This document shows positions 1-64,000 of a DNA stretch of 64,000 nucleotides, one piece after another. Each line of letters opens with the position of its first letter. Position 1 is the stretch's first letter. The stretch covers positions 40,286 to 104,285 of the forward strand of contig JACPUE010000021.1 of the NCBI GenBank assembly GCA_016192425.1. Reading direction: 5' to 3'. Source of the DNA: Burkholderiales bacterium (GTDB lineage Bacteria > Pseudomonadota > Gammaproteobacteria > Burkholderiales > Burkholderiaceae_C). The notes under the pieces were generated by a model. That model saw only the letters and a program-made list of their open reading frames with translations. It was not told the DNA's origin and did not search any database. Both the position numbers and the translations under genes were made by a program.

Positions 1-1728
1 AATCCGGATGGTTGTACCTGCACCCAGGGTGCTTTCGATGTCGAGCGTGCCGCGCAGCGCCTCTACGCTGCTTCGCACCACATCCATGCCTACGCCGCGG
101 CCAGACAGGTTGGTGACCTGCTCGGCTGTCGAAAAACCGGGTTCGAGGATCAGGCGGTAGATGTCGGCAGGTGCGAGGTTTGCATCGGCCGATACCATTC
201 CTTTTTCAACAGCCTTGCGGAAGATGCGCTCGCTATTGAGGCCGCTGCCGTCGTCGGCCACCTCGATGACGATGCTGCCAGACTCATGGTATGCGGTGAG
301 CGATACCGTGCCGCGCGCAGGCTTGCCTGCAGCAGTGCGCAGTTCGGGCGATTCAATGCCGTGGTCCATGCTGTTGCGCACAAGGTGCATCAGCGGGTCG
401 CCGATCTTTTCGATCATTGACTTGTCCAACTCAGCCTCGGCACCGCTGATCTTGAGCTCAATGTCTTTGCCCAGCTCCTTGGCCACATCGCGGACGACGC
501 GCGGGAAACGGCTGAACACCTCGCCGATGGGCGTCATGCGAAGGCGCAGAGCGGTATCGCGCACATCTTCCACCAGGCGCAGCAAATTGGACGCCGCTTC
601 CTGCAACTCCCGATTGCGCGCGCGCTGTGCCTGGATTTGGGTGGCGGCGCCCGCAATCACCAGTTCACCCACCTGGTCAATGAGTGCATCCAGGCGATCC
701 GCTGGCACCTTCACGCTCTTGGCCACAAGCGCGCGCGCCTCTTCCATTTTCTTTTGCTTGGCAAGGGCCGCGTCAACCACCACCGGCGCAACGACCCCCT
801 GCGCCACGAGAACTTCACCGACTTTTTTGTTGCCTCCCAATGCGCTTTGCTCACAGAGCGCGTATACCAGCTCTTCGTTCGTGATCGTGCCGCATGCAAC
901 CAGCAATTCGCCTACCTTGGTTTTATCTTCCTCGAGCGATTCAATCAATGTAATGAATTCACTGGTCTTGCTGTTTGGGGGAAGAATCGCTATTTTTGCC
1001 ATGCTGCTGACGAACTCGAAAACGTTTGCGATTTCTGATTTCGTCGCATTGCTTCTGAATGAAATTTCAAAACCAAGAAAGCACTGCTCTGGATCGAGTA
1101 CGGAAAATTCCGGAATGGCATCAGACACCGTTTCGACATGGACGATTTCACCCAGTGTCTTGAGGAAATTGATCATCGAGAGTGGATCGAAGCCGTACCG
1201 CAGAATCTCTGTTTCAAAGCGCAAAGAGATATGCCAGCAATGATGACTTGCCGGACTGTCTGTGGTGGCCGGTACCGGCCCCAGGGAGGGGATGGATGCA
1301 ATAGCCGACCCGCTGGGTTCGGGTTCTTTCTGCCCGGATACCTTGCCGCCCCACACCTGCATGCGTGAAATGAGCCCGCTCTCCGTTTGTGAATTCACGG
1401 TTCCACCGCTGGAGACCGCATCCAGGAGGCAGGCCGTATGATCGCGGGTTTCCAACAGAAGACCAATCAATTCGGACGACAGTGCAAAATCTCCGTGCCG
1501 CAGTCGATCCAGGATCGTTTCCACCTCATGGGTGAAGTGGACAACAGAATCCAACCCAAACATGCCTGCAGAGCCCTTGATGGTGTGCGCGCAGCGAAAG
1601 AGGGCATTCATCTGTTCACTATCGAAAGCCTCCTGCTCAGCAGAGAGCAGAATTCTTTCCATCTCGGTGAGAAGCTCGCGGCTTTCATCAAAGAAAGTCG
1701 TCAACGCCTGCGACATATCGATTGTCAT
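1..1728 (-). CDS. cheA: Chemotaxis histidine kinase CheA, 3' end beyond window
   Basis: The frame reads without a stop from ATG at 1728 to the window edge, giving 576 residues. It starts with an Hpt (P1) domain with the phosphorylatable His48 in HTIKGSAG. Next come a ferredoxin-like P2-type segment (about 165-245) and two tandem repeats beginning VGELLVACG and VGEVLVAQG (about 265-325). The dimerisation helix and H-ATPase domain follow, with the N box HLVRNSMDHGIE, a G1 box ADDGSG and a G2 box GRGVGMDVV. The C-terminal CheW-like domain is outside the window. CheA passes phosphate from His48 to CheY-type regulators under receptor control. An AGAGG Shine-Dalgarno precedes the start, 2 nt after the STAS stop, so translation is probably coupled. 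Being partial is due to the window only. Confidence 0.95.
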   Translation of the reverse strand, partial: MTIDMSQALTTFFDESRELLTEMERILLSAEQEAFDSEQMNALFRCAHTIKGSAGMFGLDSVVHFTHEVETILDRLRHGDFALSSELIGLLLETRDHTACLLDAVSSGGTVNSQTESGLISRMQVWGGKVSGQKEPEPSGSAIASIPSLGPVPATTDSPASHHCWHISLRFETEILRYGFDPLSMINFLKTLGEIVHVETVSDAIPEFSVLDPEQCFLGFEISFRSNATKSEIANVFEFVSSMAKIAILPPNSKTSEFITLIESLEEDKTKVGELLVACGTITNEELVYALCEQSALGGNKKVGEVLVAQGVVAPVVVDAALAKQKKMEEARALVAKSVKVPADRLDALIDQVGELVIAGAATQIQAQRARNRELQEAASNLLRLVEDVRDTALRLRMTPIGEVFSRFPRVVRDVAKELGKDIELKISGAEAELDKSMIEKIGDPLMHLVRNSMDHGIESPELRTAAGKPARGTVSLTAYHESGSIVIEVADDGSGLNSERIFRKAVEKGMVSADANLAPADIYRLILEPGFSTAEQVTNLSGRGVGMDVVRSSVEALRGTLDIESTLGAGTTIRI

Positions 1729-1730
1729 TT

Positions 1731-2051
1731 TCAACCTCTAGTAGCAGCACTTGGGTCTGCGGCAGAGAGTCCAAGCTGCGGGCCTGTATTTGCCAGCCTC
1801 AGGATTTGAAGAACTGCTTCTGAGTGGTTGATGAATAGAACCCTTTTGTCTCCAAGTCGCTTGGCTGCCAGCAATAATTGCAGGCCAGCGGTGTCTAATT
1901 CTTCAACATTGCGAAGATCCAGCACCACATTTTCTTTTTGCTCCAGAGCGGCGCTTAGCGTTGCTTTGATTTCCGCTACCGTCGAAATGGTGAGCTCGCC
2001 ATCAATAGATATTTGGTGTTCGTCCATGATTTCTGTGTTTTGAGTCGTCAT
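1731..2051 (-). CDS. STAS-domain protein
   Basis: A 106-aa single STAS domain (anti-sigma-factor antagonist or MlaB-like fold). The usual signature is present around residues 45-65: a DLRNVEELDTAGLQLL stretch in which the phosphorylatable position of the family is Thr rather than Ser. It lies between cheY (11 nt gap) and cheA (2 nt gap) on the same strand, so it is cotranscribed with the chemotaxis genes. STAS proteins are known next to CheA/CheY modules, where they can act as a switch or a phosphate sink; that role here is inference. A second Met at residue 9 is an alternative start. The call of a STAS fold is firm, the partner is not known. Confidence 0.85.
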   Translation of the reverse strand: MTTQNTEIMDEHQISIDGELTISTVAEIKATLSAALEQKENVVLDLRNVEELDTAGLQLLLAAKRLGDKRVLFINHSEAVLQILRLANTGPQLGLSAADPSAATRG

Positions 2052-2062
2052 GGCACCAATTC

Positions 2063-2428
2063 CTACATTACCAGCTTGGAGACCGCGGCAAGCATTTGTT
2101 GCGGCATGAAGGGTTTTACCACCCAGGCGCGCGCCCCAGCACTTTTCCCTGCCATCTTTTTCTCCTCGCCGGACTCAGTGGTCAACATGATGACTGGCGT
2201 GAATTTATAGCTGGCGTTCTTTTTCATTTCACACACAAAACTCAGGCCGTCCATATTGGGCATATTGACGTCCGATATCACAAGGTGCACTTTCTGTCCG
2301 CTGAGTTTTCCCAATGCATCCTTGCCATCGCAGGCCTCAATAACGGTGTATCCAGCGCCCCGAAGCGTCATCGACACTACTTGTCGAAGGGAGGCTGAGT
2401 CATCAACGATCATGATTGTTTTTGACAT
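2063..2428 (-). CDS. cheY: CheY-like single-domain response regulator
   Basis: A 121-aa receiver domain with nothing attached. The acidic pocket Asp9-Asp10, the phospho-acceptor Asp53 in SDVNMPNMDG, Thr83/Thr84 and Lys105 in the KPF motif are all present, so it should accept phosphate from CheA His48. It is the second gene of the minus-strand operon MCP-cheY-STAS-cheA, 12 nt after the MCP stop. The product is expected to diffuse to the flagellar motor or to another output. The single-domain form and operon position support a CheY role. Several CheY paralogues are usual in these genomes, so the exact output is inferred. Confidence 0.9.
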   Translation of the reverse strand: MSKTIMIVDDSASLRQVVSMTLRGAGYTVIEACDGKDALGKLSGQKVHLVISDVNMPNMDGLSFVCEMKKNASYKFTPVIMLTTESGEEKKMAGKSAGARAWVVKPFMPQQMLAAVSKLVM

Positions 2429-2440
2429 GGCGGTTGGCTC

Positions 2441-3622
2441 CTAAAAGAAAGTGATTTCTCGTGGCGTTTCTGCTTCGCCCGCATTGAGCGTCTGCTGCTC
2501 CAGCGTGGTGTAGGTGGCCTCCAGCTCGCGAATCCACCGCTCCACATCGATGGGAGATGGTGTGGGGCCGTCCATGCCAAATTCGTCGCCCGCTATCAAT
2601 GCGATCAGTCGTTCCATATCTCCGCGCACTGCGGTCAATATCTGGCTCACACGATCCTGAAACTGGAGGTGCACAATGGCCTCCTCCACCTGGTTTTTTA
2701 CGACCGAGCCATCCTCTTCAAAGCGATTGGACGTTTCCACCAGCGCCGAGAGAGTTTGGTTAAAACGCGACAAGACGCTGTTGATCGCGGCCTCGGAGTT
2801 GTCGACGAGCAACCGGTCGCTTTGCGACATTTGATTTGCGGCCGCCAGGGCTTTTTTCATGGTGGCATCTGCCGTTTCAACCTTCTCTCGGATGCTCTGC
2901 CCCGTCTTGGCGGAAAGACCCGACAGCGTTCGGACCTCTCCGGCGACGACGGCGAAGCCCCTCCCTGCAGGGCCTGCCCTGGCTGCCTCGATGGCTGCAT
3001 TCAGCGCCAGCAGATTGGTCTGCCGCGCAATGACGCCAACCTCCTCGGCCATCTGCTTCAGTTCATTTGTCAGCTTCGAAAGGCTGGTGACGCTGTCCCA
3101 TAGGCTCTGCTTTTCATCCAGCGCAGCTTTCAGTGCGCCGATGATCGAAGCCAATTCCTTTTTGGCATCCTCAATCACCCCAAGGACGCCCTGATCGCCT
3201 GCCGTGGCGGCCTGCGATGCCTCCAGCGCGTCTCTGAGCCGAGACTGGATTTCGTCAAACTCAGCAGCCAGTGCCGTCGTGGCCTTCTCTGTGTGGATTC
3301 GGGTCATGTCCACGTGGCCCGACCAACGCGCGGAGGTTTCGGAGATCAGCTGCCTCAGGCTTTGTGTGTAGTCCTGCAGGGCTTTGGTGCGATCGGGCGA
3401 ACGCTGGAGCGGGCCAGAGGCTTGCGTCCGCCCCGCAAACAGGCTGGCCGAGATGCCGACCGCAAGAATGGCGGCAGCAGATGCCCAGGCCACAGGCCCA
3501 TTGGCAAGCACCAGCAGTAGAAGTGCAGCCATGCCGCCAACCCAGGCGGCTGAGAAATTGGCCCCGTGTCTGGGCGTCGCCTTGGGTTGCTCTGAATCTC
3601 TGTCTGTCAGCAATGCTTCCAT
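2441..3622 (-). CDS. Short methyl-accepting chemotaxis protein without ligand domain
   Basis: A 393-aa receptor. Two closely spaced hydrophobic segments (about 24-41 and 45-64) leave almost no periplasmic loop, so this MCP has no classical ligand-binding domain and probably senses membrane or cytoplasmic state or a partner. A coiled-coil signalling domain follows, with the hairpin tip [15 protein letters not shown] at about 203-217. No C-terminal CheR/CheB pentapeptide is seen (it ends ITFF). An AAGGGAA Shine-Dalgarno precedes ATG at 3622. It is the first gene of the operon that continues with cheY, the STAS gene and cheA, which suggests a self-contained chemosensory pathway. Confidence 0.9.
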
Positions 3623-3687
3623 GACGGGTTCCCTTCAGGCAGGCCGCTGAGCAAGGTGCGTCTTGCGGCGAGACGAGTCAGTCTAGA

Positions 3688-3727
3688 AACAAGAAGATAA
3701 CTTGTTACTAGGGAATACACGTGTATT
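3688..3727. promoter_or_regulatory. Two adjacent inverted repeats between mcp and pyrF
   Basis: AACAAG (3688-3693) and CTTGTT (3701-3706) form an inverted repeat with a 7-nt spacer. Directly after it AATACACGTGTATT (3714-3727) is a perfect 14-bp palindrome centred on ACGT. Both lie in the 276-nt divergent gap between the chemotaxis operon and pyrF, about 65-105 nt upstream of the MCP start. They look like operator sites for a dimeric regulator, but I cannot name one. I see no convincing sigma-28 promoter in the gap. Confidence 0.4.
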
Positions 3728-3898
3728 TATGAAGCAGTATCGGCGAAGGGTGGATCGAAGTCCACAGGTTGCCTTCGAATGGGCATAGTGGTGATGCTGT
3801 ATGGCAGCATGTGGAATCCGCTCTGTCCTGATTTCTCTGCGACACCGGCACCGGGCCCGGGGAAGCACGCTCTTCGGCACTGAATAGAATTCCCCTCC

Positions 3899-4729
3899 AT
3901 GACCTTCCTCGACATGCTGCACGACGCGGCCACGCGCAACCAGTCCATGCTTTGCGTGGGCCTGGATCCTGAACCCACGCGCTTTCCCGCAGGCATGCAG
4001 GGCGATGCGCACAAGATCTATGACTTCTGCGCCGCCATCGTGGACGCCACGGCCGATCTGGTGTGCGCTTTCAAGCCGCAGATTGCCTACTTCGCCGCAC
4101 ACGGCGCGGAAGACCAGTTGGAGCGCCTGATGCAGCACCTGCGCGCCAACGCGCCGCATGTGCCCGTGATCCTGGACGCCAAGCGCGGCGACATCGGCTC
4201 CACGGCCGAGCAGTACGCGCGCGAGGCCTTCGAGCGCTACGGCGCCGATGCGGTCACGCTCTCGCCCTTCATGGGCTTTGATTCGGTCGAGCCCTACCTG
4301 CGCTACCCCGGCAAGGGCGCCTTCCTGCTGTGCCGCACGTCCAACCCCGGCGGCGACGACTTCCAGAACCAGCGCCTGGCCAGCGTGGACGGCCAGCCGC
4401 TGCTGTACGAGCACATCGCGCGCCTGGCGCAGGGCCCGTGGAACAAGAACGGCCAGCTTGGCCTCGTGGTGGGCGCCACCTACCCGGCCGAGATCGAGCG
4501 CGTGCGCGCCATCGCGCCGCAGGTGCCGCTGCTGATTCCCGGCGTGGGCGCCCAGGGCGGCGACGCCGCCGCCACGGTGCGTGCGGGCTGGCGGCAGGAC
4601 GGGCCGATCATTGTCAACTCCTCGCGTGCCATCCTCTACGCCAGCAGCGGCGCGGACTTCGCCGCCGCCGCGCGGCACGAGGCGCAGCGCACGCGCAACC
4701 TGCTGCAGGCCGCGATCCCCCTGCCGTGA
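3899..4729 (+). CDS. pyrF: Orotidine 5'-phosphate decarboxylase, type 2
   Basis: A 276-aa TIM-barrel enzyme that turns OMP into UMP, the last step of pyrimidine synthesis, in the cytoplasm. The substrate Asp is in [12 protein letters not shown] (about 19-30). The catalytic Asp-Lys-Asp set is in [15 protein letters not shown] with Lys95. A phosphate-binding loop with GVGAQGGD lies near the C terminus. Length and the spacing of these motifs fit the longer type 2 family rather than the 230-aa E. coli type. It stands alone on the plus strand, divergent from the chemotaxis genes and convergent with the FAD oxidoreductase, so it is probably transcribed by itself. Confidence 0.95.
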
Positions 4730-4751
4730 AGCGCGAGCAGCTCCTGAATTG

Positions 4752-5879
4752 CTAGCGCAAGCGCCGGGGTGACAGCCCCTCGGCATCCACGCCCTCGGCC
4801 ACCAGCAACGCGTCCAGCGGCTCGCCCAGCAGCAGGTTGCGCGCCAGCAGTGCGTAGCCCGGCGCGCTCTGGATGCCGTAGCCGCCCTGCGCGGCCACCC
4901 AGAACAGGCCTTCGACCTGGCCGTCCCAGCCGATCACCATATCGCCGTCGGGCACGAAGGAGCGCAGCCCGGCCCAGGTGTGCGAGGGGCGGCGGATCTG
5001 TAGCGTCGTCATCTGCTCGATGTGCCAGATGCCTGTGGCCACATCGATCTCCTCGGGCACCACGTCGTGCGGGTGCGTGGGGTCGGCGTTGGCGGGCGAG
5101 CCCAGCAGCTGGCGCGCGTCGGGCTTGATGTAGAAGCTCTCGTCCACGGCGATGATGGCGGGCAGCGAGGGCAGGTCCAGCCCCTCGGGCGCGGGGAAGG
5201 TGAAGGCCGTGCGGCGGCAGGGCGTGAGGGCTATGGGCGCGGCGCCCGCCAGCTGGCCCACCACGTCGGCCCAGGCGCCTGCGGCATTCACCACGGTGCG
5301 CGCCTGCACGCTGCTGCCGTCCTGCAGCTGCACGGTCCACAGGCCGTTGCCGCGCGTGAGCGCCGTGACCTCGGCGCTCATGCGCACGGTGCCGCCGCGC
5401 TGGCGCAGGCCGTGCAGGTAGCCCTGGTGCAGGCCGTTCACGTCGATGTCGGCTGCGCCCGATTCACTCAGCCCGCCGCCCAGCGCCTCCATGCGCAGGC
5501 AGGGCGCGCGTTCGACCAATTCAGCAGGGGTCAGGCGGCGCAGGCTGGGCGAATGCGTGTGCAGCTCCTGCCAGGTGGTTTCCAGCAGGTCCATCTGGTC
5601 CGGCCCGGCGATGTAGAGCACGCCGCGCGGCGAGAGGATGGGGCTGTCGGTAAAGCCCGGTGGCGGCTGGTCGAGGAAGGCGCGGCTGGCGCGCGTGAGC
5701 GCGCGGATGCGCGGCGTGCCGTAGGTCTCCATGTAGAGCGCGGCCGAGCGTCCCGTGGTGTGGTAGCCGGGCTGGGCTTCGCGCTCCAGCAGCAGCACGC
5801 GGGAGGTGTCGGCAAGCTGCCAGGCCACGCTGGCGCCAGCGATGCCTGCGCCGATGATGGCGAAATCGTAGGGTTCCAT
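4752..5879 (-). CDS. FAD-dependent D-amino-acid/glycine oxidase family protein
   Basis: A 375-aa DAO-family flavoprotein. The N terminus carries the dinucleotide-binding motif IIGAGIAGASVAWQLA (about 8-23) and an ELLERE-type ribose-binding acid in LLLEREAQPGYHTTGRSA. The C-terminal GGYGIQSAPGYALLA matches the FAD-contacting loop of the family. The enzyme should oxidise an amine next to a carboxylate. It lies 21 nt downstream of dsdA on the same strand, so the two are very probably one operon, which points to a D-amino acid or related imino substrate. It resembles DadA/GlcD-like FAD oxidoreductases only at family level, so the substrate is inferred. Confidence 0.85.
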   Translation of the reverse strand: MEPYDFAIIGAGIAGASVAWQLADTSRVLLLEREAQPGYHTTGRSAALYMETYGTPRIRALTRASRAFLDQPPPGFTDSPILSPRGVLYIAGPDQMDLLETTWQELHTHSPSLRRLTPAELVERAPCLRMEALGGGLSESGAADIDVNGLHQGYLHGLRQRGGTVRMSAEVTALTRGNGLWTVQLQDGSSVQARTVVNAAGAWADVVGQLAGAAPIALTPCRRTAFTFPAPEGLDLPSLPAIIAVDESFYIKPDARQLLGSPANADPTHPHDVVPEEIDVATGIWHIEQMTTLQIRRPSHTWAGLRSFVPDGDMVIGWDGQVEGLFWVAAQGGYGIQSAPGYALLARNLLLGEPLDALLVAEGVDAEGLSPRRLR

Positions 5880-5900
5880 GGGGCGGCTCCTGTGGTGCGG

Positions 5901-7238
5901 TTACCCGGGGCTTGTGGCCTCGCGCCCGCGTTGCAAAAAGCAATCGTATTCGGCCTCAGGCACGAACAGCCCGCCCGTGGTCCAGGCCAGGTGCGTGGCG
6001 CGCGGCAGGTGTACTTCCAGTCCCTGCGCCTGCAGCCAGGCGCGGCCTTCCGGCGTGCTGGTGAGCATGCCGGGGCCGCTAAAGCCCGCCGCCGCCGACG
6101 GCTCGATGCGCAGCCCCTCTGTGTCGTGCGCCAGCGCGAGGTGCTGGAACAGCGTGGCGTCCTGCACGGTGTAGATGCCCGAGAGCAGCGGGTGCATCAG
6201 GCTGGCGGCCAGCAGCGAGGCGCGCGGCACGGCCAGGCCGTCGGCCTCGGTCTGGTTGGTGAGGCCCCAGTCGTACACACTCGGATTGTCATGTGCCCCG
6301 GCCAGCATCTGCACCAGGAAACAGGGCGACTGCACCGGCTCGGCGAAGAAGCAGTGCACATGCGGCCCCAGCACCTGGCGCAGGCCGAAAGTGATACCCG
6401 CTGGCGCGCCGCCCACGCCGCAGGGCAGGTAGACGAACAGCGGGTGTTGCTCGTCCACGGCAATGCCCGCTGCCGCCAGTTGCCGCTGCAGCGCGGGGGC
6501 GCTGGCGCTGTAGCCCTGCAGCAGCGAGAGCGAGCGCTCGTCGTCGACGAAATGGCAGAACGGATCGCTCGCGGCCTGGGCGCGGCCCGCAGCCACGGCC
6601 TGCTCGTAGTCGCCCGCGTGCTCCACCACCTCCACGCCGCGTCGGCGCAGGCGTTCCTTCTTCCATTCCTTGGCATCCGCCGACATGTGCACGGCGGCGC
6701 GAAAGCCCAGCGCCGACGCCGCCACGCCGATGGACAGGCCCAGGTTGCCCGTGGAGCCCACGGCCACCTGGTAGCGGCCCAGCAGCGCGCGCGCTTCGGG
6801 TTGGGCCAGCGCGCGGTAGTCGCCGCCCGGCGCCACCAGGCCGTGCTGCAGCGCGAGCTGTTCGGCGAATTCGAGCACCTCGTGGATGCCGCCGCGCGCC
6901 TTGATTGAGCCGGCCACGGGCAGCAGGTGGTCGCACTTGACCCAGAGCGCGCCCGCGTCGGCATCCAGCCCCAGGGCCTGGCCCAGCGCGGGCGCGGGCA
7001 CCAGGGGCGACTCGATCACGCCGCCGCTGGCCTGCAGCTCCTGGGGGAACAGCGCGGCCAGCAGCCCCGCGAAGCGCCCGAAGCGCGCCGCGGCGGCCTG
7101 CATATCCTCCACGCCCACCGCGGCGGTGCCCACCGAAAGCCGGGGCGGTACCTCGGCCTGGCGGCCCGGGTTGGTCCACAGGCAGGGCTGGGCGGCACGC
7201 AGCCGGTCTTGCAAAGGGGCGGGTGCGGCGGGTTGCAT
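5901..7238 (-). CDS. dsdA: D-serine ammonia-lyase
   Basis: A 445-aa fold-type II PLP enzyme that converts D-serine to pyruvate and ammonia. The Schiff-base Lys113 lies in the family signature [15 protein letters not shown]. The phosphate-binding loop is [10 protein letters not shown], and [11 protein letters not shown] is the conserved glycine-rich stretch. ATG at 7238 is chosen. A TTG nine codons upstream (7265) keeps the frame open but runs into a repeat element, and neither start has a strong Shine-Dalgarno. Followed 21 nt later by the FAD oxidoreductase, it forms a small D-amino-acid catabolic operon. No dsdC-type regulator is adjacent. Confidence 0.93.
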
Positions 7239-7260
7239 GCAGTGGCTTCGAGAGTTGTGC

Positions 7261-7320
7261 TGCAAAAATAATAGCTGCTAACGCCCGTAAACAGGGCGCT
7301 ATGGTTTGATTTGATTCTTG
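7261..7320. repeat. Dispersed ATAGCT hairpin repeat, copy 1
   Basis: This short AT-richer element holds AATAGCTGCTAACGCCC, a short loop and GGGCGCTAT, so it can form a hairpin, and it is flanked by TTTGAT. It fills the gap between dsdA and the thioesterase. Related copies occur near 21.7, 28.2, 32.3, 49.4, 54.95 and 59.3 kb. Confidence 0.6.
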
Positions 7321-7322
7321 GA

Positions 7323-7763
7323 CTACGCGGCGCGTGCGTTCTGCGCGTGGATGCGCACCTGCTCCGCCAGGGCCATGTCGCCGGGGGTCTCGGGGTTCCA
7401 GGTGTCCACGGTGCGCGGGCGGTTGGTGTCGTCCACGGCCACGTACACGCAGGCGCATTGCAGCACCTGTTCCAGCGTGTCGCCGGGCAGGCGGGTGCGG
7501 TACACCTCCACCGCGATGCCCATGCTGGTCTTGCCGGTATAGGCCAGGCGGGCCTGCACTTCGATGAGGTCGCCTGCGAACACCGGCCGCTCAAAGCGTG
7601 CACCGCTGATCAGCGCTGTCACGCAATACCCCTTGGCCCAACTGGTGGCGCAGGCCAGGCCCGCCTCGTCCACCCAATGCAGCACGCTGCCGCCGTTGAT
7701 GCGTGTGCCCACGTGCAGGCCTGCGCTGTGGGATGCCAGAAAACGCAAGGTCAAGGAATGCAT
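7323..7763 (-). CDS. Acyl-CoA thioesterase, hotdog fold
   Basis: A 146-aa single hotdog-domain protein of the YciA/BACH-type acyl-CoA thioesterase family. The helix segment has the typical INGGSVLHWVDEAG pattern (about 22-35) with the catalytic-position Asp. It is followed by VTALISGARFERPVFAGDLIEV, which fits the family's beta-strands. Enzymes of this type hydrolyse acyl-CoA to free acid and CoA in the cytoplasm as hexamers. It lies between the acyl-CoA dehydrogenase (upstream, 96 nt) and dsdA (downstream) on the same strand. A link to fatty acyl-CoA metabolism with the dehydrogenase is plausible. Confidence 0.85.
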   Translation of the reverse strand: MHSLTLRFLASHSAGLHVGTRINGGSVLHWVDEAGLACATSWAKGYCVTALISGARFERPVFAGDLIEVQARLAYTGKTSMGIAVEVYRTRLPGDTLEQVLQCACVYVAVDDTNRPRTVDTWNPETPGDMALAEQVRIHAQNARAA

Positions 7764-7859
7764 GGCGGCGGACGGGGCGGCTGGGCCCAGAGTTGGTGCT
7801 GTGCGCCATTATTCCGCAAGCCCTGCCCCTGCACGCCTTGGCAGGAGCAACGGCATGTT

Positions 7860-9161
7860 TCAACGGATGCGTGGCGGTGCCTGCAGTTGCTCGGGGGTGG
7901 TGAACCATGCGCTGCTGGCGCCCATGCGGCTGCGGGCCTGGGCCAGTTCGTGGCGCGCCACGCTGCGCAGGTGCACTTCGTCGGGGCCATCCATGAAATG
8001 CAGCGCGCGGCCCCAGGTCCAGAACTGGGCCAGCGGGGTGTCGCTCGACAGGCCCATGGCGCCAAACACCTGGATGGCGCGATCCACCACGTGGCTTTGC
8101 AGCTGCGCAGCCACCACTTTGATGGCAGCCACCTGGGCACGCACCTGCGCCGCGGGCAAGGCGTCGCCCTGGTCCAGCATCCAGGCGGTCTGCAGCACCA
8201 GCAGGCGGGCCTGGTCGATGGCGATGCGCGCTTGCGCCAGCCAGTCCTGCACGTTGGATTGCTCGCTCAGGTACTTGCCGAAAGTGCGCCGCTCCAAGGC
8301 GCGCTCTGCCGCCAGTTGCAGGGCCAGCTCGCACTGGCCGATGCTGCGCATGCAGTGGTGCACGCGCCCGGGCCCCAGCCGGGCCTGGGCCATCGCAAAG
8401 CCCGCGCCCCAGTCGCCCAGCAGGTGGCTGGCGGGCACGCGCACCTGGTGCAGCAGGATCTCGCAGTGCCCCTCGGGCGTGTGCTGGTGCAGCACGCTGA
8501 TGTTGCGCAGCACCTGCACACCGGGGGTGTCCAGCGGCACCAGCACCATGCTGTGCTGGTGGTGGGAGTCCGGCATGGGCTCGGCGCTGCCATCGTCGTC
8601 GGCATTGCGGCACAGCACGATCAGCAGCCTGCAATGCGGGTGCGCCGCGCCAGTGATGAACCATTTGCGCCCCTGCACCGCCAGCGTGTCGCCCTCGCGC
8701 CGCACGGTGGTCTGCAGGTTGGTGGGGTCGGACGATGCCACGTCGGGTTCGGACATCGCAAAGGCCGAGCGGATGTGGCCCTGCAGCAGCGGCTCCAGCC
8801 ATTGCTGGCGCTGCGCGGCGCTGGCAAAGCGGTGCAGCAGCTCCATGTTGCCGGTGTCGGGTGCGCTGCAGTTGAAGACTTCGGCCGCCCAGGGCAGGCG
8901 GCCCATGGATTCGGCCAGCGGCGCGTATTCCAGGTGCGTCAGGCGCGTGCCTGGTTCGTCATCGCGCAGGCCCGGCAGGAACAGGTTCCACAGGCCTTCC
9001 TCGCGCGCCAGGGCCTTGAGGTCTTCCATGAAGGGCGGCGGATACGCACCCTCCTGCACCGCGCGGTGCCAGGCCGGGTTGTGGGGCAGCAGGTAGCGCT
9101 CGACAAAGGCGTCCATGCGCTCGCGCAGCGCCTGGGCCCGGGCAGAAGGGGCGAAGTCCAT
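7860..9161 (-). CDS. Acyl-CoA dehydrogenase
   Basis: A 433-aa flavoenzyme that introduces a 2,3-double bond into acyl-CoA. The N-terminal helical domain is followed by AFAMSEPDVASSDPTN, the classical signature that binds FAD and substrate, then WFITGA. The C-terminal half has R-TFGKYLSE and QVFGAMGLSSDTPLAQFW. The usual Glu near the C terminus is not obvious, which suggests the ACAD10/11-like branch acting on branched or hydroxylated substrates. Start ATG 9161 is chosen because the homologous region begins at MDFAPS. The open frame continues 234 codons further upstream, but that part is antisense to ctaA. No electron-transfer flavoprotein gene is nearby. Confidence 0.9.
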   Translation of the reverse strand: MDFAPSARAQALRERMDAFVERYLLPHNPAWHRAVQEGAYPPPFMEDLKALAREEGLWNLFLPGLRDDEPGTRLTHLEYAPLAESMGRLPWAAEVFNCSAPDTGNMELLHRFASAAQRQQWLEPLLQGHIRSAFAMSEPDVASSDPTNLQTTVRREGDTLAVQGRKWFITGAAHPHCRLLIVLCRNADDDGSAEPMPDSHHQHSMVLVPLDTPGVQVLRNISVLHQHTPEGHCEILLHQVRVPASHLLGDWGAGFAMAQARLGPGRVHHCMRSIGQCELALQLAAERALERRTFGKYLSEQSNVQDWLAQARIAIDQARLLVLQTAWMLDQGDALPAAQVRAQVAAIKVVAAQLQSHVVDRAIQVFGAMGLSSDTPLAQFWTWGRALHFMDGPDEVHLRSVARHELAQARSRMGASSAWFTTPEQLQAPPRIR

Positions 9162-9217
9162 GGCGCATTCTGAAAGAAGGTGCACACCGCTGTCACAACG
9201 CAGGTGACAGGTGCGCC

Positions 9218-10189
9218 TCAAGCCCTGCGCGGCACGGTCAGCCCCCACAGCAGGGCCAGCAGCAGGGCCGAGCCGGTGTTGTGCACCAGTACCAGGGCCA
9301 GCGGCAGCTCCCGGGCGACCATCGCCAGTCCCAGTGCGGCCAGCGCGGCAGGCAGGCACACCAGCAACGCGGCGGCCTTGCGCTGCCCCAGGCGCCAGCT
9401 GCGCCAGGCCAGCAGCCACAGCACGGCGGTCAGCAGCAAGCCGCCTGCGCGGTGCAGCAGGTGCACCCATGCGCCTTCTGCGCGCGTCGGCAAGGCGCCG
9501 GACGGGGGCTCCAGCCACGGGTTCAGCGCTTGCCAGGAACCTGCGGCCAGGTCGCAGCCGCCCGTGGCGGGACAGCTCAGGCCCACATGGCCTGCGCTCA
9601 CCAGCCCGCCCAGGGCCACCTGCGCCAGCAACACCAGGCCCGCCAGCCAGGCCCAGGGCGCCAGCGGTACAGCGCCGGGGCGTGCGGCAGAAGGTGCCGC
9701 AGCCACCAGCGCCAGGCGCACGCTCAGGGCCAGCATGGCAAAGCCACCCAAAAGGTTGCCCAGCGTCACTGCGGGCAGCCGGGACTGTGCCGTCCAGCGC
9801 CCCAGCACGGCCAGGAACAGCGCCAGCCCCAGGATGCACAGCGCGAGGCGGCCCTCGGGCCACAGGGCGGGACGCGATGCAAGGGCTGTTGCCAACATCG
9901 CCAGCACCAGCAGCAGGCTGGCAGATGCCACCACCCGGTGGGCCATGCGCGCGGAAGCGGTGGCGCCCTGCGCCGGTGTGGTTGGCGTGTCAGCCACGGT
10001 TGCCTGCTGGGCCTGGGCGTAGCACTGCGGCCAGGGCTCGCAGTCCAGGCCCGCCTTGGACAGGCGCAAAAAGGCACTCAGGCAGGTGATGAGCAGCACC
10101 ATGGCCGCACACACCCAGGCCATGCGCTGCAACCGCTGCCTGCGGCGGGCTACCGGCGTAGCCTGCAGGTTCAATTCAATATATTTCAT
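9218..10189 (-). CDS. ctaA: Heme A synthase, COX15/CtaA family
   Basis: A 323-aa polytopic inner-membrane protein with eight predicted helices in two four-helix halves. Conserved heme-ligand histidines sit at His84 (MAHRVVAS), His246 (LLHRAGG) and His303 (LVHNTG). Two extracytoplasmic Cys pairs are seen (Cys50/Cys56 and Cys206/Cys212). The family oxidises heme O to heme A for cytochrome oxidases. It is divergent from the heme-copper cluster starting at 10443, sharing a 253-nt intergenic region with an FNR-like site. This suggests that heme A or O can be supplied to that enzyme, which argues for an oxidase and is relevant to the alternative NO reductase idea. Start ATG 10189 is chosen because the upstream extension is cysteine-rich non-membrane sequence. 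Confidence 0.88.
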   Translation of the reverse strand: MKYIELNLQATPVARRRQRLQRMAWVCAAMVLLITCLSAFLRLSKAGLDCEPWPQCYAQAQQATVADTPTTPAQGATASARMAHRVVASASLLLVLAMLATALASRPALWPEGRLALCILGLALFLAVLGRWTAQSRLPAVTLGNLLGGFAMLALSVRLALVAAAPSAARPGAVPLAPWAWLAGLVLLAQVALGGLVSAGHVGLSCPATGGCDLAAGSWQALNPWLEPPSGALPTRAEGAWVHLLHRAGGLLLTAVLWLLAWRSWRLGQRKAAALLVCLPAALAALGLAMVARELPLALVLVHNTGSALLLALLWGLTVPRRA

Positions 10190-10363
10190 GGGGGTATTGG
10201 AAGAGTGTGGCGTAAAAGTCACACAGACCGGACGGCACAGAGGGAAAACACTTGGAATGCAACGCGAGCGTGTAAATATGCACGCCGTATGCATAAAACA
10301 CACTTTGTGACATGAATTTTCGTGTTGTTACCAACATCGGGCCGGTTTGTGATGTCCCAAGTG

Positions 10364-10377
10364 TTGATTCAGATCAT
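10364..10377 (+). promoter_or_regulatory. FNR/Anr-type box of the heme-copper cluster
   Basis: TTGAT-TCAG-ATCAT matches the FNR/Anr/Dnr consensus TTGAT-N4-ATCAA at 9 of 10 positions. A TATAAG hexamer (10405-10410) or AGAATA (10401-10406) lies downstream, at a distance compatible with class II activation. The start codon of the first gene is at 10443. No other good match is seen in the 253-nt divergent gap. The box also lies 175 nt upstream of ctaA on the other strand. It implies induction at low oxygen or by NO. Confidence 0.65.
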
Positions 10378-10442
10378 GTTTAAGCCGACAGTAAAGCTCA
10401 AGAATATAAGGTGCTGAAAAGCTTACCAAGGAGAAGTGAACC

Positions 10443-10598
10443 ATGAGCCACCATGACGATGAGAACGAGAAAGTCCCGTTCCTACAACAGTTGCTGGACA
10501 ACCCATTCCTGCTGCTGTTCCTGGGCGTGATGATTCCCATGATTGTGTACAACCTTTGGGGTGTCATTGACATTTTGACCATCCCCACAGCCAAGTAA
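10443..10598 (+). CDS. Small single-helix membrane peptide, candidate subunit IIa
   Basis: A 51-aa ORF with a strong Shine-Dalgarno (AAGGAG at 10428-10433) and ATG at 10443. The first 20 residues are polar and acidic (HHDDENEK). Residues 21-45 form one hydrophobic helix and the end is short and polar. It is the first gene of the cluster, 12 nt before the CuA subunit gene. Thermus-type ba3 oxidases carry a one-helix subunit IIa that replaces a helix missing from subunit II. By size, topology and position this peptide is a good candidate for that role, but I cannot show homology. Confidence 0.7.
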   Translation: MSHHDDENEKVPFLQQLLDNPFLLLFLGVMIPMIVYNLWGVIDILTIPTAK

Positions 10599-10610
10599 AG
10601 GAACACAGCC

Positions 10611-11150
10611 ATGAGCGCAATTCTTCCCCCCTCAGAGCGGTTGTGGTGGAAACACCCGCTGGACCGCCTCGAAGCCGTCTGGATCGGCATCGCCTTCGTC
10701 TGGTGCATGGTCATGTTCTTCATGATGGTGTTCTGGCACATCTACGGCAAGCAGAACCTTGCTACCGAAACCTACAAGACCGCACCGGAAAAGTACTCCG
10801 CCCAAGCCCAGGCTGTGGTGGACAAGTACACGGTACGCACCGAAACCGAGCAGAACATCCCCGTGGTGGCGCCTCCCGAAGGCTCCGACGTGTACATGGT
10901 CGCCCGCCTGTGGAACTGGTGGCCCATTCTTGAGCTGCAAAAGGGCAAGACCTACAAGCTGCACCTGACCTCCATGGACTACAACCATGGCTTCTCGCTG
11001 CAGCCCACCAACATCAACATCCAGGTGGTGCCGGGCTACGAGCACGTGATCAAGATCACGCCGAACGAGTCGGGCACCTTCTCCATCGTGTGCAACGAGT
11101 ATTGCGGCATTGGCCACCACGAGATGGTGGGTCGTATGTACGTGAAGTAA
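10611..11150 (+). CDS. Heme-copper reductase subunit II with CuA site
   Basis: A 179-aa protein with one N-terminal transmembrane helix (about 22-44) and a periplasmic cupredoxin domain. The CuA ligands are complete: His126 (DYNHGFSL), then Cys161, Glu163, Cys165, His169 and Met172 in CNEYCGIGHHEM. It has no cytochrome c extension and one helix instead of two, like the B-type (ba3) oxidases and the CuA subunits reported for sNOR-type NO reductases. CuA receives electrons from a soluble donor and passes them to the low-spin heme of subunit I. It sits 12 nt after the 51-aa peptide and 13 nt before subunit I. Confidence 0.92.
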   Translation: MSAILPPSERLWWKHPLDRLEAVWIGIAFVWCMVMFFMMVFWHIYGKQNLATETYKTAPEKYSAQAQAVVDKYTVRTETEQNIPVVAPPEGSDVYMVARLWNWWPILELQKGKTYKLHLTSMDYNHGFSLQPTNINIQVVPGYEHVIKITPNESGTFSIVCNEYCGIGHHEMVGRMYVK

Positions 11151-11163
11151 TGCGAGGAAAGCC

Positions 11164-12864
11164 ATGACCGTACAAACCACTTACCGTACCTGCCCGCGCT
11201 CGGGCCTGCAGTTTGAAAAGCAGGCTGAGACGCTCATGAAAATCAACGCCGTCACCGCCGTGGTGGCACTGCTCGTCGGGGGCCTGCTGGCCATCGGCGT
11301 GGTGCTGACCCGCTGGCCCGCGGTGCACTGGCTCGCGGCCGACACCTTCTACATGGTGCTCACGGCCCACGGCATCGACATGCTGATCTTCTGGATCATC
11401 TTCTTCGAAGTCGCCGTTCTGTACTTTGCCTCCTCCACCCTCTTGCGGTGCCGATTGGCGACACCCAAGATCGCCTGGGCCGCCTATGCGCTCATGCTGG
11501 TGGGTGCCGTGATGAACAACGTCTCGGTGTTCAAGGGCGATTCGAGCGTGATGATGACCTCCTATGTGCCCATGATGGCGCACTGGTCGTTTTACCTCGG
11601 CCTGATCCTGTTCGCCGTGGGCGCGCTCATTGCCTGCTTCATCTTCTTCGGCACGCTGGTGGTTGCCAAGCGCGAGAAGACCTATGAAGGCTCCGTGCCG
11701 CTGGTGACCTTCGGTGCCATCACGGCCGCCATCATCGCGGTGTTCACCATCAGCTCGGGTGCGATCATCCTGATCCCCACCTTCCTGCTGTCCGTGGGCG
11801 TGATCGACCAGGTCGATCCCCTGATCTACCGCACCATCTGGTGGGCTTTCGGCCACTCGTCGCAGCAGATCAACGTGGCTGCCCACATCTCGATCTGGTA
11901 CGCCGTCGCCGCCATCGCCTTTGGCGCCAAGCCCATGTCCGAGCGCGTCAGCCGTGGCGCCTTCCTGCTGTACATCCTGTTCCTGCAACTCGCCAGCGCC
12001 CACCACCTGCTTGCCGACCCCGGCATCAGCACCGAGTGGAAAGTGGTGAACACCAGCTACTTCATGTACTTTGCCGTGCTGGCATCCATGATCCACGCCC
12101 TGTCCATCCCTGGCGCCATGGAAGTGGCCCAGCGCGCACGCGGCTACAACAAAGGCCTGTTCGAATGGCTGCGCAAGGCGCCCTGGGGCAACCCGACATT
12201 CGCTGGCGTGTTCATCGCCATCGTGGGCTTCGGCTTCCTGGGCGGCATCACCGGCGTGATGATGGGTACCGAACAGCTCAACCTGCTGATCCACAACACC
12301 ATCTACGTGCCTGGCCACTTCCACGCCACCGTGGTGATCGGTACCACGCTGACCTTCATGGCCCTGACCTACTTCCTGATTCCCGTGCTGTTCCAGCGCG
12401 AGATGATCGCCCCTGGCCTGGCCAAGATCCAGCCGTACCTTTTCGGCTTTGCGATGTACTTCTTCTGCCTCGTGATGATGGGCGCAGGCACCCTGGGTGT
12501 CTCGCGCCGCCACTGGGACATGGCCTTCAGCGGCCATGCACTGGCCTATGAATGGCCCGGTGCTGCCTACCTGATGATGGGCCTGGTCGGTATCAGCGGC
12601 ATTACCGCCATCGCTGGCGGCGCCATCTTCGTGTACGTCACCGTGATGTCCGTGTTCTTCGGCAAGAAGCTCGACGCCGGTGTGGTCAGCCCCAAGTTCA
12701 CCCCGCTGATGCCTGCGGCTCCCACCGCTGCTGCGCAGACCTATGGTTCTGCCGGCTTCGTGGCGCCCGGCACCTTCGTGCTGGCGGTGTTCTTCCTCGT
12801 GACCTTTGTGCTGTACTACTTCGTGAACTGGAAGTACCTCGGCCAGCTGTGGGGTCTGAGCTGA
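11164..12864 (+). CDS. Heme-copper oxidoreductase subunit I without the active-site Tyr
   Basis: A 566-aa polytopic protein with about 13 helices. All metal ligands can be seen: His69 (low-spin heme), His231, His280 and His281 (CuB), His385 (high-spin heme) and His387 (low-spin heme, in GHFHATV). In oxygen reductases of types A and B the residue four after the helix VI His is the cross-linked Tyr (HPEVY). Here it is HSSQQ, with Gln235. Classical cNOR/qNOR have Glu at this place. Loss of the Tyr is known for several NO reductase families (sNOR, eNOR and others), so this may be an NO reductase. The ctaA and ctaB neighbours argue for heme A or O and hence an oxidase. Annotators would usually call it a b(o/a)3-type oxidase. 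Confidence 0.9.
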   Translation: MTVQTTYRTCPRSGLQFEKQAETLMKINAVTAVVALLVGGLLAIGVVLTRWPAVHWLAADTFYMVLTAHGIDMLIFWIIFFEVAVLYFASSTLLRCRLATPKIAWAAYALMLVGAVMNNVSVFKGDSSVMMTSYVPMMAHWSFYLGLILFAVGALIACFIFFGTLVVAKREKTYEGSVPLVTFGAITAAIIAVFTISSGAIILIPTFLLSVGVIDQVDPLIYRTIWWAFGHSSQQINVAAHISIWYAVAAIAFGAKPMSERVSRGAFLLYILFLQLASAHHLLADPGISTEWKVVNTSYFMYFAVLASMIHALSIPGAMEVAQRARGYNKGLFEWLRKAPWGNPTFAGVFIAIVGFGFLGGITGVMMGTEQLNLLIHNTIYVPGHFHATVVIGTTLTFMALTYFLIPVLFQREMIAPGLAKIQPYLFGFAMYFFCLVMMGAGTLGVSRRHWDMAFSGHALAYEWPGAAYLMMGLVGISGITAIAGGAIFVYVTVMSVFFGKKLDAGVVSPKFTPLMPAAPTAAAQTYGSAGFVAPGTFVLAVFFLVTFVLYYFVNWKYLGQLWGLS

Positions 12865-12880
12865 TCGGAAGCCTTGAGCG

Positions 12881-13780
12881 ATGCACACCACCACGCTCAA
12901 GCCCGCCGGGCGCAGCATGGGCCAGATGGCGCGCGACGTCATCTCGCTGTTCAAGCTGCGCATCGGTGTGCTGATCATGATTACCGCGCTCGTGGGCATG
13001 GCGATCGCGCCAGGAAAGGCACTCAGCTTCATGCAGGTGCTGATCCTGGCCGTGTCCGTGCTCCTGGCGTCGGCAAGCGCGGGGGCGTTCAACCAGTATG
13101 TCGAGTACGAGAGCGACCGCTTGATGGAGCGCACCAAAAAGCGCGCCTTCGTCACGGGTGCGTTGCCCCACCATCCTGCCTGGCTGGTCCTGATGGCCGT
13201 GCTGCTGGCGGGGGCCGTGGGCGCTACCTGGGCCGCACTCAATGGCGTTGCGGCGCTTCACGTGTTTCTCGGTGCATTCTTCTACGGGGTGGTCTACACC
13301 CTGTGGCTGAAGCGGCGCACTTCCCTCAACATCGTCATCGGTGGCCTTGCGGGGAGTTTTGCCGTGCTGGCGGGCGCTGCCGCCGTAGATCCGGCGCTGG
13401 GGCCCCTGCCCTGGCTGCTGGCCCTGGTGCTGTTCCTGTGGACACCGCCCCATTTCTGGAGCCTGGCCATCGCCAACCGCGACGACTACGCCCAGGCGGG
13501 CGTGCCCATGCTTCCCGTCGTTGTGGGCCCCGAGCGTGCCGCCCGCACCGTGCTGGTGAGCACCGTGGCGCTGTTCGTCGCCTCGCTGCTGCCCCTGGCC
13601 TACGGTGCAGGCCCGGTGTATGCCGTGGGCGCACTCGCTGGCGGACTGCACTTTGTGCGCAAATCCTGGCTGCTCGCGCGCAAGCCCGAGCGTGCCACGG
13701 CCATGGGTTCCTTCTTTGCATCGCTGGTGCAGTTGAGCGTCCTGCTGGTCGCCGCCTGCATTGATGCCGTGCTGCGCTGA
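12881..13780 (+). CDS. ctaB: Protoheme IX farnesyltransferase (heme O synthase)
   Basis: A 299-aa UbiA-superfamily membrane prenyltransferase that adds farnesyl to heme b to make heme O. The first prenyl-diphosphate motif is NQYVEYESDRLMERTKKR (about 67-84). The second conserved region is YTLWLKRRTSLNIVIGG (about 144-160), and the PPHFWSLAI loop is intact. It lies 16 nt after subunit I and runs directly into the SCO gene, whose Shine-Dalgarno overlaps its TGA. Its presence inside the cluster suggests the enzyme uses heme O or, with ctaA, heme A at one site. Confidence 0.95.
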   Translation: MHTTTLKPAGRSMGQMARDVISLFKLRIGVLIMITALVGMAIAPGKALSFMQVLILAVSVLLASASAGAFNQYVEYESDRLMERTKKRAFVTGALPHHPAWLVLMAVLLAGAVGATWAALNGVAALHVFLGAFFYGVVYTLWLKRRTSLNIVIGGLAGSFAVLAGAAAVDPALGPLPWLLALVLFLWTPPHFWSLAIANRDDYAQAGVPMLPVVVGPERAARTVLVSTVALFVASLLPLAYGAGPVYAVGALAGGLHFVRKSWLLARKPERATAMGSFFASLVQLSVLLVAACIDAVLR

Positions 13781-13791
13781 AGGAGCATGTT

Positions 13792-14655
13792 GTGGCCCGG
13801 TCGCTCCTGTCCCGCATACGCCAGGCTGCTGCATGCTGCGGCTTGGGGCTGGCCCTGGCGCTGCCCGCCGCAGCGTCGGACCAGCGGGACGCTGCCGCCG
13901 ACCTGGGCCTGGACCGTGAGCAGGCATTGCGCGCGAGCCAGGCTGCCGTCGGCCGCACGATCGGCGACCACATCCTTCTGAACCGTGAGGGCCGTCCTGT
14001 GGCCCTCTCCTCATTCCGGGGCAAGCCCCTGCTGGTGAGCTTCATCTACACCGGCTGCTTCCAGGTGTGCCCCACCACCACCAAGTCCCTGCAGGATGCG
14101 GTGGAGGGCCTCCAGAAAAGCCTGGGGCCCAACCAGTTCAACGTGGTGAGCATTGGCTTCAACCAGCCGGCCGATTCGCCGCAGGCCCTCAAGGCCTTTG
14201 CCACCCAGTACAACATCAAGCAGTCCAACTGGGACTTCCTCAGCCCCCCGGCCGCCATCGTGCCTGCGCTGGCCAAGGATTTCGGCTTTGTGTACACCGC
14301 CACCCCCGCCGGATTCGACCATGTGCTCCAGGTCTCCCTCGTGGATGCCCAGGGGCGCATCGTGCGCCAGGTGTATGGCGAATCCGTTGCACCTGCCGAA
14401 CTGGGCGAGCCCCTCAAGATGCTGCTGGCGGGGACACCGGTCGAGTCCAACCAGTTGCTGGACAACCTGGTGGACAGGGTGCGCATCCTGTGCACCGTGT
14501 ACGACCCCAAGACGGGCGCCTACCGCGTGGACTACACCCTGCCCATCCAGATCGCCGGGGGCGTGACCTTTTTTGTCCTGATGCTGGTTTTCTTCATCAA
14601 CGAATGGCGCTCCAGCCGGCAGAGCGCACGCAACAAGGGGGTGCGTAGCGCCTGA
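13792..14655 (+). CDS. SCO1/SenC/PrrC copper chaperone
   Basis: A 287-aa thioredoxin-fold protein. The copper and redox ligands Cys89 and Cys93 are in CFQVC, with His177 in FDHVLQ. An N-terminal signal peptide (cut near ALPAAA-SD) and a C-terminal helix (about 256-276) place the domain in the periplasm, anchored by its C terminus, which is less usual than N-terminal anchoring. The family delivers copper to CuA. GTG at 13792 is chosen because AAGGAG ends 6 nt upstream. Its place after subunit I recalls the senC gene next to sNOR genes of ammonia oxidisers, as well as ordinary cytochrome oxidase operons. Confidence 0.92.
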   Translation: MARSLLSRIRQAAACCGLGLALALPAAASDQRDAAADLGLDREQALRASQAAVGRTIGDHILLNREGRPVALSSFRGKPLLVSFIYTGCFQVCPTTTKSLQDAVEGLQKSLGPNQFNVVSIGFNQPADSPQALKAFATQYNIKQSNWDFLSPPAAIVPALAKDFGFVYTATPAGFDHVLQVSLVDAQGRIVRQVYGESVAPAELGEPLKMLLAGTPVESNQLLDNLVDRVRILCTVYDPKTGAYRVDYTLPIQIAGGVTFFVLMLVFFINEWRSSRQSARNKGVRSA

Positions 14656-14669
14656 CGCTCGCCAGTTCC

Positions 14670-16259
14670 ATGTCTCTGCCAGGTACAGCCTTCCCCCCCG
14701 AAGGCCCCAGCATCTCTCCCTCCCTCTCGCCGGTTTCCCGCCTCGCTGCCACCTACCGGGCTTTGGAGCACGCGTTCGACGGAGCCTTCGGCCCGGCGCT
14801 CAACCCGCTCAAGCACCTGGGGGCGCTGGGTTTCATGCTGCTGTGGCTGCTGGTGGTCAGTGGCACGGTGCTCTACATCGTGCTCGACACCTCGGCTGCC
14901 GGTGCCTACCGCTCCATCGAATCCCTGACCAAAGTGCCCTGGATGCTGGGCACCGCCCTGCGCGGCGTGCACCGCTACGCGGCCGATGCGTTTGTCGTCG
15001 TCATGGGCGCACACATTGCGCGCGAATGGGTGCTGGGCCACTACCGGCACTTTCGTACCGTGCCCTGGATCACCGGGGTGCCGCTGGTGGCCCTGGCCTT
15101 TGTCTGCGCCGTGGGGGGCTTCTGGCTCAACTGGGATCGCCTGGGCCAGTATTCCGTGGTGTCCACGGCCGAGTGGATCGACACCCTGCCTTTCCTGGCC
15201 TCGCCCTTGGCACGCAACTTTCTGGGGGGCGTGAGCCTCAGCGACCGGCTGTTCACCCTGTTCGTGTTCATCCACATCGGCATGCCCTTGCTGATGATCT
15301 TTGGCCTGTGGTTCCACATCCAGCGCATCAGCCTGGCCAAGGTGTTCCCACCGCGAGCCCTGGCCTGGGGCACCTTTGCCACCTTGTTAGCGCTGTCCTT
15401 CGTGGCGCCAGTGGTCAGCCAGGGGCCTGCAGACCTTGGCACGGTACCCGCGGTGCTGGCGATCGACTGGATTCTGCTGTTCATCCACCCGCTGATCGAT
15501 GCCACCTCGCCGCTGGTGGTGTGGGGGCTGCTGGGGCTGGCGTTTGTACTGCTGTCGGTGCCGCCGTTCCTGCCTGCGCCGCCCCCGGCACCGGTTGCGG
15601 TGGTGTACCCCGACCACTGCAGCGGCTGCGGGCGCTGCTTTGACGACTGCCCCTATTCGGCCATCACCATGGTGCCGCACCCCAACGGACGCCGGGGCAT
15701 GCGCATGGCCGAGGTGAATGCCGATCTCTGCGCAGGCTGCGGCATCTGCGCGGGCGCGTGCCCGTCGTCCACCCCCTTCCGCAGCGCCGAGGTACTGGTC
15801 ACCGGTATCGACATGCCGCAATGGCCCGTGAACGACCTGCGCCAGCAGCTGGTGCAACGCCTGGCCGCCATGCCGGGCCCCCGGCGCCTGGTCGTCTTTG
15901 GCTGTGAACAAGGCGCCCGCACCCGCCTGGACGCCCCCGACGTGCTGCATTTCCCGCTGGTGTGCGCAGGCATGTTGCCGCCCTCCTTTGTGGAATACGC
16001 GCTGCGTGCGGGTGCCGACGGCGTGCTCATCAACGGCTGCCGCGAAGGCGGCTGCGAATTCCGCCTGGGCCAGCGCTGGACCGCCCAGCGCCTGAGCGGC
16101 GAGCGCGAACCCCATCTGCGCAGTTCGGTACCTGCCGAACGCTGGCGCACTGCCTGGACCGACCCCGGCGACGAACGCGCACTGGCGGCTGCCGTGGACG
16201 AATTGCGCAGGCACTGCGATGCCGGCGCCCCCCCTGAACTTGAGGAGAAAAACCGATGA
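14670..16259 (+). CDS. Cytochrome b - 2x[4Fe-4S] ferredoxin - MvhD-type fusion
   Basis: A 529-aa three-part protein. Residues about 25-300 are a cytochrome b/b6-like membrane domain with two bis-His heme sites (His101/His202 and His115/His216, spacing 14 in both helices). Residues 317-327 and 354-364 are two CxxCxxCxxxC [4Fe-4S] motifs. Residues about 405-470 resemble the MvhD/FrhD delta subunit that carries a [2Fe-2S] cluster, with Cys412, Cys432, Cys457 and Cys462. MvhD links hydrogenase to heterodisulfide reductase in methanogens and is often fused to HdrA in bacteria; fusion to a cytochrome b is unusual. Electrons could pass between a cytoplasmic donor and membrane hemes. Its stop overlaps the next start (ATGA). 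Confidence 0.88.
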   Translation: MSLPGTAFPPEGPSISPSLSPVSRLAATYRALEHAFDGAFGPALNPLKHLGALGFMLLWLLVVSGTVLYIVLDTSAAGAYRSIESLTKVPWMLGTALRGVHRYAADAFVVVMGAHIAREWVLGHYRHFRTVPWITGVPLVALAFVCAVGGFWLNWDRLGQYSVVSTAEWIDTLPFLASPLARNFLGGVSLSDRLFTLFVFIHIGMPLLMIFGLWFHIQRISLAKVFPPRALAWGTFATLLALSFVAPVVSQGPADLGTVPAVLAIDWILLFIHPLIDATSPLVVWGLLGLAFVLLSVPPFLPAPPPAPVAVVYPDHCSGCGRCFDDCPYSAITMVPHPNGRRGMRMAEVNADLCAGCGICAGACPSSTPFRSAEVLVTGIDMPQWPVNDLRQQLVQRLAAMPGPRRLVVFGCEQGARTRLDAPDVLHFPLVCAGMLPPSFVEYALRAGADGVLINGCREGGCEFRLGQRWTAQRLSGEREPHLRSSVPAERWRTAWTDPGDERALAAAVDELRRHCDAGAPPELEEKNR

Positions 16260-16759
16260 ACCGCGTACTCAACTGGACCGGCCAGGCCCTGCTGTACGGC
16301 AGCTTTGCCGTGGCACTTGGGGTGTTTTCACGCTGGCCTGTGTACCACCCCTTGCCGCCGGACATGGCGCAGATCAAGGTCAGCTTCATCCACCACGGCC
16401 AGCGCATCGCCGATTGCCGCGCCTACACCGCCGAAGAGCAGGCCAAGATGGCCAAGAACATGCGCAAGGCCATGAAGTGCGAGCGCGAGCGTTCACCGGT
16501 CAGCATCGAGGTGGACATCGACGGCAAGTCCATGGTGCGCCACACCTCGGCGCCTTCGGGACTGTCGCGCGACGGCGCATCCACCGTGTACCAGCGGCTG
16601 GATCTGCCCGCGGGCGAACACCGCATTGCCGTGCGCTTCAAGGACAACAAGGCGGTCGAAGGCTTCACCCATGAGCGTGAGGAGACCGTGGTTCTCAAGT
16701 CCGGGCAGGTCATGGTGATCGACTTCAACCCCGACAAGGGAGGCATTGTTCTGCTATGA
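16256..16759 (+). CDS. Unknown membrane-anchored protein of the respiratory cluster
   Basis: A 167-aa protein with one N-terminal helix (about 9-27) and then a periplasmic domain of about 135 residues. That domain has a Lys/Met-rich segment (EEQAKMAKNMRKAMKCERERS), two cysteines (about 54 and 75) and a beta-rich second half with GEHRIAVRFKD. I do not recognise the family. Its shape recalls small assembly or maturation proteins of oxidase operons such as FixH/CcoH-like or copper chaperones. It overlaps both neighbours by 4 nt (ATGA), so it is translated with them and should act in the same complex. No CxxxC or Met-rich copper site is evident. Confidence 0.8.
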   Translation: MNRVLNWTGQALLYGSFAVALGVFSRWPVYHPLPPDMAQIKVSFIHHGQRIADCRAYTAEEQAKMAKNMRKAMKCERERSPVSIEVDIDGKSMVRHTSAPSGLSRDGASTVYQRLDLPAGEHRIAVRFKDNKAVEGFTHEREETVVLKSGQVMVIDFNPDKGGIVLL

Positions 16760-18195
16760 CCGCAGGTACTTCCCCCCTGCCTGGCGTGCAGGGCAAGCCC
16801 CAGGCCTCGTCGCCTGCCGCGCACGCGGGCACGGACTACCAGCTGAGCGTTCCCCAGGACGCGCGCCAGGCCTTGGCACGGGGCTGGCTCTGGCTCGGCG
16901 TGGCCGCACTGATCGGCTCCGGGCTGTTCTCGGTGCTGCTGGTGGTGTCGCGCACGCCTTACGTGAACCAATGGCTCCCGGCGGCCAACTTCTTCCACAT
17001 CTCGCTGGTGCTGCACGTGGACCTGTCGGTGCTGGTGTGGTTCGTATCCATGGCGGGCCTGCTGTGGAGCCTGCACGCCAGCCAGCGTGCGCAAGGGGCT
17101 GGCTGGCTGGCGCTGTGGGTGACGGCCGCAGGCACGCTGGCCATGGCGCTGGCGCCCTTTCTGGCGCCGGGCGAACCCATCATGGCCAACTACATCCCGG
17201 TGCTGGAATCGCCGCTGTTCCTGGCCGGGCTGGTGGTGTTTGGCGTGGGGATCACCCTGCTGGTGCTGCGCAGCCTGTGGGCCGCACCCCGCTGGAGTCT
17301 GCAGTACGACGGGCAGGGGGCGCTGCACTTCGGCCTGCGCGGCGCCGCTGCGGCCACCGCCGTCGCGTTGCTGTGCTTTGCCTGGTCCTGGGCGGTGCTT
17401 CCCACCAGCCTGGAGGGCAAGGCGTACTACGAAATCCTGTTCTGGGGCGGCGGGCATGCGCTGCAGTTCACCTGGACGCTGCTCATGCTCGTGGTCTGGC
17501 TCTGGCTGGCCAGCGCCTGCGGCGCCCGTGTGGTGTTGAGTCCGCGTGTGGCGGTGCTGATGTTCCTGCTGGCGCTGCTGGGGGTGTTTGTCACCCCCTA
17601 TGCCTACCTGGCCTACGACGTGGCCTCGGTGGAACACCGCAACCTGCTCACCTGGGCCATGCGCCTGGGGGGCGGCCCGGCCATCGTACCCGTGGGCATG
17701 GCCGCCGTGCTGGGCGTGGCGCTGGTGCGCTCCCTGGATGCAGACCTGCGCCCGCTGCGTGCGGCGCTGCTGTCATCGGTGCTGCTCTTTGGCGCGGGCG
17801 GCGTCATCGGCATCTTCATCCAAGGCAGCAACGTGCGCATTCCTGCGCACTACCACGGTTGCATCGTGGGTGTCACGCTCGCGCTCATGGGGGCGGTCTA
17901 CCGCATCCTGCCCTCGCTGGGTTACGCCGCGCCCCAGGGGCGCATGGCCACCTGGCAGCCCTGGCTGTATGGCATGGGGCAGCTCATGCACATCATCGGG
18001 CTGGTCTGGTCCGGCGGCTATGGCGTGCAGCGCAAGGTGGCCGGCACCGACCAGGTGCTGCGCAGCACCGCCGAAGTGGCGGGCATGGGCCTCATGGGCC
18101 TGGGCGGTCTCATTGCCATCATCGGCGGGCTGCTGTTTGTGGTGGTGGTGATCCGCACCATCCGCCAGCCGCACCCCAGTGCAGCCCAAGGCTGA
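16756..18195 (+). CDS. Second heme-copper subunit-I-like protein with altered CuB site
   Basis: A 479-aa membrane protein of about 12 helices related to oxidase subunit I. The helix II heme ligand His87 (VLHVDLSVLVW) and the helix X pair His365/His367 (IPAHYHGCIVG) are present. Helix VI has His234 in GGGHALQF, with Phe238 where oxidases have Tyr. The helix VII His-His pair appears as His294-Arg295 (VEHRNLL). So both hemes may bind, while CuB would lack a ligand. It has no CuA partner of its own, and lies between the unknown anchored protein (4 nt overlap) and the cytochrome b-flavoprotein gene (13 nt). It could be an electron-transfer subunit, a non-canonical NO reductase or a sensor. Confidence 0.85.
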   Translation: MTAGTSPLPGVQGKPQASSPAAHAGTDYQLSVPQDARQALARGWLWLGVAALIGSGLFSVLLVVSRTPYVNQWLPAANFFHISLVLHVDLSVLVWFVSMAGLLWSLHASQRAQGAGWLALWVTAAGTLAMALAPFLAPGEPIMANYIPVLESPLFLAGLVVFGVGITLLVLRSLWAAPRWSLQYDGQGALHFGLRGAAAATAVALLCFAWSWAVLPTSLEGKAYYEILFWGGGHALQFTWTLLMLVVWLWLASACGARVVLSPRVAVLMFLLALLGVFVTPYAYLAYDVASVEHRNLLTWAMRLGGGPAIVPVGMAAVLGVALVRSLDADLRPLRAALLSSVLLFGAGGVIGIFIQGSNVRIPAHYHGCIVGVTLALMGAVYRILPSLGYAAPQGRMATWQPWLYGMGQLMHIIGLVWSGGYGVQRKVAGTDQVLRSTAEVAGMGLMGLGGLIAIIGGLLFVVVVIRTIRQPHPSAAQG

Positions 18196-18208
18196 AGGAA
18201 TACGAACA

Positions 18209-20134
18209 ATGATCAAGAAACTCCAAGACCTGTTGCAATGGCTTTTCCTCAAGGCCGAGGGCCTGTTCAATGCCGCCTTTGGTGACCGCATCAACCCCTT
18301 CTACCACCTGGGCGCCATCACCTTCTTCCTGTTCTGGGTGGTGGGTGCCACCGGCCTGTACCTGTATGTGTTCTTCGAAACCGGCATTGCCGAGGCCTAC
18401 TCCTCGGTCATAGCGCTCACCGAGCACCAGTGGTGGATGGGCGGCATCATGCGCAGCGTGCACCGCTACGCCTCCGATGCCATGGTGCTGACCATGGTGC
18501 TGCACATGCTGCGCTACTTCGCATTCAACCTGTACCACGGGTTCCGCTGGTTCTCGTGGGTTACGGGTGTCATGCTGATCTGGATGGTCTATGCCTCGGG
18601 GATCAACGGCTACATGCTCCCCTGGGACCAGATGGCGCAGTACATCACGGTCTCCAGCTTTGAATGGCTGGACTGGCTGCCGATCTTCAACGGCACGCTG
18701 ATGCGCAACTTCCTCTACTCCGACCACGTGGGCGATCGCTTCTTCACGCTGCTGTCCTTCATGCACCTGGGCATTCCGCTGGTGTTGCTGATGATCATGT
18801 GGATCCACGTGCAGCGCGTGCCCAAGGCGCGCACCACGCCGCCGCGCCCCATCGTCGTTGGCATGCTGCTGACCTTTCTGGTGCTCTCGCTGGTGGCCCC
18901 GGTGCACAGCCAGGGCGGGGTGAGCAACCTGGCCAGGGCCGTGACCGAGGTGAAGCTGGACTGGTTCTACATGGCCGTGTTTCCCTTGATTACCGACTGG
19001 CCCCTGGCCCGTGTGTGGGCGCTGGTGGTGGGCGCCTCAGTGCTGCTGGCCCTGCTGCCCTGGTGGCCGCCGCAGTTCCGCCGCGGCGACAAGCGTGTGC
19101 ACCAGGTGGTGGTGCACGGTGCAGAGGGTGCGAGCGCCGACTTCAAGGTGCGCGAGGGCGAAACCATTCTGGATGCAGGCCTGCGCCAGGGCCTGGCCCT
19201 GCCCTACGAATGCCGCAACGGCGGCTGCGGCCTGTGCGTGTGCAGCGTGGAACAGGGCAGCATCGAGCACCGCCCCTACCAGCGCAGCGCCCTGCCCGAC
19301 GCCCAGAAGGCCCAGGGCAAGGCACTCATGTGCTGCGCCGTGCCCAAGGGCGATCTGGTCATCGACGTGGAAGGCTTCACCGGCGCAGAGCACCAACAGG
19401 CCGAAGTGCACACCGCCACCGTGGCGCAACTGGAGCGCCTGGCAGACGACGTGATGCGCGTGCTGCTGCAACTGCCCGAAGGCAAGGTGCTGGATTTCAG
19501 CGCTGGCCAGTACATCGACATCCTGCTGGAAGATGGCCAACGCCGCGCGTTCTCGTTTGCCAACCGTCCCGGCGAGAGCCGCCAGATCGAACTGCATGTG
19601 CGCCTGGTGCCCGGCGGGCGCTTCACCACCCACGTGTTCCAGGGCATGAAGGTGGGCGACACCCTGCGCTTCGAAGGCCCGCGCGGCAGCTTCACGCTGC
19701 GCGAAAGCCAGCACCCCATCCTCTTCGTGGCCGGGGCCACGGGCTTTGCGCCCATCAAGAGCATTGTCGAAGACGCCTTTGCGCGCGGCGTGCAGCGCCC
19801 CATGCGCCTGTATTGGGGCACGCGCAAGCCGCAGGACCTCTACATGCTGGAGCGCTGCGAGCAATGGCAGCGCGAGCATGCCAACTTCACCGTGGTGCCC
19901 GTGGTGTCCGACGCCAGCGAGGGCGACGGCTGGACCGGCCGCACCGGCCTGGTCCACGAGGCCATGCTGGCCGACTTTACCGACCTCAGCGGCCACGAGG
20001 TGTACCTGTGCGGCTCCGTCAAGATGGTGGAGACGGCCGTGCCCGCCTTCATCGCCCAGGGGCTGGACGAAAACGCCTGCTTCTCGGACGCCTTCCTGAT
20101 GGCCGCCCCGGCCCAGGCCCCGGCGCAGCAGTAA
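18209..20134 (+). CDS. Cytochrome b - [2Fe-2S] - FAD/NAD(P)H reductase fusion
   Basis: A 641-aa protein with three modules. Residues about 15-290 form a cytochrome b/b6-like membrane domain with His85/His186 and His99/His200, spacing as in the fusion at 14670. Residues about 297-390 are a plant-type [2Fe-2S] ferredoxin (Cys335, Cys340, Cys343, Cys375). Residues about 398-630 are a ferredoxin-NADP reductase-like domain with the FAD motif RAFSFAN, the pyridine-nucleotide loop AGATGFAPIKS and YLCGSVKMV. It can pass electrons from NAD(P)H through FAD and iron-sulfur to membrane hemes in one chain. ATG 18209 is preceded by GAAGGAA. An in-frame start 10 codons earlier overlaps the previous gene and is less likely. 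Confidence 0.9.
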   Translation: MIKKLQDLLQWLFLKAEGLFNAAFGDRINPFYHLGAITFFLFWVVGATGLYLYVFFETGIAEAYSSVIALTEHQWWMGGIMRSVHRYASDAMVLTMVLHMLRYFAFNLYHGFRWFSWVTGVMLIWMVYASGINGYMLPWDQMAQYITVSSFEWLDWLPIFNGTLMRNFLYSDHVGDRFFTLLSFMHLGIPLVLLMIMWIHVQRVPKARTTPPRPIVVGMLLTFLVLSLVAPVHSQGGVSNLARAVTEVKLDWFYMAVFPLITDWPLARVWALVVGASVLLALLPWWPPQFRRGDKRVHQVVVHGAEGASADFKVREGETILDAGLRQGLALPYECRNGGCGLCVCSVEQGSIEHRPYQRSALPDAQKAQGKALMCCAVPKGDLVIDVEGFTGAEHQQAEVHTATVAQLERLADDVMRVLLQLPEGKVLDFSAGQYIDILLEDGQRRAFSFANRPGESRQIELHVRLVPGGRFTTHVFQGMKVGDTLRFEGPRGSFTLRESQHPILFVAGATGFAPIKSIVEDAFARGVQRPMRLYWGTRKPQDLYMLERCEQWQREHANFTVVPVVSDASEGDGWTGRTGLVHEAMLADFTDLSGHEVYLCGSVKMVETAVPAFIAQGLDENACFSDAFLMAAPAQAPAQQ

Positions 20135-20147
20135 GCAGCCCCAAAGC

Positions 20148-20182
20148 AAAGCGCCCGGCGCCTGTGCGGTGCCGGGCGCTTT
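20148..20182 (+). terminator. Rho-independent terminator after the respiratory cluster
   Basis: The 12-bp stem AAAGCGCCCGGC (20148-20159) pairs with GCCGGGCGCTTT (20171-20182), with an 11-nt loop and a run of T. It lies 13 nt after the last stop codon of the cluster. On the other strand it ends facing ubiD, whose stop is 12 nt away, so it may serve both. Confidence 0.85.
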
Positions 20183-20194
20183 TTTATTCCCGCG

Positions 20195-21679
20195 TCAAAG
20201 GCCGAGGGACTCGTACAGCGCGTCCATGCGCGCCGTCACCTCCGCGTCCATGGTGATGATGCGGCCCCACTCGCGCTGCGTCTCGCCGGGCCATTTGTTG
20301 GTGGCGTCCATGCCCATCTTGCTGCCCAGGCCGCTCACGGGCGAGGCAAAATCGAGGTAGTCGATGGGCGTGTGCTCCACCATCATGGTGTCGCGCTTTG
20401 GATCCATGCGCGTGGTCATGGCCCAGATGACTTCCTTCCAGTCGCGCACGTCCACATCCTCATCCACCACCACGATGAACTTGGTGTACATGAACTGGCG
20501 CAGGTGGCTCCACACGCCCATCATCACGCGGCGCGCGTGGCCGGGGTAGGCCTTCTTGATGCGCACCAGCGCCATGCGGTAACTGCAGCCCTCGGGCGGC
20601 AGGTAGAAGTCCACGATCTCGGGAAACTGGCGCTGCAGCAGCGGGATGAACAGCTCGTTCAACGCCACGCCCAGCACGGCGGGCTCGTCCGGCGGCTTGC
20701 CGGTGTAGGTGGAGTGGTAGACGGCGCCTTTGCGCAGCGTGATGCGGTCCACCGTGAACACTGGGAACTCGGCCTGCTCGTTGTAGTAGCCCGTGTGGTC
20801 GCCATACGGCCCTTCCAGCGCGTGCTCCCAGCCGCTGGCATGCGCGGCGTCGGGCTGGATATGGCCTTCGAGCACGATCTCGGCGCTGGCCGGCACGCGC
20901 AGCGGCACGCCCAGCGCGGGCGCCACCTCGGTGCGCGCGCCGCGCAGTAGGCCGGCGAACTGGTATTCCGACAGGCTGTCGGGCACGGGCGTGACGGCAC
21001 CCAGGATGGTCGCCGGGTCGGCCCCCAGCGCCACCGCCACCGGATAGGGCTTGCCGGGGTTTATGGTGCAGTGGTCGCGGAAGTCGAGCGCGCCGCCACG
21101 GTGCGCGAGCCAGCGCATGATGAGCTTGTTGCGCCCCAGCACCTGCTGGCGGTAGATGCCCAGGTTTTGCCGCGCCTTGTGCGGTCCCTGCGTGATGACC
21201 AGGCCCCAGGTGACCAGCGGCGCCACGTCGCCGGGCCAGCAGTGCTGGATGGGCAGGCGCGCCAGATCCACGTCCTGGCCTTCCCACACCAGCTCCTGGC
21301 ACGGCGGGCTGCTGCGCTCCTTGGGCGCCATGTTCCACAGCGTCTTGAGCAGGCTGCCCATGCCCACCATTTCCTTGAAGCCTTTGGGTGCCTCGGGCTC
21401 CTTGAGCGAGGCCAGCAGCTCGCCAAACGGGCGCAGCCCGGCGATGCTCTCCACGCCCATGGCGCGCGCCACGCGCTCGGGCGTGCCGAACAGGTTGCCG
21501 AGCACCGGCATGCTGTGGCCCGTGGGGTTCTCGAACAGGATGGCCGGGCCGCCCGCGCGCAGCACGCGGTCGCACAGGGCCGTCATCTCCAGGCGGGGCG
21601 ACACGCTTTCGCGCACGCGGCGCAGCTCGCCGCGCTGCTCAAGCTGCTGGATGAAGTCGCGCAGGTCGTGGTAGTGCAT
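20195..21679 (-). CDS. ubiD: 4-hydroxy-3-polyprenylbenzoate decarboxylase
   Basis: A 494-aa UbiD decarboxylase that removes the carboxyl group of the ubiquinone precursor using prenylated FMN from UbiX. The N-terminal [19 protein letters not shown] is the usual opening. The region with [19 protein letters not shown] is the prFMN/Mn-binding loop with the conserved Arg and Gln. [12 protein letters not shown] contains the catalytic Glu-region loop. Length matches the 490-aa family. Normally it neighbours ubiX in this lineage; here a DUF1016 gene and a small ORF separate the two. It belongs to the minus-strand ubiquinone block, but a repeat element lies just upstream of its start, so it may have its own promoter. 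Confidence 0.96.
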
Positions 21680-21757
21680 ATTTTTAGGTCAAAAATGGCT
21701 CTGTCGCTTTTATTTAGGACGCTAATAGCTATTAAATTGATAGCGCTTTGCTACATG
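21680..21757. repeat. Dispersed ATAGCT hairpin repeat, copy 2
   Basis: An AT-rich stretch with AATAGCTATTAAATTGATAGCGC upstream of ubiD shares the ATAGCT and GCGCT words of the family. This copy is degenerate and may be two partial copies in tandem. Confidence 0.45.
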
Positions 21758-21821
21758 CTGGCGGGCGGCATCGATCAGGCCGCGCAGCTCGGTAAGGAGT
21801 GCGTCCGAGGTCAAAGCGTGT

Positions 21822-22904
21822 TCAGTCTTCTGCGCCATCGACCCCCTCCTGCGCATTGAGATCCATCGTCAGGCGGATCGCTTGCGCCTCGCGGGCCAGC
21901 TCGCTGCGCAACTCTTCTTCACTCGGCAAAACCAGTTGGTAGCGGCTGGCAAACAGTTGCTCGCTGCCGTTGAGCACCGAATAGCGCACCACGGACTGGT
22001 CTTTGTCCTCGCACAGCATAATGCCCACCGTGGGGTTGTCGCCATCGCCGCGCTTCAAGTCGTCGTACATGCGTACATACATATCCATCTGGCCGATGTC
22101 CTGGTGGGTCAGCTCGGTGGTTTTCAGGTCGATCAGCACAAAGCACTTGAGCAGGTAGTTGTAGAACACCAGGTCGATATAGAAATCCTTGCTCTCGGTG
22201 CTCACCCGCTGCTGGCGGGCCACAAAGGCAAAGCCCTTGCCCAGCTCCAGCAAAAAGGCCTGCAATTTGTCCATCAAGCCCTGTTCCAAACTGGATTCCA
22301 GCAAAGCACGGTTGCCGGGCAGCCCCAAAAACTCCAGCATCACCGGGTCGCGTACAAAGGCGCGCGGGCTTTGCGCCAATGCGGCCAGGTTTTTTCCGGC
22401 TTCAGCGGCAACGGCGGCCTTGTCCTGGCTGAGCAGCAGACGCTCGTAAAACAGCGTGCCGATCTGGCGCTGCAGGGCGCGGGTGCTCCAGTTCTGGGCA
22501 GCGGCCTCGGCCATGTACCACTGGCGGGCGTCGATGCTTTGCACCTTGGACAGCAGGCGGTAGTGTGTCCAGCTCAATTCGTGACGCAGCGCGTCACGTT
22601 TTGGAAACGCCTGATAAAACAAGCGCATATAGCGCAGGTTGGACGCATCAAAGCCGCTGCCAAACTCCCCCGTCAGTTGCTCGGCCAGCAGTGGCAGCAG
22701 CCGCTTGCCATAAACCGCCCGCGCCGCGCCGCCTTGCTCAAACTCCACAATGTGGTGGCCTACCTGCCAGCAGGTTTGTACCTGAATGACATCCACCGCG
22801 CGCAGCGCCCGGCTGCGTGCATCGCTGATGAGCTGGCGCAGCGTGCCTAGCAAGGGGGCAAGGTCAGCGCTGCCTGCCAAAGGCTTATTGCCCGCCATCG
22901 CCAT
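21822..22904 (-). CDS. DUF1016 family PD-(D/E)XK nuclease-like protein
   Basis: A 360-aa protein of the YhcG/DUF1016 family. The N-terminal helical domain (about 15-160) includes YGKRLLPLLAEQL and NLRYMRLFYQAFP. The C-terminal half has a PD-(D/E)XK nuclease core: DFYIDLVFYNY, then VLIDLKTTELTHQDIGQM, with the Asp...Asp-x-Lys pattern and a motif IV Gln. Such genes are common in defence islands and near type I restriction genes. It overlaps an upstream 58-codon ORF by 20 nt and lies between ubiX and ubiD, so it was probably inserted into a formerly contiguous ubiXD pair. No restriction subunit is found here. Confidence 0.88.
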   Translation of the reverse strand: MAMAGNKPLAGSADLAPLLGTLRQLISDARSRALRAVDVIQVQTCWQVGHHIVEFEQGGAARAVYGKRLLPLLAEQLTGEFGSGFDASNLRYMRLFYQAFPKRDALRHELSWTHYRLLSKVQSIDARQWYMAEAAAQNWSTRALQRQIGTLFYERLLLSQDKAAVAAEAGKNLAALAQSPRAFVRDPVMLEFLGLPGNRALLESSLEQGLMDKLQAFLLELGKGFAFVARQQRVSTESKDFYIDLVFYNYLLKCFVLIDLKTTELTHQDIGQMDMYVRMYDDLKRGDGDNPTVGIMLCEDKDQSVVRYSVLNGSEQLFASRYQLVLPSEEELRSELAREAQAIRLTMDLNAQEGVDGAED

Positions 22905-23061
22905 CCTCCTCTTCTGTCACGTTCTCTTGGCCATCGCCGAGTGCGGCCAGGGCTGCATCGTCCACCACGTCGTCCGGGCCAGGCCGCCAGCCGCGCACGT
23001 CCACTTGGCCGGTGACCACATCGGCAAAGCGTCCAATGCGGGTTGGGGCATTATTGACCAT
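22885..23061 (-). CDS. Short acidic ORF upstream of the DUF1016 gene
   Basis: A 58-aa ORF from ATG 23061 to TAA 22885-22887 that overlaps the DUF1016 start by 20 nt. The product is acidic and ends in a Glu/Asp/Gly-rich tail (TEEEDGDGGQ). I do not recognise it. Tight overlap suggests translational coupling or that it is the remaining end of a longer gene that once preceded the DUF1016 gene. The DNA just upstream contains an ATAGCTGCTGACGC word of the dispersed hairpin repeat, which may mark the junction of the insertion. Confidence 0.4.
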   Translation of the reverse strand: MVNNAPTRIGRFADVVTGQVDVRGWRPGPDDVVDDAALAALGDGQENVTEEEDGDGGQ

Positions 23062-23157
23062 GCGTCAGCAGCTATAAAAGTTGACGCATCCAACTGCCGA
23101 TTCAGGGCACCAGGACGAGAAGTTTGTGCCTCCCCACGAAATGGGCTACCCCCCAAT

Positions 23158-23796
23158 TCAATCCGTGCCTGGTGCCATGGAACCGGGATTTGCCCCCAAC
23201 CCCTGCCACCGCCCCCCCAGCCCATGGGCCAGGCCCAGCAGGTCCAGCGTGCGCGCGACGGTGTGGTCCACGATGTCGTCCACGCTGCGCGGGTGCAGGT
23301 AGAACGCGGGCACCGGGGGGCAGACGATGGCGCCCATTTCGGTCACGCTGACCATGTTGCGCAGGTGGCCCAGGTGCAGCGGGGTTTCGCGCGCCAGCAG
23401 CACCAGGCGGCGGCGTTCCTTGAGCATGACGTCGGCGGCGCGGGTGAGCAGGTTGTCGGCCAGGCTGTGGGCCACGGCGGCCAGGGTGCGCATGGAGCAG
23501 GGGGCGATGACCATGCCCGTGCACTGGAACGAGCCGCTGGCAATGCTGGCGCCCACGTTGTCGGCGTCGTGCGCCACATGCGCCAGGGCGCGCACGGCGT
23601 CGGGCTCCAGCTGCATTTCGTGGCGCAGGGTGCGCCAGCCGGTGTCCGAGACGACGAGGTGCGATTCCACCCCAGGGCAGGTGCGCAGCGCCTGCAGCAG
23701 GCGCACGCCGTACACCGCACCGCTGGCTCCGGAGATGCCCACGACCACGCGTTGCGGCGCCTGCCCGGCTGTGGAGGGCGTGGCCGCAGCGCTCAC
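23158..23796 (-). CDS. ubiX: Flavin prenyltransferase
   Basis: A 212-aa Rossmann-like flavoprotein that prenylates FMN to make the UbiD cofactor. Typical motifs are VVVGISGASGAVYGVRLLQAL (about 17-37), the SGSFQCTGMVIAPCSM loop (about 87-102) with the conserved SxxxxxMVIxPCSM pattern, and ARETPLHLGHLRNM (about 135-148). It ends about 25 residues longer than E. coli UbiX. It lies 61 nt downstream of the DGC-domain gene and reads in the same direction as ubiU, ubiV and ubiT, so it could be the last member of that operon. Its partner ubiD is further on, after the DUF1016 insert. Confidence 0.95.
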   Translation of the reverse strand: MSAAATPSTAGQAPQRVVVGISGASGAVYGVRLLQALRTCPGVESHLVVSDTGWRTLRHEMQLEPDAVRALAHVAHDADNVGASIASGSFQCTGMVIAPCSMRTLAAVAHSLADNLLTRAADVMLKERRRLVLLARETPLHLGHLRNMVSVTEMGAIVCPPVPAFYLHPRSVDDIVDHTVARTLDLLGLAHGLGGRWQGLGANPGSMAPGTD

Positions 23797-23857
23797 TGGG
23801 CAAGCTCCGTGCTGCGCACTGCGGTGCGGGTTTGCTGGGGAGCGGCACGGCGTGCGC

Positions 23858-24277
23858 TCATGCGGCCATCCGGGGGGCGGGCTTGGCAGCGGCCGGGTGC
23901 GCCGCGAGCGGGTGGGCTTTCAGGTCGGCCTGCACCTGATCCAGCACAAGCTGCGCCTGTGCGGGGTCGAAGTCCTCGTGGCGGCGCTTTTTCACGCCGT
24001 ACTGCTGCAACTGGTAGTGCCGCGCAGCAGCGATGCCGTGGCGCGAGAGGCAGCCCTGCACGCAGTTGAGCGGGCAACCGTCCAGGGCGATGATGGGGCG
24101 GCCCGAGCGCGCCGTGCGCACCAGGCTGGGCACGTCGCCGCCCACGCCCGCGATGCACGACATCTCGGCCACGCCTGCGCGGTCCAGCCGCAGCGCCACA
24201 TGGTTGGCCAACTGCGCGGCGCTGGAGCAGCCCGAGCAGGAATAGACCAGGGGCAGTGCGGCGCGCGTGTCTGTCAT
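23858..24277 (-). CDS. DGC-domain putative zinc-binding protein
   Basis: A 139-aa protein with the DGC motif (ALDGCPLNCVQGC, about 64-76), which gives the family its name, and a second Cys pair in YSCSGCSSAAQ (about 12-22). Conserved cysteines probably hold a metal. Function is not established. Its start overlaps the ubiT stop by 4 nt (ATGA) and it precedes ubiX, so it is embedded in the O2-independent ubiquinone operon. This position suggests an auxiliary role, for example metal or sulfur handling for the UbiU-UbiV iron-sulfur proteins; that is inference only. Confidence 0.8.
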   Translation of the reverse strand: MTDTRAALPLVYSCSGCSSAAQLANHVALRLDRAGVAEMSCIAGVGGDVPSLVRTARSGRPIIALDGCPLNCVQGCLSRHGIAAARHYQLQQYGVKKRRHEDFDPAQAQLVLDQVQADLKAHPLAAHPAAAKPAPRMAA

Positions 24278-24816
24278 GGCCGCGCTCCGGGGAAGCCGTG
24301 GCCAGCGCCGGGGGTGCTGTTGCTGGGGCGTGCGCCGGGGCGCAGGGCGGCCAGGCGCGCGAGCACCTGGCGCGGGCCCCATTGCTGCAGGTCCAGCACG
24401 GGCAGTTCCAGCGCGTCCAGCGTGTTCTTGACGACCAGGCCCAGCTCGGTGTCGCCTTCCATGGAGAGGCGGCGGCTGAAGAACAGCGTGTCCGGGTCTT
24501 GCTGGCGCTGGGCCAGCAGCAGGAAGTCGTGTGCGCTGGCGCTGATGCACAGGTCGGTTTCGGCAAAGCGCGCACGCGGGGCAAAGGCGCCGCCGGTCCA
24601 GGTGTAGTCGAAGGTCACGCCCGCGTCGCGCACATGGATGCGCAGGCGCTTGTTCAGCAGCATCTCGCCCACGTCGCGCGGCAGTTGGCGCGCCAGGCCC
24701 AGGTTGAGCGCGGTGACCAGCAGCACCGAGCCCGGAAACGCGGGCAGGCGCGAGGTGAGGGCCGCCACAGCAGACGGCAGAACGAAGGGGGTGGGGGGCG
24801 TGTGCGGGGCGTTCAT
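24274..24816 (-). CDS. ubiT: Anaerobic ubiquinone accessory factor UbiT, SCP2 domain
   Basis: A 180-aa protein with one SCP2 lipid-binding domain (about 25-155), including FDYTWTGGAFAPRARFAETDLCISASAHDF and the GDTELGLVVKNTLDALEL segment. UbiT is the O2-independent counterpart of UbiJ and is thought to carry polyprenyl intermediates. ATG 24816 is chosen; an upstream Met 16 codons earlier is not in the conserved region. It lies 53 nt after ubiV and overlaps the DGC gene by 4 nt. Order ubiU-ubiV-ubiT matches known O2-independent ubiquinone loci. Confidence 0.9.
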   Translation of the reverse strand: MNAPHTPPTPFVLPSAVAALTSRLPAFPGSVLLVTALNLGLARQLPRDVGEMLLNKRLRIHVRDAGVTFDYTWTGGAFAPRARFAETDLCISASAHDFLLLAQRQQDPDTLFFSRRLSMEGDTELGLVVKNTLDALELPVLDLQQWGPRQVLARLAALRPGARPSNSTPGAGHGFPGARP

Positions 24817-24869
24817 GGGGGACTCCAGTGCGGGCTTGTCTTGTGCAGTGGCGGCGGTGGGCAACTGGT

Positions 24870-25796
24870 TCAGGCGGGCGCCAGGGCCGGGCTGTCCACC
24901 AGCTCCAGGCCGGGGCGGCCATGCCAGTAGCCGTTGCAGCTTTGGTCGGGCATCAGGGGCTGGAGCTGGGCGCGGGCCTCGGGGCCGCTGAGCTGGCCCT
25001 TGCGCACGGCGTCGAACAGCGCCACCACTTCCGTCATGTGCTGGGACTGGGGGCTGATGCGCGCCACGGCCACGCCCATGCGCTGCATGCGCGGCAGTTC
25101 GTCAATCAGGTTGTGCACGCGCGCCGACTGCGTCTGGATGCCGTTGAGCACGAGGAACTCCTCGCTCTCGCGCGTCTTGAGCATCAGGCCGTCGGGGTGG
25201 TCCAGGCAGCTGAACTGGCAGTCGTCCTTGGGCAGGTTGCGCTGGCGTGCGGTGAAGCAGCGCGCCGAAAACGCCAGCGGCATGCGGCCGTAGGCGAACA
25301 CCTCGGTCTGCAGGGTCTGCGGGCCGTTCTGGATCAGGGCGGCCAGGTCTTCGTGCTTCATCTCCAGCGGGGCCACCCAGCGCGTGGCGCCCAGCGAGGC
25401 CAGCCACTGCAGCGTGGGCAGGTTGTAGATGTTGAGGTGCATGCCGCCGGTGAAGGGGCGCTTGCCCGCCACGCGCTGCACGGCACCCATGTCGCCCGTC
25501 TCCACGGGCCAGTCGGTGTTGGCCGTGACCTTGTGCATGGTGCTCACTTCCACGCCCGATTCGAGCAGCACCTGGGTAGACAGCACGGCCTCCTTGCCCG
25601 CAGAGCGCATCAGCTCGGCGATGTCGATCCAGTCCTGCAGGCGCAGCTCGTGGCGGCGCGAGCACACGGTTTCGCCCAGGTAGACGATGTCCACGGCCGT
25701 GGCGGCCATGGCCTCGTAGAAGTCGAAATAGGTCTGGCGCGACCAGTAGTACTGCGGCGCGCCCAGGGACAGTTTCAGGGTGGGGGTGTTCATCAT
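24870..25796 (-). CDS. ubiV: O2-independent ubiquinone hydroxylation protein UbiV
   Basis: A 308-aa U32-peptidase-like protein. Four cysteines fit the [4Fe-4S] site known for UbiV: Cys45 (ETVCSRRHE), Cys180 (FSARCFT), Cys193 and Cys197 (DDCQFSC). With UbiU it forms a complex that hydroxylates the ubiquinone ring without oxygen, probably using prephenate as oxygen donor. The start ATG overlaps the ubiU stop by 4 nt, and a second Met follows at once. Length and Cys spacing agree with the E. coli protein. The gene is embedded between ubiU and ubiT. Confidence 0.94.
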   Translation of the reverse strand: MMNTPTLKLSLGAPQYYWSRQTYFDFYEAMAATAVDIVYLGETVCSRRHELRLQDWIDIAELMRSAGKEAVLSTQVLLESGVEVSTMHKVTANTDWPVETGDMGAVQRVAGKRPFTGGMHLNIYNLPTLQWLASLGATRWVAPLEMKHEDLAALIQNGPQTLQTEVFAYGRMPLAFSARCFTARQRNLPKDDCQFSCLDHPDGLMLKTRESEEFLVLNGIQTQSARVHNLIDELPRMQRMGVAVARISPQSQHMTEVVALFDAVRKGQLSGPEARAQLQPLMPDQSCNGYWHGRPGLELVDSPALAPA

Positions 25797-26845
25797 TTCC
25801 AGGGGCGGTGGTAGGCGCCCAGGGTGTGCTGCTGGCCTTCGGCCACCTGGTCCAGGCTGGCCATCCAGGCGGTTTTGGGGGCGTAGCGCAGGCGGTCGGC
25901 CTGGCAGCTGTCGATGGCTTCGCGCCAGACCTTGGTGACCTGCGCCACATAGGCCGGGCTGCGCTGGCGCCCTTCGATCTTGACGGCGCGCACGCCCATT
26001 TTCATGAGCTGGGGCAGCAGCTCCAGCGTGTTCAGGCTGGTGGGCTCCTCGATGGCGTAGTAGTTCTCGTCCTCGCCCACGTCGAAGCGGCCCTTGCACA
26101 GCGTGGGGTAGCCCGCGTTCTCGCCGGGGCCGTAGCGGTCGATCAGCACGCCGCCCAGGCGCGATTCCAGGCCCTTGGGCGTTTCCTGCCAGCGCACCGC
26201 CTTGGCGGGCGAGCACACGCCGTGGGTGTTGGGCGACTCGCCCGTCACGTAGGACGAGAGTGCGCAGCGGCCCTCGACCATCACGCACAGGCTGCCGAAG
26301 CCGAAGACTTCGATCTCGACCGGCGTGGCGTCGATCACGCGCTGCACCTGCTCCACGGCCAGCACGCGCGGCAGCACGGCGCGCACGATGCCGAACTGCT
26401 CGCGGTAGAAGTTGATGGCGTCGGCACTGGTGGCCGAGCCCTGCACCGACAGGTGCAGGCGCAGCTTGGGGTGGTGCTGCGCGCCGTATTGCATCAGGCC
26501 GGGGTCGGCCAGGATGACGGCGTCCATGCCCAGGTCCACCGCCTTGTCCATGGCGGCGCGCCAGGGCGCGGGGTTGGCGGCCTGCGGGTAGGTATTGAGC
26601 GCCATGAACACCTTGCGCCCGCGCTGGTGCGCGTACTGGATGCCGTTGGCAATGGCGGCTTCGTCGAAATTGAGCCCGGCAAAGTTGCGCGCATTGGTGG
26701 CGTCGCGCAGGCCCAGGTACACGCAGCTGGCGCCCGCGTCCACGGCGGCCTTGAGCGCGGGCAGGCTGCCAGCGGGGCAGACCAGTTCGAACGGGGGCGC
26801 GGCCTCGGGGGCGGCGTCGTCGGTGGGGGGGGTGTGGGTTTGCAT
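25793..26845 (-). CDS. ubiU: O2-independent ubiquinone hydroxylation protein UbiU
   Basis: A 350-aa U32-family protein. N-terminal ELVCPAGSLPALKAAVDAGA and LNFDE motifs are typical. The [4Fe-4S] cysteines are in GSLCVMVEGRCALSSY, THGVCSPAK and TLCKGRF, the pattern of U32 peptidase-like proteins. UbiU acts with UbiV. ATG 26845 is chosen: an in-frame Met 20 codons upstream (26905) would add a non-conserved stretch. The gene is first in the operon and an FNR-like box lies about 84 nt upstream of the start. In E. coli ubiUVT is likewise active without oxygen and FNR-linked, which agrees. Confidence 0.93.
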   Translation of the reverse strand: MQTHTPPTDDAAPEAAPPFELVCPAGSLPALKAAVDAGASCVYLGLRDATNARNFAGLNFDEAAIANGIQYAHQRGRKVFMALNTYPQAANPAPWRAAMDKAVDLGMDAVILADPGLMQYGAQHHPKLRLHLSVQGSATSADAINFYREQFGIVRAVLPRVLAVEQVQRVIDATPVEIEVFGFGSLCVMVEGRCALSSYVTGESPNTHGVCSPAKAVRWQETPKGLESRLGGVLIDRYGPGENAGYPTLCKGRFDVGEDENYYAIEEPTSLNTLELLPQLMKMGVRAVKIEGRQRSPAYVAQVTKVWREAIDSCQADRLRYAPKTAWMASLDQVAEGQQHTLGAYHRPWK

Positions 26846-26928
26846 GCGGTCGAAAAACACGGACGCGGGCGGCCCGGCAGGCACCATCGCGCAGGTTGCA
26901 ACCATACGCCCCTTCGCCCAAAAGGGGC

Positions 26929-26942
26929 ATGATCTAGGTCAA
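26929..26942 (-). promoter_or_regulatory. FNR/Anr-type box of the ubiUVT operon
   Basis: On the minus strand TTGAC-CTAG-ATCAT matches the consensus TTGAT-N4-ATCAA at 8 of 10 positions. It is the same kind of site as at 10364. It lies in the 218-nt divergent gap between ubiU and the MFS gene, upstream of ubiU, so it could induce ubiquinone synthesis without oxygen. Confidence 0.55.
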
Positions 26943-27063
26943 GCAAGCCCGCCCGCTGCCTTGCTGCCGGTGCGGGCAGGCCGGTGTCGCGCGCAGGCGT
27001 GTGCTGCCGCCCCGGCGGCGGCACAATGGCAGGCTGGCGCGTGGCCCGTACCCCCCTCATCGC

Positions 27064-28224
27064 ATGAACAAGAACCTGTGGCTGCTGGCGTTCTGCCAGG
27101 GCCTTTTCCTGACCAACAACGTGGTCTTCATCGCCATCAACGGCCTGGTGGGCCTGCAACTGGCGCCCTATGGCTGGATGGCCACCCTGCCCGTGATGGG
27201 CTATGTGGTGGGCGGTGCGCTGGCCACCGGGCTGGTGGCGCGCACACAGCAGCGCTGGGGGCGGCAGGTGTCGTTCCAGATCGGGCTGGCCGTGGCGCTG
27301 GTGTCGGCCTTGGCCGGGGCCTGGGCGGTGTACAGCCACAGCTTCTGGCTGCTGTGCGCGGCCACGGTGGTGGCGGGCTACTACAGCGCCAACGGGCAGT
27401 TGTACCGCTTTGCCGCTGCCGAGCTGGCGGCGCCCGCCTTTCGCGACAAGGCCATTTCGCTGGTGCTGGCCGGGGGCCTGCTGGGCGCCGTGGCCGGGCC
27501 CAACCTGGCCAGCCACACGCGCACGCTGCTGTCCGTGCCCTTTGCCGGGGCCTATGTGGCGCTGGCGGCGGTGGCGCTGCTGTCCATGCTGTGCATGGCG
27601 GCTATCCGCTTTGACGCGCCGCCGCCGCGCACCGCCGCCGCATCTGCCGGGCGCAGCGTGGGCCAGTTGCTGCGCGAGCCCACCTTTGTGGTAGCCACGC
27701 TGGGCGCCGCGCTGGGCTATGGGGTGATGAACCTGCTCATGGCCGCCACGCCGCTGGCCATGCAGGTGTGCGGCTACGCGTTCGACGACGCCGCGCTGGT
27801 GCTGGAGTGGCATGTGATCGGCATGTTTGCGCCGGGCTTTTTCACCGGCCACCTGATCCAGCGCCTGGGCGTGCTGCCGGTGATGGGGGCGGGCGTGCTG
27901 CTCAACCTGGCCTGCGTGGCCGTGGCGCTGATGGGGGTGGACCTGCACCACTTCGGCATTGCGCTGTTCCTGCTGGGCGTGGGCTGGAACTTCCTGTTCA
28001 CCGGCAGCACCACGCTGTCGCTGCAGGCCTACCGCCCAGAAGAAAAGGACCGCGCGCAGGCTGCCATCAACTTCTTTGTGTTTGCCACCATGGCGCTCAC
28101 GTCCTTTGCCTCGGGCGCGCTGGTCACCACGCAGGGCTGGACGCTGCTGAACTACGGTTCGCTGGTACCCATCGCCTTGACGGGCATGGCCGTGCTGTGG
28201 CTTGCCCTTCGTCGCAAAGCCTGA
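27064..28224 (+). CDS. MFS transporter
   Basis: A 386-aa major facilitator with 12 predicted helices. Loop 2-3 has the Arg-rich ARTQQRWGRQVSF segment instead of a perfect GxxxDRxGRR motif. The N-terminal half begins MNKNLWLLAFCQGLF. Sequences such as YYSANGQLYRF and the C-terminal YRPEEKDRAQAAINFF are typical of uncharacterised YfcJ-like bacterial carriers. The substrate cannot be told. It is divergent from ubiU, with the FNR-like box in the shared gap, but ATG 27064 has no clear Shine-Dalgarno. A dispersed repeat follows the stop at once. Confidence 0.85.
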   Translation: MNKNLWLLAFCQGLFLTNNVVFIAINGLVGLQLAPYGWMATLPVMGYVVGGALATGLVARTQQRWGRQVSFQIGLAVALVSALAGAWAVYSHSFWLLCAATVVAGYYSANGQLYRFAAAELAAPAFRDKAISLVLAGGLLGAVAGPNLASHTRTLLSVPFAGAYVALAAVALLSMLCMAAIRFDAPPPRTAAASAGRSVGQLLREPTFVVATLGAALGYGVMNLLMAATPLAMQVCGYAFDDAALVLEWHVIGMFAPGFFTGHLIQRLGVLPVMGAGVLLNLACVAVALMGVDLHHFGIALFLLGVGWNFLFTGSTTLSLQAYRPEEKDRAQAAINFFVFATMALTSFASGALVTTQGWTLLNYGSLVPIALTGMAVLWLALRRKA

Positions 28225-28283
28225 TCGCTATCGTTTTTATAGCTGCTGGCGCTTGATGGACGGACGCCAGATGCCAAAATGCC
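28225..28283. repeat. Dispersed ATAGCT hairpin repeat, copy 3
   Basis: TTTTTATAGCTGCTGGCG followed by CTTGATGGACGGACGCCA gives a hairpin (TGGCG paired with CGCCA). It fills the gap between convergent MFS and hydrolase genes, where it could act as a weak bidirectional terminator. Confidence 0.65.
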
Positions 28284-29171
28284 TCAGACTGCTGCGGGGC
28301 ACTGCTGCAGCAGCCACTGGCGCAGCAGCGCAAACACGGGCGCGGCCAGTTCCGGGCTTTCGTTGAACAGCTCGTGGTACAGGCCGTCAAAGCACTGGCT
28401 GCGCACCCGGGCGGCTGGCGCGGCGGCGGCAAAGGCCTGGCTGCCTGCGGGCCGCACCAGGCGGTCGGCACCGGCCCACATCAGCAGCGTGGGCACGTTC
28501 CAGTGCGCAGCGCGGGCCAGGGTGGCCGGGCCGCCGTCGGCAATGAACTGCGCCAGGCGCGCGCTGATGCGGTCGTGGCACAGCGGGTCGGCCATATAGG
28601 CATCGACCACGGCGCGGTCGTGCGAGATGGCGTCCACCTGCAGCCCGTTGCCGATGCGCAGGTTGGGGGCAATGCGCGGCAGCGTGCCCAGCAGCAGCTT
28701 TTGCACGGCATTGAGGCCGGGGTCCAGCGCGGGCGAGGACAGCACCAGCGCATCCACCGGCCGCAGGTGCAGCGCCACGAAGCGTGCCGCCACCAGCCCG
28801 CCCATGCTGTGGCCCAGCAGCACCAGCGGCAGGCCCTGCGGGGTGTGGGCGCGGGCGGCGTCCACCATGTCGGCCAGGTCTTCCAGCAGGCGCATGGGGT
28901 GGTTCAGCCCGCCGCGCGGCCCGCCGGACTGGCCGTGGCCGTACTGGTCGAACGCACGCACGGCAAAGCCCCAGTGGTTCAGGCGCCGGGCCGTGGCGTC
29001 GTAGCGCCCTGCGTGCTCGCCCAGCCCGTGCACGATGAGCACCGTGCCGCGCTGGGGTTCGCCTTCGGCCAGGGCCCAGTCGTACACGGCAAGGTTTTCG
29101 CCGTCGCTGGCAGTGAAGGCGCTCAGGGTGTAGGCCGGGGAGTCGGAGTCGAGGTCGGATGGGTCAACCAT
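28284..29171 (-). CDS. Alpha/beta hydrolase, monoacylglycerol lipase-like
   Basis: A 295-aa serine hydrolase of the lysophospholipase/monoacylglycerol lipase group. Oxyanion motif HGLGEHAGRY (about 48-57), nucleophile elbow GHSMGG (Ser about 122), Asp in MWAGADRLVRP and His in DGLYHELFNE complete the triad. No signal peptide is seen, so it should act in the cytoplasm or at the membrane face. It is a single gene on the minus strand between two repeat-containing gaps. Which ester it cleaves is not shown by the sequence. Confidence 0.9.
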   Translation of the reverse strand: MVDPSDLDSDSPAYTLSAFTASDGENLAVYDWALAEGEPQRGTVLIVHGLGEHAGRYDATARRLNHWGFAVRAFDQYGHGQSGGPRGGLNHPMRLLEDLADMVDAARAHTPQGLPLVLLGHSMGGLVAARFVALHLRPVDALVLSSPALDPGLNAVQKLLLGTLPRIAPNLRIGNGLQVDAISHDRAVVDAYMADPLCHDRISARLAQFIADGGPATLARAAHWNVPTLLMWAGADRLVRPAGSQAFAAAAPAARVRSQCFDGLYHELFNESPELAAPVFALLRQWLLQQCPAAV

Positions 29172-29199
29172 GGTGCTGTGTGGACGGGTCTTGGCTGCA

Positions 29200-30273
29200 T
29201 CATAGAGGAGGCCCGCCCATTGCGCTGCCCCGTGCCATGCGCCGTGTGACCGCAGGCCCCGCCACCAGCACCACCAGAAAGCGCGCCAGCTGCATGGCCA
29301 TCACAAAACCCGTGTCCACCGTGCTGGTGGCGGCGATCACGGCCATGGAGTCGGCTCCGCCGGGGCAGGTGGCCAGGAAGGCGCTCAGCGGGTCCATGCC
29401 CGTGCCCAGCACCAGCGCGGCGGCCGTGGCCAGGCCCACCAGCATCAAGAGGGCGATGCACAGCAACACCTGCGGCAGGGTGCGCAGCGCGTGCAGCGCA
29501 ATGGCGTGGGTGAAGCGCAGGCCCACGCTCCAGCCCAGCCCGGCATAGGCCAGGCCCATGAGCGCGGGGGGCAGCGCAGGCTCCAGCCCCCACAGGCCTT
29601 GCACCAGCACCGTACCCAGCAGCGGCAGCACCAGCGCGCCACCGGGCAGGGGCACGCGGGGCGCCAGCAGCAGGCCGCCCAGCACCAGGGCCGCCGTGGT
29701 GGCCAGGCCGCTGGCGCTGCTACCGGCCCACAGCGGCACACTGGCTGTGCCCTCGGGTGCAGGCCCGAGCACGGCGCGTGCCACCAGGGCCGACACCAGG
29801 GTCACCACCAGCACGCGGGTGTACTGCATGAAGGCCACCAGCCGGGCGTCGGCGCCATAGTCCTCGGCCATGACCACCATGGCCGTGGCGGCGCCGGGCG
29901 TCATGCCCCACAAGGCGGTGGTGCCGGGCATGACCTGGCGGCGCATGAGCCACACGCCCAGCAGGGTGCTGGTCACGATGAGCAGCACGGTGGCGCCCAA
30001 AAATACCGGCCAGTCCTGCGCCACCGAACCCAGGTGCTGCGGCTGCAGGCTGTGGCCCATGAGGCAGCCCATCAGCCCCTGCGCAAGCGCAAACACCGGG
30101 CGCGGCACCGCCAGCGCCGTGCCGCGCAAGGCCAGCGCCATGCCGACGATCATGCAGCCCAGCAGCACGGCGGCGGGCACGTGCAGGGCCAGCAGCAGCG
30201 CCGCCAACAGGGCACTGCCCAGGGCCAGCACGGCCCAGTGGCCCAGGGTCTGGCCTTGTGCCCAGCCCGGCAT
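29200..30273 (-). CDS. AbrB-type membrane protein
   Basis: A 357-aa polytopic protein (about 10 helices) of the PF05145 group, often named AbrB or, misleadingly, putative ammonia monooxygenase. It is made of two similar halves, each with a Gly/Ala-rich helical pair (WGMTPGAATAMVVMAEDYGAD and LATCPGGADSMAVIAATSTVD). The start ATG at 30273 overlaps the tctA stop by 1 nt. Cotranscription with tctCBA suggests a linked role in carboxylate export or membrane homeostasis, but function of the family is not established. Confidence 0.85.
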   Translation of the reverse strand: MPGWAQGQTLGHWAVLALGSALLAALLLALHVPAAVLLGCMIVGMALALRGTALAVPRPVFALAQGLMGCLMGHSLQPQHLGSVAQDWPVFLGATVLLIVTSTLLGVWLMRRQVMPGTTALWGMTPGAATAMVVMAEDYGADARLVAFMQYTRVLVVTLVSALVARAVLGPAPEGTASVPLWAGSSASGLATTAALVLGGLLLAPRVPLPGGALVLPLLGTVLVQGLWGLEPALPPALMGLAYAGLGWSVGLRFTHAIALHALRTLPQVLLCIALLMLVGLATAAALVLGTGMDPLSAFLATCPGGADSMAVIAATSTVDTGFVMAMQLARFLVVLVAGPAVTRRMARGSAMGGPPL

Positions 30274-31775
30274 CAGGCGGCCACGGTGCGCTGGCGTGCC
30301 AGGCGCCGGTACAGCGGCGGCACCAGCAGCATGGACGCCACGCCCACCCACAGGCCCACGCTGATGGGGCTGCCCCACAGGATGGAGAGCTCGCCATTGG
30401 TAATGGACAGCGCGCGGCGCAGGTTCTGCTCCATCATGTCGCCCAGCACAAAGCCCAGGATTAGCGGCGCCATGGGCACCCCCGTCTTGCGCAGCAGGTA
30501 GCCGACCACGCCCAGCGCCACCATGAGCACCAGGTCGAACGTGGTGGCGTGGATGGCGTACACCCCCACCGCACTGATGGCCACGATGCCCGGCACCAGA
30601 ATCCAGTTGGGCAGCGCCAGCATGCGCGTGAAGAGGCCGATCATGGGGATGTTCATGATGAGCAGCAGCACATTGCACACCGCCATGGAGGCAATCAGCC
30701 CCCACACCAGCGCGGGCTGCTGCGTGAACAGGGCCGGTCCCGGCGTGATGTTGTAGAGCGACAGCGCCCCCACCATCACCGCCGTGGTGCCCGAGCCCGG
30801 CACGCCCAGGGTGAGCATGGGCACAAAGGAGCCGTTGGCCGAGGAGTTGTTCGCCGCCTCGGGCGCGGCCACGCCGCGGATGTCGCCCTTGCCGAAGGTG
30901 CCTTCGGTGTCGCACAGGCGTTTTTCCAGCGTGTAGGCCATGGCGCTGGCAATGGTGGCGCCCGCGCCGGGCAGCACACCCACGAAGAAGCCCAGCACCG
31001 ATGCGCGCACCGTGCCCCACCAGGTCAGCGCCATCTCTGCGCGGTTGAACATGTTGCGCCCCAGCGCGCGGATGGCGGGCACCTGGCCTAGGTGCTGCTC
31101 CAGCATGAGCAGGATTTCGCTCACCGAGAACAGGCCAATCACCACCACCACGAACTGGATGCCGTCGGACAGGTGCACGCTGTCGAAGGTGTAGCGGTAC
31201 ACGCCCGAGTTGCTGTCCAGCCCCACGGTCGAAAGCGCCAGGCCCAGCATGGCCGCCAGCACGGCTTTCATGGGCGCGTCGCCCATCAGCCCGGTGATGC
31301 AGGCAAAGGCAAAGCACATCAGGGCGAAATACTCCGCCGGGCCAAAGGCCAGCGCCCACTGCGCCAGCAAGGGCGCCGCAATCACGATGCCGATGAAGGC
31401 GACGAAGGAGCCGATGAACGAAGACCATGCCGAAATCGACAGCGCCACCCCGGCCTGGCCCTTGACCGCCATGGGGTAGCCGTCCACGGCGGTCATGATG
31501 GCTCCGGCATCGCCCGGCACATTGATGAGGATGGACGAAATGCGCCCGCCAAATTCGCAGCCGATGTACACAGCGGTGAGCAATATCAGCGCAGACTCGG
31601 GCGGCAGCTTGAGCGCAAACGCCAGCGGCATGAGGATGGCCACGCCGTTGATCGGCCCCAGCCCCGGCAGCATGCCCACCACCGTGCCCACAAAGGAGCC
31701 GATCAGCCCCACCAGCAGGTTGATGGGCGCCAGCGCCACGCCAAAGCCCTGCAGCAAATGTTCCAGCGTATTCAT
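30273..31775 (-). CDS. tctA: Tripartite tricarboxylate transporter large subunit TctA
   Basis: A 500-aa protein with about 12 membrane helices. The family signature GMLPGLGPINGVAILMPLAF (about 34-53) is in the first cytoplasmic-side reentrant segment. It repeats as GVLPGAGATIASAMAYTLEK in the second half, giving the pseudo-two-fold structure. It uses an ion gradient to move a carboxylate brought by the TctC-type binding protein. ATG 31775 is 1 nt from the tctB stop. The order tctC-tctB-tctA is normal, with the AbrB protein added at the end. Confidence 0.95.
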   Translation of the reverse strand: MNTLEHLLQGFGVALAPINLLVGLIGSFVGTVVGMLPGLGPINGVAILMPLAFALKLPPESALILLTAVYIGCEFGGRISSILINVPGDAGAIMTAVDGYPMAVKGQAGVALSISAWSSFIGSFVAFIGIVIAAPLLAQWALAFGPAEYFALMCFAFACITGLMGDAPMKAVLAAMLGLALSTVGLDSNSGVYRYTFDSVHLSDGIQFVVVVIGLFSVSEILLMLEQHLGQVPAIRALGRNMFNRAEMALTWWGTVRASVLGFFVGVLPGAGATIASAMAYTLEKRLCDTEGTFGKGDIRGVAAPEAANNSSANGSFVPMLTLGVPGSGTTAVMVGALSLYNITPGPALFTQQPALVWGLIASMAVCNVLLLIMNIPMIGLFTRMLALPNWILVPGIVAISAVGVYAIHATTFDLVLMVALGVVGYLLRKTGVPMAPLILGFVLGDMMEQNLRRALSITNGELSILWGSPISVGLWVGVASMLLVPPLYRRLARQRTVAA

Positions 31776-31776
31776 G

Positions 31777-32247
31777 TCAGCGCCCTCCCAATACAAACGA
31801 CAGAACGCCCGTGGGCAGCACCACGTCGAAGAGCTTGTCAAAAACAAAATACAGCCCCAGCCCCAGGCCCAGCCCGGTGGCCAGCAGCGGCAGCGGCCGC
31901 CCGCCAAAGCTGCGGCCCACGGGCAGCGCCATCAGCGCCGTGGCCAGCACAAAGCCCAGCCACTGGAACAGCAGCGCATAGGCCAGCATGGCGCCCACCG
32001 TCAGCGCCAGCGGCAGGCCCAGGCCGCTGTGGGGGGTAGCGGGCGCAGCGTCAGGCGCCGGTGCGGCCGTGCGCGACGGGCGCAGCGCCAGCCAGGCCCC
32101 GGCCAGCCCCAGCACCGCCGCCAGCAGCGTGGGAAAGGCGCGCGGCCCCACGGGCTCGTAGGAGATTTCGGCCACGTAGCCGCGCGCGGCCCAGGCCATG
32201 GCGCCAGCCAGCAGCACGCACAGTGCGCCCAGAATGCGGTCACCCAT
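31777..32247 (-). CDS. tctB: Tripartite tricarboxylate transporter small subunit TctB
   Basis: A 156-aa protein with four predicted helices and a proline/alanine-rich link (about 60-80) between the first and second pair, which is typical for TctB. It is needed by the TctA channel subunit. ATG 32247 is chosen because the longer frame from 32280 has no family similarity and runs into a repeat. tctB and tctA are separated by only 1 nt. TctB sequences vary greatly, so the call rests on operon position and topology. Confidence 0.9.
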   Translation of the reverse strand: MGDRILGALCVLLAGAMAWAARGYVAEISYEPVGPRAFPTLLAAVLGLAGAWLALRPSRTAAPAPDAAPATPHSGLGLPLALTVGAMLAYALLFQWLGFVLATALMALPVGRSFGGRPLPLLATGLGLGLGLYFVFDKLFDVVLPTGVLSFVLGGR

Positions 32248-32318
32248 GATGTGCTCCTGTTTTGATAGCTGTTTGCGCAATAAGTACGGGCTCTACAGGC
32301 ATATTTGGCATAAAAACC
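32248..32318. repeat. Dispersed ATAGCT hairpin repeat, copy 4
   Basis: TTTTGATAGCTGTTTGCGC in the gap between tctC and tctB shares the family's core words, but the second arm is decayed. Confidence 0.5.
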
Positions 32319-33305
32319 TTACTGCGCCACACGCAGGTTGAAGTCGGCAGCCAGCTTGCGGTAGGTGGCCATGCGCTCCTTGATGAAGGCGTCCAGTTCC
32401 TTGCCTGTGAGCGCAAACTTGAACAGCCCGCGCTCGGCGCGCAGCTTGTCGTAGGCGGGCGTCGCCATCATCTTGGTGAAGGTGTCGCTCCAGGCCTTGA
32501 AGTCCGCATCGCTCACCTTGGGGCCCATGTAAAAGCCGCGGATGATGGGCCACTGCACGTCATAGCCCAGCTCCTTCATGGTGGGGATGCCAGAGAGCGA
32601 GCCTTCCAGGCGCTTGTCGGCCATGACCGCCAGCACGCGGATCTTGGCCCCGGCCTTGATCTGCTCTTCGGCCTCGGACGCATCGCCCGAATACACCTGC
32701 ACATGGCCGCCCTGCAGCGCGGTGATGGCCTCGCCGCCGCCCTCGAACGCCACAAAGCGCATGGCCTTGGGATCCAGCCCCGAAGCGCGCGCGGTCAGCG
32801 CCGCCTTCATCCAGTCCTGGCTGCCCACGCTGCCGCCCGCGCCAAACACCACCTTGGACGGGTCGGCCTTGATGGCGGCCACCAGGTCCTTGACCGACTT
32901 GATGGGCGAGCCCTCGGCCACGATCACCGCGCCGTAGTCCGCACCAATGGCGGCCAGCCAGCGCACGTCGTTCTCGTTGTAGCGGCCAAACTTGCCCTGC
33001 GCCAGGTTCAGCAGCGAGCCGCCCGAGTAGGCGACGATGGTGTTGCTCTCGGCCGGGCGCTGCGCCACGACAGCGTTGTACGCCACCGCGCCAATGCCGC
33101 CGGGCATGTAGCTCACGCGCATCGGGTCGGCAATGTACTTGCCCTCTTGCAGCGCACCCTGCGCCAGCTTGCAGGTCAGGTCAAAGCCGCCACCGGGCTT
33201 GGCCGGGGCAATGCATTCGGTCTTGTCCAGCGGCCCGGCCTGGGCCATGGAAGCGAGCAAGGCCGCAGCGGCGCCAAGCAAAGCAAAGGAAGTACGCAGT
33301 GTCAT
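32319..33305 (-). CDS. tctC: Bug/TctC-type periplasmic carboxylate-binding protein
   Basis: A 328-aa extracytoplasmic binding protein. Signal peptide residues 1-23 end in AQA. The mature protein has the family fold signs: ECIAPAKPGGGFDLTCK near the N terminus (a variant of the usual PGGxxD loop), GGIGAVAYN and IKADPSKVVFGAGGSVGSQD. It captures a carboxylate in the periplasm and hands it to TctA/TctB. This lineage has many such proteins and the ligand is not predictable. The region 33306-33588 upstream contains no gene and lies between this operon and the integrase pseudogene. Confidence 0.95.
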   Translation of the reverse strand: MTLRTSFALLGAAAALLASMAQAGPLDKTECIAPAKPGGGFDLTCKLAQGALQEGKYIADPMRVSYMPGGIGAVAYNAVVAQRPAESNTIVAYSGGSLLNLAQGKFGRYNENDVRWLAAIGADYGAVIVAEGSPIKSVKDLVAAIKADPSKVVFGAGGSVGSQDWMKAALTARASGLDPKAMRFVAFEGGGEAITALQGGHVQVYSGDASEAEEQIKAGAKIRVLAVMADKRLEGSLSGIPTMKELGYDVQWPIIRGFYMGPKVSDADFKAWSDTFTKMMATPAYDKLRAERGLFKFALTGKELDAFIKERMATYRKLAADFNLRVAQ

Positions 33306-33588
33306 GGGGGTCTCCTGTCATTGAATGGGACGCCCCCACTGCGGCAGCAGCGCGCACTGGGGGGTGAGCGCACTGTAGAAAAAAGCGGCTTTCGGGCGGC
33401 TTTCAGAAATGGCAGGGAAATTTGGGGGTTTACCCTAGAAGGGTGCCATAGGGCACGGTGGCATGGCTTGCGGGGGCGGAGGGCGAGTGGCCTTGGCGCG
33501 CGAATGGAGGGGCCAGTGGCAGGTGCCGACTCTGGCGTGGCGCAGGGGTTGCGCTGCCCAATGGCGGGAGGGCAGCGGAAGCGGTCAT

Positions 33589-34101
33589 TCATTGCACCAA
33601 TCTACTGAGTGCATCCAACGGGCTGGCTGTGCCGCCTGCCGCCACCTTGAGCACGTGGGTGTAAATCATGGTGGTGCTGACATCCGAGTGACCCAACAAC
33701 TCCTGCACCGTGCGAATATCGGTGCCCGCTTGCAGCAAGTGCGTGGCAAATGAATGACGTAAGGTGTGAACCGAAACAGGCTTGTGAAGCCACGGCAGCT
33801 TCACCCCCAGCACTTCGCGGTACAAAAAAAGCAAGGCACTGAGCGCCTGGTTGTGGGTGGACACGGAGACGTTGCGCTCGGTGGTCAGCATGGACAGAAA
33901 TTGCTGAACCTCTGCGGCACCCATGTCACGCGGATGCCGCACTTGCCCGCTACGCCCATGTCAACGCACGAAAAACTTCACCCAGTACAGGTAAGCTTCT
34001 TTAGTGCGCAAGCTATAGTGTTTGTACCGCAGTACCTCGCGCAACTGATCCAGCAAGCGGACTGACTGGGGGATATAGGAGGCGGGTTTGGTGGACATCA
34101 T
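33589..34101 (-). pseudogene. intI: Integron integrase intI, broken
   Basis: The reading frame is that of an integron tyrosine recombinase of the soil/freshwater proteobacterial group. The N-terminal part has QLREVLRYKHYSLRTKEAY and YWVKFFVR. The next codon (33961-33963) is TGA where the family has Trp (RWHG). The frame then continues with [10 protein letters not shown] and [20 protein letters not shown]. It jumps straight to [20 protein letters not shown], so about 150-170 residues are missing, including the first catalytic Arg and the IntI-specific patch. The last part keeps HxxR, His and the Tyr nucleophile (MIYTH). The deletion cannot be suppressed, so the gene is dead. Confidence 0.9.
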
Positions 34102-34249
34102 GAACACTGTGTTTGCTCCAGTATGTGCATGCCAAAGCGAGACAACAAGCGGCGTTGCACCACTTTTCGCTGTTTCGATCAAACCCGCCCGCCCAGCTTA
34201 TTTCGTCGTCTAGCTTGGTATGGCCAAGATAGGCGCTCGGCTACATTAC

Positions 34250-34256
34250 GTTGGGC
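34250..34256 (+). other. attI-type core site of the integron
   Basis: GTTGGGC fits the core GTTRRRY and lies about 150 nt from the intI start, divergent from it, as attI does. Cassette 1 would begin at 34251. The stretch 34102-34250 holds no gene and should include the rest of attI and any promoter; I see no strong promoter. Confidence 0.65.
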
Positions 34257-34257
34257 G

Positions 34258-34575
34258 TCATGAGAATCGCGCACTCGCGGCCGGCGCCGGAATCCAATGC
34301 GTCGGCAGCCGTTTCCCGATCCACCCCCGAACATTGCCGGCCGCATCGCGGTAGCCAATGGCTGACATCACGGTGTCTTGCCCGGTGCGTTTCAACAGCA
34401 GCACGCGCACGCCGTTATTCGGCAGCGTGTCTATCGGTTGCAACGTCTGCCGTTGTAGCTCGCGCAGTCGCTGTGCCGCTTCGGCAATGGCCGCGTTTGC
34501 CACTCCATCGCCGCTTTGAATTTCTCGCGCCAGCACATCGAGCGCACTGGCAAGCGCTGCCGTTTCTGTCTTCAT
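34258..34575 (-). CDS. Hypothetical protein of integron cassette 1
   Basis: A 105-aa protein encoded on the strand opposite to the usual cassette orientation. N-terminal part is Ala-rich helical (ALASALDVLAREIQSGDG), and residues about 55-100 have VRVLLLKRTGQDTVMSAIGYRD and a tail with GKRLPTHWIPAP. That resembles small DUF551-like phage or cassette proteins in which a GxWxP-like end follows a beta-strand pair; I cannot name a function. A fairly AT-rich start (TTCAT with AAGGAAGAT upstream, a good Shine-Dalgarno) supports translation. The gene fills cassette 1 (34251-34690). Confidence 0.6.
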   Translation of the reverse strand: MKTETAALASALDVLAREIQSGDGVANAAIAEAAQRLRELQRQTLQPIDTLPNNGVRVLLLKRTGQDTVMSAIGYRDAAGNVRGWIGKRLPTHWIPAPAASARFS

Positions 34576-34597
34576 ATCTTCCTTTCTGGGCGCTGCC

Positions 34598-34696
34598 GCC
34601 CAACCCTGCGCTCAACCTCGCTCCGCCTTCGGCTCCGCTGGACGCCTGCCAGCGGCCTTTGGCCGCCGTCAGTCGCCGGTTAGCTCCACGTTGGGC
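34598..34696 (+). other. attC site of cassette 1
   Basis: R'' GCCCAAC (34598-34604) is the exact reverse complement of R' GTTGGGC (34690-34696). Inside, GCTCAACC and GGTTAGCT pair with one extra base, as L'' and L' do, and the centre holds a GC-rich hairpin. Length is 99 nt. R'' also matches the 5' end of the same cassette (TTGGGC), as expected. Confidence 0.85.
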
Positions 34697-34825
34697 CTCC
34701 AAGACCGCAGCATTGCATCAGCGATGAAAACACTACATGAATCGTTCGTGGGATACCTGCCAATGCGCAAAAGCCGCCACCCTACAAGCAAATGCGGCGA
34801 CCGACTTGATTTCTGCGCTGGTAAT

Positions 34826-35890
34826 TCAACCCATCAGGCAATCGTGTTCCGTGCAGGCATCAGCTCCGAACCGATTCGGCTGACCGAGCGCCCAGGCAAT
34901 GGCCTCGCGCAGCCGGGCCAGCGCATCGCGGCTTTCCGGTAGATAGTCCCCGTAGGCGTGGAACTCGTGGTTCATATGCGTCCAGATATCCAAGCGCACC
35001 CGGCCGCCCTGGGCGGCAACCGTCGCCGCAAAATCACGGATCATGTCGACGAGGATTTCCTTTCCGCCGGCCTGCAGGTATATAGGCCCCAGATCGTGGA
35101 AATCCTGGCAGATCGGCGACAGTTCGGCGTCGCTCAATATCTGGCCTCCTTTGAGCCAGTCCGCGAACTGCAAGGTCATGTAGCCCTGAACGAGGTCGTA
35201 GGGATCATTGCCGAACTGACTCTTTCCTCGCCGGCCAATATCGGTCCACGGACTAATGCCAAGCGTCAGTGCAGGCTTCGGCAAACCTGCTTGGTGCAGC
35301 CTCGCCAGCGTCATCAAGGCCAGGTGGCCGCCAGCCGAGTCCCCACTGAGCACGATTTTTGCCGGGTCGATGCCACGTTTGAGCAGATAGTTGTATGCCG
35401 CCAGACCATCTTCAAGCTGTGCCGGGTGCGGGTGCTCGGGTGTCAATCTGTAGTCCGGGGCGAACACCGGGGTGCCCAGCGTGTGAGCCAGACAGGCGGC
35501 AAAATGACGCGACACATCGGCGTAAAAGGTATAGCCGCCACCATGGAAATGAAGCAGAGTGGCGTCGCTGTGGCGAACCTGCGGCACGAACCAGTGGCCG
35601 CGCGGCTCACCTTCTCCTGTGGGGCGGACATCGACATCGGGGAAGGTTTCGAGCAGCGCATAGACGCTGTCGAAATAGGCCCGACTGGCCGCAATGTCGT
35701 TGCTCAGGTGAAAAGCATGGTTGAACTGGGCACGGATATACAGGGTTCCGTATTCCACAAGGAAAGGCCACTCCGCCACGAGTGGCCGGCCCAGCGCGCG
35801 GCGGACCAGCACCTTGGTCGCGATTCCTCCCGAAATTGCCATGCTTCGCAACTTGTGCGAAAAGCGGCCCTGAATTATCGTTTTTTTCAT
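34826..35890 (-). CDS. Alpha/beta hydrolase, HSL/esterase family
   Basis: A 354-aa hydrolase of the hormone-sensitive lipase group. Motifs are FHGGGYTFY (oxyanion, about 114-122), SGDSAGGHLAL (nucleophile Ser about 186), an Asp in KEILVDMIRD and His in HMNHEFHAYG. An N-terminal cap of about 90 residues precedes the core. Divergent from an AraC-type regulator 76 nt away, it is probably controlled by it. The pair lies between integron core sites and has lower GC than the flanking chromosome, so it was probably acquired. A large two-gene cassette or a separate insertion are both possible. Confidence 0.87.
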   Translation of the reverse strand: MKKTIIQGRFSHKLRSMAISGGIATKVLVRRALGRPLVAEWPFLVEYGTLYIRAQFNHAFHLSNDIAASRAYFDSVYALLETFPDVDVRPTGEGEPRGHWFVPQVRHSDATLLHFHGGGYTFYADVSRHFAACLAHTLGTPVFAPDYRLTPEHPHPAQLEDGLAAYNYLLKRGIDPAKIVLSGDSAGGHLALMTLARLHQAGLPKPALTLGISPWTDIGRRGKSQFGNDPYDLVQGYMTLQFADWLKGGQILSDAELSPICQDFHDLGPIYLQAGGKEILVDMIRDFAATVAAQGGRVRLDIWTHMNHEFHAYGDYLPESRDALARLREAIAWALGQPNRFGADACTEHDCLMG

Positions 35891-35966
35891 CTCATGCTCC
35901 CGACGCTAATAGTGGCGTCATGGTGCCAACGCCAGTTCCCCCTCGCTAGAACGGAAACGACATCGT

Positions 35967-36878
35967 ATGCCTTGCCCTGCAGCGTTCTTGCATAGTCCTT
36001 CACACGCCCTCGGCGCTTGCGTGCTAGCCGGCGTTGAACGCGATACGCGCGGCTGCACGCTGGGCGATGCAGAATGTTTCAGTTACTACCCGGCAACGCC
36101 GATGGCCGTAATCTCGTGGGTATTCGAGGGAACGCTGCATATGCTGGAAGAGTGCGGATCGAGTTCCCTGCCAAGGCTCGGCCCGGCTTTGCCGCGCCTC
36201 GTTTTATCCGGGCCGCAACGCCGCCCCGCAGCCAGTTGGTCGCCGGGGGCTGTACATGCGCTATCGGTCGGCTTTTATCCTGAAGCACTCAGCCGCCTTA
36301 TTGGCCGGCCCATCGCTCCCTACATCGACCAGAATCTGCCGCTGGAAGGGGTTGCGCCACCGCCTCTCTTGCAAGCCTGCCAGGCCATCCTCGACACCGG
36401 CAATGACGCCCCGTTTGCGACACTGGAAGCGCATCTCCTGCCTCTATGGCGAGAACCGGGCCGAGCCAGCCCGGCACCTTATCTCGGTGACTGGGTGCGC
36501 TCCCTCGTTACCCGCGCCACGCATTCGACTGGCGGGCGAAGTCTTCGCCAACTACAGCGTCGCGTCCGTAACTGGACGGGCCAGAGCTACCGCGACCTGC
36601 AGCTTTTCATCCGCGTCGAGGAGGCATTCATCCGCCACATCGAGGCGCACGGCAGCAGCACTGCGAACCTCGCCGCTATCGCTGTCGATGCGGGCTTCGC
36701 CGATCAGTCGCACATGGGGCGTGAAATCTGCCGGGTAACCGGTATCTCGCCGGCCCGCTTTGGCGAGCGCCTGACAAACGACGAGGCCTTTTGGTACTAC
36801 CGCTTGATCGCCGGAGAATTGGGGCGCCAACCCGTTGTTCCAGAAAAGTTGATGCGTCAAGACCAACTCAAACGTTAA
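35967..36878 (+). CDS. AraC-family transcriptional regulator
   Basis: A 303-aa regulator. The C-terminal part (about 185-280) has two helix-turn-helix motifs: SLRQLQRRVRNWTGQSYRDL and LAAIAVDAGFADQSHMGREI with GISPARF, the AraC signature. The N-terminal 170 residues form a ligand-binding domain starting with CxxGxER-like sequence. Divergent from the hydrolase at 35890, which it should control. The TAA stop falls inside the core site GTTAAAC (36874-36880). So the gene runs right up to the next cassette and no space is left for a full attC. Confidence 0.9.
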   Translation: MPCPAAFLHSPSHALGACVLAGVERDTRGCTLGDAECFSYYPATPMAVISWVFEGTLHMLEECGSSSLPRLGPALPRLVLSGPQRRPAASWSPGAVHALSVGFYPEALSRLIGRPIAPYIDQNLPLEGVAPPPLLQACQAILDTGNDAPFATLEAHLLPLWREPGRASPAPYLGDWVRSLVTRATHSTGGRSLRQLQRRVRNWTGQSYRDLQLFIRVEEAFIRHIEAHGSSTANLAAIAVDAGFADQSHMGREICRVTGISPARFGERLTNDEAFWYYRLIAGELGRQPVVPEKLMRQDQLKR

Positions 36879-36880
36879 AC
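36874..36880 (+). other. Integron core site opening the SMI1 cassette
   Basis: GTTAAAC fits GTTRRRY. The next attC has R'' GTTTAAC, its exact reverse complement, showing that 36875-37411 is one cassette. No complete attC is seen upstream of this site. Confidence 0.75.
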
Positions 36881-37336
36881 ATGGAGGCATTTGTCGAACG
36901 CTTGCTTACTGCGTCCCGCAAGACGCTCTTTCGCACGAAGGCAATCTTTGAACCGTATCAAGCGGTAGAGGAGTCGGACATTGCAGCGATTGAGCGCATA
37001 GTGGCCGTCTCGCTGCCGAGTAGCCTGAGGCAGTGGCTTCTGCGTGCGGGCTTTGGTGATCTGAATGATGAGCTGAGCTTTAGGGCAGAGTGGTTTAGCG
37101 TTATCGACCGAGGCCAGCTACAAGGCCACGTCATCTTTGCGCAGGATCAAAGCGGGAATTTCTACGCTTTTAGTCCTTCGTCTGGCATCATCCATTTCAT
37201 CGACCGTTCCGCACCCGAGTACGCAGAAATTGCAGGCAACTTCGATGAGTTTATGGAAGGGTTTGAATCGCATGGCTTCGAGCTTCAAGACTGGACAAAT
37301 AGCTTGGATGCGCTTCCGTATGACTGGGCTGTTTAA
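36881..37336 (+). CDS. SMI1/KNR4 (SUKH) family cassette protein
   Basis: A 151-aa protein. The middle has the SUKH-type pattern: VSLPSSLRQWLLRAGFGD (about 46-63), then YAFSPSSGIIHFIDR and FDEFMEGFE near the end. Such proteins often are immunity proteins against nuclease toxins or other effectors, and are common integron cassette cargo. The ATG at 36881 directly follows the core site, and the stop (37334-37336) lies in R'' GTTTAAC. Both are typical for a real cassette. GC content is lower than the chromosome. No partner toxin is next to it. Confidence 0.8.
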   Translation: MEAFVERLLTASRKTLFRTKAIFEPYQAVEESDIAAIERIVAVSLPSSLRQWLLRAGFGDLNDELSFRAEWFSVIDRGQLQGHVIFAQDQSGNFYAFSPSSGIIHFIDRSAPEYAEIAGNFDEFMEGFESHGFELQDWTNSLDALPYDWAV

Positions 37337-37417
37337 CACGTCGGCCCACATGGACACACAGCGGCAGGTTGCCGCTGCGCGGCAGTTGTTGTGTGCCAGT
37401 GGCCTCCAACGTTATCC
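37331..37417 (+). other. attC site of the SMI1 cassette
   Basis: R'' GTTTAAC (37331-37337) matches the reverse complement of this cassette's own first bases (GTTAAAC). Imperfect inverted arms GGCCCACATGGACACACA and TGTGTGCCAGTGGCC surround a GC-rich hairpin, and the site ends at AACG-TTATCC (37409-37417). The R' half is GTTATCC, a variant of GTTRRRY contributed by the next cassette. Confidence 0.8.
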
Positions 37418-37486
37418 CTCAATTCTGGCGCCAACAGCGGGCCGACCCCTTGAGCAGTAGACTTGGGGTTCCACCAAGAGATCACC

Positions 37487-37714
37487 ATGGCAGACCTCAT
37501 CGAAGAACTCAGCGCACAAGCTCGAACACTGCCTGCGGCGGATCGGGTTCGATTGGCCGAGGAACTTCTTGCAACGGTGCACGAACCAGACGACGAAGTC
37601 GAGGCGGCTTGGGACGAGGAGATTCGAATCCGAATCGCCGATATCGACGCTGGTACGGCGAAGCTCATTCCCGCTGAAGAAGTATTTGCAGAAGTTCGGC
37701 GTCTGCTGAATTGA
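37487..37714 (+). CDS. Antitoxin of TIGR02574 addiction-module family
   Basis: A 75-aa protein with the pattern of the putative addiction module component: ELSAQARTLPAADRVRLAEELL (LPxxxRxxLAExLL) in the N-terminal half and a C-terminal VRRLL. The acidic middle (DEEIRIRIADIDAG) is also typical. It should neutralise the ParE-type toxin encoded next, whose ATG overlaps its stop by 1 nt. Located in an integron cassette (37412 onward) starting after GTTATCC. Such modules stabilise cassette arrays. Confidence 0.85.
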   Translation: MADLIEELSAQARTLPAADRVRLAEELLATVHEPDDEVEAAWDEEIRIRIADIDAGTAKLIPAEEVFAEVRRLLN

Positions 37715-38010
37715 TGCGCGTCCGATTTCACGAGGCTGCAATGGCCGAGTTAGCGTGGGAGGTTCAGTACTACGCAAAGATCAGTCCGCAGCTTGGTGAG
37801 CGATTTGCAACGGTCGTTGAACGGGCGCTCGCGGTAGCGACCGAATTTCCGGATATGGGATCTCCTTACAAGTACGGCACACGCCGAGTTTTCCCGAAAC
37901 GCTTTCCATTTTCAGTCGTGTACCTACACCGCAGTGATGAAATCTTGGTGCTGGCAATCGCACCGGACGACAGGAAGCCAGGCTATTGGCGTTCCCGGAT
38001 CAAGGGATAA
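37714..38010 (+). CDS. ParE/RelE-superfamily toxin
   Basis: A 98-aa plasmid stabilisation-type toxin. The fold pattern is VRFHEAAMAELAWEVQYYAKISP at the N terminus, then ERFATVVERALA, RRVFPKRFPFSVVY and VLAIAPDDRKPGYWRSR, with the final RRPGYW-like end of this family. Its target (gyrase or mRNA) cannot be told. The TAA stop lies in GGATAAC, the R'' site of the cassette. It forms a module with the antitoxin upstream. It appears intact. Confidence 0.87.
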   Translation: MRVRFHEAAMAELAWEVQYYAKISPQLGERFATVVERALAVATEFPDMGSPYKYGTRRVFPKRFPFSVVYLHRSDEILVLAIAPDDRKPGYWRSRIKG

Positions 38011-38055
38011 CATGTCAATGGACTCGAACTCACGAAGGCGGCTTCGCCGCGTGTG
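38005..38055 (+). other. Truncated attC of the toxin-antitoxin cassette
   Basis: R'' GGATAAC (38005-38011) is the exact reverse complement of GTTATCC, the first bases of this cassette. A left arm and a GGCGGCTTCGCCGC hairpin tip follow, but no L' or R' half is present. The array therefore ends in a broken attC near 38055. Confidence 0.7.
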
Positions 38056-38060
38056 GCCGA

Positions 38061-38219
38061 CGCACGCCAGCGCACGCCGCACTGGCTCATGCGCGAGCCA
38101 TCACCCAATACGTAGAGCGCGAGGACAAGCGAGAGGCGTGGGACGAATACCGGACCACCGGCATGCATGTCACGGCCGACGAGGCCGATGCCTGGATGGT
38201 CCAGCTCGAACAAGGCTAG
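38061..38219 (+). pseudogene. Antitoxin remnant
   Basis: The frame reads AHARAITQYVEREDKREAW and GMHVTADEADAWMVQLEQG, then TAG. This resembles the C-terminal half of a ribbon-helix-helix (CopG-like) antitoxin. No N-terminal half or start codon is present, and upstream DNA is the broken attC. Past the TAG the frame continues GAC ATT GAG CCG CCC CCA TGC CAC CGC TGA, which looks like the original tail after a Gln-to-stop change. It overlaps the toxin remnant as in a normal operon. Confidence 0.55.
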
Positions 38220-38236
38220 GACATTGAGCCGCCCCC

Positions 38237-38376
38237 ATGCCACCGCTGATCTGGTCGAGGCATTCCGCGAGTGGATCATCGACTTTGGGGACAGCGGCTA
38301 TGTAGCCCGCTATCGGCTAGATGCCGACGCCATTGTGGTGCTTGCGGTACGGCATCAGAAGGAAGCGGGATTCTGA
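38237..38376 (+). pseudogene. RelE/ParE toxin remnant
   Basis: ATG CCA CCG CTG ATC TGG TCG gives MPPLIWS, a normal toxin start. A few bases later, in another frame, comes VEAFREWIIDFGDSGYVARY, ending VVLAVRHQKEAGF before TGA (38374-38376), a normal RelE-type end. Most of the middle of the gene is deleted. The remnant overlaps the 3' end of the MocR gene on the other strand. Confidence 0.65.
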
Positions 38377-39860
38377 CGCCGTGGTTTTGGCAAACCCTGC
38401 ACATCCCGCACCGCCAGCGCCAGCCGCCGCACCCCCGCTGCCATGGCCTGCGGCTCCAGCGCGGCATAGCCCATGACTAGGCCCGCCGGGCGTGGGACGG
38501 GCTTTCGGGCCGGGTGGTAGAACGGGCCGATGGGATGAACGCGCACGCCCCGCTCGCGTGCCGCCTGAACGAGTGCGGGCTCCAGATCGGCGGACAGCGC
38601 CCGGAACCAGACGACCATGTGCAGCCCGCTGGCCGCGCCCTGCACCTCGACTTGGTCGCCCAGGTGCTGGCCCAGGGCGGCCACCAAGGCCTGCTGCCGC
38701 GCCTGCTGCGCACGCCGCATGCGGCGCAGGTGCCGGGCGTAGCTGCCGTTTTCCAGCAACAGGGCCAGCGCCCGCTGCACGCCCGTTGCCACATGCCGGT
38801 CGGCCAGCCGCTTGGCCGCTGCAAACGGTTCGGCCAGGCTGGGCGGCAGCACCATGTAGCCCAGGCGCAGTTGCGGAGACAGCGTCTTGGAAAACGTCCC
38901 GACATGGATCACGCAGCCGCAGCTGTCCAGCGACTGCAACGTGGCCTCGGGGCGCACCGAATAGCGGTATTCGCTGTCGTAATCGTCCTCCAGAACCCAG
39001 GCCCCCTGCCCGGCAGCCCAGGCCAGCAGCGCACGCCTGCGGGCAATCGGCAGAAAGCCGCCCAGCGGGAACTGGTGGGTCGGCGTGACATAGGCCAACT
39101 GCACCCGCGCCATGCGGGCAAGCGGGCCGGTGTTGAGACCCTGGGCATCCACGTCCGCGCAGACCAGCTTTGCACCATAGGCCTCGAAAGTGTGGTGCGC
39201 CATGCGGTAGCCGGGGTTCTCGATGAGCACGCGATCCCCAGGGTCGAGCAGCATGCGGGCGCAAAGATCCAGCGCCTGCTGCGAACCATGGACGATCATG
39301 ATCTGCTCCACCGCGCAGGCCAGCCCCCGCGTCTGGCTCAGGTGGGCCTGCAGTGCCGTGCGCAGCGCAAGGTTGCCACGGGGGTCTTCGTACTCCAGCC
39401 GCGGGCTGCGCTGCCGCTCCACGGCGCGCAAGGCCCGCAGCCAGGCCTGGGTCGGGAAGTCGCTGCCCGCCAAGGGGCCGTAGGCAAAGTGGATGTCCCT
39501 GGGTGCGCTGGGCTCCGCATCCACCAGCCCCATGGCCGCAACGCGGGCGCCCAAGGCAGAGACACCCCCCGTGTGCGTGCGCCTTGCGGCCGTCTGGCTG
39601 GCGCGCTGCGCGGGCTTGGGCGCTGCAGCGCCCATGGCCACGCGGCTGGCGGCGCCGGGGCGCGTGTGGATGAAGCCGTCGGCCGCCAGTTGCTCGTACA
39701 CCAGCGCGACCGTTGCCCGCGACAGCCCGCGCTCCGCCGCCAGCGCGCGGGTCGATGGCAGCGCCGTGCCTGCGCCATAGGTGCCGTCGGCGATCCTGGC
39801 GCGCATTTCCTCGTATAGCCTGCGGCCCAGCCTCTGCGGAGGGCGTGCATGTGTGTCCAT
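38355..39860 (-). CDS. MocR/PdxR-family GntR regulator with aminotransferase-like domain
   Basis: A 501-aa regulator. Residues about 5-75 are a GntR winged helix (LPSTRALAAERGLSRATVALVYEQL). Residues about 130-485 are a fold-type I aminotransferase-like domain with the PLP Lys in HVGTFSKTLSPQLRLGYMVLP and the N-terminal anchors VEQIMIVHGSQQALDL and LEDDYDSEYRY. It is divergent from the PaiB-like gene, which it probably regulates in response to PLP or an amine. The start ATG 39860 fits the GntR domain. The last residues (about 490-501) are encoded over the toxin remnant, so its natural C terminus may have been replaced. Confidence 0.92.
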   Translation of the reverse strand: MDTHARPPQRLGRRLYEEMRARIADGTYGAGTALPSTRALAAERGLSRATVALVYEQLAADGFIHTRPGAASRVAMGAAAPKPAQRASQTAARRTHTGGVSALGARVAAMGLVDAEPSAPRDIHFAYGPLAGSDFPTQAWLRALRAVERQRSPRLEYEDPRGNLALRTALQAHLSQTRGLACAVEQIMIVHGSQQALDLCARMLLDPGDRVLIENPGYRMAHHTFEAYGAKLVCADVDAQGLNTGPLARMARVQLAYVTPTHQFPLGGFLPIARRRALLAWAAGQGAWVLEDDYDSEYRYSVRPEATLQSLDSCGCVIHVGTFSKTLSPQLRLGYMVLPPSLAEPFAAAKRLADRHVATGVQRALALLLENGSYARHLRRMRRAQQARQQALVAALGQHLGDQVEVQGAASGLHMVVWFRALSADLEPALVQAARERGVRVHPIGPFYHPARKPVPRPAGLVMGYAALEPQAMAAGVRRLALAVRDVQGLPKPRRQNPASF

Positions 39861-39979
39861 GGTGGTCAACTGGCCTGGTGATATGGATGAAAACTGGATA
39901 TTTTCACCGGTCCGGTGCCGCCCTACAGTGGCACCCATGGCCGCAAGCCTGCGGCAACTGCATAGAAAGGGTTTGCTCC

Positions 39980-40603
39980 ATGTACGTCCCGCCACAGTTT
40001 GCCGAGTCCAGGGCAGAAGAACTGCAACGCATCATCCGCGACAACCCCCTGGGCATGCTGGTCACCCACACCGCCGCAGGCCTGGGCGCGGACCACCTGC
40101 CATTCCTCCACGATGCCGGCCAGGGCCCCTGCGGCGTGCTCACGGCGCATGTCGCGCGGGCCAACCCGGTCTGGCAGGCCGTGGCAGAGGGCGACAAGGT
40201 GCTCGTCGTGTTTCGCGCAGCGCAGGGCTACCTGTCGCCCAACTGGTACCCGGGCAAGCAAGACACGCATCGCTACGTACCCACCTGGAACTACGAAGTG
40301 GTGCATGCCCACGGCACCATCCATGTGCGCGACGAGGAGAAGTTTGTCCGTGCCGTGGTCGGGCGCCTGACGCGCCAGCACGAGGCGGGCCAGACCCCGC
40401 CCTGGAAGATGGGCGACGCGCCACCAGACTACCTGGCCGAACAAATGCGCGGCATCGTCGGTATCGAGGTGCGGATCACCCACATCGAAGGCAAACGCAA
40501 GCTCAACCAGCACCACCGGCCCCAGGACAGGGAGGGCGCCATCCGCGGTCTGGAAGCCGCCGGAAACACCGGGCTGGCCCAGGCCATGAGAAACGCTATG
40601 TGA
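39980..40603 (+). CDS. PaiB-family FMN-binding protein
   Basis: A 207-aa protein of the PaiB group (FMN-binding split barrel). It starts MYVPPQFAESRAEELQRII, and has ADHLPFL, the VYFRAAQGYLSPNWYPGK-type segment and VPTWNYEVVHAHG, all family signatures. Such proteins are called negative transcriptional regulators in Bacillus but probably are flavin-binding enzymes or sensors. It is divergent from the MocR regulator (119 nt gap), a common pair. The stop is followed at once by a dispersed repeat. Confidence 0.9.
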   Translation: MYVPPQFAESRAEELQRIIRDNPLGMLVTHTAAGLGADHLPFLHDAGQGPCGVLTAHVARANPVWQAVAEGDKVLVVFRAAQGYLSPNWYPGKQDTHRYVPTWNYEVVHAHGTIHVRDEEKFVRAVVGRLTRQHEAGQTPPWKMGDAPPDYLAEQMRGIVGIEVRITHIEGKRKLNQHHRPQDREGAIRGLEAAGNTGLAQAMRNAM

Positions 40604-40610
40604 AGTGAGG

Positions 40611-40670
40611 CACCCCCCTGGGCACGCCGGTTTCATGCGCTGCGGGTGGTGCGTTCGCGCAATGGATAAT
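40611..40670 (+). repeat. CACCCCCCTG composite repeat, internally deleted copy
   Basis: CACCCCCCTG is joined directly to GGCACGCCGGTTTCATGC, GCGGGTGGTGCG and TTCGCGCAATGGATAAT. The second part matches 44966-45012 in inverted orientation, and the first part matches the other end of that element. This copy therefore looks like an internally deleted form. The DUF523 start codon is in its right end. Confidence 0.65.
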
Positions 40671-41181
40671 GGCCAAGATGCAGTTCGTTTTCGTCAGCGC
40701 GTGCCTTCTTGGCAGCCCCGTGCGCTACAACGGTACCCACAAGCGCGCCAGCAGCGAGGTTCTTGAGCGCTGGCTCGCGGATGGCCGCGTTGTCTCGGTC
40801 TGCCCAGAGGTTGCTGCCGGTCTGCCGGTGCCACGCCCTCCAGCAGAAGTCGTTGCAGGCGCAGGCGGGGCCAAGGTTTTGGCCGGTATCGCTGCGGTTG
40901 TGGATTCACGCGCCAAGGATGTCTCTGCCGAGTTCGTTGCGGGCGCCAGGCATGTGCTGCAACAAGCCCGGGAAAAGGGCATTCGCTTGGCCGTGCTCAA
41001 GGATGGCAGCCCCTCTTGCGGTTCGGGCTACATCTATGACGGCTCGTTCACTGGCGCCAGAGTACCCGAGCAAGGTGTTACAGCGGCGCTGCTGGAAAGT
41101 TCGGGCATTCGTGTGTTCAGCGAGGAACAGTTCGCTGAGGCAGACGACTTCCTCTTGGCGCTCGAGCGCAAGAATGCGTGA
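40669..41181 (+). CDS. DUF523 family protein
   Basis: A 170-aa protein. Family signs are VSACLLGSPVRYNG (about 9-22), CPEVAAGLPVPRPP (about 45-58) and LKDGSPSCGSGYIYDG (about 110-125). The Cys positions (12, 45, about 117) are conserved and may hold a metal or cluster, but no function is established. YbbK-like proteins of this family sometimes are fused to DUF1722. The start lies in the right end of a dispersed repeat, so its promoter or ribosome site may come from that element. It stands alone between PaiB and the sensor kinase (convergent). Confidence 0.88.
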   Translation: MAKMQFVFVSACLLGSPVRYNGTHKRASSEVLERWLADGRVVSVCPEVAAGLPVPRPPAEVVAGAGGAKVLAGIAAVVDSRAKDVSAEFVAGARHVLQQAREKGIRLAVLKDGSPSCGSGYIYDGSFTGARVPEQGVTAALLESSGIRVFSEEQFAEADDFLLALERKNA

Positions 41182-41193
41182 CAGCCGCACCCC

Positions 41194-42630
41194 CTACACC
41201 GGCCACTCCACCCCTACCCTTAACCCCGGCGCCGCCTGCCCTGGGTGCGCCTCCTCCAGCCGCAAGCTCCCGCCGTGGCGCTGGGCGATGGCGTGGGCGA
41301 TGGCCAGGCCCAGGCCGGTGCCGTGGGGGGCTTGGGGTGCGGCGGGGTCGGCCACGCGCAAGAAGCGCTGCCCCACGCGGGCGCGGTCGGTGGCGGGGAT
41401 GCCGGGGCCGGTGTCGGCCACGCGCAGCACGGCCTGGCCGTTCAGCACACCGGCCTGCACGGTGACCTGGCCGCCTGCGGGCGTGTGCTGCAGGGCGTTG
41501 TGCAGCAGGTTGGCCAGGGCTTCTTCCAGCAGGGCTGCGTGGCCTTGGGGCTGGGCCGGTGCATCCGTCGGCGGTTCGGTGGGTGTGTCGCCCAGCGGTT
41601 CCAGCCCCAGGTCTATGCCTTGCTGGCGCGCCAGGGGCCACAGGCGCCGCGTCACGCGTTCGGCCAGGGCCAGCAGGTCCAGCGGTTCCACTTGCAGCTC
41701 CAGTGCGTCGGCGCGGGCCAGGGCGAGCATTTGGTTGGTCTGGCGGATGGCGTCGTCCACCTGGGCCTTGATGGCCTGCAGCGCGGCTTCGCGCTGGGCG
41801 GGGTCGGTTTCGCGCAGGGCATAGCTGGTTTGCGTGGCCAGGGTGGTGAGCGGGGTGCGCAGCTGGTGCGATGCGTCGTCGATGAAGGCGCGCTGCTGCT
41901 GCAGAACCTGGCGCGTGCGCTGCATGTGCAGGTTGATGGCGTCCACCAGGGGGCGCACGTCCTTGGGCACCTGGTCGGGGTTGATGGGGGTGAGGTCGTC
42001 GTTGTGGCGCTGGGCCACGTCGGCGCGCAGGCGTTGCAGCGGGCGCAGGCCGGTGTGCACGGCCAGCACGACCAGGGCCAGGGCGCTGGCGAGCAGCAGG
42101 GCGTCGCGCGCCACGGTTTCCCACACCAGGCGGCGGGTGAAGTCCTGGCGGCTGTCCAGGGTTTCGGCCACCTGGATGACGACGCGGTCAGACAGCGAGC
42201 CCTGCGACAGCGGGCGTTCCAGGCGGCGCGCGTAGGAGCCCACGCGCACGGGGGTGCCGAAGTAGTCGGCGTCATGGAACTGGGGCTGGCCGTCCACCAG
42301 GGGAAGGGGCGCTTCGGGCAGTTCGGCGTTGCCGATGTCCACCAGGCCGTCGCCGCTGGCCACGCGGTAGAACACCTGGCCGTTGGCGGTGAGCTCGAAG
42401 AATTCGAGCATGCGGTAGGGCAGCTCCACGGCCAGGCCGCCGCTGGCGGTGGAGATGTTGGCGTCCATGGCCTTGATGGCACCCAAGAGCGAGCGGTCGA
42501 AGGCGGCGTTGGCGGCGGCCAGGGCGTTGCGCCAGCTCACGGTGAGCTCCAGCCCCATCACCGCCAGCAGACCCGGCAGCAGCACCACCAGCAGGGTGCG
42601 GCGCAGGCTCCAGTGGGCCCAGCGCTTCAT
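41194..42630 (-). CDS. Sensor histidine kinase (TctE/QseC-like)
   Basis: A 478-aa membrane kinase. TM1 is at about 12-32 and TM2 at about 178-198, enclosing a periplasmic sensor region. HAMP follows, then the dimerisation domain with the phospho-His in FIDDASHQLRTPLTTLATQT. The ATP domain has NLLHNALQHTP (N box), ADTGPGIP (G1) and GTGLGLAIAHAIA (G2). It phosphorylates the response regulator encoded just upstream, whose gene overlaps it by 4 nt. Similarity to TctE suggests control of carboxylate uptake, but the tctCBA genes of this window are 9 kb away. Confidence 0.92.
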   Translation of the reverse strand: MKRWAHWSLRRTLLVVLLPGLLAVMGLELTVSWRNALAAANAAFDRSLLGAIKAMDANISTASGGLAVELPYRMLEFFELTANGQVFYRVASGDGLVDIGNAELPEAPLPLVDGQPQFHDADYFGTPVRVGSYARRLERPLSQGSLSDRVVIQVAETLDSRQDFTRRLVWETVARDALLLASALALVVLAVHTGLRPLQRLRADVAQRHNDDLTPINPDQVPKDVRPLVDAINLHMQRTRQVLQQQRAFIDDASHQLRTPLTTLATQTSYALRETDPAQREAALQAIKAQVDDAIRQTNQMLALARADALELQVEPLDLLALAERVTRRLWPLARQQGIDLGLEPLGDTPTEPPTDAPAQPQGHAALLEEALANLLHNALQHTPAGGQVTVQAGVLNGQAVLRVADTGPGIPATDRARVGQRFLRVADPAAPQAPHGTGLGLAIAHAIAQRHGGSLRLEEAHPGQAAPGLRVGVEWPV

Positions 42631-43313
42631 GGCGTGCCCGGTGTGGCGCTGTCGGGTTCGAGCACGTAGCCCAGGCCGCGCAGGGTGCTGATGCGCACGC
42701 CGCTGCCTTCCAGGCGCTTGCGCAGGCGGTGCACCAGCACTTCCACGGCTTCGGGCTGCACGTCGGCCTCGTCGGCAAACACGCGCTCCATGAGGTCGCG
42801 CTTGGACAGGGGTTCGCCGCTGTGCTGCACCAGAGCGCGCAAGAGCGCGTGTTCGCGCGGGGTGAGTTTGAGCGGCTGGTGGCGCAGCAGCAGTTGCTGG
42901 CCCACGGGGTCGTACACCAGGGCGCCGCAGGCAAAGCGCGGGTGTTCGCCGCCGCGCGCGCGGCGCACCAGGGCCAGCAGCCGGGCCTCCAGCTCGGCCA
43001 GCTCGAAAGGTTTGGCCAGGAAGTCGTCGGCCCCGGCCTTGAGGGTGTGCACGCGCTCCATGAGCGAGTCGCGCGCGGTGAGGATCAGCACCGGCAGGCC
43101 GTGCCCGGCGTCGCGCAGGCCGTCGAGCACGTCGTGCCCGTCGCGCCCGGGCAGGCCCAGGTCGAGGATGAGCGCGTCGTAGCGCGAGGCCTTGAGGCTG
43201 GGCGCCACCAGCCGCCCGTCGTTGACCCAGTCCACCTGGAAGTCCGACTGGCGCAGCGCCTGCACCAGCCAGTTGGCCAGGGCGGGTTCGTCTTCGGCGA
43301 GGAGGATACGCAT
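42627..43313 (-). CDS. OmpR-family response regulator (TctD/QseB-like)
   Basis: A 228-aa regulator. The receiver domain has Asp8/Glu7-type acids in LLAEDEPAL, phospho-Asp51 in LILDLGLPGRDG, Thr79 and Lys101 (AKPF). The C-terminal winged helix (about 130-220) has LTPREHALLRALVQHSGEPLS and VEVLVHRLRKRLE, with the GLGYVLE end. It forms an operon with the histidine kinase (ATGA overlap). No target can be inferred from context. The leader upstream is a repeat-rich region. Confidence 0.93.
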   Translation of the reverse strand: MRILLAEDEPALANWLVQALRQSDFQVDWVNDGRLVAPSLKASRYDALILDLGLPGRDGHDVLDGLRDAGHGLPVLILTARDSLMERVHTLKAGADDFLAKPFELAELEARLLALVRRARGGEHPRFACGALVYDPVGQQLLLRHQPLKLTPREHALLRALVQHSGEPLSKRDLMERVFADEADVQPEAVEVLVHRLRKRLEGSGVRISTLRGLGYVLEPDSATPGTP

Positions 43314-43349
43314 GTTTTGCTATTCGACTTGTGGCGTTTGCGGCGCCGG

Positions 43350-43480
43350 AAACCGGCGCGGCATAGGCCAGCAGCCACCGTGCAAGGGCCGCCCCGCCGC
43401 ACTGGTGGCGTCCCCCACCCCGCAGCGCGCAGCGCTGCGAGAGAGGGGGGAAGGCGCCAAAGGCGACTCAGGGGGGTGTC
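43350..43480 (-). repeat. CACCCCCCTG composite repeat, copy near M20 gene
   Basis: On the minus strand it reads ACACCCCCCTGAGTCGCC, then TTCCCCCC, a GCGCAGC hairpin, GGGGGACGCC, GCGGCCCTTGCA and finally GCGCCGGTTTC. It starts 6 nt after the M20 stop and ends about 36 nt before the response regulator start. The same blocks in the same order occur at 44966-45140. Confidence 0.65.
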
Positions 43481-43485
43481 CCATT

Positions 43486-44946
43486 TCAAGGCAGGCTGGC
43501 AATGACCTGCGCCACGGCGGCGGTGAGCTTCTTGGCGTAAGGCACATGCAGAAACTCGTTGGGGCCGTGGGCGTTGCTCTTGGGGCCGAGCACGCCGCAG
43601 ACCATCATCTGCGCCTGCGGGAAGCCTTGGCTCAGCATGCCCATGAGCGGAATGGTGCCGCCCTGGCCGATGAAGCCGCAGGGTGCGCCGAAATAGGCTT
43701 GAGAAGCGGTGTCCAGCGCCTGGGCGAACCAGGGCGCGGTCTCGGGCGCGTTCCAGCCGTTGGCGCCGCTGGCGCTCTCCCAGGTCACCTTGGCCTGGTA
43801 GGGGGCGTTGTCTTCGAGCAGTGCCTTCATCTCCTGCACGCATTGCGCTGCGTCCACCAGCGGCGGCAGGCGCAGGCTGAGCTTGAAGGCGGTGTAGGGG
43901 CGCAGCACGTTGCCTGCGTCCTGCAGGGCGGGCAGGCCCTCGGCGCCGGTCACGCTGAGCGTGGGTTCCCAGGTGCGCTTGAGCAGGGCCTGCACCGGGT
44001 CCGTGGTGGTGGGCAGGGCGACGATGGTGGAGCCGCCGCAGTCGTGGTGTGCCCAGGGGAAGCGCCGGTACAGCTCTTCGCCCAGGATGGCCGCCGTGGC
44101 GCGCGCCTGCGCCAGGCGTTCGGCGGGCACCTCGCAGTGGAAGCTGGCGGGCAGCAGGCGCCCGGTGGCGCTGTCTTCGAGCCGGTCGAGCACCTGGCGC
44201 ATGATGCGGAAACTGGACGGCACCAGGCCCGAGGCGTCGCCCGAGTGGATGCCCTCGGTGAGGATCTCCACCTTCAGCGTGCCGCTGGCCATGCCGCGCA
44301 GGCTGGTGGTGAGCCAGAGCTGGTCGTAGTTGCCCGCGCCGGAATCGAGGCACACCACCAGGGCCACCGCGCCCAGGCGGGTTTTCAGCGCGTCAATGTA
44401 GGGCAGCAGGTCGCGCGAGCCGCTTTCCTCGCTGGTCTCGATGAGCCCCACGATGCGCGGGTGCGGCACGCCCTGGCGCTGCAGCTCCTGCACGGCGGCG
44501 ATGCTGGCGTATACGGCATAGCCGTCGTCGGCGCCGCCCCGGCCGTAGAGCTTGCCGTCCTCCATCTTGGGCGTCCAGGGGCCGAGGTCGGCGCGCCAGC
44601 CGGAAAATTCGGGCTGCTTGTCCAGGTGGCCGTACATCAGCACCGTTTGCGGGCTGGCCGGGCGCGTGGCGGCGATCTCGAAGAACAGCACTGGCGTGCG
44701 GCCCGGCAGGCGCACCACCTCGGCGGTGAGCCCGGCCACCTGCTGGGCCAGCACCCAGTCGGCGGCGTTGCGCACCACGGTATCGAGCAGGCCCGCGCCC
44801 TCCCAGCCGGGCTCGAACATCGGTGACTTGGCCGGGATGCGGATGTAATCGCTGAGCTGGGGCACGATGCTGGCGTCCCAGACGCCGCTGATGCGGTCCA
44901 GCGCGGCGGCGCTGTCCAGGGCTTGGGGGGGGAGGGGTGCATTCAT
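43486..44946 (-). CDS. M20 family metallopeptidase
   Basis: A 486-aa zinc hydrolase of the M20/M25/M40 group. The metal ligands are in MYGHLDKQPE (His), GGADDGYAV (bridging Asp), ETSEESGS (catalytic and ligand Glu), VVCLDSGAGNYD and HGPNEFLHV near the end. The dimerisation domain is inserted after residue about 215. The family acts on dipeptides, N-acyl amino acids or similar. No signal peptide, so cytoplasmic. It is transcribed alone; both flanks carry copies of the CACCCCCCTG repeat. Confidence 0.93.
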   Translation of the reverse strand: MNAPLPPQALDSAAALDRISGVWDASIVPQLSDYIRIPAKSPMFEPGWEGAGLLDTVVRNAADWVLAQQVAGLTAEVVRLPGRTPVLFFEIAATRPASPQTVLMYGHLDKQPEFSGWRADLGPWTPKMEDGKLYGRGGADDGYAVYASIAAVQELQRQGVPHPRIVGLIETSEESGSRDLLPYIDALKTRLGAVALVVCLDSGAGNYDQLWLTTSLRGMASGTLKVEILTEGIHSGDASGLVPSSFRIMRQVLDRLEDSATGRLLPASFHCEVPAERLAQARATAAILGEELYRRFPWAHHDCGGSTIVALPTTTDPVQALLKRTWEPTLSVTGAEGLPALQDAGNVLRPYTAFKLSLRLPPLVDAAQCVQEMKALLEDNAPYQAKVTWESASGANGWNAPETAPWFAQALDTASQAYFGAPCGFIGQGGTIPLMGMLSQGFPQAQMMVCGVLGPKSNAHGPNEFLHVPYAKKLTAAVAQVIASLP

Positions 44947-44965
44947 GGCGGTGGCTTCACATCAG

Positions 44966-45140
44966 TTATCCATTGCGCGAACACGCCACCCGCGATGCAT
45001 GAAACCGGCGCGCCCCAAGCGAGGGCTCCCGCGCAAGGGCCGCCAGTATTCCCACGTGCGGGCGCTGGGAGCGTCCCCCTGCCCGCATTGCGCAGCAATG
45101 CGAGAGCGGGGGGAAGGCGCGAAGCGCCACAGGGGGGTGT
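44966..45140 (-). repeat. CACCCCCCTG composite repeat, full-length copy
   Basis: About 175 nt. On the minus strand it runs from ACACCCCCCTGTGGCGC through a GCGCTTCGCGC hairpin, TTCCCCCCGCTCTCGCA, GGGGGACGCTCCC and GCGGCCCTTGCGCGG, to GCGCCGGTTTCATGC, GCGGGTGGCG and TTCGCGCAATGGATAA. It exactly fills the gap between the GGDEF gene stop and the M20 start. Confidence 0.7.
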
Positions 45141-45141
45141 T

Positions 45142-46353
45142 TCATCTCAGCGAGGCCGGAAAGGTGGCGTGGGTGGAGGTCAGTGTCCCTCCGCGGGCCA
45201 TGCTGCCCAGCGTGGCGGTGGTGTGCACGCGGTTGCCGCCGTACTGGCGCGCCTGCTCCAGGGCCTGGTCGGCGGCGTGGATGAGCTGGTCCCAGCTGTC
45301 GCCCGGCTCCAGCCGCCCGCCAAATACGCCCACGCTCAGCGTCAGCGCGGGTGCGCCGCTGGGCAGCGGGGGCAGTTCGCGTGCGGCGTTGCACAGTTGT
45401 TCGGCCAGCCGCGCGGCGCCTTGGGCGGTGGTGTCGGGCAGCACCAGCAGCAGCTCGCAGGCACCGTAGCGGCCCACGATGTCCTGTGAGCGGATGCGGT
45501 TCTGCACCAGTTCCACCATGGAGCACAGCAGGGATTCGCCGTCCGGGCGGGCGCTGCTGGAGTCTTCGCCCAGCAGGTCGGGCTCCAGCATCAGCACCGC
45601 CAGGGGCAGGCGGGTGCGGATGGCGCGGGCCACGTCGCGGTCCAGGGCGGCAATGATGGAGCGGCGGTTGGCAATGCCGGTGGTCTCGTCCAGCGCGGCC
45701 AGCACCTGGCTGCGCCTGCGGCCCTGGTGGCTGTGCAGCAGCACAAACCCCACCGTGGCCACCAGCCACGCGGCCAGCGCAAACAGCACGCCAGGGATCA
45801 GCACCATGGGGTCGGCCAGCAGCGACTGCGGGTCGGGCAGCCCCGACAGCCCGGCCACGGCCAGCGCGCTGTGGGTGGCCATCAGGCCGCCCAGGCCTGC
45901 CGCCACCAGCGCGGTGCCGCGCTCGGGCAGGGTGAAGCGGCGCTCCAGCAGGCTCCACAGCACCCAGGCGCATTGGCCGGCCAGCACGGCCCCGGCAAGT
46001 GCGGCTGCCAGTCCCAGGTCGGCATGCCAGGGCAGCAGCACCAGGCCCAGCAGCAGCGGTGGCGGCACCACGGCGCCCCAGGGCAGGGGCTGCTCCTGCT
46101 GGCGTGCCATGGCAGCCAGGACACCGGCCAGGGCGCCTGAGGCCAGCACCGCGCCGCCCACGGTAACCCACAGCGCAGGCCACTGCGCGCGCCAACCCAG
46201 CAGGCCGCAGGCCAGCGCCTGCAAGGCCAGGGCCAGCGCCCAGGTGCGCAGCCCGTCGCGGCGGCCGCCCCAGGCAGCCACGGTCAACCCCACCGCCAGC
46301 GTGAGGGTGACCACGGCAGATGCCAGCATCAGAACGGACCAGACTGTAACCAT
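45142..46353 (-). CDS. GGDEF-type membrane protein with degenerate active-site motif
   Basis: A 403-aa protein with about seven N-terminal helices (1-210) and a GGDEF-like domain (about 235-390; DETTGIANRRSIIAALDRDV). The active-site loop reads RYGACELLLVLP, so the signature is GACEL instead of GGDEF. Loss of the second Gly and the Asp should abolish diguanylate cyclase activity. It may bind GTP or c-di-GMP or act in signalling by dimerisation only. Single gene between repeats. Start ATG 46353 is the only one in front of the first helix. Confidence 0.88.
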   Translation of the reverse strand: MVTVWSVLMLASAVVTLTLAVGLTVAAWGGRRDGLRTWALALALQALACGLLGWRAQWPALWVTVGGAVLASGALAGVLAAMARQQEQPLPWGAVVPPPLLLGLVLLPWHADLGLAAALAGAVLAGQCAWVLWSLLERRFTLPERGTALVAAGLGGLMATHSALAVAGLSGLPDPQSLLADPMVLIPGVLFALAAWLVATVGFVLLHSHQGRRRSQVLAALDETTGIANRRSIIAALDRDVARAIRTRLPLAVLMLEPDLLGEDSSSARPDGESLLCSMVELVQNRIRSQDIVGRYGACELLLVLPDTTAQGAARLAEQLCNAARELPPLPSGAPALTLSVGVFGGRLEPGDSWDQLIHAADQALEQARQYGGNRVHTTATLGSMARGGTLTSTHATFPASLR

Positions 46354-46414
46354 GACCCCCCGATTGTTTCACCGGCAGGGAATGTGTTGCCAGGTGCAAA
46401 TGAAAAAAACAGTT

Positions 46415-46467
46415 CAGCGCTGCGAGAGCGGGGGGGAAGGCGCCGAAGGCGGCTCAGGGGAGTGTTT
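46415..46467 (-). repeat. CACCCCCCTG composite repeat, left-end fragment
   Basis: On the minus strand GAAACACTCCCCTGAGCCGC, a CCTTCGGCGCC hairpin, TTCCCCCCCGCTCTCGCAGCGCTGAA. It provides the last codons and the TGA of the MCP gene, so the insertion probably replaced or extended that gene's original end. Confidence 0.6.
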
Positions 46468-48394
46468 CACTCTTCAGCTTGAACACCTGCACGGCGGTGG
46501 TCAGGCGCTGCGCCTGTTCGCGCAGGCTTTGTGCGGCAGCGGCCGATTGTTCGACCAGGGCGGCGTTCTGCTGGGTCATCTGGTCGAGCTGGTTGACGGC
46601 GGTGTTCACCTGGCCGATGCCGTCGGACTGCTCGGCCGCCGCGGCCGAGATTTCGCCCACGATGTCGCCCACCCGGTGCACGGAGGCCACGATCTCGCCC
46701 ATGGTGGCACCGGCGTTCTGCACCAGGTGGGTGCCGCTGTCCACGCGCTCGACCGAGGCCTGGATCAGCCGCTTGATCTCGCGCGCGGCTTCGGCCGAGC
46801 GGCCCGCCAGGCTGCGCACTTCGCTGGCCACCACGGCAAAGCCGCGGCCCTGTTCGCCCGCGCGGGCGGCTTCCACCGCCGCGTTGAGCGCCAGGATGTT
46901 GGTCTGGAAGGCAATGCCGTCGATCACGCCGATGATGTCGCCGATCTTGCGCGAGCTTTGCTGGATGTCGCCCATGGTGGACACCACCTCGCCCACCACC
47001 TGGCCGCCGCGCGTGGCTACTTCGGCGGCGGCGCCCGACATCTGGTGCGCCTGGCGCGCGGCGTCGGCGGACTGGCGCACGGTGGCGGTCAGCTCCTCCA
47101 TGCTTTGCGCGGTTTCGGCCAGGTTGCTGGCGGCGTGCTCGGTGCGGGTCGAGAGGTCCTGGTTGCCCGCAGCAATTTCGGCGCTGGCGGTGGTGATGCC
47201 GTCCACCGCCTGGCGCACCTGCTGCAGCATCTGCACGTAGCGCTGGCGCATGGCCTCCACCTCGTGCACCAGGGCGCCGATTTCGTCGTGCTTGGCCGAC
47301 TGGAAGGACTGCGTCAGGTCGCCCTGGCCCACCAGCGTGATGGCGTGGGTGAGCTGGCGCAGCGGGTCGCTCACCCCGCGCCGCAGCACCACGAACAGGC
47401 CTACGCCCAGCAGGCCCAGCGCCAGCGCCATCAGGCCCCACACGGCGTAGTTGACCTTGCGCTGGCTGGCCATGGCCTCGGCGTCGGGCACCTCGGCCAC
47501 CACCCACCAGCCTTCGGCGCGGGTCTTGCGCAGCAGTGCCCAGGGGTCGGCCCCCTTGCCAGCCAGCACGGGCGTGGCTTCGCGCACAAAACCCTCGGGG
47601 TCTGACGCCAGCGCCTCGAAGAAGGTGCGCGATTGTGGGGCGGCCTGCAGCACCTTCTGGCCGCGTGCTGTGGGATGGGCCACGAAAACGGCCTCTTCCA
47701 GCGTGCTGCGCGGGTCGATCACGTAGGCTCCGCCGTTCTCGAAAAACTTTGTCTGCGCTACCTGCTTCTCGAACATGCCTTCAAACACGCTGATGTCATT
47801 GCCGATGAACAGCAGGGCAATCACCTTGCCCGCAGAGTCCTTGCAGGGCAGGTAGTAGCCCATGTAGGGCTTGCCTCCCACCACCATGCGGCCGACATGG
47901 GCCTCGCCCTTGCGCGCCTTTTCGAGTGCGGGACCGGCCTCCAGCGGTGTGCCGAACAGGCGCTTGCCCTCGGCATCCTTGATCGAGGTGGTGACGCGCA
48001 CGAAGTCGTTGCCCTTGCGCGCAAACACCTCCGCGATGCCGCCCGTCTCGGCCGCGAACTTGTCCACCGAGCCGGTGTCTTCGTTGACCAGGGCACCGTA
48101 GCTGCGCAGTTCGCCTGTGCCCTCGTCCAGCTGCATGGTGGCCTCGAAATAGCGCTGGAAGCCCTTCATCGTGAGCTGCACCAGTTCACGGTTGGTGGCG
48201 TCGGCCGCGTCGAGCGACTGGGCCACGCTCTGCACCGTGTCGCCTACGCTGCGCACCACCTGCTCCCGGGTGCTGCGGCTGGTCAGGGTGGAAATGGCCA
48301 GGCCCACGAGCAGCAGCACCAGCGCCACCAGTGCGATGGCCAGCAAGGTGATGCGGCGCGCGACCGAGCGGTTGTCAGCAGAGGGGTTCCGCAT
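46454..48394 (-). CDS. Methyl-accepting chemotaxis protein with periplasmic Cache domain
   Basis: A 646-aa receptor. TM1 is at about 16-37, and a periplasmic region of about 285 residues has the pattern of a Cache_3-Cache_2 sensor ([51 protein letters not shown]). TM2 is at about 318-340, then a HAMP domain and the signalling domain with [19 protein letters not shown]. No NWETF-type tail is seen. ATG 48394 is 6 nt after AAGGAG, so it is preferred to the ATG at 48400 and the longer frame. Small organic acids are common ligands of this domain type. Confidence 0.93.
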
Positions 48395-48404
48395 GGTCAT
48401 CTCC

Positions 48405-48444
48405 TTGACGTAACAAAATGCAGCGTAAATTGACGTAACGTCAA
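48405..48444. promoter_or_regulatory. TTGACGTAAC repeats upstream of the Cache MCP
   Basis: TTGACGTAACGTCAA (48430-48444) is a perfect inverted repeat around one A. TTGACGTAAC occurs again at 48405-48414, just before the MCP gene's ribosome site. Three TGACGT half-sites therefore lie within 40 nt in front of this gene, in both orientations, and look like binding sites of a dimeric regulator. Confidence 0.5.
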
Positions 48445-48534
48445 TAATGTACGAGAACCCATCGCTCCGGAGCAAGCGCACATTCCCGGATACCGCTGCG
48501 TCAGCTGCCTCCCGGTGCGGCAGTCGCCTGCCGT

Positions 48535-49347
48535 TTACTGCGCTGATGGCATGCGCCAGCCCAGCCCGGCCGAGGTGCCTGCGCGCGGGCGGTATTCGCA
48601 GCCGATCCAGCCGCGGTAGCCCAGTGCGTCGATCTGCGCGAACAGGTAGGGGTAGTGCACTTCGCCTTGGTCGGGCTCATGGCGCTCGGGTACGCCTGCG
48701 ATCTGCACATGGGCCACGCGGCCCGTGGGCAGGTAGCGGCGCAGCTTGGTGGCCAGGTCGCCTTCGACGATCTGGCAGTGGTACAGGTCCATCTGCACCT
48801 TGAGGTGGGGCGAGCCCACGGTGTCGAGCACGGCGTGCGCGTCGTCCTGGCGCTGCAGCAGGTAGCCGGGCATGTCGCGCGGGTTGATGGGCTCGATCAG
48901 CACCTCGCGCCCGCAGGCACCGGCCTGCGCGGCGGCCCAGCGCAGGTTGTCCACGTAGGTCTGGCGGCAGGCGGCGGGGTCGGCGCCCTCGGGGGCGCAG
49001 CCCGCCATCAGGTGGATGCGCGGGCAGTCCAGCTGCTGGGCGTAGTGCAGCGCCTCCAGCACCCCGGCGCGGAATTCGGCCTCGCGCCCCGGCAGGGCGG
49101 CGGTGCCGCGCATGCCCTGGTCCCAGGCCTGCGCCATGGCGCCGCGCGCAAGGCCGCCGGGCGGCGCATTGAACAGCACCTGGCGCAGGCCGTGCGCGCG
49201 CAACTGCGCGGCGAGCAGCGCGGGTTCGTGGCCGTAGGGGAACAGGTATTCCACGCCGCCAAAGCCGTCGCGCGCAGCGGCGCCAAAGCGTTCCAGAAAA
49301 GGCAGCTCGGTGTACATCAGGCTCAGGTTGGCGGCAAACTGGGGCAT
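48535..49347 (-). CDS. hyi: Hydroxypyruvate isomerase family protein
   Basis: A 270-aa TIM-barrel (AP endonuclease 2-like) isomerase. [21 protein letters not shown] is the usual start. Family ligands are in [14 protein letters not shown] (Glu about 145), [11 protein letters not shown] (Asp/His about 178-181), [17 protein letters not shown] and GCEYRP near the end. It interconverts hydroxypyruvate and tartronate semialdehyde; the close relative OtnI uses 2-oxo-tetronates. No glyoxylate carboligase or gcl operon partner is next to it here, so the substrate is uncertain. Start ATG 49347 fits the family; the longer frame overlaps the repeat upstream. Confidence 0.9.
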
Positions 49348-49374
49348 GGCGGCAGAAAAGGCTGGGTTTGGGTA

Positions 49375-49432
49375 AAAATGGCATCTGGCGCTTATGGGGT
49401 AAGCGCTGGCAGCTATCAAAAATATAGCACAC
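49375..49432. repeat. Dispersed ATAGCT hairpin repeat, copy 5
   Basis: GCGCTTA (49388-49394) pairs with TAAGCGC (49400-49406), followed by AGCTATCAAAAATATAGC. It lies between hyi and the GGDEF-EAL gene, upstream of the hyi start. Confidence 0.65.
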
Positions 49433-49470
49433 GGTGCAGGTGCGCTGGCCTGCCCTGAGGGAGGGCGCGC

Positions 49471-51438
49471 TCAGCCTGTCAACCCAGCCGTGCCCTGGTG
49501 CCTTTGCACAAACGCGCAAAAACCGTCGGCGGGCAGCGCGGGCGACCAGTGGAAGCCCTGGCCGAACTCGCAGCCAAAGCCCTGCAGTTTGCGCAGCATG
49601 GCCGCGTCTTCCACGCCTTCGGCCACCACCTGCAGGCCCAGGCAGTGGGCCATTTCGATGATGGCGCGCACGATGCCCTCGTCGTGCGTGCTGCTGCCCA
49701 TGCGGCGCACAAAGGACTGGTCGATCTTGAGCCGGTGCACCGCAAAGCGTTGCAGATAGGCCAGGTTGGAGTAGCCGGTGCCGAAGTCGTCAATGGCGAT
49801 CTGCACGCCCAGTGTGCGCAGGCGCTGCAGCACTTCGCTGAGGTGGTGCGCGTCGGCCACCAGCAGGGACTCGGTCAGCTCCAGCTCCAGCGCGCTGGCG
49901 GGCAGCTGGCAGGCGGCCAGCGCGTTGGCCACTTCGTGCTCGATGTTGTCGCGGTGGAACTGCAGGGGCGACACGTTGACCGCCACCGTCAGCTCCCCCA
50001 GCCCCCGCAGGCGCCAGGCTTTGGCGTCCAGGCAGGAGCGGTTCAGCACCCAGGCGCCCACCTCGTTGATGAGGCCGGTGCGCTCGGCCACGGGGATGAA
50101 CTTGCTCGGCGGCATGAAGCCCAGCGTGGGGTGCTTCCAGCGCACCAGCGCCTCGGCGCCGATGATGCGGCCGCTGTGCAGGTCGAACTGCGGCTGGTAG
50201 TGCACCTGCAGCTCCCCCCGCGCCAGTGCCGTGCGCAGGCCCGAGGCCATGTGCAGGTGTTCGACCACGTTTTCGTTCATGCTGGCGTCAAAAAAGCGGA
50301 ACGCGTTGCGCCCCGAGTCCTTGGCGCGGTACATGGCCAGGTCGGCGTTCTTGAGCAACTCGTCCACGTCCGAGCCGTCGCGCGGGGCCACGGCAATGCC
50401 CAGAGAGGTGGTCACCACCACATCCAGCCCCTGCAGCCGGAAGGGCTGGGCCAGCAGTTGCAGCACGCGCGCTGCGCTGGCGGCCACGGCTTCCTCGGTG
50501 TGGATGCCGCCCAGCAGGATCAGGAACTCGTCGCCCGAGAGCCGCGCCACCGTGCCGCATTCGCGCAGGCCCGAGCCCAGCCGCTCGGCTACCAGGCACA
50601 GCAGCTCGTCTCCGGCGGCATGGCCCAGCGAATCGTTCACCGTCTTGAAGTTGTCCAGGTCCAGGTACAGCGCAGCCACCATGCATTGGTCGCGCCGGGC
50701 CTGCAGCAGCAACTGCTCCAGGCGGTCCTTGGCCAGGGTGCGGTTGGGCAGCTGGGTCAGGGTGTCGCGGTGTGCCAGCACGTCGATGCGTTCAAGGGAT
50801 TGGGCCAGCGCTTCCTTTTCAGACGCGAGCTGCGCCAGGGTGCGTTGCAGGTCGCCCGTGAGCAGCCAGACAAAAAAGCCGATGGCCGCCATGATGGTCA
50901 CCATCATCACCAGGCGCTGCAGATCCACAGGTGCCTCAACCGCGCGGATCACACCGGCCTGGTGCAGCACGAACATCAGCACCAGCGCTCCCTGCTGCCA
51001 GGCCATCAGTACCAGCAGCATGCGGCGGTTGCCAAACATGCCCGCAAACAGAAGGATGGCTGGAAACGCCAGCGTGCCCTCGTCGTACAAGCCAGCGCCC
51101 GTGGCCATGAGCGCAAAAATGCCCGCCGTCAGCGTGCCCAGCATCAGCTGGGACGCCCTTGCCAGCGCGCCCTGCTGGTTCCACCGATACGCCAGGCACA
51201 GCAACGCCACAGCCGCCAGTTCCAGGGCCACGCTGGCGTAGTCATTTTTGGAAAAGCTCGTCAGCGCTGCCGTGCCAAAGGTGGCCAGCACGGCCCACAG
51301 GATCTGCTGCAGGCGCCGCTGCTGCAGCGTCAGCACCGTGCCTGGGGGAAGCGTGTGATCGGTGGTGGGGCTGGAGGAGGGCATGGCGATGGCAGGGCGG
51401 CTCGGGCGCCGGAGCGCCCGGCGCACAGGCACCAGCAT
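49471..51438 (-). CDS. GGDEF-EAL cyclic di-GMP signalling protein
   Basis: A 655-aa protein. The N-terminal part (about 40-190) has five to six helices, forming a membrane sensor of MASE type. A GGDEF domain (about 225-385) carries SGDEF in ARLSGDEFLILLGG, which can still be active because the first Gly is often replaced by Ser. An EAL domain (about 400-645) has GAEALVRWKHP, NVSPLQF, ELTESLL, IDDFGTGYSNLAYL and LKIDQSFV, all catalytic motifs of an active c-di-GMP phosphodiesterase. Both domains may be active or one may be regulatory. MPSSS at 51384 is an alternative start. Confidence 0.92.
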   Translation of the reverse strand: MLVPVRRALRRPSRPAIAMPSSSPTTDHTLPPGTVLTLQQRRLQQILWAVLATFGTAALTSFSKNDYASVALELAAVALLCLAYRWNQQGALARASQLMLGTLTAGIFALMATGAGLYDEGTLAFPAILLFAGMFGNRRMLLVLMAWQQGALVLMFVLHQAGVIRAVEAPVDLQRLVMMVTIMAAIGFFVWLLTGDLQRTLAQLASEKEALAQSLERIDVLAHRDTLTQLPNRTLAKDRLEQLLLQARRDQCMVAALYLDLDNFKTVNDSLGHAAGDELLCLVAERLGSGLRECGTVARLSGDEFLILLGGIHTEEAVAASAARVLQLLAQPFRLQGLDVVVTTSLGIAVAPRDGSDVDELLKNADLAMYRAKDSGRNAFRFFDASMNENVVEHLHMASGLRTALARGELQVHYQPQFDLHSGRIIGAEALVRWKHPTLGFMPPSKFIPVAERTGLINEVGAWVLNRSCLDAKAWRLRGLGELTVAVNVSPLQFHRDNIEHEVANALAACQLPASALELELTESLLVADAHHLSEVLQRLRTLGVQIAIDDFGTGYSNLAYLQRFAVHRLKIDQSFVRRMGSSTHDEGIVRAIIEMAHCLGLQVVAEGVEDAAMLRKLQGFGCEFGQGFHWSPALPADGFCAFVQRHQGTAGLTG

Positions 51439-51583
51439 GGGGCAGCCCCGCCCCGGCGTGAATGCGGGTTCGCCCTAGGCGGACGACCCCTTCAGCGCAT
51501 CTGGAGCAGCTTGCGGTGCAGGCGTGCGGCGGGCAGGCCCAGGGCCTGCGGGCCTTGCTCGCCTTCGGTGGATGCGAGATGGA

Positions 51584-52405
51584 TTACTTGTGGCGCAGCA
51601 GGCGCACGGCTTCGGGCAGTGAATCGACCTGGGGCATGAAATGGTCGATGGTGGCGCCCAGTGCCACGGCGCACAGCAGCGCGCCCAGCAGGGGCTTCCA
51701 GGTCAGGCGCACGGCGGCGCTGAGCCAGCCCGCGCGCTCCACGTCCATGGCCACGCGGGCGGTGGCCACCGAGAACGCCAGCTCCACGGCCACGGCCAGC
51801 AGCACGTCCCAGCCAAAGAACAGCAGCGCCAGCGAGCCCGCGCCCATGACCAGCAGCGCGACGATGGCAAAAATAGCCACTACCGGCACCACCACCACGG
51901 CGCCTTCGTCGGCGCTGCCCAGGCCGTCCAGCGCGCTCCCGGCCAGGTCGCCCAGGCCCTGGGCGGCGCCGTCCAGGGCTTCCGAGCTGCCGCCCCCGCC
52001 CCCCGTGGGCATGGGAAGGTTGGGGCGCACCCGGGTTGCGGAGCGGGCCAGATCGACCACATCCAGCGCCACATCGCCCGCATCCAGGGCGTCCGCTGCG
52101 TCCCAGCGGCTGTCCTTGCCGCCGCCCGCGGGCTGCACCAGCCGTGCGGCCCACAGGCGCAGCACCAGCAGGTACACCAGGTAGCCCACGCTGAGCGTGA
52201 CCGCGTAGCGCACCGAGAGCAGGTGCACGCCCAGCGTCTTTTGCAGCCATGCGGCCAGCAGCATGCCCAGCAGCGTGAGGCTGCCAATGCACAGCCCGTG
52301 CCAGTGCAGGCTGTGGCGCTGCTGCAGCGTCTGCGCCATCTGTTCGCGTTCGGTCAGGCGCAGGGTGCGCCAGCCGCTGCGCTGGGGCTTTGCGGGGCGC
52401 TTCAT
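51584..52405 (-). CDS. Hypothetical membrane protein with Gly-rich linker
   Basis: A 273-aa protein with two N-terminal helices (about 38-78). A soluble Asp/Gly-rich region (about 95-165, with a run [10 protein letters not shown]) follows, and then three helices (about 168-250). I do not recognise a domain. The start ATG 52405 overlaps the alr stop by 4 nt, so it is translated with alanine racemase. It could be a membrane protein linked to cell wall metabolism, but there is no direct sign. The 145-nt gap to the GGDEF-EAL gene holds nothing I recognise. Confidence 0.75.
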
Positions 52406-53517
52406 GCGTCGCCTTCCACCACCACGGGTACGCGCTGGGCCAGCGCGCACATCAGTTCGTAGCCAATGGTGCCCGCCGCCTGGGCCACCTCGTCGATGGG
52501 CAGCACCGCACCCTGGCTGGAGCGGCCCCACAGTGTGACTTCGCTGCCCGGGCCGGCTTGCAGGCCTGCAGCGCGCAGCGGCGTGAGGTCCACGGCCAGC
52601 ATGTCCATGCTCACGCGGCCCACGGTGCGGGTGCGCACGCCGTCCACCAGCACCGGTGTGCCGGTGCCGCAGTGGCGCGGGTAGCCGTCGGCGTAGCCGC
52701 AGGCGGCCACGCCCAGGGCCATGGGGGTGTCGGCAGTGAAGGAGGAGCCGTAGCCCACGGTGGCGCCGGGCTGCAGCTCCTGCACCGCCAGCAACCGGGT
52801 GGACAGGGTCATGCCGGGTTGCAGATCCCAATCCGCGCTGCGGCGCTCGGGGTGGTCGGGCGCGCCGCCGTACAGCAGGATGCCTGCGCGCACCCAGTCG
52901 GCGCGCACCTGTGCGTCCTGCGCATGGCGCAGCGTGGCGGCGCTGTTGCACACGCTGCGCTCGCCGGGCAGGTCGCGCGTGGCCAGGGCAAAGGCGGCCA
53001 TTTGGTGGGCGATGCCGCGCGGCCCGTCGGCGTCGGAAAAATGCGTCATGAGCGAGATTTCCTCCACCTGCGGCAGCGCGTTCAGGCGCGCCCAGGCGGC
53101 GCGGTAGCGTTTGGGCGTGAAGCCCAGGCGGTTCATGCCCGAGTTCATCTTGAGGAACACGCGGTGCGGCATCTGCGTCTTGTGCGCGGCCAGCCAGTCG
53201 ATCTGGGCGTCGCAGTGCACGGCATGCCACAGGCCCAGGCGCGAGCACAGTTCCAGGTCGCGCGGCTCGAACACGCCTTCGAGCAGCAGGATGGGGCCGC
53301 GCCAGCCCAGGTGGCGGATGCGTTCGGCTTCTTGCAGGTCCAACAGGGCAAAGCCGTCTGCGGCGCGGAAGGCCTCGAACACGCGCTCGATGCCGTGCCC
53401 GTAGGCATTGGCCTTGACCACGGCCCAGACGCGCGCATCGGGTGCGGCCTGCCGCGCCCGCGCCAGGTTGTGCTGCAGGGCCGTGGTGTGGATGGTGGCA
53501 AGAATGGGACGGGGCAT
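52402..53517 (-). CDS. alr: Alanine racemase
   Basis: A 371-aa PLP enzyme making D-alanine for peptidoglycan. The Schiff-base Lys35 is in [11 protein letters not shown], and the second catalytic base Tyr256 is in VGYGSSF. Other conserved pieces are [18 protein letters not shown] and [15 protein letters not shown] 53517 is chosen because [17 protein letters not shown] matches the family start; an in-frame ATG at 53559 adds a Pro-rich piece. It is divergent from lplT and its stop overlaps the next membrane protein gene. Confidence 0.95.
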
Positions 53518-53659
53518 GGCGGGAGGTGCGGGCTTTGGTGTGGAAGGGGATTCTGGCACCCAGGCGCTGGAATCCGCGTGTTATAACCGCCTGTCACAAA
53601 TTCCGGTCCCCTGATTTAATCTGCCATCAGCCCCGCTGATGGCGGCCTCCTGCCACTCG

Positions 53660-54940
53660 ATGAAGCGCGGTTTCTACACCATCATGTCGGCGCAGTTTTG
53701 CAGCTCGCTGGCCGACAACGCATTGTTTGTGGCGGCGGTGGAACTGCTGCGCACCGACGGCTCCCCCGAGTGGCAGCGTGCCGCGCTGGTGCCCATGTTC
53801 GCCCTGTTCTATGTGGTGCTGGCGCCCTTCGTGGGCGCGTTTGCCGATGCGCTGCCCAAGGGCCGGGTCATGTTTGTCAGCAACGCCATCAAGGTGCTGG
53901 GCTGCCTGATGATGCTGTTTGGCTCGCACCCGCTGATTGCCTACGCTGTGGTTGGCCTGGGCGCGGCCGCCTATTCGCCCGCCAAGTACGGCATCCTGAC
54001 CGAGCTGCTGCCGGCCTCGCAGTTGGTGCGGGCCAATGGCTGGATCGAGGGGCTCACCATCGCCTCCATCATTCTGGGGATGCTGCTGGGCGGCCAGCTC
54101 GTGGGCCAGCACCTTTCCGGCATCCTGCTGAGCTTTGACCTGCCGCTGGTCGATACGGGTGTGGACAGCCCTGCCGAGGCGGCCATCGCCGCGCTCATTG
54201 CCGTGTATGTGCTGGCGGCCTGGTTCAACACACGCATTCCGCACACCGGTGTGGAGATGCGCCCCATGCCGCGCGATGCGCAGGCCTTGCTGGGCGACTT
54301 CTGGTCGTGCAACAGCCGCCTGTGGCATGACAGGCTGGGCCAGATCTCGCTGGCCACCACCACGCTGTTCTGGGGTGCGGGCGGCAACCTCAAGTTCATC
54401 GTGCTGGCCTGGGCCGCCGTGGCGCTGGAGTACGACACCACCAAGGCCTCGGCGCTGACCGGCGTGGTGGCCATCGGCACGGCAGTGGGCGCCGTGGTGG
54501 CCTCGCTGCGCATGCGCCTGGACATGGCCACCAGGGTGATTCCGCTGGGCATCGGCATGGGGCTGCTGCTGATCCTGATGGTCTTCAGCCGCGACATCCG
54601 GGTCGCCGTGCCCTTCCTCATCCTGCTGGGGGGGCTGGGCGGCTTCCTGGTGGTGCCCATGAACGCGCTGCTGCAGCACCGGGGCCACAACCTCATGGGC
54701 GCGGGCCGCTCGATTGCCGTGCAGAACTTCAACGAACAGGCCTGCATCCTGGGCCTGGGCGCGTTTTACAGCCTGTCGCTCAAGCTGGGCCTGTCGGTGT
54801 TTGGCGCCATCACCGCCTTCGGCCTGGCGGTGGCGGGCATGATGTGGCTGATCCAGCGCTGGCATTGCCACAACTGCAACCGCCATGCCGAGGAGCTGGA
54901 GCACCTGCTGCACCTGGCACGGCAGGATACGCACCACTGA
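53660..54940 (+). CDS. lplT: Lysophospholipid transporter LplT
   Basis: A 426-aa MFS-type membrane protein (12 helices). MKRGFYTIMSAQFCSSLADNALFVAAVELL at the start, KGRVMFVSNAIK and YGILTELLPASQLVRANGW are family signatures. In E. coli LplT flips lysophospholipids inward for re-acylation by Aas, an acyltransferase not seen here. ATG 53660 is preferred to the in-frame ATG at 53639 since the conserved sequence begins here. It is divergent from alr, an arrangement I know from other Comamonadaceae. Confidence 0.93.
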   Translation: MKRGFYTIMSAQFCSSLADNALFVAAVELLRTDGSPEWQRAALVPMFALFYVVLAPFVGAFADALPKGRVMFVSNAIKVLGCLMMLFGSHPLIAYAVVGLGAAAYSPAKYGILTELLPASQLVRANGWIEGLTIASIILGMLLGGQLVGQHLSGILLSFDLPLVDTGVDSPAEAAIAALIAVYVLAAWFNTRIPHTGVEMRPMPRDAQALLGDFWSCNSRLWHDRLGQISLATTTLFWGAGGNLKFIVLAWAAVALEYDTTKASALTGVVAIGTAVGAVVASLRMRLDMATRVIPLGIGMGLLLILMVFSRDIRVAVPFLILLGGLGGFLVVPMNALLQHRGHNLMGAGRSIAVQNFNEQACILGLGAFYSLSLKLGLSVFGAITAFGLAVAGMMWLIQRWHCHNCNRHAEELEHLLHLARQDTHH

Positions 54941-55000
54941 TGCTTTTGCTATAAATTTGATAGCTGCTTGCGCAGCAAGAACAAGCGCAAAGCGGAAATT
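54941..55000. repeat. Dispersed ATAGCT hairpin repeat, copy 6
   Basis: TATAAATTTGATAGCTGCTTGCGC followed by a loop and AAGCGCAAAGC. It fills the convergent gap between lplT and the DUF2251 gene and can fold into a hairpin that could serve as terminator. Confidence 0.65.
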
Positions 55001-55405
55001 TCAGACAAAAAGCGCGATGCAGGCCTCGTTCCAGTCGTGGCCGTCCTGCGACCAGGGGCCCACGCCGGGCGGCGGAAAGCCGCTGCGGCAATAGCCCTGC
55101 TGGGCTTCAAAGTCGAACACTGCGTGCGGGTAGTCGTTGATGAGCAGCACCGCCTTGCGGAAGTCTGCCGACCAGCCGACCTTGACGGTGGAGGGCTGCG
55201 CCCGGTCGGTCACGCTCTGCACGTTGTAGATGTGCACGGCGTCCTGGATGGGCTGGTTCTTGATGGCGCGGTCCAGCGCATAGAAGTAGCCGGTCTCGCC
55301 ATCGTCCTCGAACACCGCGCTGAACTGGCCCTGGGGGGCGACGCCCTCAATGGTGACGGGTTGGCCGACGAAGATTTGCCGCTGGGCGGCGACGTGGATG
55401 GGCAT
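55001..55405 (-). CDS. DUF2251 family protein
   Basis: A 134-aa protein. The pattern AVFEDDGETGYFYALD (about 30-45), IQDAVHIYNV (about 52-61) and YCRSGFPPPGVGPWS (about 105-119) match the uncharacterised DUF2251 family, which is common in Proteobacteria. No membrane segment or signal peptide. Function unknown; an FPPP..W motif near the end might be structural. It is a single gene, convergent with lplT and divergent from glutathione peroxidase. Confidence 0.85.
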   Translation of the reverse strand: MPIHVAAQRQIFVGQPVTIEGVAPQGQFSAVFEDDGETGYFYALDRAIKNQPIQDAVHIYNVQSVTDRAQPSTVKVGWSADFRKAVLLINDYPHAVFDFEAQQGYCRSGFPPPGVGPWSQDGHDWNEACIALFV

Positions 55406-55549
55406 GGTGCGTGCAGACGGGAAAGGTACGCAAAGGTACCACGCCTGCAGGGGGTATCCCGGCCTGGCGTGCAGGAATCTGCGGCCACTTCTGCGCATGT
55501 GTTGCGGCGCGGCTAGCATGGTGGCCTTTCCACTGCACAGGGGCCCGCC

Positions 55550-56035
55550 ATGTCCACGGTTTACGACTTCGACGCCCAGACCATCGACGGCCGCACCGTC
55601 CCGCTGCGCCAGTACGAAGGCAAGGTGATGCTCATCGTCAACACGGCCAGCGCCTGCGGCTTCACGCCCCAGTTTGCCGGGCTGGAAGAACTGCACCAAC
55701 GCTACGGCAGCCAGGGCCTGGTGGTGCTGGGCTTTCCGTGCAACCAGTTTGCCGGGCAGGACCCCGGCAGCAACGGCGAGATCGCCAGCTTCTGCCAGCT
55801 CAACTACGGCGTGAGCTTTCCGATGATGGCCAAGGTCGATGTCAACGGCGCGCAGGCCAGCCCGCTGTACCGCTGGCTCTGCGCCGAGGCCCCTGGCCTG
55901 CTGGGCAGCAAGGCCATCAAGTGGAACTTCACCAAGTTCCTGGTGGGCAAGGACGGCCAGGTCATCCGCCGCTACGCCCCGCAGGACACGCCCGCCAAGC
56001 TGGCGGGCGACGTGGAGGCAGCGCTCTCGGTGTAA
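55550..56035 (+). CDS. Glutathione peroxidase, Cys type
   Basis: A 161-aa thioredoxin-fold peroxidase. Active-site Cys36 is in NTASACGFTPQF in place of selenocysteine, and the other members of the tetrad are in FPCNQFAGQ and KWNFTKFLV. It reduces hydrogen peroxide and lipid peroxides, in bacteria often with thioredoxin. A second Cys in GFPCNQF is present and Cys in ASFCQLNYG could be the resolving one. Monocistronic on the plus strand, ATG 55550; cytoplasmic by lack of signal peptide. Confidence 0.94.
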   Translation: MSTVYDFDAQTIDGRTVPLRQYEGKVMLIVNTASACGFTPQFAGLEELHQRYGSQGLVVLGFPCNQFAGQDPGSNGEIASFCQLNYGVSFPMMAKVDVNGAQASPLYRWLCAEAPGLLGSKAIKWNFTKFLVGKDGQVIRRYAPQDTPAKLAGDVEAALSV

Positions 56036-56069
56036 CCGCCCCAAGGCAGAGGCGGGTTCCGCGCTGCCC

Positions 56070-57401
56070 TCACACCGGCAGGCTCAGCCGTGCCCGCAGG
56101 CCCTGGCCGGGGGCGCTGTCCAGCTCCAGGCGGCCGCCGTGGGCGCGTGCTGCGCGCTCGGCAATCGCCAGGCCCAGGCCTGCGCCGGGTGCGCCGCTGC
56201 GCGCCTGGGCGTTGCCGCGCGCAAAGGGCTGGCGGATGCGTGCCAGGTCGTCGGCAGGCACGCCGCTGCCGTGGTCCTGCACTTCGATCCACACCTGCCC
56301 CGGCGCTTGGCCGGTGCGCAGCAGCACGGGCGGCGCGCCGTGGCGCCAGGCGTTTTCCACCAGGTTGTCCAGGGCGCGGCGCAGCAGTTGGGGCTGTACG
56401 GCGCAGGGCGGCACGCCCGCCAGTTCCAGCCCCAGGGCGCGGCCGTGGTCGGCCTGCGCCTGGGCCACGGCGGTGGCCAGCGCGTCCAGCGATTCGTGCG
56501 CCGGGGCTTCGTGTTCGCCCAGGCGGGCAAAGTCCAGGAACTGGCCGACGATGCCGTCCATGGCCTCGATGCTGCGCGCCATGCTGGCCGCCAGGTCGGC
56601 GTCAAGGCGCGGGCTGGAAATTTCCACGGCCAGGCGCAGCTTGGTCAGCGGGGTGCGCAGGTCGTGCGACACCCCGGCGAGCATGAGCGCGCGCTCGCGC
56701 TCGGCTTGGGCCAGGGCCTGCGCCATGTGGTTGAAGCTGCGGCCCACGGTGGCCAGTTCGTGCGGGCCTTGCTCGGGCAGGCGCGGGGGCTCCTGCCCCT
56801 GGGCCAGGGCCTGGGCGGCCTGCACCACCTGCTGCAGCGGCGCGGCCAGGCGGCGCTGCAGGCGCCACACGCCCACCAGCGCCAGCAGCAGGCCCAGCGC
56901 CACCGATGCCATCCATGCCCCCGTGGCTTCGCGCAGCGGGAACAGCGCAGGCAGGCGCAGCCAGTGCGTAGCACCATCGGCGGCCACCTGCACCCACAGC
57001 GTGCCCTGGGCATCGCGCCGCCAGGGGGGGGGCGCTGCGCCCTCGGCGGCAGGCAGTTGCTGCGCCAGCGCGTCGAGAAAGCGCTGCTCCATGCGCGAGG
57101 GCCGGGCGCGCCACGGTGTGCCGGGCACCGGGGCCGTGCGCTGCGCCACGGCGCCGTTGAAGCGTTCCACAAATGCGGCGCGCTGCGCTGCGGGCAGCGC
57201 CTGCAGCCCTGTGCGCAGCGCCGCCACCTGCGCCGCCACGCCCTGCGCTGCCTGTGTGATGCGCGGCTGGATCACCCACTGGCGCACCAGCGCCGCTGCG
57301 CACAGTTGCCCGGCCACGATGAGCAGCACCAGCAGCCCCAGGTGGCGCCCCAGCAGGGTGCGCGGCCAGCGGGTGCGGTCGGTGGCGGCAGCAGCTGTCA
57401 T
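56070..57401 (-). CDS. envZ: EnvZ-type sensor histidine kinase
   Basis: A 443-aa membrane kinase. TM1 is at about 19-40, TM2 at about 165-185, with a periplasmic domain of about 120 residues between them. HAMP is followed by the H box MLAGVSHDLRTPLTKLRLAVEI. The ATP domain has NLVENAWRHG, VQDHGSGVPADD and APGAGLGLAIAERA. It partners the OmpR-like regulator, whose gene overlaps it by 4 nt. ATG 57401 is chosen because the longer frame lies inside ompR. In E. coli the pair senses osmotic strength through porin control; the signal here is not known. Confidence 0.92.
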   Translation of the reverse strand: MTAAAATDRTRWPRTLLGRHLGLLVLLIVAGQLCAAALVRQWVIQPRITQAAQGVAAQVAALRTGLQALPAAQRAAFVERFNGAVAQRTAPVPGTPWRARPSRMEQRFLDALAQQLPAAEGAAPPPWRRDAQGTLWVQVAADGATHWLRLPALFPLREATGAWMASVALGLLLALVGVWRLQRRLAAPLQQVVQAAQALAQGQEPPRLPEQGPHELATVGRSFNHMAQALAQAERERALMLAGVSHDLRTPLTKLRLAVEISSPRLDADLAASMARSIEAMDGIVGQFLDFARLGEHEAPAHESLDALATAVAQAQADHGRALGLELAGVPPCAVQPQLLRRALDNLVENAWRHGAPPVLLRTGQAPGQVWIEVQDHGSGVPADDLARIRQPFARGNAQARSGAPGAGLGLAIAERAARAHGGRLELDSAPGQGLRARLSLPV

Positions 57402-58141
57402 GGCGCGGCCCCGGCACCGGGCCCCGAGGCATCGGGCACAAACACATAGCCCACGCCCCACACGGTGCGCAGGTGGCGCGGCTGGGCGGGGTCGGCCTCG
57501 ATGAGTTTGCGCAGGCGCATCACCTGCACGTCGATGCTGCGGTCCGTGGCGCTGTGGCCGGGGCCGTAGGCCAGGGCAAGCAGGCGGTCGCGCCCCAGCG
57601 GGCGGTGGGGATGGCGCGCCAGCGCCTGCAGCAGGGCGAATTCGCCGGTGCTCAGGGGCACTTCGTTCCCGGCGCGCTCCAGCCGCCGGGCTGCCAGGTG
57701 CAGGGTGCAGTCGCCAAAGCGCAGCACGTCGCCACCCGCCTGCGGTGCGGTGTGGGCGCCCAGCAGGCGCTGGCGCCGCACCAGGGCCTGGATGCGGGCC
57801 AGCAGCTCGCGCGGGTTGAAGGGCTTGGGCAGGTAGTCGTCGGCGCCCATCTCCAGCCCCACGACACGGTCCACCGGATCGCCGCGCGCCGTGAGCATGA
57901 GGATGGGAATGGTCTCGCCCTGCGCGCGCAGCCTGCGGCAGACGGACAGGCCGTCCTCGCCGGGCATCATCACGTCCAGCACCAGCACGTCGAAATGCTC
58001 GCGCGCCAGCAGGCGCTCCAGCGCGGGCGCGGCCTCCGCCGTGCGCACCAGGCAGCCCTGGTCGCTGAGGTAGCGCTGCAGCAGCGCGCGCAGGTCGGGC
58101 TCGTCATCGGCCACCAGGATGCGGGCAATCGTTTCAGTCAT
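57398..58141 (-). CDS. ompR: OmpR response regulator
   Basis: A 247-aa regulator. Receiver: acidic residues in LVADDEPDL (about 9-17), phospho-Asp in VLVLDVMMPGEDGLS (Asp about 56), Thr in LMLTARGDPVDRV and Lys in PKPFNPREL. The C-terminal winged helix (about 135-235) has LSTGEFALLQALARHPHRPLGRDRLL and a typical DVQVMRLRKLIE recognition helix. High similarity to OmpR, with EnvZ as the next gene, gives a confident name. It regulates porins in relatives. Confidence 0.93.
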   Translation of the reverse strand: MTETIARILVADDEPDLRALLQRYLSDQGCLVRTAEAAPALERLLAREHFDVLVLDVMMPGEDGLSVCRRLRAQGETIPILMLTARGDPVDRVVGLEMGADDYLPKPFNPRELLARIQALVRRQRLLGAHTAPQAGGDVLRFGDCTLHLAARRLERAGNEVPLSTGEFALLQALARHPHRPLGRDRLLALAYGPGHSATDRSIDVQVMRLRKLIEADPAQPRHLRTVWGVGYVFVPDASGPGAGAAP

Positions 58142-58354
58142 GGCTTTGAAGCCGAATCATGACAGGGCATGACCAGTGCCGGGAGGGTTTGTCATGCTTT
58201 GTCATCACTTGCAACGCCTGCGCCACACAGCGGCGCGGCGGTGGGGGCACCATGGCGCCATGGTTCACCGGAGCACATGTCTCACATTCACACCCTCTCC
58301 ACCCTGCTCTTGGCTGGCCAGGTGTTTTCCCGTTTTCACCACAGGAGGTTTTCC

Positions 58355-59317
58355 ATGTCCCTCATTTCCCCCATGTTTGGAAACAAGGCACGCGCTGCGC
58401 TGTGCGGCACCTTGCTCCTGGCCGCCATCGGCGTGGGCACCCCGGCCCAGGCCCAGGGGCTGCGCGCCAAGCTGGCCGAGCGTGCGCAGGCCACAGCCGC
58501 ACCCCTGCCCCCTGGCGTGCAGAAAATTGCCGATGTGCCCTACGGCCCCGACGCCCGCCAGCGCATGGACATCTACCTGCCCAGCAGCAGCGCGCCCAAT
58601 CCCAGCGGTATGCGCACGCCGGTGATTTTCATGGTGCACGGCGGGGGCTGGCGCAACGGGGACAAGGCCATGGGCCGCGTGGTGGACAACAAGGTCGCCC
58701 GCTGGGTGCCGCGCGGGCTGATATTTGTTTCGGTGAACTACCGCCTTCTGCCCGACACCCCTGTCGCCCAGCAGGCCCAGGACGTGGCCCAGGCCCTGGC
58801 CACCGCGCAGCAGCAGGCAGCGCAGTGGGGGGGCGACGCGGGGCGCTTCATCCTGATGGGCCACTCGGCCGGGGCGCACCTGGTGTCGCTCATCAACGCC
58901 CAGCCCGCGCTGGCCCAGCGCCTGGGCGCCTGGCCCTGGCTGGGCGCCGTGTCGCTGGACAGCGCCATGCTCAACGTGCCGCAGTTCATGCGCGCGCCGC
59001 ACCTGCCGCTGTACGACGACGCCTTTGGCACCAACCCGGTGTACTGGCACGCCATGTCGCCCTTCCACCAGTGGGTGAGCGGCGCGCCGCCTTACCAGTT
59101 CGTCTGCTCCACCGAGCGGCCCGACCAGCCCTGCCTGCAGGCGCAGGCCATGGCCCGGCACGTGCACACCCAGGGCGGCCGCGCCGAGGTGCTGCCCCAG
59201 CCCCTGACGCACGGCGAAGTCAACGCCGAGCTGGGCCTGGACAGCGACTACACCCGCGCGGTGGAAGGGTTCATGGCCTCGCTGGATGCGGTGGTGGCGC
59301 AGAAGCTGGGGCGATAA
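58355..59317 (+). CDS. Secreted alpha/beta hydrolase (esterase)
   Basis: A 320-aa protein of the BD-FAE/esterase-lipase group. Signal peptide about 1-34 (ends GTPAQAQ). Oxyanion motif VHGGGWRNGDK (about 92-102), nucleophile elbow MGHSAGAHL (Ser about 168) and His in PLTHGEVN near the end complete the triad, with an Asp between. ATG 58355 has a perfect AGGAGG at 58343-58348; longer frames from upstream starts are antisense noise. It is periplasmic. Substrate unknown. Followed by a repeat and convergent with uvrA. Confidence 0.9.
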   Translation: MSLISPMFGNKARAALCGTLLLAAIGVGTPAQAQGLRAKLAERAQATAAPLPPGVQKIADVPYGPDARQRMDIYLPSSSAPNPSGMRTPVIFMVHGGGWRNGDKAMGRVVDNKVARWVPRGLIFVSVNYRLLPDTPVAQQAQDVAQALATAQQQAAQWGGDAGRFILMGHSAGAHLVSLINAQPALAQRLGAWPWLGAVSLDSAMLNVPQFMRAPHLPLYDDAFGTNPVYWHAMSPFHQWVSGAPPYQFVCSTERPDQPCLQAQAMARHVHTQGGRAEVLPQPLTHGEVNAELGLDSDYTRAVEGFMASLDAVVAQKLGR

Positions 59318-59376
59318 ATGCTATCAAAACAATAGCTAATGGCGCTTGATGGACAAGCGCCAGAGCCAAATTTGAT
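59318..59376. repeat. Dispersed ATAGCT hairpin repeat, copy 7
   Basis: CTATCAAAACAATAGCTAA is followed by TGGCGCTT (59340-59347), loop GATGGAC and AAGCGCCA (59355-59362), then TTTGATTCAAAT. This 8-bp perfect stem between convergent esterase and uvrA genes is the best example of the family. Confidence 0.75.
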
Positions 59377-62300
59377 TCAAATCTTCTGTCCTGCCAGATA
59401 CGGTGCCAGATACCGCCCCGTATGGCTGGCCGGATGGGCCGCCACTTCTTCCGGCGTGCCCTGCGCCACCACGGTGCCCCCGCCCGCGCCCCCTTCGGGC
59501 CCCATGTCGATGAGCCAGTCGGCCGTCTTGATGACGTCCAGGTTGTGCTCGATGACGACGATGGTGTTGCCCGCGTCGCGCAGCTGGTGCAGCACCTTGA
59601 GCAGCAGGTCGATGTCGGCAAAGTGCAGGCCGGTGGTGGGCTCGTCCAGGATGTAGAGCGTGCGGCCGGTGTCGCGCTTGGACAGCTCCTGCGCCAGCTT
59701 CACGCGCTGCGCTTCGCCGCCCGAGAGCGTGGTCGCGCTCTGGCCCAGGCGGATGTAGCTCAGGCCGACTTGAAGCAGCGTCTGCAGCTTGCGCGCGATG
59801 GTCGGCACGTCCTTGAAGAAGGCTGCGGCGTCCTCCACCGTCAGGTCCAGGATCTGGGCGATGTTCCGGCCCTTCCACTGCACCTCCAGCGTCTCGCGGT
59901 TGTAGCGCTGGCCGTGGCACACGTCGCAGGGCACGTACACGTCGGGCAGGAAGTGCATTTCCACCTTCACCATGCCGTCGCCCTGGCAGGCTTCGCAGCG
60001 CCCGCCCGCCACGTTGAAGGAAAAGCGCCCCGGGCCGTAGCCGCGCTCCTTCGCGGTGTTCACCTCGGCCATCAGCTCGCGGATGGGGGTGAACAGGCCG
60101 GTGTAGGTGGCCGGGTTGCTGCGCGGCGTGCGGCCGATGGGCGACTGGTCCACGTTGATGACCTTGTCGAAGTACTCGATGCCCTCCAGGCCCAAGTGCG
60201 GCGCCGGTTCGTCGTGCGCGCGGTAGAGCTGGCGCGCCACGGCCTTGTGCAGCGTGTCGTTCACCAGCGTGCTCTTGCCCGAGCCCGATACGCCCGTCAC
60301 GCAGGTGAGCAGGCCCACGGGGAAGTCCACGCTCACGCTCTGGAGGTTGTTGCCCGTGGCGCCCAGCACGCGCAGCACCTGCAGCGGGCCCTGGCGCGCC
60401 TCGTGTTCGGCCATGCGCTCGGCACGCTTGCGGCTGGCCTCGCTGACTGGGAAGCGCGACTTGGGCTTGGCCTCGGGCGCCGGGGCCGCCACCACCGGCA
60501 GCCAGGGCGTGCGCTGCGCAGGCACGGCAATGCGCCGGGTGCCCGCAAGGTACTGCCCGGTGAGCGATTGCGGGTGCTGGCGCACGGCCTCGAAGCTGCC
60601 CTGCGCCACCACGCGGCCGCCGTGCACGCCAGCGCCTGGCCCCATGTCGATGACCTCGTCGGCCGCGCGCATCATGTCCTCGTCGTGCTCCACCACGATC
60701 ACGCTGTTGCCGATGTCGCGCAGGTGTTTGAGCGTGGCGATGAGGCGGTCGTTGTCGCGCTGGTGCAGGCCGATGCTGGGCTCGTCCAGCACGTACATCA
60801 CGCCGGTCAGGCCCGATCCGATCTGGCTCGCCAGGCGGATGCGCTGGGCCTCGCCGCCGCTGAGCGTTTCGGCGCTGCGGTCCAGGCTCAGGTAGGTCAG
60901 GCCCACGTCGTTGAGGAAGCGCAGCCGCGCACCGATCTCGCGCACCACCTTGTCGGCGATCTCGGCCTTGGCGCCGCTGAGCTGCAACTGCTCGAACCAG
61001 GTTTGCGCGTCCAGCAGCGTGAGGTGGCTCACCTCGTGCAGCGTGCGCCCCTGGGCGCCTTCGCCCACGCGCACATGGCGCGCCTCGCGGCGCAGGCGCG
61101 TGCCCTGGCAGTCGGGGCAGGACTGGGTGCTGCGAAAGCGGGCCAGGTCCTCGCGCACCACGACCGAGTCCGTCTCGCGGTAGCGCCGCGCCATGTTGGG
61201 CAGGATGCCCTCGAAGGGGTGCTGCTTGACGATGGCCTTGCCCTTCTGGGCACCGCTGTCCAGGATGTAGCGGAACGCAATGTCTTCGGTGCCCGAGCCG
61301 TGCAGCACCACGTCCTGCACCTTGGTGGGCAGCGACTCGAACGGCGCTTCCACGTCAAAGCCGTAGTGCGCGCCCAGGCTCTCCAGCATGGCGAAGTAGT
61401 AGCCGTTGCGCCGGTCCCAGCCCTTGATGGCGCCGCTGGCCAGGCTCAGGGACGGGAAGGCCACCACGCGCGCAGGGTCGAACACCTCCTGCTGGCCGAT
61501 GCCGTCGCAGCTGGGGCAGGCGCCCTGCGGCGAGTTGAACGAGAACAGGCGCGGCTCCAGCTCGCCCAGCGCGTAGCTGCACACCGGGCAGGCAAAGCGC
61601 GAGGAGAACAGGTGCTCCTGGCCCGAATCCATCTCCAGCGCCAGCACGCGGCCGTGGCCCTCGGTGGCGCCCACGCGCAGGGCGGCCTCGAAGCTCTCGG
61701 CCAGGCGCTGCTGCAGGTCGTTGCGCACCTTCACGCGGTCGATCACCACGTCGATGTCGTGCTTCTCGGTCTTCTTGAGCGCGGGCAGGTTTTCGTGCTC
61801 GCAGGTCTGCCCGTCCACCCGAAAGCGCACATAGCCCAGCGCCTGCATCTGCGCAAACAGCTCGGTGAACTCGCCCTTCTTGCCGCGCGCCACCGGGGCC
61901 AGCACCATCAGGCGCGTGCCCTCGGGCAAGGCCAGCACGGCGTCCACCATCTGGCTCACGGTCTGGGCCTGCAGGGGCAGGCCGTGGTCGGGGCAGTAGG
62001 GCGTGCCGGCGCGCGCAAACAGCAGGCGCAGGTAATCATGGATCTCGGTCACCGTGCCCACGGTGGAGCGCGGGTTGTGGCTGGTGGCCTTCTGTTCGAT
62101 GCTGATGGCGGGCGAGAGGCCCTCGATCAGGTCCACATCGGGCTTGTCCAGCCGCCCCAGGAACTGGCGCGCATAGCTGGAGAGGCTCTCCACATACCGG
62201 CGCTGGCCCTCGGCATACAGCGTGTCGAACGCCAGGCTGGACTTGCCCGAGCCCGACAGCCCGGTGATCACCACCAGCGCGTTGCGCGGAATGTCCAGGT

Positions 62301-62394
62301 CGATGTTCTTGAGGTTGTGCGTGCGCGCCCCGCGGATGCAGATGTGTGCCTGCGCGCGCAGCGCCTGGGCCAGCGGCCGCCCGGCCTCCAGCAT
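59377..62394 (-). CDS. uvrA: Excinuclease ABC subunit A
   Basis: A 1005-aa ABC-ATPase that finds DNA damage together with UvrB. The first Walker A is GLSGSGKSS (about 44-52) and the second [12 protein letters not shown] signatures are [14 protein letters not shown] and [14 protein letters not shown]. Zinc modules are CPVCSY...CPSCDG and CEACQGDG...CDVCHG. It is somewhat longer than E. coli UvrA (940) owing to a link segment before the second ATPase domain. ATG 62394 is chosen as the domain starts soon after; the longer frame upstream is antisense to the MFS gene. Divergent from an MFS transporter, as in other Comamonadaceae. Confidence 0.97.
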
Positions 62395-62584
62395 GGCGGG
62401 GTCTTGCGGTGGGGAAGAGGGGGACAACGGGGTCACGGCAAAGGGCGCTGTGCGCCAGAAGGGGAACCCTCCATGATAGCCAAATGGGCTCTGGAAAGCA
62501 GCCCGCCACCCAGCCGCACCGGATCGCGGACAATCAGGGTTTTTACCAGCGCCGCCAGGCCTGCACTGGCGGCGCATTCTCTGC

Positions 62585-63847
62585 GTGCCCGATCCCACTG
62601 TGTCCTCGCCCGCTTCTCCGACCGTTGCCCCGGCCGCACCGGGGCGCCCGCATCCCAATGCCAGCACCATGACCGCGCAGGAGCGCCGCTCCAGCGTGAG
62701 CCTGGCGCTGATCTTCGCGCTGCGCATGTTCGGGCTGTTTCTGGTGCTGCCCGTCTTTGCACTGGAGGCACGCAAGTATCCCGGTGGCGACGATCCGGCG
62801 CTCGTCGGCCTGGCCATGGGCATGTACGGGCTCACGCAGGCCTTTTTTCAGCTGCCGCTGGGGCTGGCGTCCGACCGCTGGGGGCGCAAGCGCGTCATCG
62901 TCGCAGGGCTGCTGGTGTTTGCCGTGGGCAGCCTGTGGGCCGCACTGGCCGATACCCTGATGGGCCTGCTGCTGGGCCGTGCGCTGCAGGGCGCGGGCGC
63001 CGTGTCGGCCGCCGTCACCGCGCTGCTGGCCGACCAGACGCGCGAGACCGTGCGTACCAAGGCCATGGCGCTGGTGGGTATGAGCATCGGCCTCATGTTT
63101 GCGCTGGCACTGGTGGCGGCGCCGCTGCTGGCGGCGCGGTTCGGCCTGTCGGGGCTGTTCTGGCTGACCTTCGGGCTCACCGTGGCGGGCATTGCCACGG
63201 TGCTGTGGGTCGTGCCGCCGGAGCAATCCCACAGCGTGCACGGGCCGCCCGGCCGCCTGGCCGACGTGCTGCGCAACGCCGACCTGATGCGGGTGAACTT
63301 TGGCGTGTTCGTGCTGCACACCGTGCAGATGGCCATGTGGGTGGCCGTGCCCGCCATGCTGGTGCAGGCCGGTTTGCCCAAGAACGCGCACTGGCAGGTG
63401 TACCTCCCTGCGCTGGTGCTGTCCGTCATTGCCATGGGCGGCCTGCTGGCCATGGAGCGGCGCGGCCGCCTGCGCGCGGCCATGCTGCTGTCCATCGGCC
63501 TGATCCTGCTGGTGCAGCTGGGCCTGGGCATGGCGGCGGCGGGGGGCGGCGTGCCATCGCTGTGGGGCCTGGGGGCGCTGCTGTTCGTGTTCTTCTGCGG
63601 CTTCAATATGTTGGAGGCCACGCAGCCCAGCCTGGTCTCGCGCATGGCGCCGGGCAGCCTGCGCGGCTCGGCCCTGGGGGTCTACAACACGCTGCAGTCG
63701 CTGGGGCTTTTTGCCGGTGGCGGCCTGGGCGGTGCGCTGGCGCGCTGGGCCGGTACGCCCGGACTGTTTGCCGCCACGGCGCTGCTGGCGGCCCTGTGGC
63801 TGGCGCTGACCTGGCCCCTGCGGCCCGTGGCCAAGGCGGGGCACTGA
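62585..63847 (+). CDS. MFS transporter
   Basis: A 420-aa major facilitator (12 helices). The loop 2-3 motif is [20 protein letters not shown] (about 93-112), a good match to GxxxDRxGRR. Helix 5 has the PxxxGxxLG-like region altered to [16 protein letters not shown]. It resembles drug/H+ antiporter or YfcJ/EmrD-type carriers. The GTG at 62585 is the frame start used here; ATG at 62669 (MTAQERR) is close to the first helix and equally likely. uvrA-MFS-ssb is a typical order in this family, and ssb would lie just beyond the window. Confidence 0.87.
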
Positions 63848-64000
63848 GAGGCTGAGAGTCTTTTGCCTATGCCCGCCTTGCACGCCAAAACACCCCTGCT
63901 CGTCGTTGCAAATGCTCGCCATAGCCCGCGCTATGGCTGCGCTTTGCGCCTCGATCAGCGGCGCTTTGACGCGCCTTGCGGGCACGGGCAAAAAACTCTC

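What the first reader, a model, noticed from the sequence alone, without database searches (positions are those of the whole stretch)
10364..20186. Nine-gene FNR-linked respiratory cluster with two heme-copper-like subunits and two cytochrome b fusions
Genes from 10443 to 20134 all read one way, with spacings mostly below 20 nt and ATGA overlaps, between an FNR-type box and a strong terminator. They encode a CuA-type reductase, its heme O and copper maturation, a second subunit-I-like protein and two cytochrome b fusions that could feed electrons from NAD(P)H or a ferredoxin/MvhD partner. I know no characterised complex with this composition. It may be one supercomplex joining cytoplasmic reductant to a periplasm-linked reductase.
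Basis: partly seen in the sequence, partly recalled or inferred. Interest (0 to 1): 0.85.

Follow-up and report, generated by a model that had tools for sequence, protein, structure and literature searches.

The report
NO reductase with built-in electron feed
This stretch encodes an eNOR-type enzyme, predicted to reduce nitric oxide to nitrous oxide, beside two membrane cytochrome b fusion proteins and a twin subunit with an incomplete copper site that would likely supply its electrons; the same gene set recurs across many related bacteria, most of them with a nitrite reductase and, in the family sampled, usually without the standard cytochrome-c nitric oxide reductase.

Summary
The cluster is real: nine co-directional genes (10443-20134), gaps of -4 to 16 nt, an FNR-like box and a terminator. 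Its CuA-type reductase has the diagnosis of eNOR, a known nitric oxide reductase class: full CuA motif and heme-copper histidines, with Gln235 where O2 reductases have the cross-linked Tyr. In 200 genomes of the family, eNOR and the second subunit-I-like protein occur in the same 23. Among 57 nirS+ genomes, eNOR and cytochrome-c NOR nearly exclude each other (18 eNOR only, 34 cNOR only, 3 both, 2 neither). The subunit-I-like protein is an eNOR relative that keeps the heme ligands but has no His pair at the CuB position. Both cytochrome b fusions keep four heme His and their Fe-S cysteines; of 107 assessable loci (some duplicated) none lacks both. The set also lies near cNOR in Candidatus Nitricoxidivorans perseverans, enriched on NO and reported to lack complex III; 'eNOR' does not occur in that paper's main text. 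Best reading: NO reductase with its own electron feed. The NOR identity is well supported; the feed is inferred. New variant of a known kind.

The parts
9218..10189 (-). CtaA/COX15-like protein (323 aa, start chosen by me), divergent from the operon; conserved tenth gene with the catalytic Glu replaced by Arg and His H2 by Asn
   Evidence: Pfam PF02628, 103.7 bits; CtaA-like match at 74 of 107 loci tested; residue counts
10364..10377 (+). FNR-like box TTGATTCAGATCAT between the divergent CtaA-like gene and the operon
   Evidence: recurs before the first gene in orthologous loci
10443..10598 (+). 51-aa one-helix protein, perhaps like subunit IIa of B-family enzymes (recalled, untested)
   Evidence: present in 20 of 20, 63 of 68 and 19 of 19 assessable loci
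10611..11150 (+). Subunit II, membrane-anchored cupredoxin with CuA motif CxExCxxxHxxM
   Evidence: COX2 hit; C161, E163, C165, H169, M172 conserved in 65 orthologues
11164..12864 (+). eNOR catalytic subunit I (H69, H231, Q235, H280, H281, H385, H387)
   Evidence: COX1; aligned to ba3 oxidase; conserved in 66 orthologues
12881..13780 (+). CyoE, heme O synthase
   Evidence: NCBIfam TIGR01473 over cut-off
13792..14655 (+). SCO1/SenC copper maturation protein
   Evidence: PF02630
14670..16259 (+). Cytochrome b + two 4Fe-4S + FlpD/MvhD fusion (H101, H115, H202, H216; 12 conserved Cys)
16256..16759 (+). Orphan: one helix plus a beta-sandwich-like domain, conserved H46, C54, C75
   Evidence: no Pfam or NCBIfam family; alignment A3; model pLDDT 93.6
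16756..18195 (+). I-like: eNOR-related subunit I with heme ligands kept and no His pair at the CuB (TM7) position
18209..20134 (+). Cytochrome b + 2Fe-2S + FAD + NAD(P) fusion (H85, H99, H186, H200; C335, C340, C343, C375)
20148..20182 (+). Intrinsic terminator stem-loop, followed by a T-run

Best explanation
The locus encodes an eNOR-type nitric oxide reductase, predicted to reduce NO to N2O, together with a membrane module that likely delivers its electrons without needing cytochrome bc1. Subunits I and II are the catalytic pair (two hemes, CuB, Gln235; CuA); CyoE and SCO would make heme O and load copper. Each cytochrome b fusion would carry electrons from a cytoplasmic donor (NAD(P)H through FAD and 2Fe-2S, or a ferredoxin-like donor through FlpD and two 4Fe-4S clusters) over two b hemes towards the periplasmic side. 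The I-like protein, an eNOR relative that keeps heme ligands but not the CuB His pair, would be the partner that hands these electrons to CuA/eNOR. Shown by sequence: gene content, cofactor ligands, conservation, co-occurrence. Inferred: NO as substrate, heme types, direction of electron flow, a physical complex.
For: Gln at the active-site Tyr position plus a CuA subunit II is the published eNOR diagnosis (PMC8756737, passages). eNOR and cNOR nearly exclude each other among nirS+ genomes, and counting eNOR gives 64 of 65 nir+ genomes some NOR instead of 51. I-like occurs in exactly the 23 eNOR genomes of 200; in Rhodocyclaceae in 39 of 40 genomes with the FNR fusion against 6 of 40 without. 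Of 107 assessable loci 101 have both fusions, 3 only the FNR type, 3 only the Fd type, none neither. Both fusions keep two heme His pairs and Fe-S cysteines. FNR-like box recurs before the first gene. The set, with a cNOR 5.6 kb away, is in Ca. N. perseverans, enriched on NO and reported to lack bc1, b6f and ACIII.
Against: No activity, complex or expression was shown. eNOR has a CuA subunit and could be fed by cytochrome c like other CuA enzymes. Phylum-wide, I-like was in 56 of 249 genomes and eNOR lay in 2 of 16 I-like stretches fetched there, so I-like also serves elsewhere. I-like can be far from the cluster. The window's own genome also has cNOR and qNOR, and so does not need eNOR as its only NOR. 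Ca. N. perseverans also has cNOR, the only NOR its authors report.
Confidence: 0.58

Rival explanations
1. eNOR is an ordinary cytochrome-c-fed NO reductase (bc1 to cytochrome c to CuA); the fusions, I-like and the CtaA-like protein are co-regulated but do another job under NO or low oxygen, such as NAD(P)H:quinone redox balance, heme handling or NO protection.
For: CuA subunit II; mobile position of the FNR fusion and I-like; I-like without eNOR beside it in other groups.
Against: Co-occurrence of I-like with eNOR in 23 of 23 family genomes and none of 177 others; no assessable locus without a fusion; Ca. N. perseverans reported to lack complex III.
Confidence: 0.28
2. The module runs the other way: quinol oxidation is split, one electron going to NO and the other over the cytochrome b fusions up to NAD(P)+ or ferredoxin (a bifurcating NO reductase).
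For: b6-type cytochrome b domains and an HdrA/MvhD-like FlpD end; such ends occur in bifurcating enzymes (established knowledge).
Against: No Rieske family or other quinol-splitting partner among the nine products; no tool evidence on direction.
Confidence: 0.1
3. The reductase is a low-oxygen O2 reductase rather than a NO reductase.
For: Nearest solved relatives by sequence are B-family O2 reductases; an FNR-like box also fits low oxygen.
Against: The Tyr position holds a conserved Gln; strong tie to nirS and near exclusion of cNOR.
Confidence: 0.04

Closest known systems
eNOR (Hemp and Gennis; Murali et al. 2024, not held here, known through PMC8756737, PMC11388526 and PMC12569097)
   Same: B-family-like subunit I, Gln at the active-site Tyr position, cupredoxin subunit II
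   Different: Conserved neighbourhood with an eNOR-like twin, two cytochrome b fusions, an orphan and a CtaA-like protein; whether Murali et al. describe this is unknown to me
cNOR (NorBC) and qNOR
   Same: Predicted reaction; co-occurrence with nirS
   Different: cNorB scores below zero against eNOR and I-like profiles; no cytochrome c or qNOR N-terminal domain among the nine products
B-family ba3-type O2 reductase
   Same: Fold, six His, CuA subunit; best sequence matches in the PDB
   Different: Gln instead of the cross-linked Tyr
BenC/MmoC-type reductases (for the FNR fusion)
   Same: 2Fe-2S + FAD + NAD order over residues 306-629
   Different: Fused to a four-His cytochrome b
HdrA2 C-terminal / MvhD (FlpD) electron-transfer domains (for the Fd fusion)
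   Same: Two 4Fe-4S + FlpD
   Different: Fused to a four-His cytochrome b; no HdrA flavin domain found
Heme A synthase CtaA (for the divergent gene)
   Same: Family PF02628; His H1, H3, H4 kept
   Different: Catalytic Glu and His H2 replaced in nearly all locus copies

Membership tests
eNOR | Gln at the active-site position that is Tyr in O2 reductases | tested here: met
   Q235 aligns with the ba3 Tyr; at least 97% conserved in 66 orthologues; criterion from PMC8756737
eNOR | Cupredoxin (CuA) subunit II next to subunit I | tested here: met
   10611-11150, COX2 just under cut-off, CuA motif conserved
eNOR | Derived from B-family O2 reductases | tested here: met
   Best PDB sequence matches are 7deg and ba3; eNOR profile scores a B-family-like protein 211 bits, aa3-like at most 28.5, cNorB -5; no tree was built
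eNOR | One proton channel | not tested
   listed in PMC8756737 Table A4
eNOR | Reduces NO to N2O | not testable with these tools
   indirect genome evidence only
cbb3 oxidase subunit I (NCBI name given to I-like relatives) | CuB site with a TM7 His pair | tested here: not met
   eNOR H280/H281 align with A283/Y284 of I-like; no HH there in 81 close and 25 broad rows; single H284 in 1 of 81 and 9 of 25
cNOR | NorB-type subunit I with cytochrome c partner | tested here: not met
Cytochrome bc1/b6f | Cytochrome b with two bis-His hemes | tested here: met
   four conserved His spaced 14 in both fusions
Cytochrome bc1/b6f | Rieske protein and cytochrome c1/f partner in the unit | tested here: not met
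   none among the nine products
Heme A synthase (CtaA) | Catalytic Glu (E57) and His H2 (PMC12808453, passages) | tested here: not met
   window has Arg81 and Asn145; Arg in 78 of 83 and Asn in 81 of 84 matched stretches

The most novel reading that the evidence does not exclude
A self-contained NAD(P)H/ferredoxin:NO oxidoreductase that bypasses complex III: a catalytic eNOR paired with its own twin, which has turned from a gas-reducing subunit into an electron conduit between interchangeable transmembrane cytochrome b-flavin/Fe-S wires and the CuA site. It would be a third wiring plan for NO respiration beside cytochrome-c-fed and quinol-fed NORs, and would explain how a bacterium enriched on NO lives without complex III.
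Probability: 0.3. Interest if true: 0.85.

Novelty: new variant of a known kind. Interest (0 to 1): 0.64.

Why it matters
NO reductases decide how much N2O denitrifiers make. In this family sample 13 of 65 genomes with nirS or nirK show neither cNOR nor qNOR and have eNOR (one has an ambiguous cNorB match), so surveys that look only for norB would misread them. If the fusions feed eNOR from NAD(P)H or ferredoxin, NO respiration has an entry that does not need complex III. Published proteome data for Ca. N. perseverans could test part of this at once.

Tried and rejected
I-like as a second active NOR or a cbb3 subunit: rejected as a classification because no His pair stands at the CuB position and its profile scores eNOR at 110-122 bits, a B-family-like protein at 44 and 22, and aa3-like and cNorB sequences below zero; another metal site (H234 with H412, E293/H294 or, in some groups, H284) is not excluded.

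The divergent CtaA as proof of a heme A enzyme: dropped after finding Glu and H2 replaced. In G469 and G428 a high-scoring CtaA also lies beside eNOR, so the heme type stays open. FNR-like boxes before the FNR fusion were mostly I-like coding sequence at fixed positions; L156 and L180, where that gene stands apart, may have a real one. The orphan gave a confident model but no match with E at or below 0.001 in the PDB. P0006 had no PDB sequence match at E up to 1. No Rfam family or tRNA in the window. The lead that the 'novel cytochrome' of Accumulibacter (recalled; mentioned without detail in PMC2289847) is the FNR fusion was not testable: no Accumulibacter name stood among the 120 rows listed. 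Reading the phylum-wide I-like genomes as Zetaproteobacteria or Magnetococcia is a guess left out of the argument. No tree was built.

What I say is not in print rests on searches; Murali et al. 2024 is not held, so its treatment of the neighbourhood is unknown to me. Papers seen as passages found by term: PMC8756737, PMC10734462, PMC8114936, PMC2289847, PMC10390337, PMC12569097, PMC13274419, PMC12548093 (its one match was the word 'enormous'), PMC11388526, PMC12808453, PMC13213658. None was read whole; no supplements were seen.
Full report
What is there. The nine genes lie as described, 10443-20134, with gaps of -4 to 16 nt, an FNR-like box at 10364-10377 and a terminator at 20148-20182. Products: a 51-aa one-helix protein; COX2-type CuA subunit; COX1; CyoE; SCO; cytochrome b + two 4Fe-4S + FlpD; an orphan; a second COX1; cytochrome b + 2Fe-2S + FAD + NAD. 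A tenth gene, 9218-10189 on the - strand, is a CtaA/COX15-like protein divergent from the operon.

The enzyme. By sequence, subunit I matches 7deg and ba3 oxidase best in the PDB. It keeps H69, H231, H280, H281, H385 and H387, and where ba3 has the cross-linked Tyr it has Gln235; all of these are at least 97% conserved in 66 orthologues. Gln there plus a cupredoxin subunit II is the published diagnosis of eNOR (PMC8756737, passages). eNOR is said to be biochemically characterised (PMC11388526, passage); the source, Murali et al. 2024, was not held.

Does it act as a NO reductase? Of 200 genomes of the GTDB family, 23 have this eNOR at 71% identity or more; 23 further genomes with weaker matches (up to 34%) were counted as without. 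NirS (479 bits or more) is in 21 of 23 against 36 of 177; NirS or NirK in 22 of 23 against 43 of 177. G402, with a split NirS match, was counted as without. With cNorB of pSymA as query, matches of 240 bits or more were counted as cNOR (46 genomes); G338 and G317, at 32%, were counted as without. Among 57 nirS+ genomes: eNOR only 18, cNOR only 34, both 3, neither 2 (both with qNOR), Fisher p = 7e-10. Of 65 nir+ genomes 64 hold some NOR when eNOR counts and 51 when it does not; 13 eNOR genomes show neither cNOR nor qNOR. The genomes are related, so p is not a strict probability. qNOR is in 8 of 23 eNOR genomes. The window's own genome has nirS, nirK, cNOR and qNOR too. In 9 of the 12 eNOR genomes where I compared places on one contig, nirS lies 3 to 9 kb from the cluster.

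How fixed is the unit? In the family, 20 of 20 assessable eNOR neighbourhoods hold both fusions, the orphan, SCO and I-like; two truncated ones were set aside. Of 80 named loci picked as the best I-like matches, 32 have exactly this order and 11 the order FNR fusion - orphan - Fd fusion - I-like; of the 68 assessable, 62 have both fusions, 3 only the FNR type (L108, L163, L170) and 3 only the Fd type (L143, L160, L162); L125 and L177, FNR type only, were set aside as short. A whole-genome search agrees for two of these: G445 (L108) shows no Fd fusion and G444 (L143) no full FNR fusion. In 19 Rhodocyclaceae neighbourhoods picked by the FNR fusion, all 19 have eNOR and both fusions; I-like is in the stretch in 11. 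At least seven stretches of the family set recur among the named loci by equal contig lengths, so the 107 are not all distinct. L145, a 10-kb contig, has I-like and an Fd-fusion match near an aa3-like oxidase and no eNOR. L085, from another class, has two Fd fusions and no FNR fusion.

The wires. Both fusions keep two His pairs spaced for two b hemes and their Fe-S cysteines. That either can be missing but in no assessable locus both suggests interchangeable inputs; the direction of flow is inferred.

The CtaA-like gene. A match lies at 74 of 107 loci with a subunit II at 55% or more, divergent upstream in 59 and downstream in 15; 12 of the other 33 have too little upstream sequence. The catalytic Glu is Arg in 78 of 83 and H2 is Asn in 81 of 84 matched stretches; four copies from elsewhere in genomes, that of the window's own genome included, have Glu and His (L211-L214). 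PMC12808453 (passages) reports that H2 mutants to Leu or Met are inactive. So a second altered relative belongs to the locus, likely not making heme A itself.

Regulation. In the 300 bp before the first gene the best FNR-like box has at most 1 mismatch in 27 of 64 and at most 2 in 51 of 64 loci, against 0.24 and 4.4 in shuffles.

An organism enriched on NO. The FNR-fusion search returned a protein named for Candidatus Nitricoxidivorans perseverans on a contig of 2,704,353 bases; G469 has the 100% match on a contig of that length. There, the small protein, subunits II and I, CyoE, SCO, both fusions and the orphan lie at about 2.584-2.592 Mb, I-like on the other strand beside them, and a cNorB (58% to pSymA) about 5.6 kb from the cluster. 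The enrichment paper (PMC10390337, passages) lists only NorB/NorC as NOR, reports two heme-copper oxidases and no bc1, b6f or ACIII, and proposes another electron route; 'eNOR' has 0 occurrences in its main text. Supplements were not seen, so its tables may list these proteins under oxidase names.

Verdict. eNOR-type NO reductase: well supported. Dedicated electron feed by twin and fusions, bypassing complex III: most likely, unproven. New variant of a known kind.

Noticed in passing
window 9218-10189 (-): CtaA-family protein with Arg for the catalytic Glu and Asn for His H2, conserved beside eNOR clusters: perhaps a heme-binding pseudoenzyme or heme chaperone.
   Followed up: partly
L186, L187 (G469:C1:2570000-2599999): Genome matching Ca. 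Nitricoxidivorans perseverans carries the eNOR set near its cNOR, with two CtaA-family genes divergent from it.
   Followed up: partly
L090, L092: I-like relatives beside a strong CtaA gene and an MFS transporter, without eNOR in the stretch: the I-like family has a wider role.
   Followed up: no
L085, L086: Clusters from another class with two cytochrome b-Fd-FlpD fusions in a row and no FNR fusion.
   Followed up: no
G000:C3, C6, C17, C52, C67: The window's genome holds nirS, nirK, qNOR, cNOR and eNOR, an unusually full set of NO-making and NO-using genes.
   Followed up: no
window 16256-16759: Orphan membrane-anchored protein with invariant H46, C54 and C75 and no family; confident model without a clear fold match.
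   Followed up: partly
window 21825-22904 (-): YhcG/DUF1016-type PDDEXK nuclease gene beyond a UbiD gene that converges on the operon.
   Followed up: no
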